Below, piece after piece: positions 1-64,000 of a stretch of DNA of 64,000 nucleotides. Source of the stretch: Paludisphaera soli (GTDB taxonomy: Bacteria; Planctomycetota; Planctomycetia; Isosphaerales; Isosphaeraceae); NCBI RefSeq assembly GCF_011064595.1, contig NZ_JAALJI010000012.1:1-64000 (forward strand). Direction: 5' to 3'. The notes under the pieces were generated by a model. That model was not told where the DNA came from and made no database searches. It saw nothing but the letters and a program-made list of their open reading frames with translations. Position 1 is the first letter of the stretch, and each line of letters begins with the position of its first letter. The position numbers and the translations under genes were made by a program.

Positions 1-60
1 GCGGGGGAAGCTGGCCGAAGGCCGGAAGAGGGGGGGACGAGCAGGGAGACCGTCGGAGCT
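1..60 (+). repeat. Dispersed two-hairpin repeat, copy 1 (cut by window edge)
   Basis: This copy carries a short GGCCGAAGGCC hairpin followed by a G-run, GACGAGC and an ACCGTCGGAG tail. The same layout recurs at 471-540 (inverted), 19186-19260 and, diverged, at 19323-19379 (inverted). The first hairpin (a C-run/G-run pair) is truncated here by the window start. It lies directly downstream of the decayed DUF559 gene, with copy 2 at the other end in inverted orientation. It resembles REP-type elements in size and structure. Confidence 0.7.
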
Positions 61-63
61 TGC

Positions 64-439
64 TCAAGTCGATCCGCCGGGGACTCGCCGGCCGTAAGCG
101 AGGATCGCCTCGATCACTGCTCCAAGATCCTGGACGACGTCGTCGTTTGAGATCCGCACGACCTGTAAATGCTGAGATTCCAGCCAGGCCTGCCGAATCC
201 GGTCGTCATTCGCCCGACCGACGTGGCTGTCGCCGTCGAGTTCGATCACGAGCCGACGCGCCGGCTCGGAAAAAATCGACCACCTATGATCCGAGCGGCA
301 CCTGGCGTCGGAACTTCAGGCCGAGCCGACGGAGTTCGCGGAGTTCGCGCCAGAGAATTCGCTCAGGCATGGTCATGTCGCGGCGCAAGCGTCGGGCGCG
401 ATCCAGGGGGGCGTTGGACTCGTCGCGATCTCCTTGCAT
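64..439 (-). pseudogene. Decayed DUF559 (VSR-like endonuclease fold) protein
   Basis: Reading the minus strand from the ATG at 439 gives an N-terminal part typical of DUF559 proteins, with [20 protein letters not shown], ending at an in-frame TAG just after VPLGS. In family members a tyrosine normally follows here (G-[PS]-Y-VVDF). Translation resumes as VVDFF and then needs one extra T in a six-T tract (plus-strand A-run 270-275) to join EPARRLVIELDG, the acidic active-site strand of the family. The remainder reads to a stop at 64 with QVVRISNDDVV. One nonsense and one frameshift change therefore separate it from an intact gene of about 125 residues. Inverted copies of a dispersed repeat flank it. 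The call rests on family resemblance seen by eye. Confidence 0.75.
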
Positions 440-470
440 CAGGCACCTCGGTTCGGATCAGACCTGGAAC

Positions 471-540
471 TCCGACGGTTTCCGTGCTCGTCCCCCCCTC
501 ATCCGGCCCTGCGGGCCACCTTCCCCCGCCAGGGGGGAAG
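471..540 (-). repeat. Dispersed two-hairpin repeat, copy 2
   Basis: On the minus strand this reads CTTCCCCCCTGGCGGGGGAA (first hairpin), then GGCCCGCAGGGCC (second hairpin), then a G-run, GACGAGCACG and CCGTCGGAG. It is in inverted orientation to copy 1 and closely similar to copy 3 at 19186-19260. It lies between the start of the DUF559 pseudogene and the end of the secreted-protein gene at 563. Confidence 0.8.
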
Positions 541-562
541 GATTTCAGACATAAAGACAGCC

Positions 563-1123
563 TCATTCGTCCTCGACGGTCATCTTCAGGGTGAGGACGA
601 CCTTGCGGGGATCCTTGCCGTCCTGCCTGGGCTCCTCGGTCTCGTGGCGGAGCAGGACGACCTCCTCGCCGGGCCTGGGGGCGGCGGGCTTTTCGAGGCG
701 GGTCGTGGAGCCGGAGAAGGACGGCCAGCCCCACCAGAGGGCGTCGGCGGGGAGGGCGACGCCCGCGCCGCCGCGCGACGCTCCGGAATTGATGCGGAGC
801 TGCAGGTCGCCGCGACGCAGGAAGAAGAGGACCTTGCCGCGCCTCGCCTCGGGGCCCTTGTTCGACTCTTCGACCTGCATCACCCGCTTCTGGCTCACGG
901 TCTTCTGGCCCGCTTCTTCGACCTCCAGCCAGCACCGGGGGCGGCCCCCCTCGTACTCGAAGACCCAGGAGCCCACGCCCAGGAAGTCGGCCAGCTCCTC
1001 GGCCGTCAGCTCGCCGTTGCGGATCGCGGAGCCGGGCTTGCCCTCCTCGGCGCGGCCGGGAGAGGTGGAGAAGCCGATCGCGCCGGCCAGCAGCAGGAAC
1101 AAGGCTCGATCGAGGCGGTTCAT
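563..1123 (-). CDS. Hypothetical secreted protein (last gene of GTPase operon)
   Basis: A 186-residue protein that I do not recognise. Its first 25 residues form a likely signal peptide, with a basic start, a Leu/Ala-rich core and cleavage near GRAEEG. The mature part is charged and probably beta-rich (WVFEYEGGRPRCWLEVEE, KVLFFLRRGDLQLRI) with one cysteine. No catalytic motif is evident. Its ATG overlaps the stop of the upstream 158-residue gene by four bases (ATGA, 1120-1123), so it is translationally coupled to the GTPase genes and probably acts outside the cytoplasmic membrane in the same process. A dispersed repeat lies just downstream. Confidence 0.75.
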   Translation of the reverse strand: MNRLDRALFLLLAGAIGFSTSPGRAEEGKPGSAIRNGELTAEELADFLGVGSWVFEYEGGRPRCWLEVEEAGQKTVSQKRVMQVEESNKGPEARRGKVLFFLRRGDLQLRINSGASRGGAGVALPADALWWGWPSFSGSTTRLEKPAAPRPGEEVVLLRHETEEPRQDGKDPRKVVLTLKMTVEDE

Positions 1124-1596
1124 GGGAGGCCCTCGGGGGAAAGATCGGAGGCCGGATCGTCGGGATTCTCGGCCACGGGGACGAGTTCGTTGCGGCCCCG
1201 CAGGAGGCCGACCAGGCCGTCGAACCGCCAGCGGCCGTCCTCCTCGACGAGCCGGTGGACCAGCCCGACTCGGTTCGCGGGGCAGATCCAGACGGCCCCG
1301 TCCTCGCGCCAGGCCTGGAAGTTCTTGCTGATCGAGCGCGGGAGGCCCACGATCCCCCCCTCGGCGGCCGGACGGATCGGGCGGGAGGCGAGGTATCGCG
1401 AGGAGAAGTAAGGCCGCGCGGCCTCGATCCGCGCCTCGTCCGAGAGGCCCGGCCGGTTGGCGACCGCGATCAGCTCGGCGTAGGCACGCACCGCCTGGCG
1501 CACGGGGCGGGTGGAGACGACCTCGAAGGCCAGGGCCCCGGCCAGCACCGCGACGCCCGCCGCGGCGATCAGGATGTTCCGGGTCTTCGGGCTCAT
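1120..1596 (-). CDS. Small membrane-anchored hypothetical protein
   Basis: 158 residues. A single N-terminal membrane span (about residues 8-26, ILIAAAGVAVLAGALAF) is followed by a soluble domain with a YFSSRYLASRP segment and a C-terminal EEDGRWRFDGLVGL stretch. The frame is open for a long way upstream, but the ATG at 1596 overlaps the stop of the GTPase gene in an ATGA arrangement (1593-1596), and the upstream translation is only low-complexity sequence antisense to codon bias, so I chose this start. Both neighbours are coupled to it by four-base overlaps. The fold is not recognised; the context suggests a membrane partner of the two GTPases. Confidence 0.75.
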   Translation of the reverse strand: MSPKTRNILIAAAGVAVLAGALAFEVVSTRPVRQAVRAYAELIAVANRPGLSDEARIEAARPYFSSRYLASRPIRPAAEGGIVGLPRSISKNFQAWREDGAVWICPANRVGLVHRLVEEDGRWRFDGLVGLLRGRNELVPVAENPDDPASDLSPEGLP

Positions 1597-3035
1597 GGCT
1601 TCATCTGCGACTTCAGCTCGTCGCGCAGGCGGTCGACGATCGAGTCGTCCTTGGCCTGGGCCAGGAGCTGCTGGACGACGGTCTTCACGCCGCGAGGGCC
1701 CCACTGCCCCCCTTGCCTTAGGTACGTCCCGGCGGCGTGGCCGATGACGTAGGAGGCCGAAGCCGAGGCCGCCGCCTGCGTCAGCCCGATCGCGCCGTAG
1801 CCCAGCGCCGTGAGCGGCGCGGCGAGGCCGCCGGACATGACGGTGAGGCCGGCCATCGACGCCTTCACGCCGCTGCCGATCAGCCGGGTGGCCACCTGGA
1901 CCAGCCCGGTCGCCCCCAGGGCCAGGGTCATGTCGCGGACCAGCCGGACGGCGGCCGGCCGCGTGAGGGGGATGTCGTAGACCTTGCTGAGGGCCAGGAT
2001 CATCGCCACGTCGACCGCCAGCCCCCCCGCCAGGTCGGCCACGGGGATCGGATTGAGCGCGACGGCCGCCCCCTTGGCGAGCGAGTAATTCCAGATCAGG
2101 CGGCCGGCGGCCTCCTCGCGGATCCGGACCTTGCGGTCGAGGATCTCGGCGTGGACGTCGCCGGCGGACAGGAGGGCGTTGAGCGCCACGAGGGCCTTGC
2201 CCTCGCGCTCCAGCACGTCGAGGATCCGGACCGTGAGCGGCTCGATCACGGGAGCGGGCCGCTCCCACTCGATCCGGGTCGTCCCGTCCGGGTCGCGGAC
2301 CTTCACGGCGACGGGGTCGGGCCGCGCGGCGCAGAGGACGACGTCCTCGGGCCGGACGAAGCCCTTCACGCGCTCGTCCTCGATCATGGCGTGGATCGCG
2401 TCGCGGTCGGCCTCGGGGTAGCGGTCGACCTGGTTAAACACCAGGATCATCGGCTTCCTGTGGCGGCGAAGCTCCGCCAGGGCCTCGGTCTCGATCCGCT
2501 GCATGTCGCCCGAGACGACGAACAGGATCAGATCGGCGCGGCGGGCGGCCTCGCGGGCCTGGGCCTCGCGGACCTCGCCGCCGACCTCGTCGATCCCCGG
2601 CGTGTCGACCAGGATCAGCCGGGCCCCGGCGAACCCGGCCCGGCCCCCCTCGTCCGCCCACTCCTGCGACGAGCGCCGGACCGTGGTGCCGTGCGTCGCG
2701 CCGACCTCGAACAGCTCGCGCCCGAGCAGCGCGTTGAGGACCGACGACTTGCCCCGGCTGACCATCCCGAAGGCGACGATCTCGACGGTCGTCTCGTCGA
2801 GCTTGCGGGCCAGCTCGCGGAGCCGGGCCAGCTCCGGGGCCATCGCCCGCTCCTCCTCGGGCGTGAGCTTGAGGGCGTCGAGCGTGGCCTTGAGGCTGTC
2901 GCGGGCGCGCTCCATGGCGTCGGGGTCGGCGTTCGGGGCCGCCGCGTCGGCGGCGCGCTCCAGGTCGTCGAGCAGCGGGCCGAGGGCCGCCGCGGCGTCC
3001 CGCTCGGGCTTGTCGTCGTCAGGCGTGGGGTTCAT
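1593..3035 (-). CDS. Dynamin-like GTPase with DUF697-type C-terminal region (second of pair)
   Basis: 480 residues. The G domain begins near residue 84. G1 is GMVSRGKS (about 90-97), a conserved THGTT follows as G2, G3 is DTPG (about 144-147) and G4 is NQVD (about 201-204) instead of the common NKxD. After residue 300 come alternating Ala/Gly-rich hydrophobic segments (GAAVALNPIPVADLAGGLAV and AALGYGAIGL-like stretches) typical of the DUF697/YcjF-type region found behind such G domains. The family binds and hydrolyses GTP and often acts at membranes. It lies 15 bases after the stop of a paralogous GTPase and overlaps the next gene by four bases. The membrane-remodelling role is inferred, not shown. 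Confidence 0.85.
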   Translation of the reverse strand: MNPTPDDDKPERDAAAALGPLLDDLERAADAAAPNADPDAMERARDSLKATLDALKLTPEEERAMAPELARLRELARKLDETTVEIVAFGMVSRGKSSVLNALLGRELFEVGATHGTTVRRSSQEWADEGGRAGFAGARLILVDTPGIDEVGGEVREAQAREAARRADLILFVVSGDMQRIETEALAELRRHRKPMILVFNQVDRYPEADRDAIHAMIEDERVKGFVRPEDVVLCAARPDPVAVKVRDPDGTTRIEWERPAPVIEPLTVRILDVLEREGKALVALNALLSAGDVHAEILDRKVRIREEAAGRLIWNYSLAKGAAVALNPIPVADLAGGLAVDVAMILALSKVYDIPLTRPAAVRLVRDMTLALGATGLVQVATRLIGSGVKASMAGLTVMSGGLAAPLTALGYGAIGLTQAAASASASYVIGHAAGTYLRQGGQWGPRGVKTVVQQLLAQAKDDSIVDRLRDELKSQMKP

Positions 3036-3050
3036 CGCTTCTCGCCCTTC

Positions 3051-4610
3051 TCAGGTGGATCGGCTTTCCGGGGCGGCGGGCCGGGACCAGACGCGGGAGA
3101 GCACCCGGTCGAACGCCTGGCGGGCGAAGTCCTGGAGGAAGTCCGCGCGGGAGTTGGCCTCGAACCGGCGCAGCACCGCTCCCTCGACGCCGCCGGGGCC
3201 CCAGGATTCGCCCTCGCGGAAGTACTCCGCGAGGGCCTCGCCGGCGATCCGCGCGAGGTAGGCCATCGTCACGGCCTGCACCGCGCCCGCCGCGACGAAC
3301 GTCATGGGCGTCCGCTTGAAGACCCCCGCGACGACCGACGACGCGGCCTCCGCCAATCCCGCCTTGAGCATCGCCTGCACCAGCTTCGCGGCCAGCGCCC
3401 GGAGCTGCACGGGGCTCGGGTTCAGGTCGTACACGCGCGCCAGGTCGGCGATCAGGTCGAGCTGCACGGCCGCTCCCTGGACGAGGTTGAGCGCCGGGAC
3501 GGGGTTGGCGAAGACGGTCGTGGCGGTGACCCATTGGTAATGGTCGACCAGCTCCCGGCACTTCCGATCCCGCTCCCCGCCGAGCGCGGACTCGGCATCG
3601 CGACCCAGGTTCTTCGTCTTGAGGAGCAGATTGGCCAGTCGGAGCAGCGGGCCCTCGTCGGCGAGCACGGCGGCGATGCGGTCGCGGAGAGGCTGCACGT
3701 CGGGCTCCTGGATCTCGAACACCGTGCGCGAGGTGCCGTCGCCGAGCCGCTCGCGGACCTCCAGCGGCCGGGGCGCGGCGGCGACCGTCACGACGTCGTC
3801 GGCCGGGACCACGCCTTCCAGCCGTTCGCGGAGCTTGGCGCGGATCGCGGCGAGGTCGGCGTCGGGGAAGCGGTCCTTCTTGTTGAGGACCACGATCGAT
3901 CGCTTGCCGAGACGGGCCAACTCCAGGAGCGCGGCGTACTCGCGGCGGATCAGGTCGTGGTCGACGACGAACAGGAGCAGGTCGGCCCGCTCGGCCAGCC
4001 TCCGGGCGTCTTGCTCGCGTTCCGCTCCGCCGGGACCGGCCTCGGCGAGCCCCGGGGTGTCGACGAGTCGGACGACCCCCTCGGCGGCTTCGAGGGTGTA
4101 GACGTGGTTCTCCCCCTCGCGGGTGGTCCCCATGACCGCGCCGGTGCGGCCGACCTCGCGACCGAGGAGGGCGTTGACCAGCGAGGTCTTGCCCGCCGAG
4201 ACGGTGCCGAACACGACCACGTCCAGCTCGCCGGCGCCCGAGGTCGCCAGCCGGCCCTCGTCCAGCCGGGCGAGTTCGCCTTGAAGCTCCTGCCGGCGCG
4301 CGGCGTCGCGGATCTTCTCGATGTACTCCCGGGCCTTCGCGGATTGCTGCTCGGCGGCCTGGGCGAGCACGACGGGGTCGAGCCGCGGCGGCGCCTCGTC
4401 TTCCACCTCCGCCGGGCGACGGCCTCGGAGGAGCGCCCGGCCGAGCGCGGCGACGGCCAGGGAGAGAACGAGGCCGAGTCCGATCAGCAGCGCGGGCCGC
4501 CAGGCGCCGAGGCGGTCGCCGCTCGCCGCCACGGCCAGGAAGAAAAGCCCCGCGACTAGCGCGGCGGCGGATTCGGCGAGGGGTCGCGGTCGGTTTCGAG
4601 GGCTGGGCAT
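3051..4610 (-). CDS. Membrane-anchored dynamin-like GTPase with DUF697-type C-terminal region (first of pair)
   Basis: 519 residues from the ATG at 4610; an open frame continues to 4748, but that extension is polar and atypical, while the 4610 start leads directly into two membrane spans (about residues 14-30 and 38-58). The G domain follows: G1 GTVSAGKT (about 135-142), G2 MGTT, G3 DTPG (about 184-187) and a canonical G4 NKKD. The C-terminal third is Ala-rich and hydrophobic, as in DUF697 proteins, with ANPVPALNLVQGAAVQLDL. It is the first gene of a four-gene operon (4610 to 563) with a second GTPase right behind it. Paired large GTPases of this kind often work as hetero-oligomers, which is my inference for this pair. 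Confidence 0.85.
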   Translation of the reverse strand: MPSPRNRPRPLAESAAALVAGLFFLAVAASGDRLGAWRPALLIGLGLVLSLAVAALGRALLRGRRPAEVEDEAPPRLDPVVLAQAAEQQSAKAREYIEKIRDAARRQELQGELARLDEGRLATSGAGELDVVVFGTVSAGKTSLVNALLGREVGRTGAVMGTTREGENHVYTLEAAEGVVRLVDTPGLAEAGPGGAEREQDARRLAERADLLLFVVDHDLIRREYAALLELARLGKRSIVVLNKKDRFPDADLAAIRAKLRERLEGVVPADDVVTVAAAPRPLEVRERLGDGTSRTVFEIQEPDVQPLRDRIAAVLADEGPLLRLANLLLKTKNLGRDAESALGGERDRKCRELVDHYQWVTATTVFANPVPALNLVQGAAVQLDLIADLARVYDLNPSPVQLRALAAKLVQAMLKAGLAEAASSVVAGVFKRTPMTFVAAGAVQAVTMAYLARIAGEALAEYFREGESWGPGGVEGAVLRRFEANSRADFLQDFARQAFDRVLSRVWSRPAAPESRST

Positions 4611-4843
4611 TCCGGGTCGCTTCTCGGGAGAGAGGCCGACGCCCTCGCCGGACGACGGGCCGGTAAGGTTGGTCGAGACTCCTTCCGATTGTGACGACGG
4701 TCGGCCCCGGGTCGCCAGGGCCCAGGCCGGGAATCGACCCGTCGTCAACGCCGGCGAGGGCGGGATCTCGGGCGGTCGTCCCGGGATGGGACGTCGCTTC
4801 GAGGTCCCGCCCTCGCGTCGGCGATCCGGTCGCTCGGGAGGAC

Positions 4844-5680
4844 TCAGCGTCGGCTGACGCCCCAGCCGAGGTTGTCCATCATCGCGGCCAACCGGTTGCG
4901 GCGCGGGGCCTGGCCGGCGGAGCCGTGGTTGTGGGCGTGGTCATGGCCGGTCTCCGGCGACGGCGAGGGTCCGCCGAGGCTCGGGGCCTCGTAGGCGTCG
5001 TCGACGCCCCCGTCCGGCATGGCGAGCAGCGGGCTGCCGGCCAGGGCGGCGTCGTCGTCGGTCAGCCGACGGCCGCGGCCGTTCCGGGACGCGGAGGGGA
5101 CGGCCGGGGGCGCGAGTTCCGGGGGCTTGGGCCGGGGGGCGCTGGCCCTCGGGTTGATCTCGAACGGCGACCGATTGGGGTCTTCGGCCGGCGCCGCGGG
5201 CTCGTTGCGAGGGGCGGGTTCCGCGGCGGCCGGGGGGGTGGCCCCGGGCCGGGGCGCGTCCATCTCGAACGGGCTGCGCTCGTCCTCGTTGGGAGGGGTC
5301 GGCAGCTCCGGCCGGGCCCCCCCGGGGCGGGCGGGGGCGTCCGGTCCCGGGTCGGCGCCGGGCTCGTCGCCGTCGTTGTAGTCCTCGGGATACTGGAGCG
5401 GGATCTCCTTGAACGACGCCTTGGCGTCCGGGGCCTCGGGGCTGGGGGCGCCCCAGCCGCTGGGGAACCGCCGCCAGAGCGTCGGGTGATACCCGAAGTA
5501 CTGGTCCTTATAGATCCGGTAGACCGGGTCTTCCTGGCTGCACGGGACCCGCTGCCGCTTGATCGGGTGCAGCGGGAAGAGGCCCGTCTGCTGCGCCTGG
5601 GCCGACTCCGTGAGCACCACGCTCGCCGCGACGGCGACGAGCAGCGGCCCGAGAAGCCCTCTCCACGATTTCGTGTGCAT
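4844..5680 (-). CDS. Planctomycete-type secreted proline-rich protein
   Basis: 278 residues from the ATG at 5680, preceded by AAGGA; the frame is open 27 codons further upstream, but only this start places the signal peptide (GLLGPLLVAVAASVVLTESAQA) at the N-terminus. The mature protein opens with an FGYHPTLWRRFPSGW segment that I associate with a secreted family seen in planctomycetes. The middle is a low-complexity Pro/Ala/Glu region carrying two copies of an RSPFE[MI] motif about 50 residues apart (DERSPFEMDAPRPG and DPNRSPFEINPRAS). A HDHAHNH stretch near the C-terminus could bind metal. Function unknown; the repeated motif may be a docking segment. Confidence 0.75.
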   Translation of the reverse strand: MHTKSWRGLLGPLLVAVAASVVLTESAQAQQTGLFPLHPIKRQRVPCSQEDPVYRIYKDQYFGYHPTLWRRFPSGWGAPSPEAPDAKASFKEIPLQYPEDYNDGDEPGADPGPDAPARPGGARPELPTPPNEDERSPFEMDAPRPGATPPAAAEPAPRNEPAAPAEDPNRSPFEINPRASAPRPKPPELAPPAVPSASRNGRGRRLTDDDAALAGSPLLAMPDGGVDDAYEAPSLGGPSPSPETGHDHAHNHGSAGQAPRRNRLAAMMDNLGWGVSRR

Positions 5681-6051
5681 TCCTTGCCTCGTCCGATCGG
5701 GGTGCACGCTTCGCCTCCGGTACTCCTGGGGGAGGCCGACCCAGCTCGACTTCGCCTTCACGGCTCTTGGGCTCTTGGATCGGGTCCGCCCGGCCCCAGC
5801 CTCCAGATAAACTGGATAACAGGCGTAGAACCAGGGCTTTGCGCAAATAGCGAAGATCCGGAATCTACGAGAAGGAGGGGATGAGCGGAAGGTCGGGGTC
5901 AGTCGCGTGCGAATGATTGAAACGGCGGGCCGTGGAGGCCGATGAAGGGAGTGTCGGAGCTTGATCCCGGTCGCGTCTCTCGTCTTTCGAGGGTCCGGCG
6001 CGTCGGGCGTCCGTTCGGCCTCGGGCCGATCCTTCCAGACGAGGACGACTG
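5681..6051. other. Divergent intergenic region
   Basis: This stretch separates the minus-strand secreted-protein gene from the plus-strand one at 6052, so it should hold promoters for both. The segment at about 5800-5840 is locally AT-richer (CAGATAAACTGGATAAC) and is the best place for the minus-strand promoter, but I could not fix convincing -35 and -10 boxes. No gene is visible in it. Confidence 0.4.
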
Positions 6052-6519
6052 ATGAGCGAGGGAATCCGGCTGATGAGGCGACTCGCGGCGGCGATGGCCG
6101 TGGCGGCGGCGATCGGCGGCGGGGCGAGGGCGCAGACGGCGGCGTCTTCGGAGCCCATGGTGATGTTCGACCCGTCGATGCGGCCGATCCTGATCGACCC
6201 GCTGGCGGCGCAGATGATGACCGGCACGGGCATCCCGCTGACGCGAGGCGAGGCGGGGCTGGCGGCGGCGGCCTCGGCGCAGCGGCTGACGGGCATCGGC
6301 TCGGGCCGGGCCAGCGGCGTGCGGGGGGTCGCGCCGGGGCGCGGGGGTCCGGCGGCCCCGCGTCGGGCGACGCTGGGGGCCCCGGGCGGCCAGGCGTCGG
6401 TCTTCTTCAACCGCTACGGCGGCGGAACGGCGACGAACGTCTCGGCCCCGACGAGCCGGGCGACGACCCGGAATTTCTACAACCGCCCGGCCGGTTTCTT
6501 CCCCGAAGGTCGGCGATAA
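6052..6519 (+). CDS. Hypothetical secreted protein
   Basis: 155 residues. It has a signal peptide (LMRRLAAAMAVAAAIGGGARA followed by QTAASS), so the mature chain probably starts near residue 28. The body is rich in Gly, Ala and Arg with a VMFDPSMRPILIDP segment and a C-terminal RNFYNRPAGFFPE, a style of ending common to small exported proteins of planctomycetes. A second in-frame ATG seven codons in would also give a good signal peptide. No catalytic motif is seen. It stands alone between a divergent neighbour and the polysaccharide-export gene 238 bases downstream. Confidence 0.65.
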   Translation: MSEGIRLMRRLAAAMAVAAAIGGGARAQTAASSEPMVMFDPSMRPILIDPLAAQMMTGTGIPLTRGEAGLAAAASAQRLTGIGSGRASGVRGVAPGRGGPAAPRRATLGAPGGQASVFFNRYGGGTATNVSAPTSRATTRNFYNRPAGFFPEGRR

Positions 6520-6757
6520 CGCGGATTCGTCCCCTTTCCATTTGAGCGGGGGGCGGATCGTGCCGATTTTAAGTCGTGTCAAGGCCGAGCGCGGATTCCG
6601 CCGCTCGGCGTTCGGGGCGCAAGCCGCCGATATCAAGAGAAGTCGAGAGAGTTTGGGATCCGGCGAGCGGGATACGTCGCGAAGGATCGCGGCGGCCGCT
6701 CGATGCAGGAGAAGGGATCTCTGCCGAGCCGGTCTCGGAATGCCGGGAGGAGAAGGC

Positions 6758-7672
6758 ATGGAACGCTCAGGGAGTATCCGCCGGGCCGGCTGGCTGGTCA
6801 TGTTGCTGGCCGCCTGCGCCGCCTGCGGCTGTCAGACGGTCAAGACGCCGGAAGAAGCGATCGCCAACAGCAACATCCCGACCGAGTTCAAAAAGGTCTC
6901 GATGCCCGACTACGTGGTCGAGCCTCCCGACCTGATCCTCGTCGAGGTACTCGAAGCCCTGGAAGGCCGGCCGATCTCGGGCGAGCGACTGGTCCGCCCG
7001 GACGGCAAGATCACCCTGGGCTTCTACGGCGAGGTCTACGTCGCCGGGCTCACCATCCCCGAGGTGAAGGAGAAGATTGTCCTCCACCTGCGGAAGTACC
7101 TCAGCGACGAGCTGCTCGGGCTCTTCGAAGAGGACCCCAAGACGGGCAAGCCGATCCCGATCGACCCCAAGGATACCGACCGGGTCTTCGTGGACGTCAC
7201 GGCCTACAACAGCAAGAACTACTACGTCCTGGGCGACGTCGGCGCCCCCGGCAAGCTCCCGATCACCGGGAACGAGACGGTGCTCGACGCCATCCAGTAC
7301 GCGGGCGGCCTGCTGCCGACAGCCGCGCCGCAGAACATCCGCCTGGTCCGCCCCGCGCCGCCGGGTGCCTGCTGCGAGCAGCTCTTGCCCGTGAACATCG
7401 CGGCGATCACGAGCGGCGGCGACCCCGCCACCAACTACCAACTCATGCCCGGCGACCGCGTGGTGGTCTATCGCGACCCGATCGTCCGGACCACGATCTT
7501 CCTCGACCGCGTCGCGGCGCCGTTCCAGACCGTGCTCCAGTCGATCCTCCAGAGCGCCTTCACCATCCGGTCGGTGCAGTTCGCAGCCCAGGGAGCCGGA
7601 GGCCTCGGCGGCGTGGGCGGCGGGGCGGCCGCCACGCAGCCGTCCCTGCTGACCCAGCCGGGCGCCCGCTGA
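6758..7672 (+). CDS. Polysaccharide export lipoprotein (Wza-like, Poly_export + SLBB)
   Basis: 304 residues from the ATG at 6758, which has a strong GGAGGAGAAGG just upstream (6746-6756); the open frame extends further upstream without start support. Residues 10-25 form a lipoprotein signal with an LAAC box at about 17-20. A polysaccharide export domain follows (PPDLILVEVLEALEGRPISG, then LVRPDGKITLGFYGEV), then an SLBB domain around YYVLGDVGAPGKLPITG and TVLDAIQYAGGLLP. Such proteins form the outer-membrane pore of capsule or exopolysaccharide export machines. No glycosyltransferase or Wzc-like kinase lies beside it, so its partner system is elsewhere; the next gene, a membrane phosphatase, could regulate it. 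Confidence 0.85.
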   Translation: MERSGSIRRAGWLVMLLAACAACGCQTVKTPEEAIANSNIPTEFKKVSMPDYVVEPPDLILVEVLEALEGRPISGERLVRPDGKITLGFYGEVYVAGLTIPEVKEKIVLHLRKYLSDELLGLFEEDPKTGKPIPIDPKDTDRVFVDVTAYNSKNYYVLGDVGAPGKLPITGNETVLDAIQYAGGLLPTAAPQNIRLVRPAPPGACCEQLLPVNIAAITSGGDPATNYQLMPGDRVVVYRDPIVRTTIFLDRVAAPFQTVLQSILQSAFTIRSVQFAAQGAGGLGGVGGGAAATQPSLLTQPGAR

Positions 7673-7850
7673 CCGCCCGAACGGGCGAGACGGTCTCCAA
7701 CTCGACTCACGGACCGATCCGGCCGCGGGCCCCCGCCCGACGCCGGATCGGTCCGCGTCGTTCGCGGCGGGCGAGAGCCATTGACCGGACCGCCCTGCCG
7801 ACCCAAGATGGCGAACGACGGATTGGATTCCATCCACGAGGAGCCCGGGC

Positions 7851-8588
7851 TTGTTCCAACTTCGATCGGCGGCCTCGGCCCGCGAGGCGACGACCACGTC
7901 CTCGGACGCCCCCGCGACGGGACGAGCCCGCGGGCGACTGCGACGGGCGGCCCGAATCCTCGGACTGGGCGTCGCGACCGCCGTCGCGGCCTTCGCGCTC
8001 CGGCCCTATTACAGCCAGAATCTCGGCGTCGTCGCCCCCGGCCGCGCCTACCGCTCGGCCCAGCCGACCTCGGGGCTGGGGGAGCTTATCCGCGACCACG
8101 GCCTCGCGGCCATCCTCAACCTGCGGGGTGGAAATCCCGAAGACGCCTGGTACGTCCACGAGGTCCGCACCGCTCGGGAGGCCGGCGTCGACTTCTACGA
8201 CCTCCCCCTTAGCGCCGTAAGGCGACCGACGCGCCGGGAGCTGCTGCTGCTCATCGACGTCATCACGAAGACGCCCGAGCCGCTCCTGATCCACTGCCGG
8301 GCCGGGGCCGACCGCACGGGACTGGCGACGGTGGTGTACAACCTGATGATCCTGGGCCAGCCCCCCGAGGCGGCGATCGAGGGCTTCACGCTCTACCACG
8401 GCCACGTCCCGCTGTTCGGCCCGCAGCGACTGCACGAGCCGATCAATGAGTACGCCGCCTGGCTGAAGTCCGCCGGGCTGGCGCACACGCCCGAGCGGTT
8501 CCGCTCCTGGGTCCGCGACGACTATCGCGCCGAAGATCCCCCGGCCGACCCACCGCCGTTCCCCGCCGGCCCCCGTTACGCGATCTGA
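7851..8588 (+). CDS. Membrane-anchored dual-specificity/tyrosine phosphatase family protein
   Basis: 245 residues. The start is a TTG at 7851, supported by GAGGAG seven bases upstream (7838-7843); no ATG gives a full-length product. A single membrane span (about residues 35-52, ILGLGVATAVAAFALRP) is followed by a cysteine phosphatase domain: YRSAQPTSGLGELIRDHGL, ILNLRGGN, then the P-loop HCRAGADRTG, which fits C-x5-R, and a preceding region rich in acidic residues. Family members dephosphorylate tyrosine or other phosphomonoesters. It follows the polysaccharide export gene by 178 bases in the same direction, so control of a tyrosine-phosphorylated export component is possible but unproven. 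Confidence 0.8.
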   Translation: MFQLRSAASAREATTTSSDAPATGRARGRLRRAARILGLGVATAVAAFALRPYYSQNLGVVAPGRAYRSAQPTSGLGELIRDHGLAAILNLRGGNPEDAWYVHEVRTAREAGVDFYDLPLSAVRRPTRRELLLLIDVITKTPEPLLIHCRAGADRTGLATVVYNLMILGQPPEAAIEGFTLYHGHVPLFGPQRLHEPINEYAAWLKSAGLAHTPERFRSWVRDDYRAEDPPADPPPFPAGPRYAI

Positions 8589-8625
8589 ACCCGCGAACGG
8601 CGGCGCGGCGAGCCTGGGAACCCGG

Positions 8626-11040
8626 TCATTCGGGATAGATGAGGTAGCGCTCGCGGACGGCTTCGAACTCGGCGAGCCCCTGGGTCCAGAGGGCCTCGAT
8701 CTGATCGAGGCCCTTGAGGTCGAGGATCGCCTGGTAGGTGGCCTCGTTCGCGAGGAGCGTGGGCATGCGCTCGGGCTTCCACGCATCCTTGTAGTCCTTG
8801 CGGAGCGTCAGGGCCAGGGCCAGGCCCAGCTTGAGCGGGTCGAAGGCGGCGCGGTCGGTGATCTGGATCTGCACGCCGCCGCACTTCTCCCCCTTGTACT
8901 GACGCTCGGTCGGCGAGAACTCCAGGGGGGTGAAGCTGACCCCCGGCACGCCCTGGGCGTCGAGCGAGCGGGCCCAGTCGACCGGCCGGATCCAGGGCGC
9001 CCCCACGCGCTCGAAGGGGGTGTCGGTGCCGCGGCCGGTGGCCAGGTTGGTCCCTTCGAGCCAGCCCACGCCGGGGTACAGCAGGGCCTCGGTCAGGCTC
9101 CGCATGTTGGGCGAGGGGTTCACCCAGAGCAGGCCCGTGCGGTCGTAGGCGGCGGCTCGGTTCCAGCCCTCGCAGGGGACGACCTCCAGGTCGGCCTCGA
9201 TCTTCCGCTCGGCGTTGTACATCTTCGCCAGCTCGCCCACGGTCATGCCGTGGCGGATGGGGATCCGGTGGTAGGCGACGAACGACTCGACCTTCTCATC
9301 CCGCAGCGGGCCGCCGACCGAGACGCCGTCGATCGCGTTGGGGCGGTCGAGGACGACCACCTTCTTGCCGTTGGCCTTGGCCGCCTCCAGCACCAGGCCC
9401 AGGGTAGCGATGTAGGTGTAGTAGCGGACGCCGATGTCCTGGATGTCGTAGACCAGGACGTCGAGGTCGGCGACGTCCTCGTCTTGCGGCTTGCGCTTCT
9501 TGCCCTCGTAGAGGCTGATCACGGGGAGCCTGGTCGCCTCGTCGACGGCGTCGGTGATCTTCTCCTGGTCGAGCGCGCCGCGGATCCCGTGCTCGGGGCT
9601 GAACAGCTTGACGAGCTGGACCTCGGGGGCGGCGAACAGGACGTCGATGGTGGATCGGCCGTCTGCCGAGCGGCCGGTGTGGTTCGTCACCAGGCCGACC
9701 TTCTTCCCCTTGAGCGAATCGAACCCCCGCGCCGCCAGCACGTCGATGCCGCAGACGACGGGCGAGGGCCGTTCTGGGCGAGATTCGGGCTCGGCGGCCG
9801 ACTCGGATTCGGCCGGGGCCTGGTAGGCCGGCGGGTCGACCAGCGCCGCGGCGGCCAGGGTGGCGACCTCGCGACGGAGCGACGACGGCGAGGGGTTGGA
9901 CTTCGGGTGCAGGCGGCTCGACAGGATGACGACGAACGTCTGGGTCTCCGGGTCGATCCAGATGCTGGTGCCGGTGAAGCCGGTGTGGCCGAAGCTCGAA
10001 GGGCCGAAGAGGTCCCCCTTGGGGCTGCTGAAGCCGGTCGCCACGTCCCATCCCAGGCCGCGACGCTGCCCCGCCGGGGTGGTCGCCGGGTCGCGCATCA
10101 GGCGGACCGTGAGCGGGGCGAGGACGCGCGATCCCGAGGGGGCTGCGCCGTCGTCCAGGAGCATCCGGGCGAAGGCGGCCACGTCGTCGGCGGTGGCGAA
10201 GAGGCCGGCATGGCCCGCCACGCCGCCGAGCGCCCGCGAGCGCGGGTCGTGGACGACGCCCCGGACGTAGGCGTCCCCTTCCTTCTCGGTCGGGGCCACG
10301 CGCTCCAGGGCCGGCCACTTCGAGGCGTCGCCGCCGACGGGCCGGAAGTGGGCGTCGACCATCCCGGCGGGGCCGAACACCCGCTCGCTCGCGAACTGGT
10401 CGAGCGGCAGGCCCGAGACCTTCTCCACGAGCTTGCCCAGGATAATGAAGCCGACGTCCGAATAGAGGAACTTCGTCCCCGGGCGGGCCACCGGCTGCAG
10501 CTCGGCGATCCGCTTCCAGGCCGCTTCGGGGCCGTCCTTGTAGTCGCCGATCGCGTTGTCCGGGATCAGCCCGGCGCGGTGACGCAGCAGGTGGTCGACG
10601 GTGATCCGCCCCTTGCCGTGGTTGTCCAGCTCGGGAAAGTACTTCACGATCGGGTCGGACGGCCGGACCTTCCCCTCCTCGATCAGGACCATGACCGAGC
10701 TGGCCGTGGCGATCGGCTTGGTGAGCGAGGCCATGTCGAAGATCGTGTCGCGGGTCATGGGCTCCGAGGTCGGTTCGACGGCCCGGCGGCCGAAGGTCTT
10801 CGCGTACGCCACCCCGCCGCCGCGACCGACCAGGACCACGGCCCCGGGGATCTGCTCCTCCGCGACCGCCTTCTCCACGACCGCGTCGATCCTCGCCAGG
10901 CGGTCGGCGTCGAAGCCGAGCTGCGCCGCGGTCTCGGCCGTCGGCGCAGTGACCTCCGAACCTCGCGCGATCGTCCCGCCCAGGCCGATCGTCGCGGCCG
11001 CGACCCACGCCGCGACCTGCTTGCCGTACCACTGTTTCAC
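8626..11040 (-). CDS. Serine hydrolase (class C beta-lactamase fold) fused to NamZ/DUF1343 exo-N-acetylmuramidase
   Basis: 804 residues with an N-terminal signal peptide. Domain one (about 40-400) is a penicillin-binding/serine hydrolase fold: S-L-T-K at 105-108 gives the nucleophile and lysine, Y-S-D at about 193-195 the tyrosine motif, and H-T-G at 352-354 the third motif. A short acidic linker leads to a DUF1343 domain (about 430-804) with LVTNHTGRSADGRST, LFSPEHGIRG, VYDIQDIGVRYYTYIATLG and LWVNPSPNMRSL. DUF1343 is the NamZ exo-beta-N-acetylmuramidase family, which removes terminal MurNAc from peptidoglycan fragments. The fusion suggests one exported enzyme that trims peptide or ester groups and then cleaves MurNAc in cell-wall turnover. 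The gene is convergent with the phosphatase. Confidence 0.88.
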   Translation of the reverse strand: MKQWYGKQVAAWVAAATIGLGGTIARGSEVTAPTAETAAQLGFDADRLARIDAVVEKAVAEEQIPGAVVLVGRGGGVAYAKTFGRRAVEPTSEPMTRDTIFDMASLTKPIATASSVMVLIEEGKVRPSDPIVKYFPELDNHGKGRITVDHLLRHRAGLIPDNAIGDYKDGPEAAWKRIAELQPVARPGTKFLYSDVGFIILGKLVEKVSGLPLDQFASERVFGPAGMVDAHFRPVGGDASKWPALERVAPTEKEGDAYVRGVVHDPRSRALGGVAGHAGLFATADDVAAFARMLLDDGAAPSGSRVLAPLTVRLMRDPATTPAGQRRGLGWDVATGFSSPKGDLFGPSSFGHTGFTGTSIWIDPETQTFVVILSSRLHPKSNPSPSSLRREVATLAAAALVDPPAYQAPAESESAAEPESRPERPSPVVCGIDVLAARGFDSLKGKKVGLVTNHTGRSADGRSTIDVLFAAPEVQLVKLFSPEHGIRGALDQEKITDAVDEATRLPVISLYEGKKRKPQDEDVADLDVLVYDIQDIGVRYYTYIATLGLVLEAAKANGKKVVVLDRPNAIDGVSVGGPLRDEKVESFVAYHRIPIRHGMTVGELAKMYNAERKIEADLEVVPCEGWNRAAAYDRTGLLWVNPSPNMRSLTEALLYPGVGWLEGTNLATGRGTDTPFERVGAPWIRPVDWARSLDAQGVPGVSFTPLEFSPTERQYKGEKCGGVQIQITDRAAFDPLKLGLALALTLRKDYKDAWKPERMPTLLANEATYQAILDLKGLDQIEALWTQGLAEFEAVRERYLIYPE

Positions 11041-11220
11041 GATCTTTCCACCCGTGTTGTCGACTCAAGGATCAGGTGAGGCCCCGGCGGCACCGAAGCC
11101 CCCATTCTAACGGCGGATCGAAGGTCCCGCGCCTCCCTGGCATGAGGGGTCGCGAGAGGCTCGACTCGATCCAAATCGGGGTGCCGGACCCGACGTCGCC
11201 GGCGTTCGAAATGAAAAAAA

Positions 11221-11840
11221 CCGGCCGCCGACCGGAACTTCCACGACGACCTCTCCCTTCGTCGTGGAAGTTCCGGTCAACGGACCGGTTGGCTCGGCAT
11301 ACTCTTCGGCATGAAGCCTTGAGGCGTTGGAAGAAACCGGATGCAGTCTGATCGCCAGCGACCGCCTCTCCCTCGGTCGCGGACAACCAGGCCGACAGCC
11401 GGTTGGCTCGCTGGCTCGACGCCCACTCAGGGAGGGCGGAACCTTTGTCCGAACCGGCCGAAGAATCGACTTCCCGCGACGACCTCTCCCTTCGCCGCGG
11501 GGAACCGTCTCCACCGACCGGTTGGCTCCATCGGGCTCGACGGGCCGCGTCACGGCCCGGAACCCACTCGTGTATCAACCGAACAGCAGATCCGCTCCGC
11601 CGCGACCGCCTCTCCCTCGGTCGCGACGAACCTCATCGAACTGCCGGTTGGCTCGCTGGCTCGACGCCCCCCGAGGGGGCGGAACCCGTTGTAAAAACCG
11701 GCCGGAGAACCGACTTCCCGCGACGACCTCTCCCTTCGCCGCGGGGAACCGTCTCCACCGACCGGTTGGCTCCATCAGGCTCGACGTCTCCCCCGCCTTT
11801 CGTGCCGGCGAGGGATCGGAACCTTTGTAAGAAAGGGCGA
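11221..11840. repeat. Tandem array of five structured ~120-nt units (candidate structured RNA)
   Basis: Five units are aligned on a constant CCTCTCCC loop (starting 11250, 11365, 11483, 11609, 11727). Each has (1) a hairpin of variable stem around that loop, 18 perfect base pairs in unit 1 (11232-11249 with 11259-11276); (2) CCGGTTGGCTC; (3) in units 2-5 a CTCGACG box, a second hairpin of changing sequence but kept pairing (CCC/GGG, GGGCCG/CGGCCC, CCCCC/GGGGG) and GGAACC. Units 3 and 5 match at 75 of 76 bases (11467-11542 and 11711-11786), exactly 244 bases apart; units 2 and 4 are also 244 apart. AACCGGCCG precedes units 1, 3 and 5. Open frames across it only translate the repeat. Strand is undetermined. 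Confidence 0.8.
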
Positions 11841-11874
11841 GCGGGGGGTCGTGCGAGGCATCCCGCTCGCCCTT
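11832..11874. repeat. Inverted repeat closing the tandem array
   Basis: AAAGGGCGAGCGGG (11832-11845) pairs with CCCGCTCGCCCTTT (about 11862-11875) around a 16-base loop, a perfect stem directly after the last array unit. A second small hairpin, ATCGTT with AACGAT, follows at about 11885-11899. No T-tract follows on either strand, so a classical intrinsic terminator is not evident. It could be a boundary or processing structure of the array transcript. Confidence 0.65.
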
Positions 11875-11899
11875 TGGCGGGGCAATCGTTAAAAACGAT

Positions 11900-12431
11900 C
11901 GTCGCCAGTGGGGTGGCTTCTTGTAAGTGTTTCGAGCCTCTCGGCCCGCGAGTGGTTCCTGACCTAACCTCTGAACTGGTTTGACTTTTCGTCTCACACT
12001 TTCGTGTCTCTCGTCTCGACGCCAGGAGTAAAAAGCAAAGGCAGTGCCAGAACCAGGAATCGCGGCGTCTCAAGTCGGCACGGGGCCCGATCGGCGGCCG
12101 GCGGATTCGCGGAATCCCAAGCCATTCCGAATCTTAAGACGTTCGAAGAATTTTCGATCGGGGCTGCGAATTTTCGCCCGGCCACGTTTCTTCAACACTT
12201 CTCCATCAGCGGAACACGGGCGGCCGCACAAGATCCAGGCACGGCCTGCCGAATAGATCAACAACGCCCCTCGGACGCACGCTCGATCAGCGGCTCGAGC
12301 CTTCGCAATTCGAAGTTCGGGGGGAGGCCATGGGGTCGCGGGGTCGTTCAAGGGGAGCGAGAGAGGGAATCTCTGGGCATTCCGGCCCAGGTTCCTCGCT
12401 TGCGAGAGAGACGTGGAGGCCGACTCCGAAC
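11900..12431. other. Intergenic region upstream of hypothetical gene
   Basis: Locally less GC-rich than its surroundings, with segments such as GTTCGAAGAATTTTCGATCG near 12140. No credible gene is seen on either strand: the small open frames lack planctomycete-like composition and ribosome-binding sites. It may hold the promoter of the gene at 12432. Confidence 0.4.
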
Positions 12432-13706
12432 ATGATGGATGGACAGGAGCCGCGTCCGGCCCCGCGCGAGGAACTCGCCCGGGCCGTCGACGCCTGGAAC
12501 GATCGGGGCGAAGCTTCCTCTCTGGAAGGCTGGCTGGGCCGGGAACTCGACGAGCCCGGAAACCCGGGGCGGCTCCCGCTCGCGGAGTGGGCCGAAGCTC
12601 TCGGGCTGCTCGCCCGCGCCCGGACCTCGCGGGCCGGCTGGCCGCGCGGGCTCGACCGCCGGCTGACCGACTTCCTGAGGATGCTCCTCCGGTTCTCCCG
12701 CCCCGACGGGCGGACGGCGGCGCTGGAATCCGATCGTCCCGCGCCACCTGCTCCCCGCGCTTTCTGGCGGGGCCTTGCCGCGGCCTTCCCCGAGCCCGAC
12801 GTGGCCCGGGTCCTCGACTGGTGGTTCCCCGGCCGCGACGTCGAGCCCGTGCCGCCACCCCTCCCCGCCTGGTCGAGCCCGCACTCGGCGCTGGGCGTCT
12901 TGCGGGCGGACTGGACGCCGAGGGGGGATCTCGTCGCGTTCGATCAACGCGAGGAGTCGTCGGCCGCCCGCTTCGAGGTCTTCGGCTCGGGCGTCTCCTG
13001 GCTGGGGCCGCGATGGCGGACGACCGATGCGGCCGGGGACGAGCCGACGACCGCTTCGAAAGCCGTCCCTTCGGCCTGGTCGACCAGTTCCGGCGCCGAC
13101 GTGGCCGAGTGGACGTTCCAGGCCGGCGACCTGCGCGTCACCAGACTGGCCCTGATGCTCCGAGGCCGACGCGCGGCGATCCTCGCCGACCTGATCGAAG
13201 GCGGATCGAGCGCCGTTGCGAGGGAGATGCGGCTGACGATCCCCGAGGGGAGGACCGTGGAAGCCCTGCCCGGCACGAAGGCCCTGCGCCTGCGTCCCGC
13301 CGCCCCGGCCCGTTCCGCGCAGATCATCCCGATCGGCCAGCCGGCCGAGACTCTCGGCGGGACCGGCCGGCTCACTTACGACGATTCGACGCGCGAGATC
13401 CGCCTGATCCAGGCGACGTCGGGGGGTCGGGCGTGGCTCCCCTTGCTGGTCTCCTGGGACCACGCGCGGAACAAGAAGGCCTTGGTGTGGAAGTCCCTGA
13501 CGGTCGCCGAACAGGGCAAGGCCTGCTCCCCGGAGACGGCCTGGGCCGCTCGGGTGAGCTGGGCGAAGGCCGAGACCTTCGTGATCTACCGCAGCCTCGG
13601 CCCGGCCGCGCGGAGGTCGTTCCTGGGCTTTACGACCACCGCCCGATTCATGATCGGCCGGTTCACGCCCGAGGGGGACGTGGACGTGATCGCGTCCCTG
13701 GACTGA
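12432..13706 (+). CDS. Hypothetical protein, heparinase-like C-terminal flavour
   Basis: 424 residues from the ATG at 12432, with GTGGAGG at 12413-12419; upstream open sequence looks non-coding. There is no signal peptide or membrane span. The protein is rich in Trp, Arg and Ala, with LDWWFPGRDVEP, LGVLRADWTPRGDLVAFD and a beta-rich second half (AEWTFQAGDLRVTRLALML, AAILADLIEGG). The ADW.P..D...D segment recalls heparinase II/III-like proteins, but no catalytic set is visible, so I leave the function open. It lies next to the tandem structured array, in the same direction as the array as written; no operon partner is apparent, and the next gene is convergent. Confidence 0.65.
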   Translation: MMDGQEPRPAPREELARAVDAWNDRGEASSLEGWLGRELDEPGNPGRLPLAEWAEALGLLARARTSRAGWPRGLDRRLTDFLRMLLRFSRPDGRTAALESDRPAPPAPRAFWRGLAAAFPEPDVARVLDWWFPGRDVEPVPPPLPAWSSPHSALGVLRADWTPRGDLVAFDQREESSAARFEVFGSGVSWLGPRWRTTDAAGDEPTTASKAVPSAWSTSSGADVAEWTFQAGDLRVTRLALMLRGRRAAILADLIEGGSSAVAREMRLTIPEGRTVEALPGTKALRLRPAAPARSAQIIPIGQPAETLGGTGRLTYDDSTREIRLIQATSGGRAWLPLLVSWDHARNKKALVWKSLTVAEQGKACSPETAWAARVSWAKAETFVIYRSLGPAARRSFLGFTTTARFMIGRFTPEGDVDVIASLD

Positions 13707-13726
13707 TCCGCCCGGCCGCCGCCGCC

Positions 13727-13936
13727 TTACAAGGTCGGGTTGCGAGGCTTCGCCAGGATCGCAGTCAGGGAGAGCGCGACGTAGACCAGGGTCACCACGG
13801 CCGTCAGCATCCCGGTGTGGAAATGGGTGGCGGCGAGGCTGGCGTCGGCCCCGCGACGGATCAGGAGTCCGAGGACGGCCTGGGTCGTGATCAGGACCGC
13901 GGCCAGCATTCCGGTTATGATGAGGAGCGGCTTCAT
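13727..13936 (-). CDS. Small two-span membrane protein
   Basis: 69 residues from the ATG at 13936. Two membrane spans are clear: LLIITGMLAAVLITTQAVLG (about 4-23) and TGMLTAVVTLVYVALSLTAI (about 41-60), with a short charged loop (RRGADAS) and a THFHTG segment between them. The long open frame upstream on this strand is antisense to yggS and was rejected. Function unknown. It is convergent with the hypothetical gene ending at 13706 and divergent from yggS at 14063. Confidence 0.65.
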   Translation of the reverse strand: MKPLLIITGMLAAVLITTQAVLGLLIRRGADASLAATHFHTGMLTAVVTLVYVALSLTAILAKPRNPTL

Positions 13937-14062
13937 CGGGAGTTCGCCTCGGCCTGAGTCTGGTTTGCGGACCGTCCGCGTTGAGGGCCCGTCGGAAGCC
14001 TGAAGATACCCGATGCCGCCCCCCCGAGTCACCCCGGCCCCCGACCCTCGATCGACCCCGAT

Positions 14063-14764
14063 ATGAACACCGACCGAATCCGCGACAACCTCCTGGCCGT
14101 GCGGGGCCGGATCGCCGAGGCCGCCCGCCGGGCCGGCCGCGACCCGGCCGCGACGACCCTCGTCGCCGTGACCAAGAAGCGGAGCGTCGAGATGATCCGG
14201 CCCCTGCTGGAGGCCGGTTCGCTCGACCTGGGCGAGAACTACCCGCAAGAACTTTGGGAGAAGGTCGACGCCCTGGTCGACGCCCCCGGGCCGATCCGCT
14301 GGCACCTCATCGGCCACCTCCAGGGCAACAAGGCCCGGCGGACCTTCCCCCTCGTGCGGACGATCCACGCCGTCGACTCGCTGAAGCTGCTGACGACGCT
14401 CGACGAGCTGGCGGCCGAGGTCGCCGACCCGCCCTCGGTCTGCCTCCAGGTCAACACGTCGGCCGAGGAGGCCAAGCACGGCTGGCGCGACGCCGCGGTC
14501 CTCGACGACGCCGAGGCGATCGCCGCCTGCTCGCGGATCCACGTGGTCGGCCTCATGACGATGGCCGGCTACGGCACCGACGGCGAGACCGCCCGGCCGT
14601 CGTTCGTCCGCCTCCGCGCCCTCCGCGACGACCTCGTCCGACGGATCGGCCGGCCCCTGCCGCACCTCTCGATGGGCATGTCGAACGACTACGAGGCGGC
14701 CGTCGAGGAAGGCGCGACCCTCGTGCGGGTCGGCTCGGCCCTGTTCGAAGGGGTCGAGCCGTGA
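14063..14764 (+). CDS. YggS-family pyridoxal phosphate homeostasis protein
   Basis: 233 residues, the family's usual length. The PLP-lysine motif VAVTKK is at residues 34-39 (Lys38 by count), followed by LGENYPQELWEK, WHLIGHLQGNKAR and the phosphate-binding SMGMSNDYEAAVEEGATLVR near the C-terminus. These proteins bind PLP and buffer the free cofactor pool, influencing amino-acid and vitamin B6 metabolism; they have no known catalytic turnover. Its stop codon overlaps the GTG start of the DUF167 gene (GTGA), so the two are co-translated, and aroA follows 23 bases later. This yggS-yggU pairing is common in bacteria. Confidence 0.93.
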   Translation: MNTDRIRDNLLAVRGRIAEAARRAGRDPAATTLVAVTKKRSVEMIRPLLEAGSLDLGENYPQELWEKVDALVDAPGPIRWHLIGHLQGNKARRTFPLVRTIHAVDSLKLLTTLDELAAEVADPPSVCLQVNTSAEEAKHGWRDAAVLDDAEAIAACSRIHVVGLMTMAGYGTDGETARPSFVRLRALRDDLVRRIGRPLPHLSMGMSNDYEAAVEEGATLVRVGSALFEGVEP

Positions 14765-15084
14765 TCGAGCTGACCTCGAGCAAGGAAGGCCTGCTGCTCG
14801 ACGTCCACGCCCAGCCGGGCGCGCGCCGCAACGGCCTGATCGGCGAACGCGCGGGCGCGCTCCGCGTCGCCGTGACCGCCCCGCCCGACAAGGGGAAGGC
14901 CAACGCCGCGATCCTCGAAGTCCTCGCCGAAGCCCTGGGCCTGCGGCTGTCGGCGATCGCCCTGGTCTCCGGCGAGACCTCGCGTCACAAGCGCGTCCTC
15001 CTCGCCGGGATCGATCCCGAGGAAGCAGCCCGGCGGATCGCCGCGGCCCTCCCCGAACCCAAGACCACCGACAAGAATTCCTGA
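14761..15084 (+). CDS. DUF167 (YggU-family) protein
   Basis: 107 residues from the GTG at 14761, which overlaps the yggS stop by four bases. It contains the DUF167 hallmark segments LDVHAQPGARRNGLIGE, LRVAVTAPPDKGKANAAILE and a central LVSGETSRHKRVLL. The family is small, widespread and of undefined biochemical role. The longer open frame leading into it from 13981 is out of register with the yggS coding sequence and was rejected. Position between yggS and aroA suggests one transcript. Confidence 0.9.
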   Translation: MIELTSSKEGLLLDVHAQPGARRNGLIGERAGALRVAVTAPPDKGKANAAILEVLAEALGLRLSAIALVSGETSRHKRVLLAGIDPEEAARRIAAALPEPKTTDKNS

Positions 15085-15107
15085 CCCGCCTCTCCAACGG
15101 ACGAACG

Positions 15108-16412
15108 ATGCCCGACTATCCCGCCGAACTCGCCATCGAACCCTGGACCGGCCCCGCGCCGAGTGCGACCGTGCGCGTGCCCGGATCGAAGAGCCTGACC
15201 AACCGCGCCCTGATCGTCGCCGCCCTGGCCCGGGGCAAAAGCGTCCTCACGGGGGCCCTGGACAGCGAGGACACCCGCGTCATGGTCGACGCCCTGAACA
15301 AGTTGGGCGTCGACGTCGAGCACGACAAGGAAACGGCGACGATCCGGGTCGAGGGCTGCAGCGGCCGGTTCCCGGCGTCCGAGGCCGACCTGTACGTCGC
15401 CAACTCGGGGACGACCCTGCGGTTCCTCACGGCGGCCCTGGCGGTCGGCAAGGGGAAGTACCGGATCGACGGCACCCCCCGGATGCGCCAGCGGCCGGTG
15501 GCCGACCTGCTGCAGGCGCTCAACGGCCTGGGGGCGTTCACCCGGAGCGAGCTGGGGACGGGCTGCCCGCCGGTCGTGATCGACGCCGACGGCCTGGACG
15601 GCGGCTTCGCGTTCGTCCGGGGCGACGTCTCCAGCCAGTTCCTCAGCGGGCTCTTGATGGCCCTGCCCTACGCGCGGGGCGAGTCGGTCGTCGAGGTCGA
15701 GGGGACGCTGGTCTCGCTGCCGTACGTCGCGATGACGCTCGACGTGATGCGGGAGTTCGGCTTCGAGCCCAGCAACCGCAAGAACAAGCGGTTCGTCGTC
15801 CACCCGGGCCGCTACAACGGCCGCGACTACGCGATCGAGCCCGATGCGTCGGCCGCCAGCTACTTCTTCGCCCTCGCGGCGATCACGGGGGGCACGGTCA
15901 CCGTCGAGGGCCTGGGCTCGACGAGCGTCCAGGGGGACGTGCAGTTCGTCGACATTCTGGAACACATGGGCTGCACGGTCGTCCGCGGCCGCGACAAGAT
16001 CACGGTGACGGGCGGCCCGCTGCGATCGGTCGACGTGGACATGAACGCCATCAGCGACACCGTGATGACCCTGGCCGTCGTCGCCCTCTTCGCCGACGGC
16101 GTCAGCCGGATCCGCAACGTGGCCCACATCCGCCACAAGGAGACCGACCGCGTCGCCGCCGTCGCCGCCGAGCTTCGCAAGCTGGGCGCGCACGTCGACG
16201 AGCAGCCTGACGGCCTGCTCATCATCCCCCCCGATCCCTCCGCCCTGACCCCGGCCGCCATCCACACCTACGACGATCACCGCATGGCGATGGCCTTCGC
16301 CCTGGCCGGGCTGAAGATCCCAGGCGTAACGATCCTCGACCCCGGCTGCGTCGCCAAGACCTACCCGCGCTTCTGGGACGACCTGGCCGCGACGCGAACC
16401 GGCTCTGCATAG
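15108..16412 (+). CDS. aroA: 3-phosphoshikimate 1-carboxyvinyltransferase (EPSP synthase)
   Basis: 434 residues, typical length. It transfers enolpyruvate from PEP to shikimate-3-phosphate in the cytoplasm, the sixth step of the shikimate pathway. The N-terminal PGSKSLTNRALIVAAL and LDSEDTRVMVDALNKLG, the central LYVANSGTTLRFLTAAL and DGTPRMRQRPVADLLQAL (the phosphate-binding pair), and the C-terminal IRHKETDRVAAVAAELRKLG and YDDHRMAMAFAL are all present. The ATG at 15108 lies 23 bases after the DUF167 gene, so the three genes from yggS are probably one operon. Confidence 0.96.
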   Translation: MPDYPAELAIEPWTGPAPSATVRVPGSKSLTNRALIVAALARGKSVLTGALDSEDTRVMVDALNKLGVDVEHDKETATIRVEGCSGRFPASEADLYVANSGTTLRFLTAALAVGKGKYRIDGTPRMRQRPVADLLQALNGLGAFTRSELGTGCPPVVIDADGLDGGFAFVRGDVSSQFLSGLLMALPYARGESVVEVEGTLVSLPYVAMTLDVMREFGFEPSNRKNKRFVVHPGRYNGRDYAIEPDASAASYFFALAAITGGTVTVEGLGSTSVQGDVQFVDILEHMGCTVVRGRDKITVTGGPLRSVDVDMNAISDTVMTLAVVALFADGVSRIRNVAHIRHKETDRVAAVAAELRKLGAHVDEQPDGLLIIPPDPSALTPAAIHTYDDHRMAMAFALAGLKIPGVTILDPGCVAKTYPRFWDDLAATRTGSA

Positions 16413-16453
16413 CCTTCGTTCCGGAGATTTTTCGAGGACCGTTGGACGAACGG

Positions 16454-16533
16454 GAAGGTGGTCCGGGCGGCCCGCCCGGACGTCGAGAGTCCCGAGCCTT
16501 CAACGCCCGGGCGGACCGCCCGGGCCACCCTTC
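16454..16533. repeat. 80-bp palindromic element with nested hairpins
   Basis: The first arm starts GAAGGTGGTCCGGGCGG and the second ends CCGCCCGGGCCACCCTTC, so the two ends pair with few mismatches over roughly 36 bases. Each arm also contains its own inner palindrome (CCGGGCGGCCCGCCCGG at 16463-16479 and CCCGGGCGGACCGCCCGGG at 16506-16524). It sits in the 313-base aroA-aspS gap, which holds no gene. The form resembles REP/BIME elements. It is unrelated in sequence to the repeat at 471 and 19186. It could also stop transcription leaving aroA. Confidence 0.8.
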
Positions 16534-16725
16534 GGTCGGGTCCGGGGGCCTCGAACGGATCTCCGGGATCGTGCGTCACCCCCGAACCGGCCCGACCGCT
16601 TGACGCTCCGAAACGACGCGGGGTATCGTGAACGACTTGACGACGGCCCGTCCGGGACACCATCGGGGCGACCCAAACCCGGACGGCGTTGGATTTTACG
16701 GCATCGACAGGCCGCCGAGCGAACC

Positions 16726-18486
16726 ATGCTGCTGAAACGGACGCACACCTGCGGGGAATTGACCAAGGAGCACGTCGGCCAGGCCGTCGCGCTCAACGGC
16801 TGGGTCGACGCCTGGCGCGACTTCGGGGGCCTGGTCTTCATCGACCTCCGCGACCGCTACGGCGTCACCCAGGTCGTCTTCGAGCCCGAGGCCGGCGCCG
16901 ACCTCCAGGCGCAGGCCCGCGAGCTGCGCAACGAGTACGTCGTGGGGATCCGCGGCACGGTCGCCGCCCGGCTCGCCGGCAAGGAGAACCCCAAGCTCAA
17001 GACCGGGGCCGTCGAGGTCCGCGCCGTCGAGTTGGTCGTCTACAACGCCTCGCCCACGCCCCCTTTCGAGATCAACGGCCCCGAGCCGAACGAGGAGCTG
17101 CGGCTCAAGTACCGCTTCCTCGACCTCCGCCGGCCGGACCTCCAACGCGTGTTCATCCTGCGGCACGAGGTCGGCCAGACGATGCGCCGGGTCCTCTCGG
17201 AGCAGGGCTTCCTCGAAGTCGAGACCCCCATCCTGGGCCGGAGCACGCCGGAAGGCGCGCGCGACTTCCTGGTGCCGAGCCGGGTGCACGCGTCGCACTT
17301 CTACGCGCTGCCGCAGTCGCCGCAGCTCTACAAGCAGCTGTTGATGGTGTCGGGCTTCGACCGCTACTTCCAGATCGCCCGCTGCTTCCGGGACGAGGAC
17401 CTCCGCGCCACGCGGCAGCCCGAGTTCACGCAGCTCGACGTCGAGATGTCGTTCGTCGAGGACGAGGACGTCATGACGGCGATGGAGCCGCTGATCGCGG
17501 CGATGGCGAAGCAGTTCGGCGGCGAGGAGCTGAGGCTCCCCCTCCCCCGGCTCGACTACCACGACGCGATGGAGCGGTTCGGCAGCGACCGGCCCGACCT
17601 CCGCTACGCCCTGGAGTTGAAGGACCTCGCCGACATCGCCGAGCAGACCGAGTTCCGCGTCTTCCAGATGGCGAAGGAGGCGGGCCACCGCATCCGAGGC
17701 CTCTGCGCCCCCGGCGGCGCCGAGAAGTACAGCCGCAAGGACCTGGACGGCCTGACCGAGTTCGCCGCGACCTTCGGCGCCAAGGGGCTCGTCTGGCTGA
17801 AGGTCGAGGCCGAGACCTTCGCCGGCCCGACCGCCAAGTTCTTCAAGCCCGAGGTCCAGGCCCAGCTCCGCGAGCGGTTCGACGCCAAGGTCGGCGACCT
17901 GATCCTGATCGTCGCCGACTCCCAGGCCGTCACCAGCCAGGCCCTCTCGAACCTCCGAGCCCGCCTCGCCGCCGAGCTGAAGATGTACGAGCCCAAGACG
18001 TTCCATTACTCCTGGGTCGTCCGCTTCCCGCTCCTCCACTGGGACGCCGAGGAAAACCGGTACGCCGCCGAGCACCACCCGTTCACCATGCCGCTCGCCG
18101 AGGACTTGCACCTGCTCGACACCGATCCGTCGAAGGTCCGGGCCCAGGCGTACGACCTCGTCATCAACGGCGAGGAAGGCGCGGGCGGCACGATCCGCTG
18201 CCACGACCCGGCGATCCAGTCCAAGATCTTCGCCCTCCTGGGCCTCTCGCCCGAGCAGGCCGAGGAGAAGTTCGGCTTCCTGCTGAGCGCCCTGCGCAAC
18301 GGCGCCCCGCCGCACGGCGGCGTCGCCTTCGGCTACGACCGGATGGTGATGCTCTACGCCGGGCTGACCAACATCCGCGACTGCATCGCCTTCCCCAAGA
18401 CCGCCAAGGGGACCGATCTGATGACCGGCGCCCCGGGCCTCGTCGAGCCCCGGCAGCTCAAGGAACTACACATCAGGTCGAGTTGA
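16726..18486 (+). CDS. aspS: Aspartyl-tRNA synthetase (bacterial type)
   Basis: 586 residues from the ATG at 16726; the open frame reaches 16600, but the alignment with the family begins at LLKRTHTCGELTKEHVGQ. An OB-fold anticodon-binding domain comes first (LNGWVDAWRDFGGLVFIDLR), then class II motif 1 and the QSPQLYKQLLMVSGFDRYFQ segment, motif 2 with RCFRDEDLRATRQPEFTQLD, a bacterial GAD insertion (about residues 280-420), and motif 3 with GGVAFGYDRMVMLYAG. It charges tRNA with aspartate. Whether it is discriminating or also charges tRNA-Asn cannot be settled here, because no gatCAB or asnS is in the window. Confidence 0.96.
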   Translation: MLLKRTHTCGELTKEHVGQAVALNGWVDAWRDFGGLVFIDLRDRYGVTQVVFEPEAGADLQAQARELRNEYVVGIRGTVAARLAGKENPKLKTGAVEVRAVELVVYNASPTPPFEINGPEPNEELRLKYRFLDLRRPDLQRVFILRHEVGQTMRRVLSEQGFLEVETPILGRSTPEGARDFLVPSRVHASHFYALPQSPQLYKQLLMVSGFDRYFQIARCFRDEDLRATRQPEFTQLDVEMSFVEDEDVMTAMEPLIAAMAKQFGGEELRLPLPRLDYHDAMERFGSDRPDLRYALELKDLADIAEQTEFRVFQMAKEAGHRIRGLCAPGGAEKYSRKDLDGLTEFAATFGAKGLVWLKVEAETFAGPTAKFFKPEVQAQLRERFDAKVGDLILIVADSQAVTSQALSNLRARLAAELKMYEPKTFHYSWVVRFPLLHWDAEENRYAAEHHPFTMPLAEDLHLLDTDPSKVRAQAYDLVINGEEGAGGTIRCHDPAIQSKIFALLGLSPEQAEEKFGFLLSALRNGAPPHGGVAFGYDRMVMLYAGLTNIRDCIAFPKTAKGTDLMTGAPGLVEPRQLKELHIRSS

Positions 18487-18587
18487 CCCGAGCCTCTCGC
18501 GTCAGCCCGCACCGAACCTCGCGAGCGCCGCGCGGACCTCGTCCCCGCGGCGTTCGTCGTTTCCCGGCCTCATCGCCCGGAAAATGG

Positions 18588-18615
18588 TTGACAGGTCGCC
18601 GGCCTGATATACATT
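18588..18615 (+). promoter_or_regulatory. Sigma-70-like promoter, possibly overlapped by a Fur-like operator
   Basis: TTGACA (18588-18593), a 16-base spacer and TACATT (18610-18615) form a good housekeeping promoter 62 bases before the ATG at 18677. The -10 region lies in TGATATACATTCATTCTCA, which loosely resembles a Fur/PerR-type operator (an imperfect inverted arrangement of TGA.A.A and T.AT.CTCA). The operator idea is weak. Confidence 0.5.
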
Positions 18616-18676
18616 CATTCTCACGCAAATCACGCTTCCGTCCCGGCTCTCGGGCCTCGTGCCACCTGTTGCCCTC

Positions 18677-19087
18677 ATGACGACGCGAACGACCAAGCTG
18701 GTCCTCCGCACCGCGCCCTGGCTGGCGTGGCTGATCGTCTGCGCGGCGTCCTCGTCCCGATCGCTGGCCGACTGCGCCCATCCGGCCGGCGCGACCGCGA
18801 TGCATCGGGCGTCGGCCTCGCTCCAGATCCTCGAACTCGGCGAAGCGGACGACGCGACGACCTGGGCCGTCCCCGGCCGACCCTGCACGGGCCCGCGTTG
18901 CAAGTCCAAGGCCCCCTCGGCCGACGCCCCTGCGCCGCCGGCCCTGCCCGACCGCGACGACGGCTGCCTCGCCCTCGTCGCCATCCCCCGGCCCGCCGCC
19001 GACCCGACGGCCACCGCCTGGGTCGACCCCCTCCTCACCCCCACGCTCGCCTCACTCGCCCTCGAACGACCCCCGCGCTCGATCTGA
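18677..19087 (+). CDS. Hypothetical secreted protein with CxGPxC motif
   Basis: 136 residues from the ATG at 18677; a GTG six codons upstream is possible but offers no better signal peptide. The N-terminus has a basic stretch and a hydrophobic core (LAWLIVCAASSSRSLADC) consistent with export. The mature part carries CAHPAGATAMH and PCTGPRCKSKAPSAD, with paired cysteines, and ends in a Pro/Ala-rich tail. Small exported proteins with a C..GP.C segment recur in planctomycetes; their role is unknown. A sigma-70-like promoter precedes it and a non-coding region with two dispersed repeats follows. Confidence 0.6.
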   Translation: MTTRTTKLVLRTAPWLAWLIVCAASSSRSLADCAHPAGATAMHRASASLQILELGEADDATTWAVPGRPCTGPRCKSKAPSADAPAPPALPDRDDGCLALVAIPRPAADPTATAWVDPLLTPTLASLALERPPRSI

Positions 19088-19185
19088 GGCGAGACCGCCG
19101 GCATTCTCGAAGTCGTCGACGGCTTGCGCGCATCGACTTGCGTCCGCCTCCGCGGGGCACTTCCACCATTCCGGCACCGATCGGC

Positions 19186-19260
19186 CTTCCCCCCTGGCGG
19201 GGGAAGGTGGCCCGAAGGGCCGGATGAGGGGGGGACGAGCACGAGGGCCGTCGAAGATCC
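19186..19260 (+). repeat. Dispersed two-hairpin repeat, copy 3
   Basis: Reads CTTCCCCCCTGGCGGGGGAA (hairpin 1), GGCCCGAAGGGCC (hairpin 2), GGATGAG, a G-run, GACGAGCACG and CCGTCGAAGATCC. It is nearly identical to copy 2 (471-540) and the best complete example in the window. It is followed 62 bases later by an inverted diverged copy. Confidence 0.8.
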
Positions 19261-19322
19261 GACAAGTCTTTCCGGGGCCGATGGTCGTGCCGGCCGGGTT
19301 TCGAAATCCGAGGCTCCCCGCG

Positions 19323-19379
19323 CGCGTCACCCCCTCATCTGACCGCTGCGCGGTCTGTCTTCCCCCGCCTGGGGGGAAG
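19323..19379 (-). repeat. Dispersed two-hairpin repeat, copy 4 (diverged)
   Basis: On the minus strand it reads CTTCCCCCCAGGCGGGGGAA, then GACCGCGCAGCGGTC, AGATGAG, a G-run and GACGCGCGCG. The second hairpin differs from copies 1-3 in most stem bases, but the pairing is preserved by compensatory changes. It is inverted relative to copy 3. Together copies 3 and 4 occupy most of the 387-base gap before the DUF1559 gene, which has no protein gene. Confidence 0.75.
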
Positions 19380-19474
19380 ACCGTTCATCCGCGACGGTAC
19401 CCCGACCGGCCCGCTCGCGACGCATCGACGCCGATCGTTCCGATTTTTGACATCATTTCACGGATCCCTCCATC

Positions 19475-20437
19475 ATGACCACACGAGACCCCTCCCGCCG
19501 CGCGGCCTTCACGCTCATCGAGCTGCTGGTCGTCATCGCCATCATCGCCGTCCTGATCGCGCTGTTGCTGCCGGCCGTGCAGTCGGCCCGCGAGGCCGCC
19601 CGGCGGATCCAGTGCACGAACAACCTGAAGCAGATCGGCCTGGCCTGCCACAACTATCACGAGTCGCGCGGGGCGCTCCCCGGCGCGAACATGGTGTTCG
19701 GGACCACCGGGCTCTCGGCCCTCAGCATGCTACTGCCGCAGATGGAGCAGACGGCCGTCTACAACGCGATCAACTTCAACTTCAGCTTCAGCCACGCGGT
19801 CAATTCGACCTCAAAATTCACCGTGGTCTCCGGGTTCGTCTGCCCGTCCGACCAGAGCAACCCGCTGCCCGCGCTGGGAGGCCAGACGAATTACATGGCC
19901 GACATGGGGAGCGGCATCGTCTGGCAGGAGGCCGTCGCCGGCAACGCGGCCCTGCCGAAGCCCAACGGGCTGTTCCACGGCAACAGCTCCAAGCGATTCG
20001 CCGAGGTGACCGACGGCCTCTCGAACACCGGCATGTTCTCGGAGCGGATCCTCGCCGACGGCAACAACGCGGTCGTCAGCAAGGTGGCCGACGTCTTCTT
20101 CTCGCCGCTGGCGCCGACGACCGTCGACGAGGCGTACTCCATGTGCCGCGCGGTCGACGTGTCCAACCTCTCGAACCAGTTCCCGCTCTTCATGGGCGCC
20201 CCCTGGTTGACGGGCCAGCACATCTTCCAGCACATCAACCCGCCCAACGGCCGCTCCTGCGGGTTCTTCGTCACGAACCGCGCGATCATGCCCCCCAGCA
20301 GCTTCCACTCCGGCGGGGTCAACCTGCTGCTGGCCGACGGCTCGGTGCGATTCGTCAAGGACTCGATCGACCTGGCGACCTGGCGAGCCCTGGGGACGAT
20401 CTCCGGCGGCGAGGTCATCAGCAGCGACGCCTATTGA
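19475..20437 (+). CDS. DUF1559 protein with prepilin-type N-terminus
   Basis: 320 residues. The N-terminus is a type IV prepilin/pseudopilin signal ([20 protein letters not shown], cleaved before Phe with Glu at +5), running into [20 protein letters not shown] and [14 protein letters not shown], the standard opening of the large planctomycete DUF1559 family. The C-terminal part has the typical [20 protein letters not shown]. These proteins are probably assembled or anchored at the envelope through prepilin peptidase processing; their function is not established. A lipoprotein gene follows 23 bases later, forming a two-gene module that recurs in altered order at 31274-32776. Confidence 0.93.
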
Positions 20438-20460
20438 ACGGCCCATCGGGAGGATCTCGC

Positions 20461-20862
20461 ATGTCGACTCGATTTCCGATCCCAGCGCGGCGGTTAGCCG
20501 CGACCCTGGCCGTCGCCCTGGCCGCGATCGCCACGGGATGCTCGTCGGGCGTCGCCCATCCGGTCGATCCCGGCCCCGCGATGGACGCCCTCAAGACCAC
20601 GCTCGACGCCTGGAAAGCGGGGAAGGCCCCGGACTCCCTCCAGGAGGCCTCGCCCCCGATCGTCGTCCAGGACCTGGAATGGCTCTCGGGCGCGAAGCTG
20701 GAAAGCTACGAGGTGCAGGGCGAGGGCGTCCCGGCCGACGCCAATCTGCAGGTCCGCGTGAAGCTGAACCTCGCGGCCAAGGGCAAGAAGGCCCAGCGCG
20801 ACGCCCACTACCTCGTCACGACGAGCCCCGCCCTCACCGTCTTCCGAGATATGATGCGATGA
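20461..20862 (+). CDS. Small lipoprotein partner of DUF1559 protein
   Basis: 133 residues from the ATG at 20461. The signal peptide (RRLAATLAVALAAIATGC) ends in an ATGC lipobox, so Cys27 or so is the lipidated residue. The mature domain contains PIVVQDLEWLSGAKLESYEV and ANLQVRVKLNLAAKGKKAQR, a recurrent pattern in lipoproteins located next to DUF1559 genes. The fold looks small and beta-rich. Its last codons overlap a possible ATG of the downstream gene. Function unknown; outer-membrane or periplasmic partnership with the DUF1559 protein is inferred from synteny. Confidence 0.8.
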   Translation: MSTRFPIPARRLAATLAVALAAIATGCSSGVAHPVDPGPAMDALKTTLDAWKAGKAPDSLQEASPPIVVQDLEWLSGAKLESYEVQGEGVPADANLQVRVKLNLAAKGKKAQRDAHYLVTTSPALTVFRDMMR

Positions 20863-20912
20863 TCCGTCGGACCGTCGTCAGGAATCCCGACCAGCCCCCG
20901 AGGACCAGGAAG

Positions 20913-22118
20913 ATGCTCCTTCGAACCGCCCTGTCCGCCGCGACCCTCGCCGCCGGCCTCTCGGCCGCCGCCGAGGAGCCGACGAAGCCCCAGGCGTCCG
21001 CCCCGACCCAGGCCGCCGCCCCCGACGAAACCGCCCGCGCCCTCCGCGAGGCCTGGCCCGACCGCCCCGAGTGGCTCGACATGTACACGGCCATCCTCAA
21101 CGAAGAGCCGATGGGCCCGACGAACGGCTGGTTCCGCACGTCGACCACCCAGACCCGTTATACCTGGGACGCCGTCCGCGCCCGATTCGATCGCGACGGC
21201 GACGGCAAGATCGCCCGCGCCGAGTACCCCGACGGCGACGAGGCGTTCGCCCGGCTCGACCGCGACCGCGACGGCGGGCTGACCGAGGCCGATTTCGACT
21301 TCTCCCGCGCCTACATGCCGACTCCCGGCTCCATGCTCTTCTCCCGCCTCGACCGCGACGGCGACGGCAAGGTCGTCAAGGAAGAGATCGCCAAGTTCTT
21401 CAAGGCCGCCGACGCCGACGAAGCGGGGTTCCTCTCGCGGATGGACCTCGAACGGGCCTTGCCCGCCCCGTCGGGATCGATGGGACCCGGCGACCGTCCC
21501 ACCAAGGAGCAGCTCATCAAGGGGCTGTTCCGCCAGGAGATCGGCTCGCTCCAGAGCGGCCCGAACCTGGACGAGACCGCGCCCGACTTCACCCTGAAGA
21601 CGGCCGACGGGAAAGAGGAGCTGACGCTCTCGAAGCTCGTCGGCCCCAAGCCGGTCGTGCTGATCTTCGGCAACTTCACCTGCGGCCCGTTCCGCAGCAT
21701 GGCCGGCAACTTCGAGAAGCTCCAACGCCGCTACGGCGACCGCGCCACGTTCGTCATGGTCTACGTCCGCGAGGCCCATCCCAGCGACGGCTGGCGGATG
21801 CAGTCGAACGACGCCGTGGGAGTCTCGACCGCCCAGCCCACCTCCTATGAGGAACGCGCGGGGGTCGCCCAGCAGTGCGGCAAGCTGCTCGGGCTGGGCT
21901 TCCCGATGCTGGTCGACACCATCGACGACGCCGTCGGGGCCCGCTACAGCGGCATGCCGGGCCGCTTCTACCTGATCGACAAGGCCGGCAAGATCGCCTT
22001 CAAGAACGCCCGAGGTCCCTTCGGCTTCAAGCCCGCCGAGCTGGAACAGTCGCTCATCCTGCTCCTCCACGACGAAGGGCCCGGCGGCGAGAGCCAGGTC
22101 CGCACCGAAGTCCGCTGA
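20913..22118 (+). CDS. EF-hand protein with iodothyronine deiodinase-like thioredoxin-fold domain
   Basis: 401 residues from the ATG at 20913, which gives a clean signal peptide and has AGGA eight bases upstream; an ATG at 20859 overlapping the lipoprotein stop is a less likely start. After the signal come three or four EF-hand loops (FDRDGDGKIARAEY, LDRDRDGGLTEADF, LDRDGDGKVVKEEI and a degenerate ADADEAGFL) at about residues 92-178. From 222 the chain reads APDFTLKTADG, VLIFGNFTCGPFRSMAGNF, VMVYVREAHPSDGW and SGMPGRFYLID, the signature of deiodinase-like proteins. The selenocysteine position of animal deiodinases is a cysteine here (Cys257, TGC). A redox role in the periplasm with calcium binding is inferred. 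Confidence 0.85.
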   Translation: MLLRTALSAATLAAGLSAAAEEPTKPQASAPTQAAAPDETARALREAWPDRPEWLDMYTAILNEEPMGPTNGWFRTSTTQTRYTWDAVRARFDRDGDGKIARAEYPDGDEAFARLDRDRDGGLTEADFDFSRAYMPTPGSMLFSRLDRDGDGKVVKEEIAKFFKAADADEAGFLSRMDLERALPAPSGSMGPGDRPTKEQLIKGLFRQEIGSLQSGPNLDETAPDFTLKTADGKEELTLSKLVGPKPVVLIFGNFTCGPFRSMAGNFEKLQRRYGDRATFVMVYVREAHPSDGWRMQSNDAVGVSTAQPTSYEERAGVAQQCGKLLGLGFPMLVDTIDDAVGARYSGMPGRFYLIDKAGKIAFKNARGPFGFKPAELEQSLILLLHDEGPGGESQVRTEVR

Positions 22119-22145
22119 GCCACTTTTGTCGTCAACCTCCCCTTC

Positions 22146-22175
22146 CGACGGCCCCGACTCCCATCGGGGCCGTCG
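22146..22175. terminator. Terminator-like hairpin
   Basis: CGACGGCCCCGA pairs perfectly with TCGGGGCCGTCG over 12 base pairs around a six-base loop, 28 bases after the stop of the EF-hand gene. No T-tract follows, as is common for GC-rich planctomycete hairpins, so it is a likely but unproven transcript end. Confidence 0.6.
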
Positions 22176-22596
22176 GCGTTCCTCAGGCGCGCCGCATCGC
22201 GCGCGATCATGTCGCCGCCAGTCACCCCGCCCGAGATCCGGGTAGCCCGACGACCTCTCCCCCCGATACAATCATCCCTCCCCCGTCGACCCCTGGCCTA
22301 GCGTCGCACGACCGAACGGCGACGGAACAGGCTTTGCGACGAGTGCGGGGTTACCTTCGCGACTTCGCCCCCACGCGAGGCGGCCGTGGCCCAGACGGGG
22401 CCCTCGGATCGGCCCGACGCAATTTCGCTCAAGGCCTCGATGGCCCCCGAGTCGCGTGGTAAATTAGTCAACACAGGAAAGATGGACCGAAGCCGTCATC
22501 CGGAGCTCCGGCACCATCTGTCGCTCCTTTCTGGTTCCACGACCGGCGAGGCGGGCGAATGCGTCAGGCGAAGTCGGGGCCCTGGAGAGTGACACC
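22176..22596. other. Intergenic region upstream of hypothetical gene
   Basis: About 420 bases with no credible gene. It should contain the promoter of the gene at 22597. A moderately AT-rich patch (GGTAAATTAGTCAACACAGG, near 22458-22478) is the most likely promoter area, but no clear pair of boxes was found. Confidence 0.35.
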
Positions 22597-23592
22597 GTGA
22601 GCATCCTCGTGAAGGCGACGCCCCGAGTCTGGCTGCGCGGGGCGGTGGTCCTGCTGATCGCCGTCCCCTTGCTGGCCGGCGGCTTCGGGCCCTCGCGAGA
22701 GTCGCCGCCGGAGCCCGCGTCGCCCTCGGAGGCGGAATCGACCGCTGCGACGGACACGGCCGGTTTCGCCGCTCCCGCGATCCGCCCCCGCCTGATCCGA
22801 CTCGCCTCGGGCACGCGATTCACCGACGTCCGGCCGCCCGCGGGCTGGAGCCATCTCGTCCTCAAGTCGACGCCCATGCTGAGCTCGGGCGCGCTGGACA
22901 CGCTGTCGAAAGAGGCTTTCGAGACGGCCCGACGGATCCGGCTCGTGATCCTGGCGGACGTGGAGCGGACCTCGAACGAGGGGCCGTTCGCCCTGGCACG
23001 GGTCGGGGTCGGATTGGCCGCGCCGACCGTGGGCGAGCCCGGCGACGTGGTGGTCACCGCGACCAACGTGGGGGACGCCTCGGGCGAGTGGTCGACGAAG
23101 GAACGGATCATCCTCGCCGCAGGCTCTCGAGAACTTGGGCAGTCGACGCTCGCGGCGGCGACCCCCGGCTTCGCCCTGCTGCGGACGCCGACGACCTGCG
23201 TCTCGGGGAAGGAGCACGCGACCCTCGACGTGCTCTACGCGATGCTCCTCGACCCCGCGACGGGACGGCTCCGCCTCTTCGCCTGCAAGCCGTCGCCGGA
23301 CGGCTCCGCGCCGGTGATCCGCGAACTGGACCCGCCGGCGATCGTGGACGGGCCGCTGCACGTCAAGGCGCGGACGTTCGCGGGCATCCCCGTCTCGTGG
23401 TCGTTCGCGATGATCGACGTCCCCGGGGGGGACGAGCGATCCGTCCCCCCCGAGCTGGCCCGGCTGATCGCCCCCGAACGCCTGGAGACGGCCGACGCCG
23501 TCGCGATCGAGTGGGCCTTCCGCGCGTTCGCCGAGCGGCCGGCCGTATCGCCGACCGCCCGGGCGGGATCGGCGGCCGGTCAGGGCGACTGA
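22597..23592 (+). CDS. Hypothetical secreted or membrane-anchored protein
   Basis: 331 residues from a GTG at 22597 with GGAGAG nine bases upstream. An N-terminal hydrophobic segment ([18 protein letters not shown]) is a signal peptide or anchor, followed by a Pro/Ser/Glu linker. The main domain is beta-rich ([53 protein letters not shown]) with no recognised catalytic motif. Its 3' end overlaps the converging esterase gene by 13 bases. I do not recognise the family. Its composition matches other planctomycete envelope proteins here. Confidence 0.65.
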
Positions 23593-24539
23593 GCGGCCTT
23601 CTTATCGAGGAAGCCCTGGCCCTTGAGCCAGGTCTCGCAGAGCTTCGGCCAGGCCTGGAACGCGGGGTCGGGGCCGATGTTGAACTGCTTCGCGCCGGAA
23701 CCCAGGCCCAGGCCGTGCTGGCCCTTCTCGAAGACGTGCAGCTCAAACGGGACGCCCGCCTTGCGCAGGGCCAGGGCGAACAGCAGGCTGTTCTCGGGCG
23801 GCACGGCCTTATCTTCGTTGGTGTGGGCGAGGAACGTCGGCGGGGTCTCGGGCGTCACCTGCTGCTCGTTCGAGTAGAACTTCAACAGGTCCTCGGGCGG
23901 GTTCTCCCCCAGCAGGTTCCGATTCGAGCCCTGGTGGGTGTACGGGGTCGCCATCGCGATCACCGGATAGATCAGCATCAGGCGGTCGGGTCGCGAGCTG
24001 ATCCGCTCGATCGGGTCGTCGGAGTCGGGCTTGCCGGCGTCGAAGTGGGTCCCGCCCGTCGAGGCCAGGTGCCCCCCCGCCGAGAATCCCATCAGGCCGA
24101 TCCGACCCGCGTCGACGCCCCATTTCGACGCTCCCTGGCGGACCACCCGGATCGCTCGGTTGACGTCGTGCATCATGGCCGGATGGTGATACTGGGGCGC
24201 GAGCCGGTACTTCAGCACGAACGCCGTGACCCCGATCGAGTTGAACCAATCGGCGACCTCCTTGCCCTCGTGGTCGATCGCCAGGCCGCCGTACCCGCCG
24301 CCGGGACAGACCACGACCGCCGAGCCCGTGGCGACGTCGGGCCGGGGGAGGAACACGGAAAGCGTCGGGACGTCCTTGGCAGGGTCGTCCCCCTTCGCGC
24401 CGGGAGCCCCCTCGGGCCAGAGTTTCACCACCTCGGACGCCCCGTCGAGCGGGTCGGCGGCCCTCGCGTCGACCAGGGCCATCGCCCCGAGGGCGGTCAT
24501 CGCCAGCATTCCTCGTGCAAAGAAGTCTCGGCCGCGCAC
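23580..24539 (-). CDS. Exported alpha/beta hydrolase (esterase/acetyl-xylan-esterase-like)
   Basis: 319 residues with an N-terminal signal peptide ([16 protein letters not shown]). The alpha/beta hydrolase fold is shown by [19 protein letters not shown] (oxyanion region), the nucleophile elbow GFSAGGH, an acidic residue in [13 protein letters not shown] and the catalytic-histidine segment [11 protein letters not shown]. It groups by eye with secreted BD-FAE or acetyl-xylan-type esterases that remove acyl groups from plant or algal polysaccharides, a common planctomycete trait. The exact substrate cannot be told from sequence alone. The gene stands alone, convergent with the hypothetical gene before it and divergent from groEL1. 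Confidence 0.85.
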
Positions 24540-24872
24540 GATGTCACCTCCGCCTCTTGTCTGAGAACCTCTCCAAAGCTCGCAACGGCCCCGATCGTAG
24601 AAGATCGCCGGGGGCCCGGCAACCTCCCGCCGGCCCCCGCGCCAATTGCGTCCACCCCTGTCAAAACGGCAGTCCCCCTTGAGGACTCAACGACTGACTC
24701 AGGTCGTAATCAATTACCAAAACTAAACTTACGGCGATCACAAACCATCGGTACGCCACTTGCATTAATCGAGGGTCGAGTAAGCTCGGGAGTCGTTTTT
24801 GGCACGGCCCCCGCGTCGCGCCGGGACAGCGCCCTCGGCCGACACGTTCGAGTCGTCGATTGGAGAATCCAC
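24540..24872. other. Divergent region upstream of groEL1
   Basis: 333 bases between the esterase and groEL1 with no gene. The patch at 24700-24790 is AT-rich (AATCAATTACCAAAACTAAA) and should carry the groEL1 promoter. No CIRCE element (TTAGCACTC-N9-GAGTGCTAA) is present, although a short dyad (TTGAGGACTCAA at about 24679-24690) is visible, so repression by HrcA is not supported. Confidence 0.45.
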
Positions 24873-26552
<1,680 letters not shown>

Positions 26553-26679
26553 GCGACGCCCCGGCGTCGCCCCCCCGGGCCCCCCGCCGAAACCGGCGCG
26601 GGGCCCCGCCCGCAGCCCCGACGAACGATCCACGAACAATCATTCGATCCATTCGAGAAGACGAGAAGGAACACGGACA

Positions 26680-26979
26680 ATGGCCACGCTGACGATTCGT
26701 CCCCTGGAAGACCGCGTCGTGATCCAGCAGATCGAGGCCGAGGAGAAGACGGCCGGCGGCATCGTCCTGCCGGACACCGCCAAGGAGAAGCCCCAGCGCG
26801 GCAAGGTCCTGGCGGTGGGCCCCGGCAAGCTCCTGGACTCCGGCGAACGGAGCCCGATCGGCGTCGAGGTGGGCGACGAGATCCTCTTCGGCAAGTACTC
26901 GGGGACCGAGATCAAGGTCGACGGCGAGGAGATCAAGATCCTCCGCGAGTCCGACATCCTGGCCAAGGTCGTCAAGTGA
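26680..26979 (+). CDS. groES: Co-chaperonin GroES
   Basis: 99 residues with all Cpn10 features: the opening [20 protein letters not shown], the mobile loop [20 protein letters not shown] and the C-terminal [20 protein letters not shown]. It caps the GroEL ring. It lies 127 bases after groEL1, with GAAGGA upstream of the ATG, and 54 bases before a second groEL. A hairpin (GGGCCCCCCGCCG with CGGCGCGGGGCCC, about 26577-26607) between groEL1 and groES may attenuate read-through, so groES and groEL2 could form their own unit. Confidence 0.96.
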
Positions 26980-27033
26980 GCCGGGTCGCTTCGACCGGCC
27001 TGAACTCATCCCTGGTTCGAGGAGCTCCCTTCC

Positions 27034-28659
27034 GTGGCTAAGCAACTGCTCTTTTCCGACGCCGCCCGCCGCAAGCTGATGGAAGGCGTCGACGTCCTGG
27101 CCCAGGCCGTGGGCTCGACCCTCGGCCCCACGGGCCGGAACGTGATCCTCAGCAAGTCGTTCGGGGGGCCGCTGGTCACCAAGGACGGCGTCACGGTCTC
27201 CAAGGAGATCGAGCTGAAGGACCCGTTCGAGAACATGGGCGCCAAGCTCGTGAACGTCGTCGCGTCGAAGACGTCCGACGTCGCCGGCGACGGCACCACG
27301 ACGGCGACCATCCTGGCCCGCGCCCTCTACCGCGAGGGGCTCAAGAACGTCACCGCCGGCGCCAACCCGACGGCGCTGCGGCGGGGCATCGAGAAGGCCG
27401 TCGAGGCGGCCGTCGCCGAGCTGCACGACAAGGTCTCGCGGCCGGTGTCGAAGAAGGAGGAGATCGCCCAGGTCGGCGCCATCTCCGCCAACAACGACCC
27501 CGAGGTCGGCCGGATGCTGGCCGACGCGGTCGAGAAGGTCGGCCGCGACGGCGTGATCACCGTCGAGGAGGGCAAGACCGCCTCGACGGCCCTCGAGTTC
27601 GTCGAGGGCATGCAGTTCGACAAGGGCTACCTGAGCCCCTACTTCGTCACCTCGCCCACCACGATGGAGGTCGTCTTCGAGGACGCCCTCATCCTGCTCC
27701 ACGAGAAGAAGATCAGCAGCCTCCGCGAGCTGATCCCGCTCCTGGAGAAGGTGGCGCAGTCCGGCAAGCCGCTGCTGATCGTGGCCGAGGACGTCGAGGG
27801 CGAGGCGCTGGCGACCCTGGTCGTCAACAAGCTCCGCGGCATCCTGAACATCGCGGCCGTCAAGGCCCCCGGCTTCGGCGACCGCCGCAAGGCGATGCTC
27901 GGCGACATGGCCGTCCTCACCGGCGGCACGGTCATCAGCGAGGACCTCGGCCTCAAGCTGGAGAACCTCACGCTGGCCCAGCTCGGCCAGGCCCGCCAGA
28001 TCAAGGTCGACAAGGACAGCACCACGATCATCCAGGGCGCCGGCAAGCGCGAGGAGATCCAGCGCCGGATCGACCAGCTCCGCCGCCAGATCGAGGAGAC
28101 CGACAGCGAGTACGACAAGGAGAAGTTCCAGGAGCGGCTCGCCAAGCTCTCCGGGGGCGTCGCCCTGATCCGCGTCGGCGCCCCGACCGAGGCCGACATG
28201 AAGCAGACCAAGGCCCGCATCGAGGACGCCCTCCACGCCACCCGCGCGGCGGCCGAGGAAGGGATCGTCCCCGGCGGCGGCACCGCCCTGCTCCGCGTCG
28301 CCCCGGCCGTCGAGAAGCTGATCGAGACGCTCGAAGGCGACGAGAAGCTCGGCGCCCGGATCGTCCTCCGCGGCCTCGAGGAGCCCGTCCGCTACATCGC
28401 GTCGAACTCGGGCTACGACGGCGGCGTGATCGCCGACGAGGTCAAGGCCGGCTCGGCGTCGATGGGCTACGACGCCAACAAGGGCGAGTTCGTCGACATG
28501 TTCGAGGCCGGCATCATCGACCCCACCAAGGTCACCCGCACGGCCCTGCAGAACGCCTCCTCGATCGCCGGCCTGCTGCTGACGACCGAGGCCCTGATCA
28601 CCAACCTGAAGGACGACGACAAGGAGAACGGCCCCCGCGTCGAGGGGTCCGTCCGCTGA
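27034..28659 (+). CDS. groEL2: Chaperonin GroEL, copy 2 (no GGM tail)
   Basis: 541 residues from a GTG at 27034 with CGAGGAGC upstream. Chaperonin signatures are intact ([50 protein letters not shown]). Compared with copy 1 it has lost the C-terminal GGM repeat and ends in a charged [15 protein letters not shown]. It is clearly divergent in the apical domain. Loss of the tail in a second chaperonin suggests altered cage interior or a narrower client range; its placement directly after groES implies shared expression. A strong hairpin follows its stop. Confidence 0.95.
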
Positions 28660-28684
28660 GCCGAAGTCCCACCTGACCGCCCGA

Positions 28685-28725
28685 GGCCGGGGCGCGGGCT
28701 CGATCGATCGAGCGCCGCCCCGGCC
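28685..28725. terminator. Intrinsic terminator-like hairpin after groEL2
   Basis: GGCCGGGGCG (28685-28694) pairs with CGCCCCGGCC (28716-28725), and the loop holds a second inner stem, CTCGATCGATCGAG. It is followed by CGTTTCGTT, a weak T-rich stretch. It probably ends the groES-groEL2 transcript before dnaJ. Confidence 0.7.
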
Positions 28726-28907
28726 CGTTTCGTTCCGACGCCCGCCCGTGCTCCGCCCCCGCCCCCGCCCGACCGGCACGGTCCGGCTGGGAGGACGCGG
28801 CCGCGCATGTTAAGATCTTGATTCTGGACTGGACAGGGGATCGCGCGCGGCTCAGAGAGGGCCGTCGCGACGCGTCCCGGGACCCCGACCGTCGAGACGC
28901 CGCGCCG

Positions 28908-30062
28908 ATGGCATCCACCAAACGCGACCTGTACGAAGTCCTCGAGATCACGCGCGAGTCCTCGAACGAGGAGATCAAGCGCGCCTATCGGCAGATGGCG
29001 CTGAAGTTCCACCCCGACCGCAACCCGGGCGACAAGGAGGCGGAGCGGAAGTTCCGCGAGGCGGCCGAGGCCTACGACGTCCTCTCCGACGCCCAGAAGC
29101 GCCAGCGGTACGACCGCTACGGCCACGCCGGCCTCGACGGCGCGGCCTTCCACGACTTCCGCTCGGCCGACGACATCATGTCGACCTTCGGCGACATCTT
29201 CGGCGGCGGCCTGCTCGGCGACCTGTTCGGCGGCGGCGACCGGCGGCGGGGCCCCCGCCAGGGCCCCGACCTCCTGATGCGGCTGGAGATCAGCCTGAGC
29301 GAGGCCGCCCGGGGGACCACCCGGACCGTCGAGGTCAACCGCCAGGACTTCTGCGGCGAGTGCGGCGGCTCGGGCGCACGAAAGGGGACCGTCGCCTCCA
29401 CCTGCAACTACTGCGGCGGCCGGGGCCAGGTCGTCCAGACCCGGGGCTTCTTCCAGGTCGCGACCACCTGCCCCTCCTGCGGCGGCGAGGGGGTCAAGAT
29501 CACCGACCCCTGCCACTCCTGCCACGGCTCGGGGCGGCTCCCCCAGACGGCCAAACTCCAGGTCGACGTGCCGCCGGGCGTCGAGACCGGCATGCGGCTG
29601 CAGCTCCGCCAGCAGGGCGAGCTGGGCGACATGGGCGCCCCCCGCGGCAACCTCCAGATCCAGATCATGGTGCGCAAGCACGAGTTCTTCGAACGCCGCC
29701 GCAACGACCTGCTCTGCCAAGTCCCCATCAGCTTCGCCCAGGCCGCGCTCGGCGCCGAGGTCGAGGTCCCGACGCTCGAAGGGCCGGGCCGAGTCCAGGT
29801 CCCTCGCGGCACCCAGAGCGGCGACGCGATCCGGCTCAAGGGTCGCGGGATGCCCGACATCGGCGGCCGGGGCCGGGGCGACGAAATCGTCGAGGTGGTC
29901 GTCGAGACCCCGCGACACCTCACCCCACGCCAGGAGGAGCTGCTCCGCGAGTTCGCCGAGATCGAGCACTTGCAGGTCAGCCCCCGACGCAAGAGCTTCT
30001 TCGAGAAGCTCCGCGACTACTTCACCGAAGAGGACGAGCCCGAGGTCACCGCGCAGGCCTGA
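28908..30062 (+). CDS. dnaJ: Chaperone DnaJ
   Basis: 384 residues from the ATG at 28908; the open frame extends to 28818 but the J domain starts here. J domain: [23 protein letters not shown] motif in [11 protein letters not shown], then a Gly/Phe-rich linker ([17 protein letters not shown]). The zinc-binding domain has [24 protein letters not shown] and CHSCHGSG, four CxxCxGxG-type repeats, two of them with a G or H at the usual positions. The C-terminal substrate-binding part follows. DnaJ stimulates the DnaK ATPase. GrpE lies 93 bases downstream, but dnaK itself is not in the window. Confidence 0.95.
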
Positions 30063-30155
30063 GGCGTCCGGGCCCCGCCCCCGCCCGCCCCTCGCCCGCC
30101 GCCCCCGTCGGGCCGTCGTACCGAATAAGTCCGCCCAGGCCAGGAGACCCGCACG

Positions 30156-30686
30156 ATGTCCGACGCCTCCAACCGCCCCGAAGCCCCCCCCAGCGACGAC
30201 CCGGCCGTCGAGCCGGGCGCCGAGCCCGGTGACGCGAGCCCGACCTCCGCCCTGGAGAAGGAGCGCGACGACGCCCGCGACCAGCTCCTGCGCACCCGCG
30301 CCGAGTTCGCGAACTACCAGAAGCGCAGCAAGCAGCAGGCCGAGACCGACCGCCTGTACGCCGTCGGCAACCTCGGCCGGGACCTGCTGGACGTCCTCGA
30401 CAACCTGGAGCGCGCCACCGAAGCCATGCGGGGGACGGCCGCCGAGGGTGTCGCCTCCGGGCTCGACATGGTCCACAAGCAGTTTCTCGCCACGCTCGCC
30501 AAGTACGGCGTGGCGCCGATCGAGGCCCTGGGCCAGCCCTTCGACCCCAACTTCCACGAGGCCCTGATGCAGCAGCCCTCCGCCGACGTCCCCGAGGGGA
30601 CCGTCGTCGCCGAGCTGGGCAAGGGCTACCGGATCCACGAACGCGTGCTCAGGCCCAGCAAGGTCGCCGTCTCGGTCAAGCCCTGA
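30156..30686 (+). CDS. grpE: Nucleotide exchange factor GrpE
   Basis: 176 residues. An acidic, proline-rich N-terminus leads to a long coiled coil (EKERDDARDQLLRTRAEFAN, then YQKRSKQQAETDRLYAVGNL) and the conserved LLDVLDNLERA, LATLAKYGVAPIEALGQPFDPNFHEA and C-terminal VVAELGKGYRIHERVLRPSKVAV. It exchanges nucleotide on DnaK. It follows dnaJ and precedes two small zinc-finger genes by 14 bases, so the four are probably co-transcribed. Confidence 0.95.
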   Translation: MSDASNRPEAPPSDDPAVEPGAEPGDASPTSALEKERDDARDQLLRTRAEFANYQKRSKQQAETDRLYAVGNLGRDLLDVLDNLERATEAMRGTAAEGVASGLDMVHKQFLATLAKYGVAPIEALGQPFDPNFHEALMQQPSADVPEGTVVAELGKGYRIHERVLRPSKVAVSVKP

Positions 30687-30700
30687 CGCGGAGGAACGCC

Positions 30701-31027
30701 ATGCCCACCTACGACTACATCTGCGACGCCTGCGGCCACGAATTCGAGGCCTACGAGTCGATCAAGGCCGACCCCCAGACCCTCTGCCCGGGCTGCGAGA
30801 AGCACACCCTCCGTCGCAAGATCGGCCCCGGCGCGGCCATCCTGTTCAAGGGCTCGGGCTTCTACCAGACCGACTACCGCAGCGACTCGTACAAGAAGGC
30901 CGCCAAGGCCGACTCCTCCGGCGGCGGATCGTCGTCCGGCTCCGGTTCCGGCGGCGACGCGGCGAAGCCGGCGCCCCCGGCGTTCCCGAGCGCCCCGACC
31001 CCCTCCGGCGGCGGGTCGGCCGGATGA
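30701..31027 (+). CDS. FmdB-family zinc ribbon protein
   Basis: 108 residues. The opening MPTYDYICDACGHEFEAYES followed by CPGCEKHTLRRKIGPGA is the FmdB regulatory zinc ribbon (two CxxC pairs), ending in the family's FKGSGFYQTDYRS. The remaining third is a Ser/Gly/Pro-rich low-complexity tail. FmdB-like proteins are putative regulators of unknown target. It lies 14 bases after grpE and overlaps yacG by four bases (ATGA), so translational coupling is likely. Confidence 0.92.
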   Translation: MPTYDYICDACGHEFEAYESIKADPQTLCPGCEKHTLRRKIGPGAAILFKGSGFYQTDYRSDSYKKAAKADSSGGGSSSGSGSGGDAAKPAPPAFPSAPTPSGGGSAG

Positions 31028-31248
31028 TCAAAGGCCGCTGCCCGACCTGCTCGAAGGCCTTCGAGATCGACCGGATCGACGACCTGCCGTCGTTCCCGTT
31101 CTGCTCCGACCGCTGCCGCCTCGTCGATCTCGGTCGCTGGATCGACGAGGCGCACGTCATCCCCGGCCCTCCGGTCGAACTGGACGAGGAGGACGCCGAG
31201 GGACCGGCGCGACGATCCGAGATGAACGGCCGTCACCAGGACGATTGA
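31024..31248 (+). CDS. yacG: DNA gyrase inhibitor YacG (zinc protein)
   Basis: 74 residues. CPTC near the start and CSDRC further on (FPFCSDRCRLVDLGRWIDE) give the zinc-binding C-x2-C...C-x3-C arrangement of YacG, with the DLGRW motif. YacG binds GyrB and inhibits its activity. The C-terminal tail is acidic and variable as expected. The ATG overlaps the FmdB gene stop. The next gene is convergent. Confidence 0.92.
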   Translation: MIKGRCPTCSKAFEIDRIDDLPSFPFCSDRCRLVDLGRWIDEAHVIPGPPVELDEEDAEGPARRSEMNGRHQDD

Positions 31249-31273
31249 CGGTCGCTCGCGTCGCTCGCTCGAT

Positions 31274-32257
31274 TCAGTACTGGTCGGCCGAGACGATCTC
31301 GCGGCCGGACGACGTGCTCAGGGACCGCCAGACCTGGATGGCGATCTCGTTCCGGATGAACCGCACGCCGCCGTCCGCGGTCGCCGCGTTGACGCCTCCC
31401 GGATGGCGGCTTCGCGCGGCGTAGTTGTCCGGCAGGGCGGTGGTCGTCCCCACGCACGGCGGGTTGGGCTTCCGGCTGGAACAGTAGAAGGGGCTGAACA
31501 GGACGTCGGGGAAGGAGCTGTTGGGGGCGAGGAACGCCTCGAACCCCGCGGCGTCCCCCCACCACGAGAAACCGCGCAGGTCACGCCCCTGGCCGACCAC
31601 GACCTCGGACGCCAGCAGCGTCGAGCTGAGGCCGTCGGTCAGCGCGGCGAAGCCGACGGTCCGCTTCCCGGGCTGCAGTTGGTCGGTCAATGGCGCGCCC
31701 ACGTCCACGAACGGCGCGCCCCCGAACTTCACGTCCTGGAAATCGACCTGCGTCTGGATCGAGTTGCCGAAGTTGACCGCGTAATTCTGCGACGTGCACG
31801 CGAAGGTCGCGCCGTGCATCGTCTCGGAGATCGGCGCGTTGCGGCCGTCGCTCGGGCAGAGGTAGACGCCCACCCATTGCGAGGTCACGGTGCGATTGGC
31901 CGTCCCGAAGTAGCGAAGGTCCTCGTCGAGCTGCGCGGGCCAGCCGGGGGCGTTGGTCCCGCCCTGGTTCCAGGCGTTGTACAGGGGCTGCTGTTCGAGA
32001 TGGGGCAAAACGAAGATCAGCCAGGTCCCCCAGCAGCATCCCTTTTTCCCCGGCGGGAGGACGCCGTGCACGTCGTGATAGTTGTGCATCCCCAGGCCGA
32101 TCTGCTTGAGGTTGTTCACGCACTGGGCGCGTCGGGCCGCCTCGCGGGCCGCCTGGACGGCGGGCAGGAGCAGGGCGATGAGCACCGCGATGATCGCGAT
32201 GACCACCAGCAGCTCGATCAGCGTGAAGCCCCTTCGGCCGTCGCTCGTCGCATTCAT
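31274..32257 (-). CDS. DUF1559 protein with prepilin-type N-terminus (second copy)
   Basis: 327 residues. The prepilin-type start ([20 protein letters not shown]) runs into [20 protein letters not shown] and [20 protein letters not shown], and the C-terminal part has [20 protein letters not shown]. It is paralogous to the protein at 19475. The small lipoprotein gene lies upstream on the same strand, 45 bases away, the reverse order of the first pair. Function is not established for the family; processing by prepilin peptidase and location at the envelope are inferred from the N-terminus. Confidence 0.93.
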
Positions 32258-32302
32258 CGGCGTCTCCCCGCGTGGCGATGTCCGTCCCCGGCCCCCGCCC
32301 GA

Positions 32303-32776
32303 TCAGCGGGGGACGGCTCCAGTGGCGATGTCGAATCGCAGATGGTTCGGCTCGTCCGCCCGGATCTCGATCATGCGCGTCGATTTCGCATTGTAGTCCT
32401 CCGGGATCTTCTCGATCATCGACCTGGGCTTCTTGTCCGAGGCCCCTCGCGGGGGCGGCGCCTGCTCGCGACTGCTCGCGTAGATGCGGACGCGGTAGCT
32501 CCCCGGGGCCGGCCCTTCTGGCCTGGCGATCGTAAAGGCCCCCGCCCTGATCGTCGAGCCGACCGCGGTGGGCGGCCCGGAAGGTCCCGGCTCCAGCATG
32601 ATCGCACCCGCGTCAAGGGGCCGGCCGTCCACGATCACCTCGCCCGTCACCTCGACTCGTCCCAGGGGGTCCGGCTCGGAACAGCCCGCGATCAACGCGA
32701 GGAGCGCCGGGAACAGGAAGCGAGACGCGCCTCGGTCGAGCGATTCTCTCGGGGATCTCCCGGATATTGAAGGCAT
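32303..32776 (-). CDS. Lipoprotein with carboxypeptidase-regulatory-like beta domain
   Basis: 157 residues. A long basic N-terminus precedes a lipoprotein signal (RFLFPALLALIAGC, lipobox IAGC). The mature chain, VTGEVIVDGRPLDAGAIMLE and GAFTIARPEGPAPGSYRVRI, is a small beta-sandwich of the carboxypeptidase-regulatory-like type, often met in planctomycete lipoproteins beside DUF1559 genes. It probably displays the domain at the periplasmic side. It is the first gene of a two-gene unit with the DUF1559 protein. The start is uncertain; an internal start closer to the signal is possible. Confidence 0.78.
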   Translation of the reverse strand: MPSISGRSPRESLDRGASRFLFPALLALIAGCSEPDPLGRVEVTGEVIVDGRPLDAGAIMLEPGPSGPPTAVGSTIRAGAFTIARPEGPAPGSYRVRIYASSREQAPPPRGASDKKPRSMIEKIPEDYNAKSTRMIEIRADEPNHLRFDIATGAVPR

Positions 32777-32907
32777 CCGGCCTCATCCTTGCGAGAAGGT
32801 CGGCGTGCATGCGACGTCACGTGACGATGCGATGCCCGTTCGATCATGGTCGGGCTCGCCTCGGATTTCCAGGCAATTTGAAAAGATGAACCCGCGAGGC
32901 CCTCGGC

Positions 32908-33846
32908 GTGCAGAACAATGATACAAGAATGGAGATCAGCTTCGACCGGAAAGATCCGAGCGAGCCCCGATATATGTTGCTAGACGATCCCCAACTCCTG
33001 GCCCGATTCAAGGATGGATCCGACCCCGAGGCGTTCGCCGCCCTGGTAGCCCGGCACGGGCCCACGGTGTTGCGGGTCTGTCGGACGATCCTCCCGGACG
33101 TCCACCACGCCGAGGATGCGTTCCAGGCCACGTTCCTGACGCTCTTCCAGAAGGCCGCGGCGATCCAGGATCCCGACGCCTTGCGGGGCTGGCTCTGCGG
33201 CACGGCCTACAAGACGGCCTCCCGGATCCGCAAGCGGTCGATCCGGCAAGCCCAGCGGGAGCGGGCCACGGAAGTGGACCCCAGCGACGGCGGCCAGGCC
33301 CCCGGGACGGACTACGAACTTTTCCTGCTCGTCCGCGAGGAGCTGGATCGGCTGCCCGAGAAGTACCGGGCGCCGCTGATCCTCTGCTACCTGGAAGGGC
33401 TCACGCACGAGGAGGCCGCGGCCCAGCTCGAATGGGCCTCGGGCACGGTCAAGGTCCGGCTCGTCCGAGGCCGCAAGCTGCTCCGAGAGCGACTCGACCG
33501 CCGAAAGGTGGCCCTCGCCTCGGGACTGATCCTCCTGTGGAGGCGCGAGGCGGGAGCCACCGCGCCGGACCTTCTGGAATCCACGCTCCAGGCGACGTCC
33601 GTCGTGCGAAACACGGAACCGATCCGGCACGCCGCCGAGGCCCCGCGGCCTTACGGCCGGCTCGGCTCCTCGTCCTCCGGCTGGGCGGCGATCTGCCGCG
33701 CGGTCTTCATCCTGGCCGTCGCCGCCGCGGTCGCGGCGACCGCCGCCGCCGCCGTCATCCTCCCCACATCTCCGACGCCGGCGGCCGAGGATTTAGAGGA
33801 TCTGCCGGCGAACCTGACCGACGTTCTCGGCGTGCACTGCACCTGA
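32908..33846 (+). CDS. ECF sigma factor with C-terminal membrane span
   Basis: 312 residues from a GTG at 32908; an in-frame ATG at 32929 is an alternative. Region 2 is LVARHGPTVLRVCRTILPDV followed by HHAEDAFQATFLTLFQKA, and region 4 is LEGLTHEEAAAQLEWASGTV with VRLVRGRKLLRERL, the helix-turn-helix of extracytoplasmic-function sigma factors. After residue 200 a linker leads to a single hydrophobic segment (AVFILAVAAAVAATAAAAVI) and a short tail ending HCT, so the factor is probably tethered to the membrane. No separate anti-sigma gene adjoins it, hence the membrane tail may hold the control. It is divergent from the lipoprotein gene. Confidence 0.88.
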   Translation: MQNNDTRMEISFDRKDPSEPRYMLLDDPQLLARFKDGSDPEAFAALVARHGPTVLRVCRTILPDVHHAEDAFQATFLTLFQKAAAIQDPDALRGWLCGTAYKTASRIRKRSIRQAQRERATEVDPSDGGQAPGTDYELFLLVREELDRLPEKYRAPLILCYLEGLTHEEAAAQLEWASGTVKVRLVRGRKLLRERLDRRKVALASGLILLWRREAGATAPDLLESTLQATSVVRNTEPIRHAAEAPRPYGRLGSSSSGWAAICRAVFILAVAAAVAATAAAAVILPTSPTPAAEDLEDLPANLTDVLGVHCT

Positions 33847-33852
33847 CCCGAA

Positions 33853-33872
33853 GCCGCTCCTTTCGGGGCGGC
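33853..33872 (+). terminator. Terminator-like hairpin after ECF sigma gene
   Basis: GCCGCTCC pairs with GGGGCGGC (one G-T pair) around the loop TTTC, seven bases after the stop of the sigma gene. It is short and followed by no T-tract, so it is a modest candidate. Confidence 0.45.
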
Positions 33873-34079
33873 GACCGTCCAAACGTCGCCCGCCGCCCCG
33901 TCGAATCGCCCCGGCCCCCTCGCCGGGCTAGCCCCAGCACACGCCTCGACGGCCGCGCCGCGGCCATGCGGACTGTTTCATCCAGATCGTATCATAATTT
34001 CATTTTTTCATCGATTCTCCGCCTCGCCTCGCACGCCTCGACTCGACGCCAAGGACGAAAACCACCAGGAGTTTCCGAG

Positions 34080-34757
34080 ATGAAGATGGACAGCCAGGAA
34101 GACGCCGGATCGGAATCCCGCCCCCGCGACGGACGCCGGTCCTTCATGAAGTCGGCGATGGCCGCGGCCACGATCCCGGCCGCGGCGGCGGCCCTCTCGC
34201 GATCGGCCGAGGGCGCCACGAACCCCAACTACCTGCCGACCCTGTACCGGGGCTGGAACGCCAAGAACTTCTACACCATCAAGGACGACGAGAACGAACA
34301 CGTCGAGGCGATCGTCGCCACGCTGGGCGCCCTGGCGCGACCCAAGCCGACCTTCCGTAACCTGATCCAGCCCAACGCGCAGGCGTTCGCGAACGTCTCG
34401 CGGGTGCTGGAGAACGTCGGCGTCGGCGCCTACCTCGGCGCCCTGCCGCTGATCCAATCGCAGGCGTACGTGGCGGCCGCCGGCTCGATCGCGCTGATCG
34501 AGGCCCGGCACGCCGGCTACCTCAATACGCTCCTGAATCAGAATATCAACCTGAACGCCGAGGGCGAGACGTCGAGCTTCGACCAGCCCCTGACCCCGGA
34601 GCGGGTCGTCGAGCTGGCCGGGCCGTTCATCGCCGACCTGAACGGCGGTCCGCCGCTCCTCCCCTTGATGAACGACGTGGACATCTTCAACTTCGCGCTG
34701 GCGCTCGAGTACCTCGAGGCCGAGTTCTACAACCTCAACGTCCCGCGCTTCTTCTGA
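34080..34757 (+). CDS. Tat-exported ferritin-like domain protein
   Basis: 225 residues from the ATG at 34080, with AGGAG at 34067-34071. The N-terminus has a twin-arginine signal (DGRRSFMKSAMAAATIPAAA). The mature four-helix bundle carries acid/His pairs expected of the ferritin-like DUF4439/PF13668-type family: DENEHVEAIVATLG, IALIEARHAGYLNTLLNQN and a C-terminal EYLEAEFYN. Folding in the cytoplasm before export by Tat fits metal or cofactor loading. Such proteins occur next to sigma factors in planctomycetes; the substrate is unknown. An open frame that joins it to upstream sequence is not a gene. Confidence 0.85.
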   Translation: MKMDSQEDAGSESRPRDGRRSFMKSAMAAATIPAAAAALSRSAEGATNPNYLPTLYRGWNAKNFYTIKDDENEHVEAIVATLGALARPKPTFRNLIQPNAQAFANVSRVLENVGVGAYLGALPLIQSQAYVAAAGSIALIEARHAGYLNTLLNQNINLNAEGETSSFDQPLTPERVVELAGPFIADLNGGPPLLPLMNDVDIFNFALALEYLEAEFYNLNVPRFF

Positions 34758-34781
34758 GCCCGGGACGCGCGGAGCTTTCAT

Positions 34782-34840
34782 CTCGCCCCGGCGTCGTCGG
34801 CGGACCGAGCCAACCCGATCCGTCGGCCCGCCGGGGCGAG
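34782..34840. terminator. Terminator-like long stem-loop
   Basis: CTCGCCCCGGCG (34782-34793) pairs with CGCCGGGGCGAG (34829-34840) over 12 base pairs, and the loop contains another weak stem. It lies 24 bases after the ferritin-like gene and just before the PEP-CTERM gene. Confidence 0.55.
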
Positions 34841-34890
34841 CCGTTCCCCTTCATCCCCCCACGTCGTCATCATCGGGAGCCTTCCAAACC

Positions 34891-35652
34891 ATGCCCGCTT
34901 CATACGTGTTCCCGCGTCGTCCGCTCCTCGCGGCGGCCGTCCTCGCCGTCGCGTTCGCCCTGATCGCGGCCCCGGCCCGCGCGGGCGACGCCGTGTCAGC
35001 CCCGGAGATCGAGTCGTTCCTGGGCCTCTCCACGGACGCCCTCCAGGGCATCGGCGGCCCGGCCTTCAACGGATCGGCCCTGCGGACGAGCTTCACGGCC
35101 GCCGCGGGCGACGTGCTCTCGTTCCGGTTCAACTTCCTGACGAACGAGGACCCGGACCTCCTGGGCGACCTGATCAACGATTTCGCCTTCATCACCCTGA
35201 ATGGCGCCGACCCGACCGTGATCGCCGAGGTGGCGACGACCCCGTTCGCCGCCGCTTCGTCCACGCTCTTCTCGGTGGAGTCCGGGCTCCTGTCGTTCTC
35301 GACGACGCTGGCCGCGTCGGGTGTCTACACGTTGGGCCTGGGCGTCGTCAACGTGGTCGACGAGTTGTTGTCCTCCGCCCTCCTCCTGGACGATTTCCGG
35401 ATCAACGGCGTCGGATTGTCGGGCGGCGGCTTCGAGTCCGGCTCCCTGACCGACTTCGAAGGCCTCGGCGCGTTCGCGATCGTCGGCGGAGCGATCGGCT
35501 CGCCGGCCCCCGAGGGGAGTTCCCAGCTTTTCCTGAGCAACGGATCAACGGCCGTGCCCGAGCCGGCCGGCGTGGTCTCGCTCCTCGTCGGGGCTTCCGG
35601 CCTGGCGGCCGGCGCGACGTATCGCGCCCGGAAGGCGACGCCTCGAGACTGA
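34891..35652 (+). CDS. PEP-CTERM sorted surface protein
   Basis: 253 residues. The N-terminal signal peptide (LLAAAVLAVAFALIAAPARA) is followed by a beta-rich domain with FRFNFLTNEDPDLLGDLIND, FAFITLNGADPTVIAEV and VYTLGLGVVNVVDELLSSAL. The C-terminus VPEPAGVVSLLVGASGLAAG with trailing basic residues (RARKATPRD) is a classical PEP-CTERM sorting signal: VPEP, a hydrophobic span and a basic end. Such proteins are handled by an exosortase and end up at the cell surface or in extracellular polymer. No exosortase gene is seen here. Confidence 0.88.
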   Translation: MPASYVFPRRPLLAAAVLAVAFALIAAPARAGDAVSAPEIESFLGLSTDALQGIGGPAFNGSALRTSFTAAAGDVLSFRFNFLTNEDPDLLGDLINDFAFITLNGADPTVIAEVATTPFAAASSTLFSVESGLLSFSTTLAASGVYTLGLGVVNVVDELLSSALLLDDFRINGVGLSGGGFESGSLTDFEGLGAFAIVGGAIGSPAPEGSSQLFLSNGSTAVPEPAGVVSLLVGASGLAAGATYRARKATPRD

Positions 35653-35678
35653 CCCTTTCGACTCGCCTTCGAAACGAG

Positions 35679-35716
35679 GACGCCCCGCTCCCCGAGACAT
35701 CGGAGGGCGGGGCGTC
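35679..35716. terminator. Bidirectional terminator-like hairpin
   Basis: GACGCCCCGC pairs perfectly with GCGGGGCGTC around an 18-base loop with an inner stem (TCC...GGA). It sits between the convergent PEP-CTERM and lpdA genes and could serve both. Confidence 0.65.
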
Positions 35717-35749
35717 GCGTCGGTTCGAAACCAGCGGCCCGGCCGGCGG

Positions 35750-37135
35750 TCAAATGTGGACGGATTCACCCAGGCCCTGGCCGGCCGCCTCCATGATCGA
35801 CTCGGAGAACGTCGGGTGCGGGTGCATCGCGTGGACGATCTCCTCCTCGGTGGCCTCCAGCCGCATGGCCATGACCATCTCGGAGATCATCTCGGTGGCG
35901 ACCGCCCCGATGATGTGGGCGCCCAGCAGCTCGCCGTATTTCTTGCCGAAGATCAGCTTGACGAAGCCCTCGCTCTCGCCGGCGGCCAGGGCGCGGCCGC
36001 TGAACGCGAACGGGAACTTGCCGATGCGGATCTCGTGGCCCGCCTCGCGCGCCGCCTTCTCGGTCAGGCCCACGCTGGCGACGCCCGGCTCGGTATAGGT
36101 GCAGCCGGGAATGATCGAGTAATCCACCGTGTGCTTCGAGTGGCCGGCGATCCGCTCGACGCAGTAGACCGCCTCGTGGTGGGCGACGTGCGCCAGCCAG
36201 GGGGGGCCGATGACGTCGCCGACGGCGTAGATTCCCGGCACGTTGGTGGCGAAGCCGTTCTCGCGGTCGACCTTGATGTGGCCCCGGTCGATCTCGACCT
36301 TCACCTCGGGCGCGAACAGGCCCTCGACGTTCCCGGTCACGCCGATGGCGACCAGCGCCACGTCGGCCTCGATCGTCTTCTTGCCCTGCGGCGTCTCGAT
36401 CTCGGCCTTCACGCCCTTGGCGGACTTCTCCAGCTTCGTGGTCTTGGAGCTGGTGTGGATCTCCAGGCCCTTGGCAACGAGGCTCTTCTTCAGGGTGTCG
36501 GAGACCTCCTCGTCCTCGATCGGCAGGACGCGGTCGAGCATCTCGACGACCGTGACCTTGGTGCCGATGGCGTTGTAGAAGTAGCCGAACTCCAGGCCGA
36601 TGGCCCCCGCGCCGATGATGAGCATCGACTTGGGCTGGGCCTCCAGCGACATCGCCTCCTTCGACGTGATGACGGTCTTGCCGTCGAACTCGACGCCGGG
36701 GAACGGCCGGGGCCGGGCGCCGGTGGCGATCACGATCGCGTCGGCCGTGACCACCTCGTCGCCGACCTTGACCTTGCCCGGCGCGATCACCTGGGCGACG
36801 CCGAACTTCGACTTGACCTTGTACTTGCGGAAGAGCCCCTCGATGCCCTTGTTGAGCTGACCGGCGACGCCTCGGCTGCGGCCGATCATCTCGCCGAAGT
36901 TCCACTCGCCCTTGCCGTGATAGCCGAACCGTTCGCCGTGGCGCTTGACCATCTCGACGAGGTGGGCGTTGGAGAGGAGGGCCTTGGTGGGGATGCATCC
37001 CCAGTTGAGGCAGACGCCGCCGAGCTTGTCGCGCTCGATGCAGAGCACGTTCTTGCCGAGCTGCGCCGCCCGGATCGCCCCGGCGTATCCGGCGGGGCCG
37101 CCGCCGATCACCACGATGTCGTAGTCGTTGGCCAT
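35750..37135 (-). CDS. lpdA: Dihydrolipoyl dehydrogenase (E3)
   Basis: 461 residues, typical length. FAD-binding YDIVVIGGGPAGYAGAIRAA is at the N-terminus, followed by the redox-active disulfide GGVCLNWGCIPTK, the NAD motif MLIIGAGAIGLEFGYFYNAI, YAVGDVIGPPWLAH and the dimer-interface catalytic segment HAMHPHPTFSESIMEAA. It reoxidises dihydrolipoamide on E2 with NAD. It is the last gene of the PDH operon on the minus strand, 209 bases after pdhC. It may also serve other 2-oxo acid complexes. Confidence 0.96.
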   Translation of the reverse strand: MANDYDIVVIGGGPAGYAGAIRAAQLGKNVLCIERDKLGGVCLNWGCIPTKALLSNAHLVEMVKRHGERFGYHGKGEWNFGEMIGRSRGVAGQLNKGIEGLFRKYKVKSKFGVAQVIAPGKVKVGDEVVTADAIVIATGARPRPFPGVEFDGKTVITSKEAMSLEAQPKSMLIIGAGAIGLEFGYFYNAIGTKVTVVEMLDRVLPIEDEEVSDTLKKSLVAKGLEIHTSSKTTKLEKSAKGVKAEIETPQGKKTIEADVALVAIGVTGNVEGLFAPEVKVEIDRGHIKVDRENGFATNVPGIYAVGDVIGPPWLAHVAHHEAVYCVERIAGHSKHTVDYSIIPGCTYTEPGVASVGLTEKAAREAGHEIRIGKFPFAFSGRALAAGESEGFVKLIFGKKYGELLGAHIIGAVATEMISEMVMAMRLEATEEEIVHAMHPHPTFSESIMEAAGQGLGESVHI

Positions 37136-37344
37136 GTTCGTGTTCGCCGCATTTCCAGAAAGGGGGTGTATCGAAAGCCGCCCTCGCGCCGGCCCGGCTT
37201 GGCTCGTCTCGGCCGACCTCCGGCCTCCTGCGCGACATTATACGGGAGGACGGGCCCGGCGGGGCCCGAAGCGCGACGGCCCCGCCTCCGGGCTCGCGAG
37301 GTCGGCGAGGGCCGGGGCGGGGCCTACGTGCGCGATCGGCGGGA

Positions 37345-38700
37345 TCAGAGCAGCATCCGCGCCGGCTCTTCGAGCAGGTTCTTGAGCGTCCGCATGAAGT
37401 CGGCGGCCGTCGCGCCGTCGACCGCGCGGTGGTCGGCGCTGAGGGTCAGCGACATCACCGTTCCGACGACGATGGCGTCGCCCTCGACGACCGGCCGCTT
37501 TTCGGCGGCGGAGACGGCCAGGATGGCGACCTCGGGCAGGTTGATGATGGCGTCGAACTGCTTGACGCCGTACATGCCCAGGTTGCTGATCGTGAAGGTC
37601 CCGCCCGAGAGCTGATCGCCCGATAGGTTGCCCCCGCGCGCCGCGGCGGCCAGGGCCTCGCTACCCTTGCGGACCTCGATCAGGCCCATCTGGTCGGCGT
37701 GGTGGAGGACCGGGACGATGAGCCCTTCCTCCAGGGCCACGGCGATCCCGATGTTCACCTCGCCGCGGCGGGTGATGGCGTCGGGCTCGAACGTGGCGTT
37801 CAGGGCCGGGTGGCGGCGGAGCGAGACGGCGACCGCCTTGGTCACGAAGTCGCCGACCGAGAGCTTCACCTTCTCGGCGGCCAGCTCCTTGTTCAGCGTC
37901 TCGCGGAGGGCGACGAGCTTGTCGACCCGGACGTCCACGGTGACGTGGATCTCCGGCGCGGTCTGCTTGGACTGCGACATCCGCTGGGCGATCGTCTTGC
38001 GCATCCGCGAGTTGGGGATGCGCTGCTCCTGCAGCGGCGCGGTGGAGATCCGCGCGGCGGGGCGGGGCGGCACGGCCGCCGGTTGGGGCGAGGCGGCCGG
38101 GGCCTTCGCGGCGGCCGGGGACGCCCCCCTGTCCTTGCCCTTGCCGGCGAGGAACTCCTCGACGTCGCGGCGGACGACCCGGCCGCCGGGGCCGGTCCCC
38201 TTCACGCGGGCGATGTCGATCCGGGCCTCGGCGGCGATCTTGCGGGCGAGCGGGCTGGACCGCACGCGGCCGCCGGTGCCGACGGCCGCCAGCTCATCCT
38301 CGTCGTCCTCGACCTCGGGCTCGGCCTCGGGGGCCGGCGCCTCGGCGGGCTTGCGCTTGCCGTTCTCGCCGGAGGCCGCGGCGGGCGCCTGGCCCTCGGC
38401 CTTCGGGTCGGCCTTTTTGGCGCCGCCGCCCAGGCCGGCGGCGACTTGCTTCGGGTCCTCGCCCTTCTTGGCGAGGACCATCACGCGATCGCCCAACGCG
38501 ACCTCGTCGCCGGCCTCGTGGTCGATGTGGGCGATGACGCCGTCCTCATACGACTTCATCTGCATCGTGGCCTTGTCGGTCTCGATGTCGGCCAGGACGT
38601 CGCCTTCCTTGATCGCGTCCCCCACCTTGACCAGCCACTGCGCGATGACCCCGCTCTCCATCGTGGGGCTGAGCTTGGGCATTGTCACTTCGATCGGCAC
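37345..38700 (-). CDS. pdhC: Dihydrolipoamide acetyltransferase (PDH E2)
   Basis: 451 residues. One lipoyl domain (VTMPKLSPTMESGVIAQWLV, lipoyl lysine in DIETDKATMQM, about residue 43), an Ala/Pro-rich hinge with mixed charge, the peripheral subunit-binding domain (PLARKIAAEARIDIARVKGT, then GGRVVRRDVEEFL), a second Ala/Pro linker, and the catalytic core ending LSADHRAVDGATAADFMRTL, whose H-x3-D-G is the active site. It transfers acetyl from lipoamide to CoA. It stands between pdhB (79 bases) and lpdA in the operon. Only one lipoyl domain is present. Confidence 0.96.
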   Translation of the reverse strand: MPIEVTMPKLSPTMESGVIAQWLVKVGDAIKEGDVLADIETDKATMQMKSYEDGVIAHIDHEAGDEVALGDRVMVLAKKGEDPKQVAAGLGGGAKKADPKAEGQAPAAASGENGKRKPAEAPAPEAEPEVEDDEDELAAVGTGGRVRSSPLARKIAAEARIDIARVKGTGPGGRVVRRDVEEFLAGKGKDRGASPAAAKAPAASPQPAAVPPRPAARISTAPLQEQRIPNSRMRKTIAQRMSQSKQTAPEIHVTVDVRVDKLVALRETLNKELAAEKVKLSVGDFVTKAVAVSLRRHPALNATFEPDAITRRGEVNIGIAVALEEGLIVPVLHHADQMGLIEVRKGSEALAAAARGGNLSGDQLSGGTFTISNLGMYGVKQFDAIINLPEVAILAVSAAEKRPVVEGDAIVVGTVMSLTLSADHRAVDGATAADFMRTLKNLLEEPARMLL

Positions 38701-38779
38701 GAGTCGGCTCCTCGGGGCCGTTGCGAAGGCCCCCTCGCTCTGTCGAAGAGCGGAAAAATCGTGTTGGTTGCGGGTCAGG

Positions 38780-39757
38780 TCAGCGGTAGACCACGTCGTT
38801 GACGGCGGCCAGGATCCGCGGCACGGACGGCAGCATCGAGGCTTCGAGCTGCTTGTTGTACGGGGCCGGCGCGTCGGCCGAGGCCACGCGGAGGATCGGG
38901 GCGTCCAGCTCGTCGAACACCTCGCGAGTGATCCGGTCGGAGACGCCGGCGCCGAGCCCGCAGTACGGCCAGTCTTCCTCGACGATCACGGCGCGGTGGG
39001 TCTTCGAGACCGACTGCACCAGGGTCTCGATGTCGAGCGGGCGGATGCTGCGGAGGTCGATCACCTCGGCCTCCACCCCCTTGGCGGCCAGCTCCTCGGC
39101 CGCGGCCAGGGTCGTCTTGAGCGAGCGCGAGTAGGTGATCAGGGTCACGTCCGCGCCCGGACGACGGATCTCGGCCTTGCCGAACGGGACGACGTGGTCG
39201 CCGTCGGGGATCTCGCCGCGCTCGTGGTAGAGCACCTCGTGCTCGATGAAGACGACCGGGTCGTCGGAGCGGACGGCCGTCTTGAGCAGGCCCTTGGCGT
39301 CGGCCGGGGTGGCCGGCATGACGACGGTCAAGCCGGGGATCTGGGCGTACCAGGCCTCCAGCCGGTGCGAGTGGGTGGCCCCCAGGCTGCCGGCCATCCC
39401 CGAGCTGCCGCGGAAGACGATCGGCACCGAAAACTGGCCGCCGCTCATGTAGCGCATGTTGGCGGCGTTGTTGACGATCTGGTCGATCGCCACCAGGCTG
39501 AAGCTGAACGTCATGAACTCGATGATCGGCCGCAGCCCGACCATCGCCGCGCCGATGCCGATGCCGGCGAAGCCTTCCTCGGAGATCGGGGTGTCGATCA
39601 CGCGGCGGGGCCCGAACTTCTTGAGCATCCCCTGGCTGACCTTGTAGGCGCCGTCGTACTCGGCGACCTCCTCGCCCATCAGGAACACGCGATCGTCGCG
39701 CTCCATCTCCTCGGTCATCGCCTGGTTGAGCGCCTCTCGATACGAAAAAACCGCCAT
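38780..39757 (-). CDS. pdhB: Pyruvate dehydrogenase E1 component beta subunit
   Basis: 325 residues from the ATG at 39757, two bases before the pdhA stop; a longer open frame upstream overlaps pdhA and is not real. It has MGEEVAEYDGAYKVSQGMLK, RVIDTPISEEGFAGIGIGAA, MRYMSGGQFSVPIVFRGSSG, HSHRLEAWYAQIPGLTVVMP and a C-terminal DLRSIRPLDIETLVQSVSKT, the E1-beta signature. With the alpha subunit it decarboxylates pyruvate using thiamine diphosphate. Confidence 0.96.
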   Translation of the reverse strand: MAVFSYREALNQAMTEEMERDDRVFLMGEEVAEYDGAYKVSQGMLKKFGPRRVIDTPISEEGFAGIGIGAAMVGLRPIIEFMTFSFSLVAIDQIVNNAANMRYMSGGQFSVPIVFRGSSGMAGSLGATHSHRLEAWYAQIPGLTVVMPATPADAKGLLKTAVRSDDPVVFIEHEVLYHERGEIPDGDHVVPFGKAEIRRPGADVTLITYSRSLKTTLAAAEELAAKGVEAEVIDLRSIRPLDIETLVQSVSKTHRAVIVEEDWPYCGLGAGVSDRITREVFDELDAPILRVASADAPAPYNKQLEASMLPSVPRILAAVNDVVYR

Positions 39758-39759
39758 GA

Positions 39760-40773
39760 TCACTCCTGCGGGATGAAGGGGGCCACCGTGATGTCTTCGT
39801 AGAGGGCCTCGAGGGGCGGGTTCTCGCTCTTCTCGGCGAACTCGATCGCCTCCTCGATCTCGGCCTTGACCTCCTCGCGCATCGCTTCGAAGGCCTCGTC
39901 GTCGATCCAGCCGCGCTCCTTGAGGACGGCCTCGTAGCGGATGATCGGGTCTTTCTTCATGTAGCTGTCCAGCTCGTCGCGGAGCCGGTACTTGCCCGGG
40001 TCGCTGATCGAGTGGCCCTTGTGGCGGTAGGTCAGGGCCTCGATGAAGCTCGGCCCCTCGCCGGCGCGGGCGTGCTCGACGGCCTCCAGCGTGGTGCGGG
40101 CCATCAGCTCGATGTCGTTGCCGTCGATCTTGTGGCCGGGGATGCCGTACGGCGTGGCGCAGCGGATGGTCAGGTCCTGGTGCGAGCTGGAGCGGACCAG
40201 CGACGTGCCCATCGCGTAGAGGTTGTTCTCGACGATGTAGATGACCGGCAGCTTCCACAGGGCGGCCATGTTCAGGGCCTCGTGGACGCTCCCCTGGTTG
40301 ATGGCGCCGTCGCCCAGGTAGCAGAGGGCCACCCGGTCCTCGCCGCGGTACTTGCTGGCGAAGGCGAAGCCCGCCGCCAGCGGGATGTGGCTGCCGACGA
40401 TCGCGTGGCCCCCCATCATCCCCTTCGGGGCGTCGAAGAAGTGCATCGAGCCCCCCTTGCCCTTGGAGCAGCCCGTCACCTTGCCCAGCAGCTCGGCCAT
40501 GCCGGCCCTCGCCGTCATGCCCAGGGCCAGGGCGTGGCCGTGGTCGCGGTAGGCGGTGATCACCCAGTCGTCCTCGCGGAGGACGCCGATCGACCCCACC
40601 GCCACCGGCTCCTGGCCGCTGTACTGGTGGAAGAATCCGCCGATCTTGTTGCCCTTCTGGTAGAGCATCTCCGCCCGTTCCTCGAACCGGCGGATCAGCA
40701 GCATCTGTCGGAGCCAGTCCAAGGCGCGGGACTTGTCGACGATCGGCTGCGCTTCCGTTTGCACTGAGGCCAT
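39760..40773 (-). CDS. pdhA: Pyruvate dehydrogenase E1 component alpha subunit
   Basis: 337 residues from the ATG at 40773; upstream in-frame sequence is unlike the family. It contains LLIRRFEERAEMLYQKG, GGFFHQYSGQEPVAVG, the thiamine diphosphate motif GDGAINQGSVHEALNMA with ENNLYAMGTS, and the phosphorylation-loop-like TYRHKGHSISDPGKYRLRDE. It heads the operon pdhA-pdhB-pdhC-lpdA on the minus strand, giving the complete pyruvate dehydrogenase complex. The two-subunit E1 type is seen here rather than the single-chain AceE type. Confidence 0.96.
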   Translation of the reverse strand: MASVQTEAQPIVDKSRALDWLRQMLLIRRFEERAEMLYQKGNKIGGFFHQYSGQEPVAVGSIGVLREDDWVITAYRDHGHALALGMTARAGMAELLGKVTGCSKGKGGSMHFFDAPKGMMGGHAIVGSHIPLAAGFAFASKYRGEDRVALCYLGDGAINQGSVHEALNMAALWKLPVIYIVENNLYAMGTSLVRSSSHQDLTIRCATPYGIPGHKIDGNDIELMARTTLEAVEHARAGEGPSFIEALTYRHKGHSISDPGKYRLRDELDSYMKKDPIIRYEAVLKERGWIDDEAFEAMREEVKAEIEEAIEFAEKSENPPLEALYEDITVAPFIPQE

Positions 40774-41202
40774 AACAACCAGACTCCTGAGTGAACGGCG
40801 GACCAAGCGGATGCCGGTGGGGCCGGCGACGGCGAGTTCGGAAGGCCGATCCGTCGGCGATCGCGGGGCGGCGGGGAGGAGCTTCGCGCGCGAATCGCCC
40901 GCCCGAGGGGGCGATGATTCTTCTTTCCCGGGCCCGGGACCTCTGCGGCTCAAACAGGGCAAGCCGCGACCGGGCCGGATTCCAGGTCCACCGTCCGCCG
41001 ATTATGTTTGATCAGCTCATCTTATCCGAAAGATCCAGACCTCCGCCAGGCAGGAAGGCGCGAACCCGTCGGCCCCGCCGCCTGTCCCAAACCTTCCCCC
41101 TCCTCGGAGAATCCCCCGCAAATCCGGCCGCCGCACGGGTCTCCTCCCCTGACCGCCCCATACCGGGGCCGGCCGTAGTCAGGGCCACCACGCAGGGCGA
41201 GC
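40774..41202. other. Divergent regulatory region between PDH operon and ECF sigma gene
   Basis: 429 bases without a gene. The AT-richest part is at about 41000-41035 (CGATTATGTTTGATCAGCTC, then ATCTTATCCGAAAGATC), where promoters for both directions probably lie; CATAAT on the minus strand could be a -10 box for pdhA, but no good -35 was found. An operator could not be named. Confidence 0.4.
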
Positions 41203-41730
41203 ATGGATGAATTGAGCGAGCGGCTGGCGAGCGGCGATCCCGAGGCGTTCGGCGAATTGTACGCGGCGCTCGCCGATCGTCTGCACCATTATCTGGTGTC
41301 TCGTCTAGGTGCATCGGCCGACGCCGACGACGTCCTCCAGGAGACCTTCCTCCGACTGGCGCGGAATCGCGGCCGGATGCGCGAGGTCGACGACCTCACG
41401 GCGTTCGCGTTCACCGTCGCCCGCAACGAGGCCAACCGCTGGCTCGACGCCCGACGACGGCGCGGCGAGGCCCTGGCCGCCACCGCCCGCGACCTCTTCG
41501 CCGAGGCCTCGTCCGACGAACTTGGGGCCCGCGAGACGGCCGAATCGGTGGCCCTGGGCCTCGCCGGTCTGGAGGCCGACGACCGCGAGGTCGTCGTGCT
41601 GAAGATATTTACAGGCCTGACGTTTCGCGAGATTGGCGCGATCCTGGGCCGCCCCCTGGGGACGGTCGCCACGCGCTATCGTTCGGCCCTGGATCGCCTG
41701 CGGACCCTGATGGCGGGAGAGAGACGATGA
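41203..41730 (+). CDS. ECF sigma factor (with membrane partner downstream)
   Basis: 175 residues, standard ECF length. Region 2 reads LYAALADRLHHYLVSRLGAS, DADDVLQETFLRLARNR and AFAFTVARNEANRWLDARRR; region 4 reads DREVVVLKIFTGLTFREIGA and LGRPLGTVATRYRSALDRLR. Its stop overlaps the ATG of a membrane protein by four bases (ATGA, 41727-41730), the usual arrangement for an anti-sigma partner. It is the first gene of a three-gene unit and is divergent from the PDH operon. Confidence 0.9.
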   Translation: MDELSERLASGDPEAFGELYAALADRLHHYLVSRLGASADADDVLQETFLRLARNRGRMREVDDLTAFAFTVARNEANRWLDARRRRGEALAATARDLFAEASSDELGARETAESVALGLAGLEADDREVVVLKIFTGLTFREIGAILGRPLGTVATRYRSALDRLRTLMAGERR

Positions 41731-42275
41731 ATGACGACCTGGAGGCCCGCTTCCGCCGACTCAAGCCCCGGGGTGCCCCCCCCGAACTCCGCGGCAGGAT
41801 CCTGGAGTCGGTCGCCCGCGAACTGGCGGCCCCGGACGCCGCCCGCCCTTTCCGACGAAGGTTCCCGGCCTGGACCGCCACGGCCGCCGCCCTGCTTCTC
41901 GGCGTTTTTTTGAATCATCTGGCGAATCGGGCGGTCGACGAACGGCTGGCCAGAGTTTTCGGCCCCCGCCCGCTCCCGCCAGCGGCGCTGGAGTTGGCCC
42001 GCGACGTCGCCGAGGCCGCCGGGCCCGAGGCGGGACGGTTGGTCCTCGACCGACTCGCCACACCCGGGAGGCCCGCCACCGAGGCGGACTTCCGCCGCCA
42101 CGCGGCCGACCTGGGCCGCCTTTCCCGCGAACCGACCTCCGACTCCCTGGAGAGTGACGATGAGAAAGCGCCTGGCGAGGTTCCTCAAGTGGGCCGCGAT
42201 CGCCTGCGGCCTGCTGCTGGCCGCCTGCTTGCTGGCGAGCGCCGGCCTCACCTGGATCACCGGCAGAAGGCTTGA
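41727..42275 (+). CDS. Putative membrane anti-sigma factor
   Basis: 182 residues. A short cytoplasmic N-terminal part (DDLEARFRRLKPRGAPPELR, GRILESVARELAAPDA) is followed by one membrane span (about residues 50-66, TATAAALLLGVFLNHLANRA) and an outside Ala/Arg-rich region. Translational coupling to the ECF sigma gene makes an anti-sigma role likely, although no zinc-binding H-x3-C-x2-C motif is seen. The 3' end overlaps the next gene by about 116 bases, unusually long. The last 40 residues (from SDDEKAP) may therefore come from a lost stop. Confidence 0.65.
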   Translation: MNDDLEARFRRLKPRGAPPELRGRILESVARELAAPDAARPFRRRFPAWTATAAALLLGVFLNHLANRAVDERLARVFGPRPLPPAALELARDVAEAAGPEAGRLVLDRLATPGRPATEADFRRHAADLGRLSREPTSDSLESDDEKAPGEVPQVGRDRLRPAAGRLLAGERRPHLDHRQKA

Positions 42276-43437
42276 AGCCCGGCTCGCCGCCCTCCGGGCC
42301 GCGGGCGACCCGCTCACGATCGCCGATCTCGCCCCGACCCCCGTCCCGCCGGCGGAAGACGCCGCCGTCCCGTTGGCGCGGGTCGCAGCGGCCCAGGGCG
42401 CGTTCCAGAAGGAGCTGACCGCACTGTTCCCGGGAAGGGGCGTTGCGGACCTCCCCCTGGGCCCCGGCGAGCAAGCGAAGCTCAGGGCCTTGTTCGAGGC
42501 CCAACCCGAGATCGTCCCGCTCCTGCGCGACGCGGCCTCGCGACCCGGCTACGCGCCGCCGTTCGACGCGGCGGCCACCACGACCGAGATGCTGAAGCGG
42601 TCTTTCGAGCTGATGTCTCGACATCGCGAAGCCTCGCGAATCCTCCAGAGCCGGTCGGCGCTCCTGGTCGCCGAGGGCCTCCCCGACGAGGCCCTCGAGC
42701 TCCAGATCGTGGCGCTTCGGCTCGCACGACTCCCGTTCCGCGAGCCGACGATGTCCAACTACCTCGTCGGGATCGCCTGCACCCGCGTCGCGGCCGCCGG
42801 CGTGAACGACGTGCTCCAGTCGGCCCCGGTCTCCGAGGCGGGCCGCCGGGCGCTCGACGCCGAGTTGGCCCTTCTGGACGACCCGGCCCTGGTCCGGCGG
42901 GCGTTCAAGAACGAGAGGGCTTACTCGCTGACGAGCGTCAACGAGATGTCCGCGAACCTCTTCTGGCTCACGGGATGGATGCGCAACGACCTGACGGCCC
43001 TGATGCTCGACCTCTTCGACGACCAGATCCGTAAGCTGGACCTCCCCTATGCCCAGGCGGCGGCCACAGCCTCCGCGACCGGCCGACGGTGGTCCCCCTT
43101 CGGGACGCTGGTCGACCTTCTCAAACCGGCCCTGGCCTCGACTCGCGAGGCGACCGAACGACTCCGCGCCGCAACCCGCTCGCTCCGCGTGCTCAACGCG
43201 ATCCAGTCAAGGGTCCCGACCGAAGCCGAGGCCCCGCCGCCCCTCGACTCCCTGGGCCTCCCCCGCGAGGCGACCGTCGACCCGTTCACGGGCAGGCCGC
43301 TCCTCGTCAAGAAGCTCCCGAGCGGCTGGCTGGTCTACTCCGTCGGCAAGGATCTGGTCGACGACGGCGGCGACCTGGAGAAGGACAAGGACGTCGGCTT
43401 CGGCGCCCCCCGCGAGGACCTTCCAGGCCGCCCCTGA
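42160..43437 (+). CDS. Membrane-anchored hypothetical protein with pilin-like C-terminal block
   Basis: 425 residues from the ATG at 42160 (GTG 42154 also in frame), with GGAGAG upstream. A signal anchor (KWAAIACGLLLAACLLASAG) leads to a long helical Ala/Leu-rich region with LEARLAALRAAGDPLTIADL and FELMSRHREASRIL. The C-terminus, VDPFTGRPLLVKKLPSGWLV then YSVGKDLVDDGGD, resembles the terminal block of pseudopilin-like planctomycete proteins. Function unknown. It overlaps the anti-sigma gene strongly, so the three genes from 41203 form one operon and this may be an envelope sensor or target. Confidence 0.72.
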   Translation: MRKRLARFLKWAAIACGLLLAACLLASAGLTWITGRRLEARLAALRAAGDPLTIADLAPTPVPPAEDAAVPLARVAAAQGAFQKELTALFPGRGVADLPLGPGEQAKLRALFEAQPEIVPLLRDAASRPGYAPPFDAAATTTEMLKRSFELMSRHREASRILQSRSALLVAEGLPDEALELQIVALRLARLPFREPTMSNYLVGIACTRVAAAGVNDVLQSAPVSEAGRRALDAELALLDDPALVRRAFKNERAYSLTSVNEMSANLFWLTGWMRNDLTALMLDLFDDQIRKLDLPYAQAAATASATGRRWSPFGTLVDLLKPALASTREATERLRAATRSLRVLNAIQSRVPTEAEAPPPLDSLGLPREATVDPFTGRPLLVKKLPSGWLVYSVGKDLVDDGGDLEKDKDVGFGAPREDLPGRP

Positions 43438-43930
43438 ATCCGTCACATCCGCCCCGTCGACCGAGGGGGCCGACCGCCGACCTCTTCCGCCGCGGACGCC
43501 GCCGTCGCCCGATCGGGTGGGAGCGTCGGGCCCGGGACGGCGACCGGCCCCCGGGTCGTCCGAAGACGCGGCTTCTTTATTAAGATTTTGTTGGCTTCAA
43601 CACTTTCTTGTCTTAGGATATATTTGCCTGCTCAGTTATTCCGGGTCGCGGGGCGAAAGGACCCCCGCGATCGGCTGGACAGCGACGCGACCCTTCTACT
43701 TTGCCTTTTCGTCGAGCCCGTCGAGGCTCTCACGATGGGCTTCCGCGTCGACCGGTGCTCCCCAGTGAGCCGACACCTCCTCCCCAGTCCGTCCGTCCCG
43801 GGTCGGAAGGCGACTTCCCCCGCGATCGGGCCGACGGATCTCGACCGCTTCGAGCGGATGCGCGGGGCGGCCTTCCCTGGAGCCGAGGCCCGCCCGCCGC
43901 CGCGACGGCACTCCCAACCTGAGGAACTCC
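43438..43930. other. Non-coding region upstream of the DUF11 protein gene
   Basis: 493 bases without a credible gene. The 43575-43630 patch is strongly AT-rich compared with its surroundings and holds a promoter candidate. The remainder would be a leader of about 300 bases, longer than usual; it reads as GC-rich sequence with no clear riboswitch fold that I can name. Confidence 0.45.
43591..43619 (+). promoter_or_regulatory. Sigma-70-like promoter candidate
   Basis: TTGGCT (43591-43596), a 17-base spacer and TAGGAT (43614-43619) lie in the AT-rich patch upstream of the 1113-residue secreted protein. Spacing is ideal and both boxes match the consensus at four of six positions. It implies a leader of roughly 300 bases. 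Confidence 0.45.
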
Positions 43931-46900
43931 ATGATTTTCCAAGATCAGAGCGCAGCGTGGAAATCTCGATCGACGGCGGCCTCGGCGGGGCAGGCCGGGT
44001 CCCGGACGCGGCGATCGCCCGTCAGGCCGAGCCTGGAGCCTTGCGAGGAGCGCGTCCTGATGGCGTCCATCCTGGGCGCGGCGCAGACCTTCGCGGTGCT
44101 CGGCGGCTCGACGGTGACCAACACCGGCCCCACCGCGATCGTCGGCGACCTGGGGGTGAGCCCCGGCTCCGCCGTCACCGGCTTCCCGCCGGGGGTCGTG
44201 ACGAGCGGGACGATCCACGCGAACGACGCCAGGGCGGTCGCGGCCCACTCCGCCGCCGCCGCGGCGTACGCGATCATCGCGGGCGAGACATCGCCCCCCG
44301 CCAACGACCTGACCGGCCAGGACCTCCGCGGTCTGACGCTCTTGCCTGGAGTCTACTCCTTCGACACCTCGGCCGCGCTGACGGGGATCCTCACCCTGGA
44401 CGCCGGCGGCGACCCGAACGCCCGCTTCGACTTCCAGATCGGGTCCACGCTGATCACCGGGAGTGGATCCTCGGTCGTCCTCATCAACTCCGGCCAGAAT
44501 GAGAACGTCTACTTCCAGGTCGGCACGTCGGCGACCCTCGGGACGAACACCGCCTTCCAGGGGAACATCCTGGCGGACCAGAGCATCACGATCACCACCG
44601 GCGCGAGCCTCCAGGGTCGCGCCCTGGCGATCAACGGCGCGGTGACGCTGGATACGAACCAGATCACCGCCGCCCAGGCCGACCTCTCGGCGACCAAGGT
44701 CGTCGCGTCCGCCCAGGCAGTCGCCGGGGCCCCGCTCGCCTACACCGTCACCGTGGCCAACGCCGGCCCGAGCGCCGCCCTCGAAGTCGCCCTGGCCGAC
44801 CTCGTCCCGGCGGGGACGACGTTCCTGTCCGCGGTCCAGACCGCCGGGCCGACCTTCACCCTCGCGACGCCCGCCGTCGGCGGCACCGGGGCGATCGGCG
44901 GCACGCTCGCGTCGCTGGCATCGGGCGCATCGGCCACCTTCACCATCACCGTGATGATCGCGCCGTCGCTCGCCGACGCCACGGTGATCTCGAACACGGC
45001 CTCGGTCTCCTCTACCACCATCGACCCGGATCCCGAGAACAACTCCCAGACGGCGACCATCTCCTCGGCGACGTCAGCCGACCTGGCCGTCACCAAGACC
45101 ATCACGTCCGGACCGCCCGTCGCCGGTCAGGCGTTGAGCTACCTGATCACCGTGACGAACGACGGCCCCAGCGACGCGCAGGGCGTCGCCCTGGCCGACC
45201 TCGTGCCCGTAGGTGCCACGTTCCTGGCGATCGCGCAGACTACCGGCCCGGCGTTCGCGTTGACGACCCCGGCCGTCGGCGGCACGGGAGCGATCTCAGG
45301 CACGCTCGGCACGCTCCTCTCGGGGGCCTCGGCCAGCTTCGTCCTCACCGTGCTGCTGCCACCGTCGCTTCCCGAAGGCACTTTGGTGGTGAACACGGCC
45401 AGCTTCTCCGCGGCCACCACCGACCCCGACCCGACGAACAACTCGCAGACCGCGAGCGCGGCCGCCTCAGCCCTCGCCGACCTGGCCGTCACGAAGTCGA
45501 TCGCGTCCGGCCCCCTCGTCGCCGGACAGTCGTTGACCTACCTGATCACGGTGGCGAACGTCGGCCCCAGCGACGCGCTGGGCGTCGCGCTGTCCGACCT
45601 CATCCCCTCCGGCGCCACGTTCATCTCGATCGCGCAGCCGACCGGCCCGGCGTTCGCGCTGACGACGCCGGCCGCGGGGAGCGGGGGCGCGATCTCCGGC
45701 ACGCTGGCCACGCTCTCCTCGGGCGCCTCGGCCAGCTTCCTCGTCACCGTGATGCTCTCCCCATCGATCCCCGCCGGGACGCAGGTGGCGAACACGGCCA
45801 GCTTCTCCGCGGCCACCACGGACCTCGACCCCGCCAACAACTCGCAGACCGCCGCCGCAGCCGTCTCCGCCTTGGCCGACCTGGCCGTCACGAAGACGAT
45901 CGCGTCCGCCCAGGCCGTCGCCGGCGAGGCGCTGGTCTACACGATCACCGTGACGAACGTCGGCCCCAGCGACGCCGTGGGCGTCTCCTTGGCCGACCTC
46001 GCTCCCGTCGGCCTCACGTTCCTCTCGGTCGTCCAGACGGGCGGACCGGCCTTCACGTTGACGACGCCGCCCGTGGGCGGAGCCGGATCGATCTCCGGGA
46101 CGCTGGCCTCGCTCGCGGCCGGCGTTTCGGCGAGCTTCACGGTCACCATGTTGCTGTCGGCCGCAGCCCCCGATGGGGCCGTCGTGGTCAACACGGCCTC
46201 GGTCTCGGCGGCCACGACGGACCTCGACCCCGCCAACAACTCGCAGTCGGCCGCCGCCCTCGTGGCCACCCGGGCCGACGTCGCGGTCGTCAAGACGATC
46301 GCATCGGGCCAGGCCGCCGCCGGGGCGCCGCTGGTCTACACGATCACCGTGACGAACGTCGGCCCCAGCGACGCCGCGACGGTCTCGCTGGCCGACCTCG
46401 TCCCCGCCGGGACGTCGTTCCTCTCGGTGGTCCAGACCTCGGGGCCGGCCTTCGGCCTTTCCAGCCCGGCGGTCGGCGGCACGGGCTCGATCGCCGGCAT
46501 CATCGGGACGCTGGCCTCGGGGGCCTCGGCGAGCTTCACCATCACGGTGCTGGTGTCGGCCGCGACGCCCGAGGGGACCCAGGTGGTCAACACGGCCACC
46601 GTCTCGGCCGCCACGTTCGACCCGAATCTCGCGAACAACACCCAGTCGGTCACCGCCTCCGTGAGCGCGGTCGTGCCGCCGATCACGCCGACGTCGCCCG
46701 TCGTCGTGGCCGTCGAGCGGTTCGGCATCCACGCCCAGCCGACGATCCTGGTGATCGGGTTCAGCACCCCGCTCGATGCAGCTCGGGCTCAGGACGTGGC
46801 GAACTATGGGATTACGTCCCTGGGAGGCCCCGGGCAGGGAGGGAACCGCAGGGGCGTCGTCATCAACGTGACCGGGGCGACGTATGATCCGATCGCTCGG

Positions 46901-47272
46901 ACCGTCACGCTGCGATTGGCCCAGCGGCTCAACCTCTATAGCTTCTATCAGCTGACCGTCCGCGGCACCCCGCCGGGGGGCGTGACGAGCGCCGACGGCG
47001 GCCTCCTCGACGGCCAGGGCTCCGGCGTCCCGGGGTCGAACTACGTCACGACGATCTCCAAGAGCTCGCTCGCGGGGCGCTCCAGTTCGCCCCACGGGCG
47101 ATTGGGTTCGCAAGCCGTCCCGACTCGCGTCGCCAACACGCCGTCCTTCGCCGGCAGGTTCTCGACCCGCGCCGCTTCGGCGATGAACCTGGCCGGCGCC
47201 GGCCAGGTCGGGAGCCCGCGTATGCCGGCCTACCTGGGCCGCGCGCGGGCGCTCCGAACGGTCTCCGTGTGA
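43931..47272 (+). CDS. Large secreted protein: DUF3494 (ice-binding-like) domain plus five DUF11 repeats
   Basis: 1113 residues. The N-terminus has the planctomycete surface motif RPSLEPCEERVLMASI in place of a plain signal peptide. A DUF3494 domain, the beta-helical fold of ice-binding adhesins, follows (AQTFAVLGGSTVTNTGPTAI, DLGVSPGSAVTGFPPG and GRALAINGAVTLDTNQITAA). Five DUF11 repeats start with D[LV][AS][AV].K.[IV][AT]S; they begin at nt 44678, 45077, 45476, 45875 and 46274, exactly 399 bases (133 residues) apart. The C-terminal 200 residues start VVAVERFGIHAQPTILVIGF and resemble a cadherin- or Ig-like calcium-free domain. It is probably a surface adhesin; the ligand is unknown. Confidence 0.85.
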   Translation: MIFQDQSAAWKSRSTAASAGQAGSRTRRSPVRPSLEPCEERVLMASILGAAQTFAVLGGSTVTNTGPTAIVGDLGVSPGSAVTGFPPGVVTSGTIHANDARAVAAHSAAAAAYAIIAGETSPPANDLTGQDLRGLTLLPGVYSFDTSAALTGILTLDAGGDPNARFDFQIGSTLITGSGSSVVLINSGQNENVYFQVGTSATLGTNTAFQGNILADQSITITTGASLQGRALAINGAVTLDTNQITAAQADLSATKVVASAQAVAGAPLAYTVTVANAGPSAALEVALADLVPAGTTFLSAVQTAGPTFTLATPAVGGTGAIGGTLASLASGASATFTITVMIAPSLADATVISNTASVSSTTIDPDPENNSQTATISSATSADLAVTKTITSGPPVAGQALSYLITVTNDGPSDAQGVALADLVPVGATFLAIAQTTGPAFALTTPAVGGTGAISGTLGTLLSGASASFVLTVLLPPSLPEGTLVVNTASFSAATTDPDPTNNSQTASAAASALADLAVTKSIASGPLVAGQSLTYLITVANVGPSDALGVALSDLIPSGATFISIAQPTGPAFALTTPAAGSGGAISGTLATLSSGASASFLVTVMLSPSIPAGTQVANTASFSAATTDLDPANNSQTAAAAVSALADLAVTKTIASAQAVAGEALVYTITVTNVGPSDAVGVSLADLAPVGLTFLSVVQTGGPAFTLTTPPVGGAGSISGTLASLAAGVSASFTVTMLLSAAAPDGAVVVNTASVSAATTDLDPANNSQSAAALVATRADVAVVKTIASGQAAAGAPLVYTITVTNVGPSDAATVSLADLVPAGTSFLSVVQTSGPAFGLSSPAVGGTGSIAGIIGTLASGASASFTITVLVSAATPEGTQVVNTATVSAATFDPNLANNTQSVTASVSAVVPPITPTSPVVVAVERFGIHAQPTILVIGFSTPLDAARAQDVANYGITSLGGPGQGGNRRGVVINVTGATYDPIARTVTLRLAQRLNLYSFYQLTVRGTPPGGVTSADGGLLDGQGSGVPGSNYVTTISKSSLAGRSSSPHGRLGSQAVPTRVANTPSFAGRFSTRAASAMNLAGAGQVGSPRMPAYLGRARALRTVSV
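44678..46673 (+). repeat. Five in-frame DUF11 repeats with exact 399-bp period
   Basis: Repeat starts at 44678, 45077, 45476, 45875 and 46274 were placed by the GCC-GAC codons opening each unit, and every interval is exactly 399 bases with no insertion or deletion. Internal landmarks (DPDPTNNSQTA-like ends, PVGGTGAISGTL-like middles) repeat on the same period while most synonymous positions differ, as expected for old duplications kept in register. Confidence 0.85.
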
Positions 47273-47281
47273 GCCCTCCGC

Positions 47282-47316
47282 AAGGCGACGCCTCGCCGAC
47301 ACCGGGGCGTCGCCTT
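47282..47316. terminator. Bidirectional terminator-like hairpin
   Basis: AAGGCGACGCC (47282-47292) pairs perfectly with GGCGTCGCCTT (47306-47316) across a 13-base loop, ten bases after the stop of the DUF11 protein gene and before the end of the convergent sigma/thioredoxin gene. Confidence 0.7.
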
Positions 47317-47342
47317 GAAGGATTTCTTCGACCCCCTCGCCG

Positions 47343-49568
47343 TCAACCGGCCTTACCGGTCTTGGAGGCTCGATCGGCCGGGGGGCCCTCGTGGTTGACC
47401 TCCGCGAGGAGTCGCCCGACGAACGTTTCGAACGCGTTTGACGTGAGGAAATGGCCCCGCCGTCGAATCGTCCCCTCCTCGTCCACGATGCAGTAGGTGG
47501 GATGGCCCTGGGCATGGTATCGCTTCGCGACGGCCGACCCGCCGGTGAGAATGCTCGGCCAGTTCGCATTCTCACCTTCAAGGATCTTGCGGGCGTCGCC
47601 CGAGTCTTGCAGGGCTACGCCGAGGAAGGTGAACGGCCTCCTCTGCCATCTCTGCATCAAGGCACGTTGCCATGACAACGTCTTCCGGCAGTCCTCGCAG
47701 CCGGGCATCCAGAAGCAGACGGCCACGACCCTCCCGCGAAGGGCCGAAAGCTTGATGGGGGTCCCGTCGACGCCCGCCCCTTCGATCTCACGCGCTGGCT
47801 TGCCCTCGCTCAGGTGGCGGGACTCGTCCAGGAGCTCGGCCGACAGATCTCCCAGCAAGGTCGGTGGCCTCGACACGAAACTCTCGGCCCTCTCTCGACT
47901 CTTGCGTTCCGCGGGATCCGCGATCGCCGCCGAGGGCCCCTTGGCCGTCTCTCGTTCCAGGTTCCTGCGGAGGATCGAGATATAGGGGGCGTCCGCGTAG
48001 TCGGCGACGACTTCATCGAAGAGGCGTTCGCTCTCGGCCTGCAGGGAGGCGGAATCCAGCGATCGCAGGTGTCCTTGATACGATCGCGCGAGCACGGGCA
48101 AGGCTCGCTGGACGAACTGCTCCCGCCCCTGCTCGTCGCGGCCGTAGGTCGTGAAAGTCGATGGTGGCAGCGCTGCCTTCCTCAGGTCCGCCGCAAGCTT
48201 CGCCTTCCTGTAAAGATACGTGGCCAGGCCGTACCGGATCAGGCCCCGGGCCTCGCGGTTTTCGGCGACGGCGTGGATCCCGCGCAGGAAGGCGTCCCGG
48301 CTCCAGGACGGGGAAGCCTCCATTTCCAGGCCGGCGCGAGCCGTTTCGGGGTCGTCGCCGTGATGTTCGAGGAGCAGCCGCGCGGCGCGGAAGGCTTCGT
48401 CGTCCGCCTCCGCAGCCTCGAAGCCTCGCGCGGCCGTCGCGACCCAGATCAAGCCGTCGCGCGCGGCGGTCTCCTTCGGCGACTTCGCGGCCAGGTCGTT
48501 GATCCGACCGGCGTACTCGGCGAGCTTCGGGAACGCGTCGTCGACGACCTTCCTCTGCTCCTCGGGGGAGTCCGCTTTGGCCTTCCCGAGATCCGCGGCG
48601 TGAGCCTTAGCCTCCTGGTATTCCCGGATGATCCGCTGCATCTCCTGCTCCAGAGAGGGTGCCTGGGGTTCGGGACGCGCCGCGGCCGGCGGGGGTTGCT
48701 GGGGCGAGTCCGGGTCACGCGCCATCGTGAAGGCCCCGGCCGTCAATCCGCAGAGGCCAAGCAGCAGTATCGAGGTCCGCGTCGCGACGCCCATGGTCAG
48801 GCTCCGGAGGGTTTCATGCAGCAGGGCGAGCACCGCCGGGGAGGCGACGGCCGCCCCTCTCCCGACGGCGAGCCGGGTGGTCGACCGGGCGAGGACCGCG
48901 GGGATCGTCGCCGCGGTCGCACGCGAGGCTACCAACGCGGTCGCCGACGCCGGGGCGAGGCCGCGGCGGATCAGCCGAGGGCGGAGAAGATCGCGGGCCC
49001 GCGAGAGACGGCTGCGGACCGTCCCCACCGGCAGGCCGAGGGCTTCGGCCGCCTGCAGGTGCGAGAGACCGTCGAGGTGGCACATCGACGCGACCTCTCG
49101 ATACTTGCGGGGCAGCCGGGCGACCTCGCGGGCGACGAGGTCGCGGATCTCGGCGCGGGCGGCGTCGACGGCCGGATCCTGGGGAACCCGGCCCGGATCG
49201 GCCTCGGCCGGGACCTGGCGGGCGGCGCGGCGACGGGCCCTCGCGGCGACCTTGCGGGCGACGCCGTGGAGCCAGCGGCCGAGCGAGTCGTCCACCTGGA
49301 CCGAGCGGGCCTTGCGGGCCAGGACCAGGAAGACGGCCTGGAACGCATCCTCGGCGGCGTGTTCGTCGCGGAGCACGCGCCGGCAGAGCCCGAGGACCAT
49401 CGGCCCGTGACGCTCGACCAGGGCCGAGAACGCCGCTTCGGCGGACTCGCCCTCCCGGTGCAGAAACAGCCGGAGCAGGTCGGCGTCGGCCTTCGGCCCG
49501 ATCGAACCTTCGGCGAGCAGCACGCCGAGGTCTTGCCGGTCCGATCGCTTCCTTCGGGGATCGCGCAT
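47343..49568 (-). CDS. ECF sigma factor fused via a membrane span to a periplasmic thioredoxin-like domain
   Basis: 741 residues from the ATG at 49568; upstream open sequence is antisense to the collagen-like gene. Region 2: [40 protein letters not shown]; region 4: [36 protein letters not shown] (to about residue 200). One membrane span lies near 264-282 ([20 protein letters not shown]). A long helical region rich in Glu and Ala (about 300-560) follows, then a TlpA-like thioredoxin domain with [24 protein letters not shown] at about 624-627 and the cis-proline loop [12 protein letters not shown]. The layout predicts a transmembrane redox sensor that is itself the sigma factor. It is divergent from the collagen-like gene at 49791. 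Confidence 0.85.
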
Positions 49569-49790
49569 GGGGGCTCCGAATCGGCCTCGACCTGGATCGG
49601 GCCCTCCATCCGGCCCGTCTTCTCCTTTGACCATGCACGAAGCGGGTTCCGCAATCCACAACTTAGGTTCGGTTCGCTCCGGGCGATCGGTTCTCAAGCG
49701 ATCCGCCAGCGCCTTATGGTTTCTGGGGGCCGCAGTCGCGGACGGCCCGTGCATCGAGGCGGATGCCACGAATTCAAGGAAACGAACCAG

Positions 49791-50912
49791 ATGAACAGGC
49801 GATTGAGTTTCCGCCCGGCGTTGTCCGACCGCCTGGAAGACCGGATCGTCATGAGCGTCGCCGGCCTCCACCGGCCGGCGCTGGTCGGGGAGTTGCTCCG
49901 CGGCGCGAACGGCCTCGCGTCGCAGGCCGCCGGCGCATCGACGAGCACGACGCCGACCTCGGCGACGGTCCTCTTCAACGGCCGGCTGCCGACCCGAGGC
50001 TCGGGCAACGCCCGGCTCGTCTTCACGGTCTACGACAGGGCAAGCGGCGGGACGGCGCTTTATCAGGAAGTCCAGACGGTCCCCGTCGCCCAGGGCGGCT
50101 ATCAGGCGTATCTCGGTCGGGGCACGGCCGAGGGCCTCCCGCCCTCGCTCGGCGTAGGCCGCGACTCGCTCTACGTCTCCGTCGCCCGTGCCGGACGTCC
50201 CCAGCATCCACTCGGTCAGCGGATCGCCCTGGCGGCGTCCGCCTTCACGCTGACGCCCGACCCCGTCCCGGGGCCTCCCGGCCCGCAGGGCGAACCAGGC
50301 CCCCAGGGCGAACCCGGGACTCAAGGCCCGCAGGGGCCGCAGGGAACCCCTGGCGTCCAGGGACCCCAAGGCGTTCCGGGTATGCGAGGCCCGCAAGGCG
50401 ACCCCGGCGTCCAGGGCCCGGAAGGCGACCCCGGCGTCCAGGGCCCGCAGGGCGATCCCGGGGTCCAGGGGCCGCAGGGCGACCCCGGGCCGACGGGGCC
50501 GGTCGGCCCGCAAGGTCCCACCGGGGTCGTGCAGACGGCCTTCGCGACGGGGACCATGGCGAATCCCGACGCGGGGAACACCTTCATCGGCCCGACGGTC
50601 GACGTCACGATCCAGGACGGCGACCAGATCTACATCCAGGCGACCGCCACGATGGGGAGTTTCATCTCCCTCGGCGCGGGGGGGCTCACCCTGAGCCTGA
50701 ACTACTCCTCCGGAGGCGGTGCGTTGACGCCCGTCGTGTCGTATGCCGGACTGAGCGTCGGCCCGGGCGAGAAGACCATCTTCCCGCTCAACGCCCTGAT
50801 CACCGGGCTCGCGGCCGGCACCTACACGGTCGGCGTCTCGGGGGCGTCCATCGACCCGATGTGGACGAACCAGGGCACCGGGACGATCACGGCGATGGTC
50901 CTCCGGACCTGA
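49791..50912 (+). CDS. Collagen-like surface protein
   Basis: 373 residues from the ATG at 49791 with AAGGA eleven bases upstream. The N-terminus carries the planctomycete motif [16 protein letters not shown], also used by the DUF11 protein. After a beta-rich part ([20 protein letters not shown] and [16 protein letters not shown]), 28 uninterrupted Gly-X-Y triplets run from [15 protein letters not shown] to GPTGVV, with many GDPGVQGPQ units. A C-terminal beta domain of about 120 residues ([20 protein letters not shown]) resembles trimerising heads of bacterial collagens. It should form a triple-helical stalk at the surface. The divergent sigma/thioredoxin gene 222 bases away may control it. 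Confidence 0.88.
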
Positions 50913-50942
50913 GCCCCGGGCTCGAACGGCATCGAAACGCGA

Positions 50943-50967
50943 ACGCCCCCGGGGAGACCGGGGGCGT
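50943..50967. terminator. Bidirectional terminator-like hairpin
   Basis: ACGCCCCCGG pairs perfectly with CCGGGGGCGT around the loop GGAGA, between the convergent collagen-like and aconitase genes. The stem is ten base pairs with no T-tract. Confidence 0.65.
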
Positions 50968-50994
50968 CGCGGCGTTCGTGGGGCGGGGCCGACC

Positions 50995-53709
<2,715 letters not shown>

Positions 53710-53843
53710 CGCCCGTCCCTTCGAAGCTTCGGGAGGCCCCGCTCCGATCCGGGAGCGAGCCTCGATTCAAGCGGTGCGGGGGCGAGGCGTCCGGGACCAT
53801 CCGGACGCGCGGCGCGCGTCCGGTCGCGGCCTCGCCCTCGGGA

Positions 53844-54689
53844 TCATCCCACGAATTGTAGGGCAAGCGGCCCCGGGACCAAACCCATTTCCGCCCCGCG
53901 GTCCAGGAACAGCTTGACCGCCTCTCGGCCCTCGGGGCCGTAGTCGACCGTCCGCTGATTGACGTACATCCCCACGAACTCGTCGGCCAGCGCGGGATCG
54001 AGGTCGCGGGCGTACTTCAGGGCGTAGTCGAGCGCCTCGCGGCGGTTGGCGAGCGCGAATTCGATGCTCTCCTTCAGGAGCCGGGCGATCTTGGCGATCA
54101 TCTCCTCGCCCAGGTCCTTGCGGACGACGTTCCCGCCCAGCGGCAGCGGCAGGCCGGTCTCGTCGTTCCACCAGACGCCCAGGTCGAGCACCTGATGGAG
54201 CCCCTGGTCCTGGTAGTAGAGCTGGCCCTCGTGGATGATGACGCCGGCGGCGACCTCGCCGGACTTCACGGCCGGCAGGATGGCGTCGAAAGCCATCTGG
54301 ACGACCGGCGTGTCCTTGCCCAGGCAGAGCTGCAACGCCAGGAAGGCCGAGGTCATCTTGCCCGGCACGGCGATCGTCTTCCCCTTGAGCTGCTCCAGCG
54401 TGGTCGGCTCGCGGGTGACGATCTTGGGGCCGTAGCGCTCGCCCATGCTCGCGCCCGAGGCCAGCAGGGCGTAGCGGTCGGCGATGTGGGAGAAGGCGTG
54501 GATGCTGACGGCCGAGACTTCCAGCTCGCCGGCGAGCGCCCGCTTGTTGAGGGTCTCGATGTCCTCGAGCTGGTGGACGAACTTGAGGCCGCCGGTGTCG
54601 ATCCGGTCGTGGGTCAGGGCGTAGAACATGAAGGCGTCGTCGGAGTCGGGGCTGTGGCCGACCCGGATGATCGTCTCTCCGGTGCTCAT
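53844..54689 (-). CDS. mqnD: 1,4-dihydroxy-6-naphthoate synthase MqnD-like protein
   Basis: 281 residues. It has the MqnD-family opening VGHSPDSDDAFMFYALTHDR, DIETLNKRALAGELEVSAVS, the YGPKIVTREP segment and VAAGVIIHEGQLYYQDQGLH, with a C-terminal NQRTVDYGPEGREAVKLFLD. The family converts cyclic dehypoxanthine futalosine to 1,4-dihydroxy-6-naphthoate in the futalosine route to menaquinone, using a periplasmic-binding-protein fold. This suggests menaquinone biosynthesis through the futalosine pathway, common in planctomycetes. No other mqn gene is in the window. It follows acnA on the same strand by 134 bases but probably has its own promoter. Confidence 0.9.
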   Translation of the reverse strand: MSTGETIIRVGHSPDSDDAFMFYALTHDRIDTGGLKFVHQLEDIETLNKRALAGELEVSAVSIHAFSHIADRYALLASGASMGERYGPKIVTREPTTLEQLKGKTIAVPGKMTSAFLALQLCLGKDTPVVQMAFDAILPAVKSGEVAAGVIIHEGQLYYQDQGLHQVLDLGVWWNDETGLPLPLGGNVVRKDLGEEMIAKIARLLKESIEFALANRREALDYALKYARDLDPALADEFVGMYVNQRTVDYGPEGREAVKLFLDRGAEMGLVPGPLALQFVG

Positions 54690-54817
54690 CGAAGGGCCTT
54701 TCTCGGGGGCCGCCGGGCGTCCCCCGGCGGGAAAACGCTCCGGCCCCGGGCGCCCTCGGGAGGCGGCCGGAGCCGGAGTGGAAGTCGGAGGATGTCGCCG
54801 GGACGCGCCCGGCCCGG

Positions 54818-56290
54818 TCAGAGGCCGGCGGGGGGGGCGGCGGGGGCGGAAGCCGGCTGGCCGGTCGTCGGCGGGGGGCCCGAGGAGGGCTCGCCGAGCC
54901 CGGCGCCGACGCCGAGCATCTCGATCGCGTCGAACGGGTCGACGGTGTTGTCGGCCTCGGCCGCGGCCAGCAGGTCCTTGAACGGCAGGGTGTCGGGGAC
55001 CGGCTCGCCGAGCTGCCGGAGGACGCGGACGTATCGCTTGACGACCAGCCCGGTGTCCTTCTTGTTCAGGTCGTCCTCGCGGTAGGTCGGGAAGCCCTTC
55101 AGGTTCTCGTTCCAGATGGTCAGACCGTCGCGGAACTTGGCGGCGGCCAGGCTGAAGTCGCCGGTCTTGTAGGCCTTGGTCCCTTCGTAGAAGAGCTGGC
55201 GGGCGGCCACCCCTTCCGAGGTCCGCTCGGCCTCGCAGCGTTCCTTCCAGTAGCGGTAGTTCATCTGGCTGGCCCAGCGGTCGGTCCAGTACTGGGCGTT
55301 CTCGGTGAGCGTCTTGTAGCGCTCGGGGTTTGTGGCGTCGTCGAGCCGCACCTCGTCGCGGACGAGCTTGCCGTCGCGGATGACCTCGTTATGCGACTGG
55401 AAGACGTGGGAGCCGAACTTGACCCACTCGGCGAGGGCCCGGGTCCACTCGTTCTTGGCGACCTCGCCGAACGTGGCCTCGATGCCGGCCATGCTCATCT
55501 TCTCGAGCGCCGCGGCGTAGTGGGTCTGGGCGTGCGAGGGCATCGACCGGAAGGCGATGTCGTCCGCCCGGCCCTTGCGCTGGGGGGTCGGGTCGATGTA
55601 CTGAATGTTCTCGGACGTGCCGCCGCCGAGGCGGGTGCCGCCGTCGTCGACGAGCTTGACGGAGCGGCTGAACCAGCCGTAGCCGAGCTGGAAGTTGTCG
55701 TTGCGGACGACTTCCAGGCCGCTGTCCGGGTCGACGTACTTCTTGAAGTCCTCGTCCTCGTCGTCGCGGAAGAGGCGGCGGAGGATGATCGACTCGTCGG
55801 AGAAGCCGAGCTTGTGGTAGTAGAACCAGGCGGTGTCCCAGATCAGGTCGGGGGAGCGCTGGTTGTTCTCCACGCCCCGCTGGACAAACTTGATCCCCTG
55901 CTTGATCCACTCGTACTTGTCTTCGGGGGCGTCCCACTCGACCGAGACGTTGTAAGCCAGGTTCCAGCCCTGGAACGTCCAGATCGAGAGGAAGTGGGGC
56001 TGGAGCTTGGTGATCAGGTCGACGGTCGCCTTTAGGCGGTCCCAGTCGTGATTCTTCTTGTGGTCTTCGGCCTGGATCCAGAGGTAGTTCGCGACGATGC
56101 CGCGGAACCCGCCGAGGAGGAAGAGCTTCATCATGAAGCTGCCCGAGTCGACCTGGCCGATGGCGGCCTCGCCGAGGTCCTTCTCGTCCTTCACGCGGTC
56201 GAGCCACTGCGTGTAGGGGTACATCGCGCTGAAGAGCAGCACGATGACCAGGCCGTAGATGATCTTCTTCGTCTGGTTCGTGGGCCTCAT
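54818..56290 (-). CDS. Membrane-anchored hypothetical protein of ABC export operon
   Basis: 490 residues from the ATG at 56290, which overlaps the permease stop by four bases (ATGA). A single N-terminal span (IIYGLVIVLLFSAMYPYTQW) leads to a large helical domain rich in Trp and Tyr: GGFRGIVANYLWIQAEDHKK, LQPHFLSIWTFQGWNLAYNV, WIKQGIKFVQRGVENNQRSP and LFYEGTKAYKTGDFSLAAAK, which look like TPR-type helical pairs. The tail is Ala/Pro-rich. I do not recognise a catalytic motif. The coupling to an ABC-2 permease and ATPase suggests a periplasmic accessory of a transport or secretion system. Confidence 0.75.
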   Translation of the reverse strand: MRPTNQTKKIIYGLVIVLLFSAMYPYTQWLDRVKDEKDLGEAAIGQVDSGSFMMKLFLLGGFRGIVANYLWIQAEDHKKNHDWDRLKATVDLITKLQPHFLSIWTFQGWNLAYNVSVEWDAPEDKYEWIKQGIKFVQRGVENNQRSPDLIWDTAWFYYHKLGFSDESIILRRLFRDDEDEDFKKYVDPDSGLEVVRNDNFQLGYGWFSRSVKLVDDGGTRLGGGTSENIQYIDPTPQRKGRADDIAFRSMPSHAQTHYAAALEKMSMAGIEATFGEVAKNEWTRALAEWVKFGSHVFQSHNEVIRDGKLVRDEVRLDDATNPERYKTLTENAQYWTDRWASQMNYRYWKERCEAERTSEGVAARQLFYEGTKAYKTGDFSLAAAKFRDGLTIWNENLKGFPTYREDDLNKKDTGLVVKRYVRVLRQLGEPVPDTLPFKDLLAAAEADNTVDPFDAIEMLGVGAGLGEPSSGPPPTTGQPASAPAAPPAGL

Positions 56291-58713
56291 GCGGCCACCT
56301 CGCGATTCTTGAGGATGAAGTATCCGGCGACGGAGAACGGCAAGGTGTAGGCCAGGGCGAGGAGCGTGTTGCTGACCATCAGCCCGCCGTCGACCGCGAA
56401 GCCGTCGGCCACGGTGTTGGTCACGTCCAGGACCTGGAAGTTGGGGACGACGTAGACCAGCATCGACATGATCGGCATGACCAGCGAGTCGAGCGTCTTG
56501 GCGACGACGACGCCCGCGGTGGGCGCCAGCTCGGACATCTGGTTGTCGTGCGTGACCAGGCGGATGAGGGACTCGAACGGCCCGCCCCCCAGGACGGCCT
56601 GGCGGGTGAAGTCGATCAGGAAGCCGAAGGCGAGCTGGCCGGCGATGAAGAAGGCGATCGTCGTCAGCAGGGCCACGGGCCAGCTCAGGAAGGTGCCGGC
56701 GAAGACGCCGATGGCGGTCAGCACCATGGCCTGCAGCCAGATGCCGAACAGCCCCTTCATGTAGTTGACGCCGAAGTTGCCGTTGTCCGCGAGCAGGTAG
56801 AGGTCGCTCTCGGCCATGCCCAGGTACTGGGTGGGGCTGATGCAGCGGACCTCGATCTTGAGGTTGCCGAGCGAGCCGACCAGGACGCCCGGGTCGATGT
56901 CGCGGCGGTTGGTGTAGTATTCCTTGATCGGGAAGACGTCGGCGACCGAGGCCCCGGTCGACGAGTTGGTGACCTCGATCTCGGCGTAGACCGGCTTGCC
57001 GGGCTCGCCCTTGGTCGTCCGGTAGATGTTGAACGTCATCTCGATGCGGGCGAGCGGGGCGTGCAGGGCGGCGGCCTCCTCCTCCTTGCCGGCGGCCTTC
57101 AGCTCGTCGGACTGGGCGGCGAGCTTTTCGAAGTCGGCCTTGGCCCGCTCCAGCTCGGCCTTGTTGCGGGCGATGGCCCCCTCGAGCCGGCTCACCTGCG
57201 CCGGGGTCGCGCTGGGCTGGGACTTCTCCTGCTCGGCCGCGGCGATCTGGGCCTGGATCTCGAACATCCGATTCTGCTCGCCCTCGACGGTCCCCCTGGG
57301 GAGGAACTGCGTGACGTCGATCCGGCGGTCCAGCAGCACGGGGCGGTTGGGGGGCGAGAACGGGTCGGGGACGACGCCGTAGCGCCAGATGGCGGTCGCC
57401 GGGGTGGCGCCTTCGATGTGGCTGCGGGGCTCCTTCATCGACTGTTCCTGGCCGACGTCGATCCCCATCGCGTGGGGATTGCCCTTCGAGTCCAGGAACG
57501 AGAGCGAGCCCTTCACCGGCACGCGGGCCGCCATGCGGGAAGCGAGCTGGTCGGCCTGCTCGAAGAGCTGGGCGGCGTCGCGGGTGCGGCCCTCGGCCTG
57601 GGCCTTCTCGGCGGCCTGCGTGGTCAGGACCCGCTGGCCCTGGACGGTCCGCCAGAGGTAGGCGAGGCTCACTCCGCCGAAGACGGCCACCAGCACCGTC
57701 ACGAGCGCCATATAGCCGAGCATGCGGCCCCAGACGATCTCCAGCCGGCGGACCGGCTTGGTCACCACCGTGTAGATCGTCTGCTGCTGAATGTCGGTCG
57801 GCAGGCTGATCGGGGCGAGGATCGTCACCATCGACGTCAGCAGGAGCGAGCAGAGCAGCGTCAGGGTGCCGACGTAGAGCCGGCCCATCTCGGCCGCCCG
57901 GGGAGGCTGCAGGAACCAGTGGGTGAACGCCAGGACCATGCCGAAGACGATGACGACGACCCAGGGGGCCCACATCTTCCGGTTGGACTCGTACAGCGTC
58001 ACGCGGGCGATCGCGTAGAGCCGCCGTCCCCGGACCGCGAGGACCTCGCCCAGGAGCAGGCCGGCCACCCGAAGCAGCACGACGAAGCCCATGTAGGTCA
58101 CGCTCAGCCGGGCGCCGTAGACGATCCCGTCGCGCCAGCCGCTGGTCGGCGACCCGATGATCTGCGGCAGCAGGTTCACCCGCGCCATGACCAGGCCCAC
58201 GCCCAGCCCCAGCAGGAAGGCCAGGCCCATCCCGACGAGGACCAGGTAGTCGGCCCGCCGGCCGAGCCGGCCGATCGTCCGCCAGACCCCGATCAGCGCC
58301 CAGAAGCCCAGGAAGATCACGGCCGCGAAGCTCATCAGGCTGGTGAGCGGGACGCCGGCCAGGCTGGCCGCCTTGACCCACTTCTGCTCCTGCATGACCT
58401 GGACCAGCACCGTCAGCGGGATCAGCGCGAGGGCCGCCAGGCCGAGGTAGTCGAACCACCGGCCGACGCCGACGACCCGCTCCTTGACCGCCGTGACGAC
58501 CCAGTAGCCGACCCAGCCGAACAGCGAGAGCAGGCCGACGGCCTTGAGCCAGGTCAGCAGTCCGCCGACCAGGCCCGACAGGGTCAGCGACGGCTCGCCC
58601 GCGAGGAAGAACCAGACGAGGGCGTTGTTCAGCGCCGGGGAGATCTCGAGCGGCGGGGGGGGCGTCGCCGCCGCCTGCGCCCAGAGGAGGGGCCAACTAG
58701 GGAACGCGGACAT
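56287..58713 (-). CDS. ABC-2-type transporter permease with large soluble insertion
   Basis: 808 residues from the ATG at 58713, with GAGGAG upstream; a longer open frame begins at 58863. At least five spans fill the first 370 residues (LVWFFLAGEPSLTLSGLVGG, LSLFGWVGYWVVTAV, FAAVIFLGFWALIGVW and others), followed by VVTKPVRRLEIVWGRMLGYM, an ABC-2 permease segment. A soluble insertion (about 400-640) includes a coiled coil (AQIAAAEQEKSQPSATPAQV, GAIARNKAELERAKADF) before the last spans near the C-terminus. It is larger than usual permeases of this class. Its ATPase is the upstream gene at 58924 on the same strand. Substrate unknown. Confidence 0.82.
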   Translation of the reverse strand: MSAFPSWPLLWAQAAATPPPPLEISPALNNALVWFFLAGEPSLTLSGLVGGLLTWLKAVGLLSLFGWVGYWVVTAVKERVVGVGRWFDYLGLAALALIPLTVLVQVMQEQKWVKAASLAGVPLTSLMSFAAVIFLGFWALIGVWRTIGRLGRRADYLVLVGMGLAFLLGLGVGLVMARVNLLPQIIGSPTSGWRDGIVYGARLSVTYMGFVVLLRVAGLLLGEVLAVRGRRLYAIARVTLYESNRKMWAPWVVVIVFGMVLAFTHWFLQPPRAAEMGRLYVGTLTLLCSLLLTSMVTILAPISLPTDIQQQTIYTVVTKPVRRLEIVWGRMLGYMALVTVLVAVFGGVSLAYLWRTVQGQRVLTTQAAEKAQAEGRTRDAAQLFEQADQLASRMAARVPVKGSLSFLDSKGNPHAMGIDVGQEQSMKEPRSHIEGATPATAIWRYGVVPDPFSPPNRPVLLDRRIDVTQFLPRGTVEGEQNRMFEIQAQIAAAEQEKSQPSATPAQVSRLEGAIARNKAELERAKADFEKLAAQSDELKAAGKEEEAAALHAPLARIEMTFNIYRTTKGEPGKPVYAEIEVTNSSTGASVADVFPIKEYYTNRRDIDPGVLVGSLGNLKIEVRCISPTQYLGMAESDLYLLADNGNFGVNYMKGLFGIWLQAMVLTAIGVFAGTFLSWPVALLTTIAFFIAGQLAFGFLIDFTRQAVLGGGPFESLIRLVTHDNQMSELAPTAGVVVAKTLDSLVMPIMSMLVYVVPNFQVLDVTNTVADGFAVDGGLMVSNTLLALAYTLPFSVAGYFILKNREVAA

Positions 58714-58923
58714 CGATGGAGGTGCTCCTCGGATGCCGGACGGGCTGCGTCCGGGGGCCCGTCGCCGGGCCGAGGCCTCGCCGGGCGGATCCGCCGGGGG
58801 CCGGGCTCGTCGTCGGGCTTCGCGATGACGGGGATGATGACGATTTCGGGATGATTCGATCAAGTCGCGGGAGGCCGCGAGGCCGCGGGCACCGCGAGGC
58901 GCCCGCCGGGGATCGCGTCGCGA

Positions 58924-59862
58924 TCAGGAGGACTTGGAGGCGGCCTCGGCCAGTTCCTCGGCGGTCGGCGGCTGGGGCGAGCTCGCGGCGACCTTGCGGC
59001 GGCCGGGGTGCAGCTCGCTCTCGCGGACGATCCGAAGGAACAACTCCTCCAGCGTGGTCGTCGGGTGGTCGATCGTGATCTGCTCGCCGCCGTGGCGGGC
59101 GATGACCTCGCGGACCTCCTGGAGCGCCTCGGCGGGGAGGTTGCGGGCCTTGATCTGGGTCACGTCCTGGACCGTCAGGAGGTCGGTGACCTTGCCCATC
59201 TCCTTCAGCTCGCCGCGGTGGAGGATCGCGATCCGGTCGCAGATGTCCTGCATGTCGGCCAGGAGGTGGCCCGAGAGGACGATGGTCTTCCCCTGCTCGC
59301 GAAGCTCGCGGATCAGCTCCTTGATCTCGGCCGTTCCGATCGGGTCCAGGCCCGAGGTCGGCTCGTCGAGGAGGATCAGCTCCGGGTTGTTGATCAGCGC
59401 CTGGGCCAGGCCGATCCGGCGCTGCATGCCCTTGGAGTACTCGCGGAGCTGGCGGTGCTTGGCGGCCGATAGGCCCACCATGTCGATGAGCTGGCCGACC
59501 CGCTTGTTCCGCTCCGAGGCCGGCATCTTGAACAGCCGGCCGTAGAACTGGAGCGTCTCCTCGGCGTTGAGGAACTTGTAGAGGTACGTCTCCTCCGGCA
59601 GGTAGCCGATCCGCTCGTTCTTGGAGACGTTGGAGGTGGGCTCGTTGAAGATCAGGGCGTCCCCCTCGGTGGGGAAGAGGAGGCCCAGGAGGAGCTTGAT
59701 CGTCGTCGTCTTGCCCGACCCGTTCGGGCCCAGGAGGCCGAAGATCTCGCCGCGATGGACCTGGAGGTCGAGGGCCTTGAGCGCCTGGACCTTCGGCCGT
59801 CCCCAGAAGTCGCGATAAACCTTGGTCAGATTCCGCGTCTCGATGATGACTTCGGAACTCAT
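58924..59862 (-). CDS. ABC transporter ATP-binding protein
   Basis: 312 residues. Walker A is [20 protein letters not shown], the Q-loop region reads [20 protein letters not shown], the signature is a degenerate [20 protein letters not shown], and Walker B is [20 protein letters not shown] followed by the H-loop [20 protein letters not shown]. It drives the permease downstream, 210 bases away, in the order ATPase-permease-490-residue protein. The short C-terminal extension ends in a Glu/Ala-rich tail. Export of an unknown compound, or of a membrane component, is expected for this family. Confidence 0.92.
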
Positions 59863-60361
59863 GTAAGACGGAGCCTCAACTCAGGTGGGAACTCGGAACA
59901 GCGGCGACGGATCGACGGCCGGGATGCGGGCGCCCTCGGCCGGGGCCGAAGTCGGGGACGGTCGGTCGATTGACAAGAATACCAGATGGATGAGAGCGAA
60001 GATCCCGCCGGCCGGCGACGCCCGCGGCCGGGTGGCGGCGCGAGGGCGGGTCGATCGGGGGCGGGTCCGAAGGCGACAAGGCCGAAATCCCCGACGGCCG
60101 CGCACTCGGTGCGCGGCGGTTTCGGGGCCTTCGACGGCCGTCGCTTGGGGGTGCTACGACCCGGCGGGCCGAAAAGTTCGCAGGCTTTCCCCGCCCGCGA
60201 GATCGGCGCGCCGCCGGGATGGCGTCATCCGGATCGTTCGATCCTAAAGGAATGCTAGGACGTTGGCAAGCACCGCCAAGGCGACGCCCGTGCACGCCCG
60301 CGGTCGGGTCGGCGCGGGCGTCGGGGTCGCGTCGCCTCGTCGCGACGCTCGCGGCGCGGGG
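59863..60361. other. Intergenic region between ABC operon and His-rich gene
   Basis: 499 bases without a credible gene. It should carry the promoter of the ABC operon near 59870-60000; ATTGACAAGAATACCAGATG at about 59969-59988 is the AT-richest piece but no full promoter was found. A hairpin, GCCGCGCA with TGCGCGGC (60097-60117), lies downstream of the His-rich gene on the minus strand and could be its terminator. Confidence 0.4.
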
Positions 60362-60913
60362 TCAGGGGGTCAGGCCGGTGCCGCCCGAGGCGGGGAGGGG
60401 CGGGGCGTCGACCCGGCCGCTGAAGGTCGGCACGGGGGACGTGGGCTTCGCGCCGTCCATCGAAGTGTAGGGCTGGACGGAGGTCGTCGAGGAGTCCAGG
60501 GGCGGCCCGCCCGCCGGATGGTCGCCGCCGGCCCCCGCGAACGGCAGGTAGCGCTGGCCGCGATTCACGTAAGGATTGTAGTCGGTCCCCGGGAACATCT
60601 GCTCGGGGGGGACGGCCAGATAGCGCGGGAAGTGGTAGTCGGCCGTGCGATCGGCCCCCAGCGGCAGGTAGTGGCCGGGCGAATACCAGCCGGCGTTGTG
60701 GGGGTCGCCGTTGGGGAACCCCCAGCCGTCGCCGGGCCCCGGGGGGAGGATCCAGCCGGCCGAGCGGCCGTGACCCCCGTGGCCGTGCGCCGCGTGGCCG
60801 CCGTGCCCCTGGTGATGATGGTGCACCCGCTGGGCGCATCCCGGGCAGGCGGGCCCCTGCCCCACGCCGCCGACGGCCAGCGCCAACCCCAACGTCATGA
60901 TCGCGGCGGTCAT
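60362..60913 (-). CDS. His-rich secreted planctomycete protein
   Basis: 183 residues. A short signal peptide (LGLALAVGGVGQG) precedes C-P-G-C and a histidine-rich tract (RVHHHHQGHGGHAAHGHGGH), which could chelate copper, zinc or nickel. The conserved-looking middle reads GWGFPNGDPHNAGWYSPGHY, LPLGADRTADYHFPRYLAVP and TDYNPYVNRGQRYLPFAG, the last being a pattern I associate with small exported planctomycete proteins. The rest is Pro/Gly-rich. Function unknown; metal binding is suggested only by the histidines and the CxxC. Confidence 0.75.
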   Translation of the reverse strand: MTAAIMTLGLALAVGGVGQGPACPGCAQRVHHHHQGHGGHAAHGHGGHGRSAGWILPPGPGDGWGFPNGDPHNAGWYSPGHYLPLGADRTADYHFPRYLAVPPEQMFPGTDYNPYVNRGQRYLPFAGAGGDHPAGGPPLDSSTTSVQPYTSMDGAKPTSPVPTFSGRVDAPPLPASGGTGLTP

Positions 60914-61106
60914 CGTTCGATCCTCCTTGTCGAAACCCCTGCAAGCGCGCGAGCCCGCCTCCGGGCGAGGCTCCGAGAGACCCTATCATGCGAAGGGTGC
61001 GGCGGCGGCGAATCCGCCTGGAAACTCTTCACGGCGCCCGCCCCGGACGCTACGATCGGATCCGTCGCTCGCGACCGAAACAGAACGCGCCGCGGAAGGT
61101 TCCGTC

Positions 61107-61682
61107 ATGATCCTGCTGATCGACAACTACGACTCCTTCACCTACAACCTCGTCCAGCGCCTGGGCGAGATCGACCCGGGCGTCGACCTGGAGGTCGTCC
61201 GCAACGATCGGATCACGATCGAGGAGATCGAGGCCAAGAACCCCTCCCGCCTGATCATCTCGCCGGGCCCATGCACGCCCCGCGAGGCGGGGATCTCCAA
61301 CGAGGTCATCAAGACCTTCGGCCCCCGGATCCCGCTGCTGGGGGTCTGCCTCGGGCATCAGTGCATGGGCCACACCTTCGGGGCGGACGTCGTCCGGGCC
61401 GGGCGGATCATGCACGGCAAGACCTCGATGATCCACCACGACGGCAAGGGGGTCTATCGGGGGCTCTCGAACCCGTTCCAGGCCACCCGCTACCACAGCC
61501 TGATCATCCAGCCGGGCACGCTGCCCGAGGACCTGGAGGTCGTCGCCCAGACCGAAGAGGGCGAGATCATGGGCGTGCGGCACAAGACCTACCCGATGGA
61601 AGGCGTCCAGTACCATCCCGAGAGCTTCCTCACGCTCGAAGGGATCAAACTGCTGAAGAACTTCCTGGAGCAAGGGGCGTGA
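61107..61682 (+). CDS. Anthranilate/aminodeoxychorismate synthase glutaminase component
   Basis: 191 residues from the ATG at 61107, with GGAAGG upstream. It is a class I glutamine amidotransferase of the TrpG/PabA type: LLIDNYDSFTYNLVQRLGEI, ISPGPCTPREAGISNE, the nucleophile in LLGVCLGHQCMG (Cys81 by count), RYHSLIIQP, MGVRHKTYPMEGVQYHPESF with the catalytic His and Glu (about 170 and 172). It supplies ammonia to the synthase subunit for tryptophan or folate. The two roles cannot be separated by sequence alone and no synthase gene adjoins it. MoeA follows 34 bases later. Confidence 0.93.
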   Translation: MILLIDNYDSFTYNLVQRLGEIDPGVDLEVVRNDRITIEEIEAKNPSRLIISPGPCTPREAGISNEVIKTFGPRIPLLGVCLGHQCMGHTFGADVVRAGRIMHGKTSMIHHDGKGVYRGLSNPFQATRYHSLIIQPGTLPEDLEVVAQTEEGEIMGVRHKTYPMEGVQYHPESFLTLEGIKLLKNFLEQGA

Positions 61683-61716
61683 GCCGACCCCGGACCGGCC
61701 TGGGCGGGGCATCGTC

Positions 61717-62940
61717 ATGCTGAGGGTTTCCGAAGCGCTGGCCCTCGTCTTCGAACACGCGGCCCCCCTGCCGGTGGTCGATCGCCCGCTGGAGGCCTCC
61801 CTCGGGCGATGGCTCGCCGACGACGTCTGGGCGGACGCCGACCAGCCGCCCTTCGATAAGGCCCTGGTCGACGGCTACGCGGTCCGCGCCGAGGACCTGG
61901 CCGACTTGCCCCGTCGCCTCCTCGTGGTCGAGTCGATCCTCGCCGGCCATCCGCCGACCCGCCCCCTGGCAGCCGGCGAGGCCGCCGAGATCACCACCGG
62001 CGCCCCCCTGCCCCCGAACGCCGACGCCGTCGTCATGCACGAACGTACGGACCGTCACGGCGATTTCGTGGCGATCCGCCCCCAGGAGATCAGGTCCGGC
62101 CTCAACCGGCTGCCCCGGGGCCGGGTCTACCGCGAAGGGGACCGGCTGCTGGCCGGCGGCGTCGTGCTGACCCCGTCGCGCTTGGGCCTGCTCGCGGCCG
62201 TGGGCTCGGCCGTGGTCCGCGTGGTCGACCGCCCCCGCGTGGCGATCGTTCCCACCGGCGACGAGCTGGTGGATTTCCGCGAGACGCCCGGGCCGGGCCG
62301 GATCCGCAACTCGAACGCCCTCATGCTCGAAGCCCTGGCGGCGGGTCGAGGCGTGGAAACCTGGACGTCGCCGATCCTCCCCGACGAGCCCGAGGCGCTC
62401 CGCGAAGGGCTGCGCCGGGCGCTCGAATCCGACGTGGTGCTGGCGATCGGCGGCGTCTCGGCGGGGAGCAAGGACCTCGTCCCCGGGACGCTGCGGGACC
62501 TCGGCGTGCGCGAGGTCTTCCACAAAGTCCGCCTCAAGCCGGGAAAGCCCCTCTGGTTCGGCGTGGGGCCCGACCGCGAGGGCCGGCCGCCGGCCCTGGT
62601 CTTCGGGCTGCCGGGCAATCCGCTGAGCGGCCTGGTGAACTTCCGGATCTTCGTCGCCCCGGCCCTCGACGTCCTCGACGGCCGCCCCGCGAGGGCCGCG
62701 GGGGTCGTCCCGGCCCATTCCGCCGGCAGGCTGGAACACCGGAGCGACCTGGAGACCTACCTGCCGGCGCGGATCGTCGGCGAGCCGCATGGGCCCGCCA
62801 TGCCCACCATCGAGCCCGTCGACTGGAGCGGCTCGGCCGACCTGATGGCCGTCGTCCGGGCCGACGGCTTCCTCGTCCTCCCCGATCGCGAGACCGTGGT
62901 CGAGCCGGGTGAAATTGTCGGCTTCCTCCCTTTGCATTAA
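61717..62940 (+). CDS. moeA: Molybdopterin molybdenumtransferase MoeA
   Basis: 407 residues, typical. It contains PPFDKALVDGYAVRAEDLAD, ITTGAPLPPNADAVVMHERT, VAIVPTGDELVDFRETPGPG, RIRNSNALMLEALAAGRGVE, the molybdenum-insertion segment AIGGVSAGSKDLVPGTLRDL and ALVFGLPGNPLSGLVNFRIF. MoeA inserts molybdate into MPT-AMP to form active molybdopterin. The usual PPFDNSAMDGYA opening has changed to PPFDKALVDGYA, a mild departure. It lies 34 bases after the glutaminase gene and 60 bases before lnt. Confidence 0.94.
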   Translation: MLRVSEALALVFEHAAPLPVVDRPLEASLGRWLADDVWADADQPPFDKALVDGYAVRAEDLADLPRRLLVVESILAGHPPTRPLAAGEAAEITTGAPLPPNADAVVMHERTDRHGDFVAIRPQEIRSGLNRLPRGRVYREGDRLLAGGVVLTPSRLGLLAAVGSAVVRVVDRPRVAIVPTGDELVDFRETPGPGRIRNSNALMLEALAAGRGVETWTSPILPDEPEALREGLRRALESDVVLAIGGVSAGSKDLVPGTLRDLGVREVFHKVRLKPGKPLWFGVGPDREGRPPALVFGLPGNPLSGLVNFRIFVAPALDVLDGRPARAAGVVPAHSAGRLEHRSDLETYLPARIVGEPHGPAMPTIEPVDWSGSADLMAVVRADGFLVLPDRETVVEPGEIVGFLPLH

Positions 62941-63000
62941 GGTACGGGCCCGACCGCTTCGCCCCCGACGCCTCGCAATCGACCGGAAGGACGACGAACG

Positions 63001-64000
63001 ATGGATGCTGGAACCGCCGTCACACAGAGCCCGGAGGAGGAACGCCGGCTCACCCTGAGCGAGCGGGCGTCGCGGCATCCGATCTTCGCGGGCGCCCTCT
63101 CGGGCTTCCTGCTCTGGGCGTCGTTCCCACCCCTGGAATGGAGCGTGCTGGCCTGGCTGGCGCTCACGCCCCTGCTCCGGCTGGCCGTCGAGCCGGTCGC
63201 GCGGTGGCGGGTCTATCTCGGCGCCTGGGCCGGCGGCCTGGCGTTCTGGCTCTGCAGCCTGCAATGGGTCCGGCTGACCGACGCCACCGCCTGGACCGCC
63301 TGGGTGACGATGGCCCTGATCTTCTCGGCCTGGTGGCCGGGCTTCCTGGCCCTCACGCGGCACGCGGTCTTCACGCTCAAGATCCCGCTGATGATGGCCG
63401 CGCCGATCTTGTGGGTCGGGCTGGAGCACGTCCGGGCGTTCATCCTGTCGGGATTCCCCTGGTACTACCTGGGCCATTCGCAGTACCGGGCGATCCCGCT
63501 GATCCAGATCGCCGACGTGACCGGGGCCCTCGGCCTGAGCTTCCTGATCGTGATGGTCAACGCCCTGATCGTGGACCTGCTCACGCTCCCCCTGCTCCGC
63601 CGGTCGCCGAGCGGTCCCCGGTTGCGGCCGAGGCAGGCGGCCCGGGTCTGGATCGTCGCCGTGTCGCTGATCGCGACGTTCGCTTACGGCGCCTACCGGC
63701 TCTCGGCCGCCAAGTTCACCGAAGGCCCCCGGATCGCCCTGCTCCAGACGAACTTCGAGCAGGTCTACAAATCCGACAAGCACAAGGCCCAGGACATCCT
63801 CGACACGCTCGACCGCCTCACGCTCAAGGCCGCCGCCGCCGACCCGAAGCCGGACCTCGTCGTCTGGCCCGAGACGTCGTTCCCCTGGCAGACGATCGCC
63901 ATCGCCCCGAACCTCCCCGAGGAGGCCTTCGCGAAGCAGCTCGGCCAGGTCGCCGACGGGCTCACCGCCGAGTTCTGGCGCGATCGGAAGGAGCGGATCG
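63001..64000 (+). CDS. lnt: Apolipoprotein N-acyltransferase (partial, runs off window)
   Basis: The ATG at 63001 (GGAAGGA upstream) opens a frame that stays open to the window end, 333 codons, so the 3' end is missing. Multiple membrane spans are present from residue 22 onward (IFAGALSGFLLWASFPPLEW, VLAWLALTPLLRLAV, AWAGGLAFWLCSLQWVRL), then the hallmark LEHVRAFILSGFPWYYLGHS, and DVTGALGLSFLIVMVNALIV. A nitrilase-type catalytic domain begins at about residue 240 with IALLQTNFEQVYKSDKHKAQ and the catalytic WPETSFPWQ. It N-acylates the lipid-modified Cys of lipoproteins, fitting the several lipoproteins in this window. Confidence 0.93.
   Translation, partial: MDAGTAVTQSPEEERRLTLSERASRHPIFAGALSGFLLWASFPPLEWSVLAWLALTPLLRLAVEPVARWRVYLGAWAGGLAFWLCSLQWVRLTDATAWTAWVTMALIFSAWWPGFLALTRHAVFTLKIPLMMAAPILWVGLEHVRAFILSGFPWYYLGHSQYRAIPLIQIADVTGALGLSFLIVMVNALIVDLLTLPLLRRSPSGPRLRPRQAARVWIVAVSLIATFAYGAYRLSAAKFTEGPRIALLQTNFEQVYKSDKHKAQDILDTLDRLTLKAAAADPKPDLVVWPETSFPWQTIAIAPNLPEEAFAKQLGQVADGLTAEFWRDRKERI

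Follow-up and report, generated by a model that had tools for sequence, protein, structure and literature searches.

A predicted sigma-54-linked non-coding RNA gene with a tandemly amplified, constant-loop hairpin in Isosphaeraceae

The stretch of Paludisphaera soli DNA analyzed here (64,000 nucleotides; the window) contains a tandem array of five related hairpin-forming units, raising the questions of whether these repeats belong to a functional RNA, from which strand it would be read and how it might act. The five units occupy positions 11219–11833. On the plus strand, CCTCTCCC lies at 11250, 11365, 11483, 11609 and 11727, followed in every unit by CCGGTTGGCTC. The initial annotation described an exact 244-bp dimer period; this holds for the loops of alternate units (11365–11609 and 11483–11727), but over their full length alternate units (1 with 3 and 2 with 4, numbered along the transcript) share only 81–82% identity, compared with 65–70% for the remaining pairs, so the duplicated 244-bp dimer is an old one whose copies have diverged in part. 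A pattern search of the genome found no further copy of CCTCTCCC outside the array, and two models built in this analysis, R1 for the GGGAGAGG hairpin and R2 for the leader, detected no other genuine copy, the second R2 match (L146) being a terminator-like hairpin.

Folding, base-pair composition and flanking signals all point to the minus strand as the sense strand. The window units fold at –70, –63, –67, –64 and –72 kcal/mol on the minus strand and at –64, –47, –50, –46 and –54 kcal/mol on the plus strand, and among 31 units taken from six same-genus genomes, 30 likewise fold more stably on the minus strand (mean –58.9 vs –47.6 kcal/mol). Reading a true helix from the wrong strand would invert the ratio of G–U wobbles to A–C mismatches; the minus reading gives 51 wobbles and nine mismatches. 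On these results, together with the direction of the promoter and terminator, a plus-strand reading was rejected. The idea that a C-rich plus-strand loop pairs with ribosome-binding sites is therefore not likely, since the strand evidence favors the minus strand, which exposes GGGAGAGG.

The pairings initially proposed for the second hairpin are correct and extend, on the minus strand, to a GGUUC/GAGCC closing stem with a constant 2-nt bulge. Each unit thus comprises this variable small hairpin followed by a long hairpin of ~35 bp, AACCGG...N-GGGAGAGG...CCGGUU, whose GGGAGAGG loop is invariant across the five units of the window. Among the 31 units of the six genomes, counted on a sequence-only alignment, the minus-strand helices are paired in 95.7% of cells, compared with 20.9–46.9% for slid partners, and double-change cells number 66 vs 22 in shuffles; the covariation noticed at the outset is thus real and above the slid and shuffled background. 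RNAalifold reports compensatory change in 14 of 22 pairs, and the array with its flanking DNA folds 5.8 SD below shuffles on the plus strand. Across the family (one hairpin per genus), flank pairing reaches 0.89, as compared with 0.65 when the right arms are shuffled among genera. The GGGAGAGG loop is present in 73 of 76 scanned hits, the exceptions being one genuine unit and two chance hits, on closing pairs of about nine forms; the base before GGGAGAGG is A, U, G or C across the family, and the loop measures 9 nt.

In a comparison of six same-genus loci, conservation runs far upstream on the minus strand. The array is the 3′ part of a predicted non-coding RNA gene of ~810 nt, in which a sigma-54 promoter, a leader box, two leader hairpins, the five units and a T7 terminator follow in order (Table 1). 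The five units drawn by the initial annotation are therefore part of a larger element that reaches ~12024, with upstream sites to 12253. The promoter, assigned to sigma-54 by consensus, is the strongest single result. Its GG and GC are invariant, and all 46 aligned family loci have a matching site, 148–205 nt upstream of the L2 loop; 44 carry the strict pattern and the other two carry one-letter variants, whereas the complete locus sequences, 1.08 Mb over both strands, contain 47 strict matches in total. RpoN is present as one copy in each of 30 relatives searched. The candidate activator site recurs at the same position in other same-genus loci, weaker in G003, and allowing up to three mismatches it is confined to the RNA locus in five of six genomes. 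Being present at the RNA locus alone, it was rejected as a clue to a regulon shared with other genes. No upstream motif stood clearly above shuffles family-wide.

Within the leader, the L2 loop is nearly invariant in 37 loci (alignment A4), and its stem shows compensatory changes in L059 and L083. A kissing interaction of the L2 loop (CCUC) with the hp1 loop (GAGG) was considered and rejected, as it is lost in L130 and L131, where L2 is GCCUUCGCACGACGA and hp1 is intact. At the 3′ end, the stem of unit 5 is long and perfectly paired, with seven T after it, and scored as a terminator-like site; first described as an array unit, which it is, unit 5 also doubles as the terminator. T-tract richness is 6.3 of 8 in last units and 4.5 of 8 in internal units, many of which carry a partial T-tract of their own. 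With its own predicted promoter and terminator and non-fixed neighbors, the gene has the features of a standalone sRNA. No Rfam family matched the RNA at the gathering threshold, at which the lone match was a tRNA, and a relaxed scan of the window returned merely chance-level miRNA/SECIS-type matches, in agreement with the earlier statement that no named RNA family has this layout. The RNA gene is previously undescribed.

Table 1. Predicted features of the RNA gene in the window, in transcript order
Feature	Position	Strand	Basis
Candidate activator (enhancer-binding-protein) site TTCGGCAGGCCGTGCCTGGATCTTGTGC, inverted-repeat-like, ~180–200 bp upstream of promoter	12226–12253	–	Genus conservation
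Sigma-54 promoter TGGCACTGCCTTTGC, –24 GG, –12 GC; predicted transcription start ~12024	12035–12049	–	Consensus match
Leader box CACTTACAAGAAGCCACCCC, conserved	11910–11929	–	Alignment of loci across family
Leader hairpin L1 (UGGCGAC...CGCCA)	11875–11907	–	Alignment A4, model R2
Leader hairpin L2, stem AAAGGGCGAGCGGG/CCCGCUCGCCCUUU, loop GCCUCGCACGACC nearly invariant; base 11875 common with L1 as drawn	11832–11875	–	Alignment A4, model R2
Unit 1, small hairpin and GGGAGAGG hairpin, loop 11727–11734	11696–11831	–	Folding, covariation
Unit 2, loop 11609–11616	11577–11695	–	Folding, covariation
Unit 3, loop 11483–11490	11452–11576	–	Folding, covariation
Unit 4, loop 11365–11372	11335–11451	–	Folding, covariation
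Unit 5, last on transcript, loop 11250–11257; long perfect stem is terminator stem	11219–11334	–	Folding, terminator-like site
T7 tract completing intrinsic terminator	11214–11220	–	Sequence

The RNA gene is present in all 21 sampled genera of Isosphaeraceae, with Aquisphaera insulae, Tautonia sociabilis and Isosphaeraceae MAGs among the carriers. These homologues, along with the covariation, the conserved promoter and terminator and the absence of an Rfam match, bear out the earlier proposal of a candidate novel non-coding RNA. Model R1 matched 29 of 45 family genomes and R2 matched 39 of 45 (20 of 21 genera), with rough E-values and genomes of uneven completeness; on reading, L010 and L104 (coding) and L142–L146 (terminator-like hairpins) were discarded as chance. 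In the two genomes read from genus g6, a weak R1 hairpin whose loop is identical lies 162 nt downstream of a sigma-54 site, and the leader is unrecognizable. Most genera have one GGGAGAGG hairpin per locus, L139 and L141 have two, L051, L052 and Aquisphaera insulae/Aquisphaera-like genomes have four, and the genus of the window has 3–7, leaving aside as chance one additional match in L032 and the match in L138. The copy numbers thus indicate that the five-unit array is a lineage-specific amplification of the hairpin. The array noted initially is real but is not the defining feature of the RNA, since the usual state among relatives is a single unit together with the conserved leader, which had gone unnoticed. 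Three family lineages retain a leader copy without a GGGAGAGG hairpin. In L136, L137 and L138, a sigma-54 promoter and conserved leader, lacking GGGAGAGG hairpins, lie upstream of an ORF, which in L137 encodes a CitMHS_2-family transporter. In L127, L128 and L129 the leader hairpin module is tandemly duplicated, with no GGGAGAGG hairpin after two of them.

A conserved 458-aa protein without a Pfam match is encoded divergently from the RNA gene (12330–13706, plus strand) and lies beside the RNA in 32 of 46 loci, followed in the window by a YggS-like and then an aroA-like gene. By comparison, the downstream genes vary between genera, with a fucose-isomerase-like gene in G004 and an opposite-strand gene in Tautonia. 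This retention of the upstream gene amid changing downstream genes marks the RNA as an independent gene that has long occupied this position. The gene immediately downstream of the RNA in the window, on the minus strand, encodes a beta-lactamase-type domain fused to exo-N-acetylmuramidase NamZ (8626–11040; PF00144, PF07075 and PF20732).

A class-wide R1 search gave nine matches outside Isosphaeraceae, all in one family (f3), which we suspect to be Gemmataceae from its position next to Isosphaeraceae. The f3 version is compact (~65 nt): a sigma-54 site is followed by a single GGGAGAGG-loop hairpin (two in L187), a GGCGAGAGCC mini-hairpin is often present too, and many copies have a T-tract. The arrangement of a sigma-54 site, 25–55 nt and GGGAGAGG has 100 matches in 95 f3 genomes, compared with 24 for the reversed pattern, in family tallies made by eye of which about a quarter of the f3 matches may be chance; there are apparently up to six per genome (G142), and other families show no clear excess. 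When 30 f3 loci were read, the motif fell within the loop of a hairpin, by a hairpin test, in 20. Dispersed short sigma-54-linked hairpins showing GGGAGAGG or GGGGAGAGG, several per genome, were observed at L188–L217 of f3. By sequence, the Isosphaeraceae and f3 RNAs may be either homologous or convergent in their loops.

The gene, its strand, structure, promoter consensus, terminator, conservation and amplification are legible in the sequence, and from there we infer that the RNA is transcribed and acts in trans on a partner. The constant loop on changing stems, the shared sigma-54 switch, the sibling and tandem copies and the variable copy number argue for an RNA that acts in trans by offering sites for a partner to bind. 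Our best explanation, to which we assign a probability of about 0.5, is a sigma-54-dependent regulatory RNA that titrates a partner through its GGGAGAGG loops. An activator at the candidate upstream site would switch on RNA polymerase–sigma-54 at the promoter, producing a transcript of ~810 nt in which the conserved leader (L1 and L2) precedes five stable GGGAGAGG-displaying hairpins and which would end at the intrinsic terminator. Every loop would be a putative site for one common partner, which the RNA would draw away from its normal targets. Extra hairpins would give greater binding capacity, which would explain a genus amplifying the hairpin while the loop stayed fixed. Titration is favored since repeating the hairpin in tandem with its loop unaltered supplies more capacity but hardly anything else. 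By comparison, single-hairpin versions would be weak sponges unless highly expressed, and the three lineages with a leader but no GGGAGAGG hairpin also count against titration.

Known RNAs resemble this design in part. CsrB/CsrC and RsmX/Y/Z of Gammaproteobacteria likewise carry repeated hairpins with GGA in the loops, here five GGGAGAGG loops, at a single locus or as redundant siblings, in genomes that encode CsrA. The window RNA differs from them in its sigma-54 promoter, 9-nt fixed-GGGAGAGG loop, very stable long stems and separate conserved leader; the first A of ANGGA is not conserved, there is no hexaloop and the sequence is unrelated. CrcZ and CrcY of Pseudomonas and Azotobacter depend on RpoN and act by sequestering an RNA-binding protein (PMC6292655, PMC4063720). 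An RpoN-type promoter is likewise found here, by consensus in 46 of 46 loci, but Hfq, the partner of CrcZ, was found in none of the 30 genomes searched, which removes this partner and weakens classical Hfq-assisted pairing. The CrcZ binding motifs are A-rich and unpaired, in contrast to the GGGAGAGG hairpins. LhrC1-5 and CcsR1-4 are tandem or dispersed sibling sRNAs with a common C/U-rich loop motif and shared control; our RNA resembles them in having copies with one loop motif but differs in its G/A-rich sense loop, and it is not known to be homologous to them.

The main rival to titration is base pairing through the loop, with GGGAGAGG as an antisense seed for CCUCUCCC, in sites of the CCUCUCC type carried by several mRNAs or by a further sRNA; the tandem units would then supply more seeds or be processed into separate sRNAs. 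We regard this as somewhat unlikely. The whole 8-mer is fixed, exceeding the needs of a GGA-binding protein, and both the partial T-tracts of many internal units and the recurrence of the loop in the dispersed f3 siblings would suit a seed; however, Hfq is absent from all 30 genomes, a purine-rich loop is unusual as a seed, and the L2-loop complement (GGTCGTGCGAGG) is not enriched over a reversed control, for which reason a target complementary to the L2 loop was also rejected. A special case of titration, still less likely, makes CsrA itself the partner, as in a CsrB/RsmZ-like sponge. The genome of the window (G000) has ~10 CsrA-family matches and all 59 relatives have multiple copies (2–17 each); GGA occurs in the hairpin loop of every unit, and Hfq was not found. 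Three CsrA proteins read from this genome retain L4 and R44, which are critical for RNA binding, and CsrA recognizes an ANGGA core, reportedly preferring hexaloops and hairpins of moderate stability (PMC7652899). Here, by comparison, the motif is fixed at N and in the bases that follow GGA but variable at the A of ANGGA, the loops are 9 nt rather than 6, the stems are very stable, and CsrA is equally present in families where the RNA was not found. The CsrA family is thus a plausible partner and the leading named candidate, and membership of the CsrB/Rsm group is not claimed because the A-N-GGA core is not conserved.

Two further readings leave trans action aside. That the RNA is a cis-acting leader or attenuator of the downstream gene is improbable: the hairpin-less leader copies of L136–L138 precede an ORF (identified in L137 as a CitMHS_2 transporter) and the NamZ/beta-lactamase gene follows the RNA on the same strand, but downstream genes differ in G004 and Tautonia, and the T-tract terminator ends the RNA. 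A repeat element, DNA-level structure or set of chance hairpins without RNA function could account for the 81–82% alternate identity, which resembles ordinary repeat expansion; this reading, the least probable, is already contradicted by the single locus in the genome, the conserved promoter, terminator and upstream synteny, the strand-asymmetric pairing and the covariation across 20 genera. We tentatively suggest, at somewhat less than even odds, that the GGGAGAGG-loop RNAs form a planctomycete-specific, Hfq-independent, sigma-54-controlled superfamily, comprising dispersed ~65-nt siblings in f3 and a leader-bearing, tandem-amplified long RNA in Isosphaeraceae, all recognized by a single conserved factor that binds the loop, perhaps a CsrA paralogue whose specificity has changed, perhaps another protein.

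Few regulatory RNAs are cataloged in Planctomycetes: a 2022 survey covering the entire PVC group counts 8 distinct sRNAs (PMC9029176), and our search for literature on Isosphaeraceae or Gemmata sRNAs found nothing relevant. An alignable family is now defined, with a predicted promoter class, a terminator and one constant loop, in hosts with many CsrA proteins and no detectable Hfq. It makes testable which factor handles planctomycete sRNAs and what sigma-54 signals to, and the natural variation from 1 to 7 copies, with the loop unchanged, lets titration by valency be tested on existing variants.

Elsewhere in the window, a coding-like 399-bp tandem repeat of 4.8 copies lies at 44703–46614, and a 27-bp repeat of ~6 copies at 50331–50488 encodes a collagen-like GPQGDPGV pattern.
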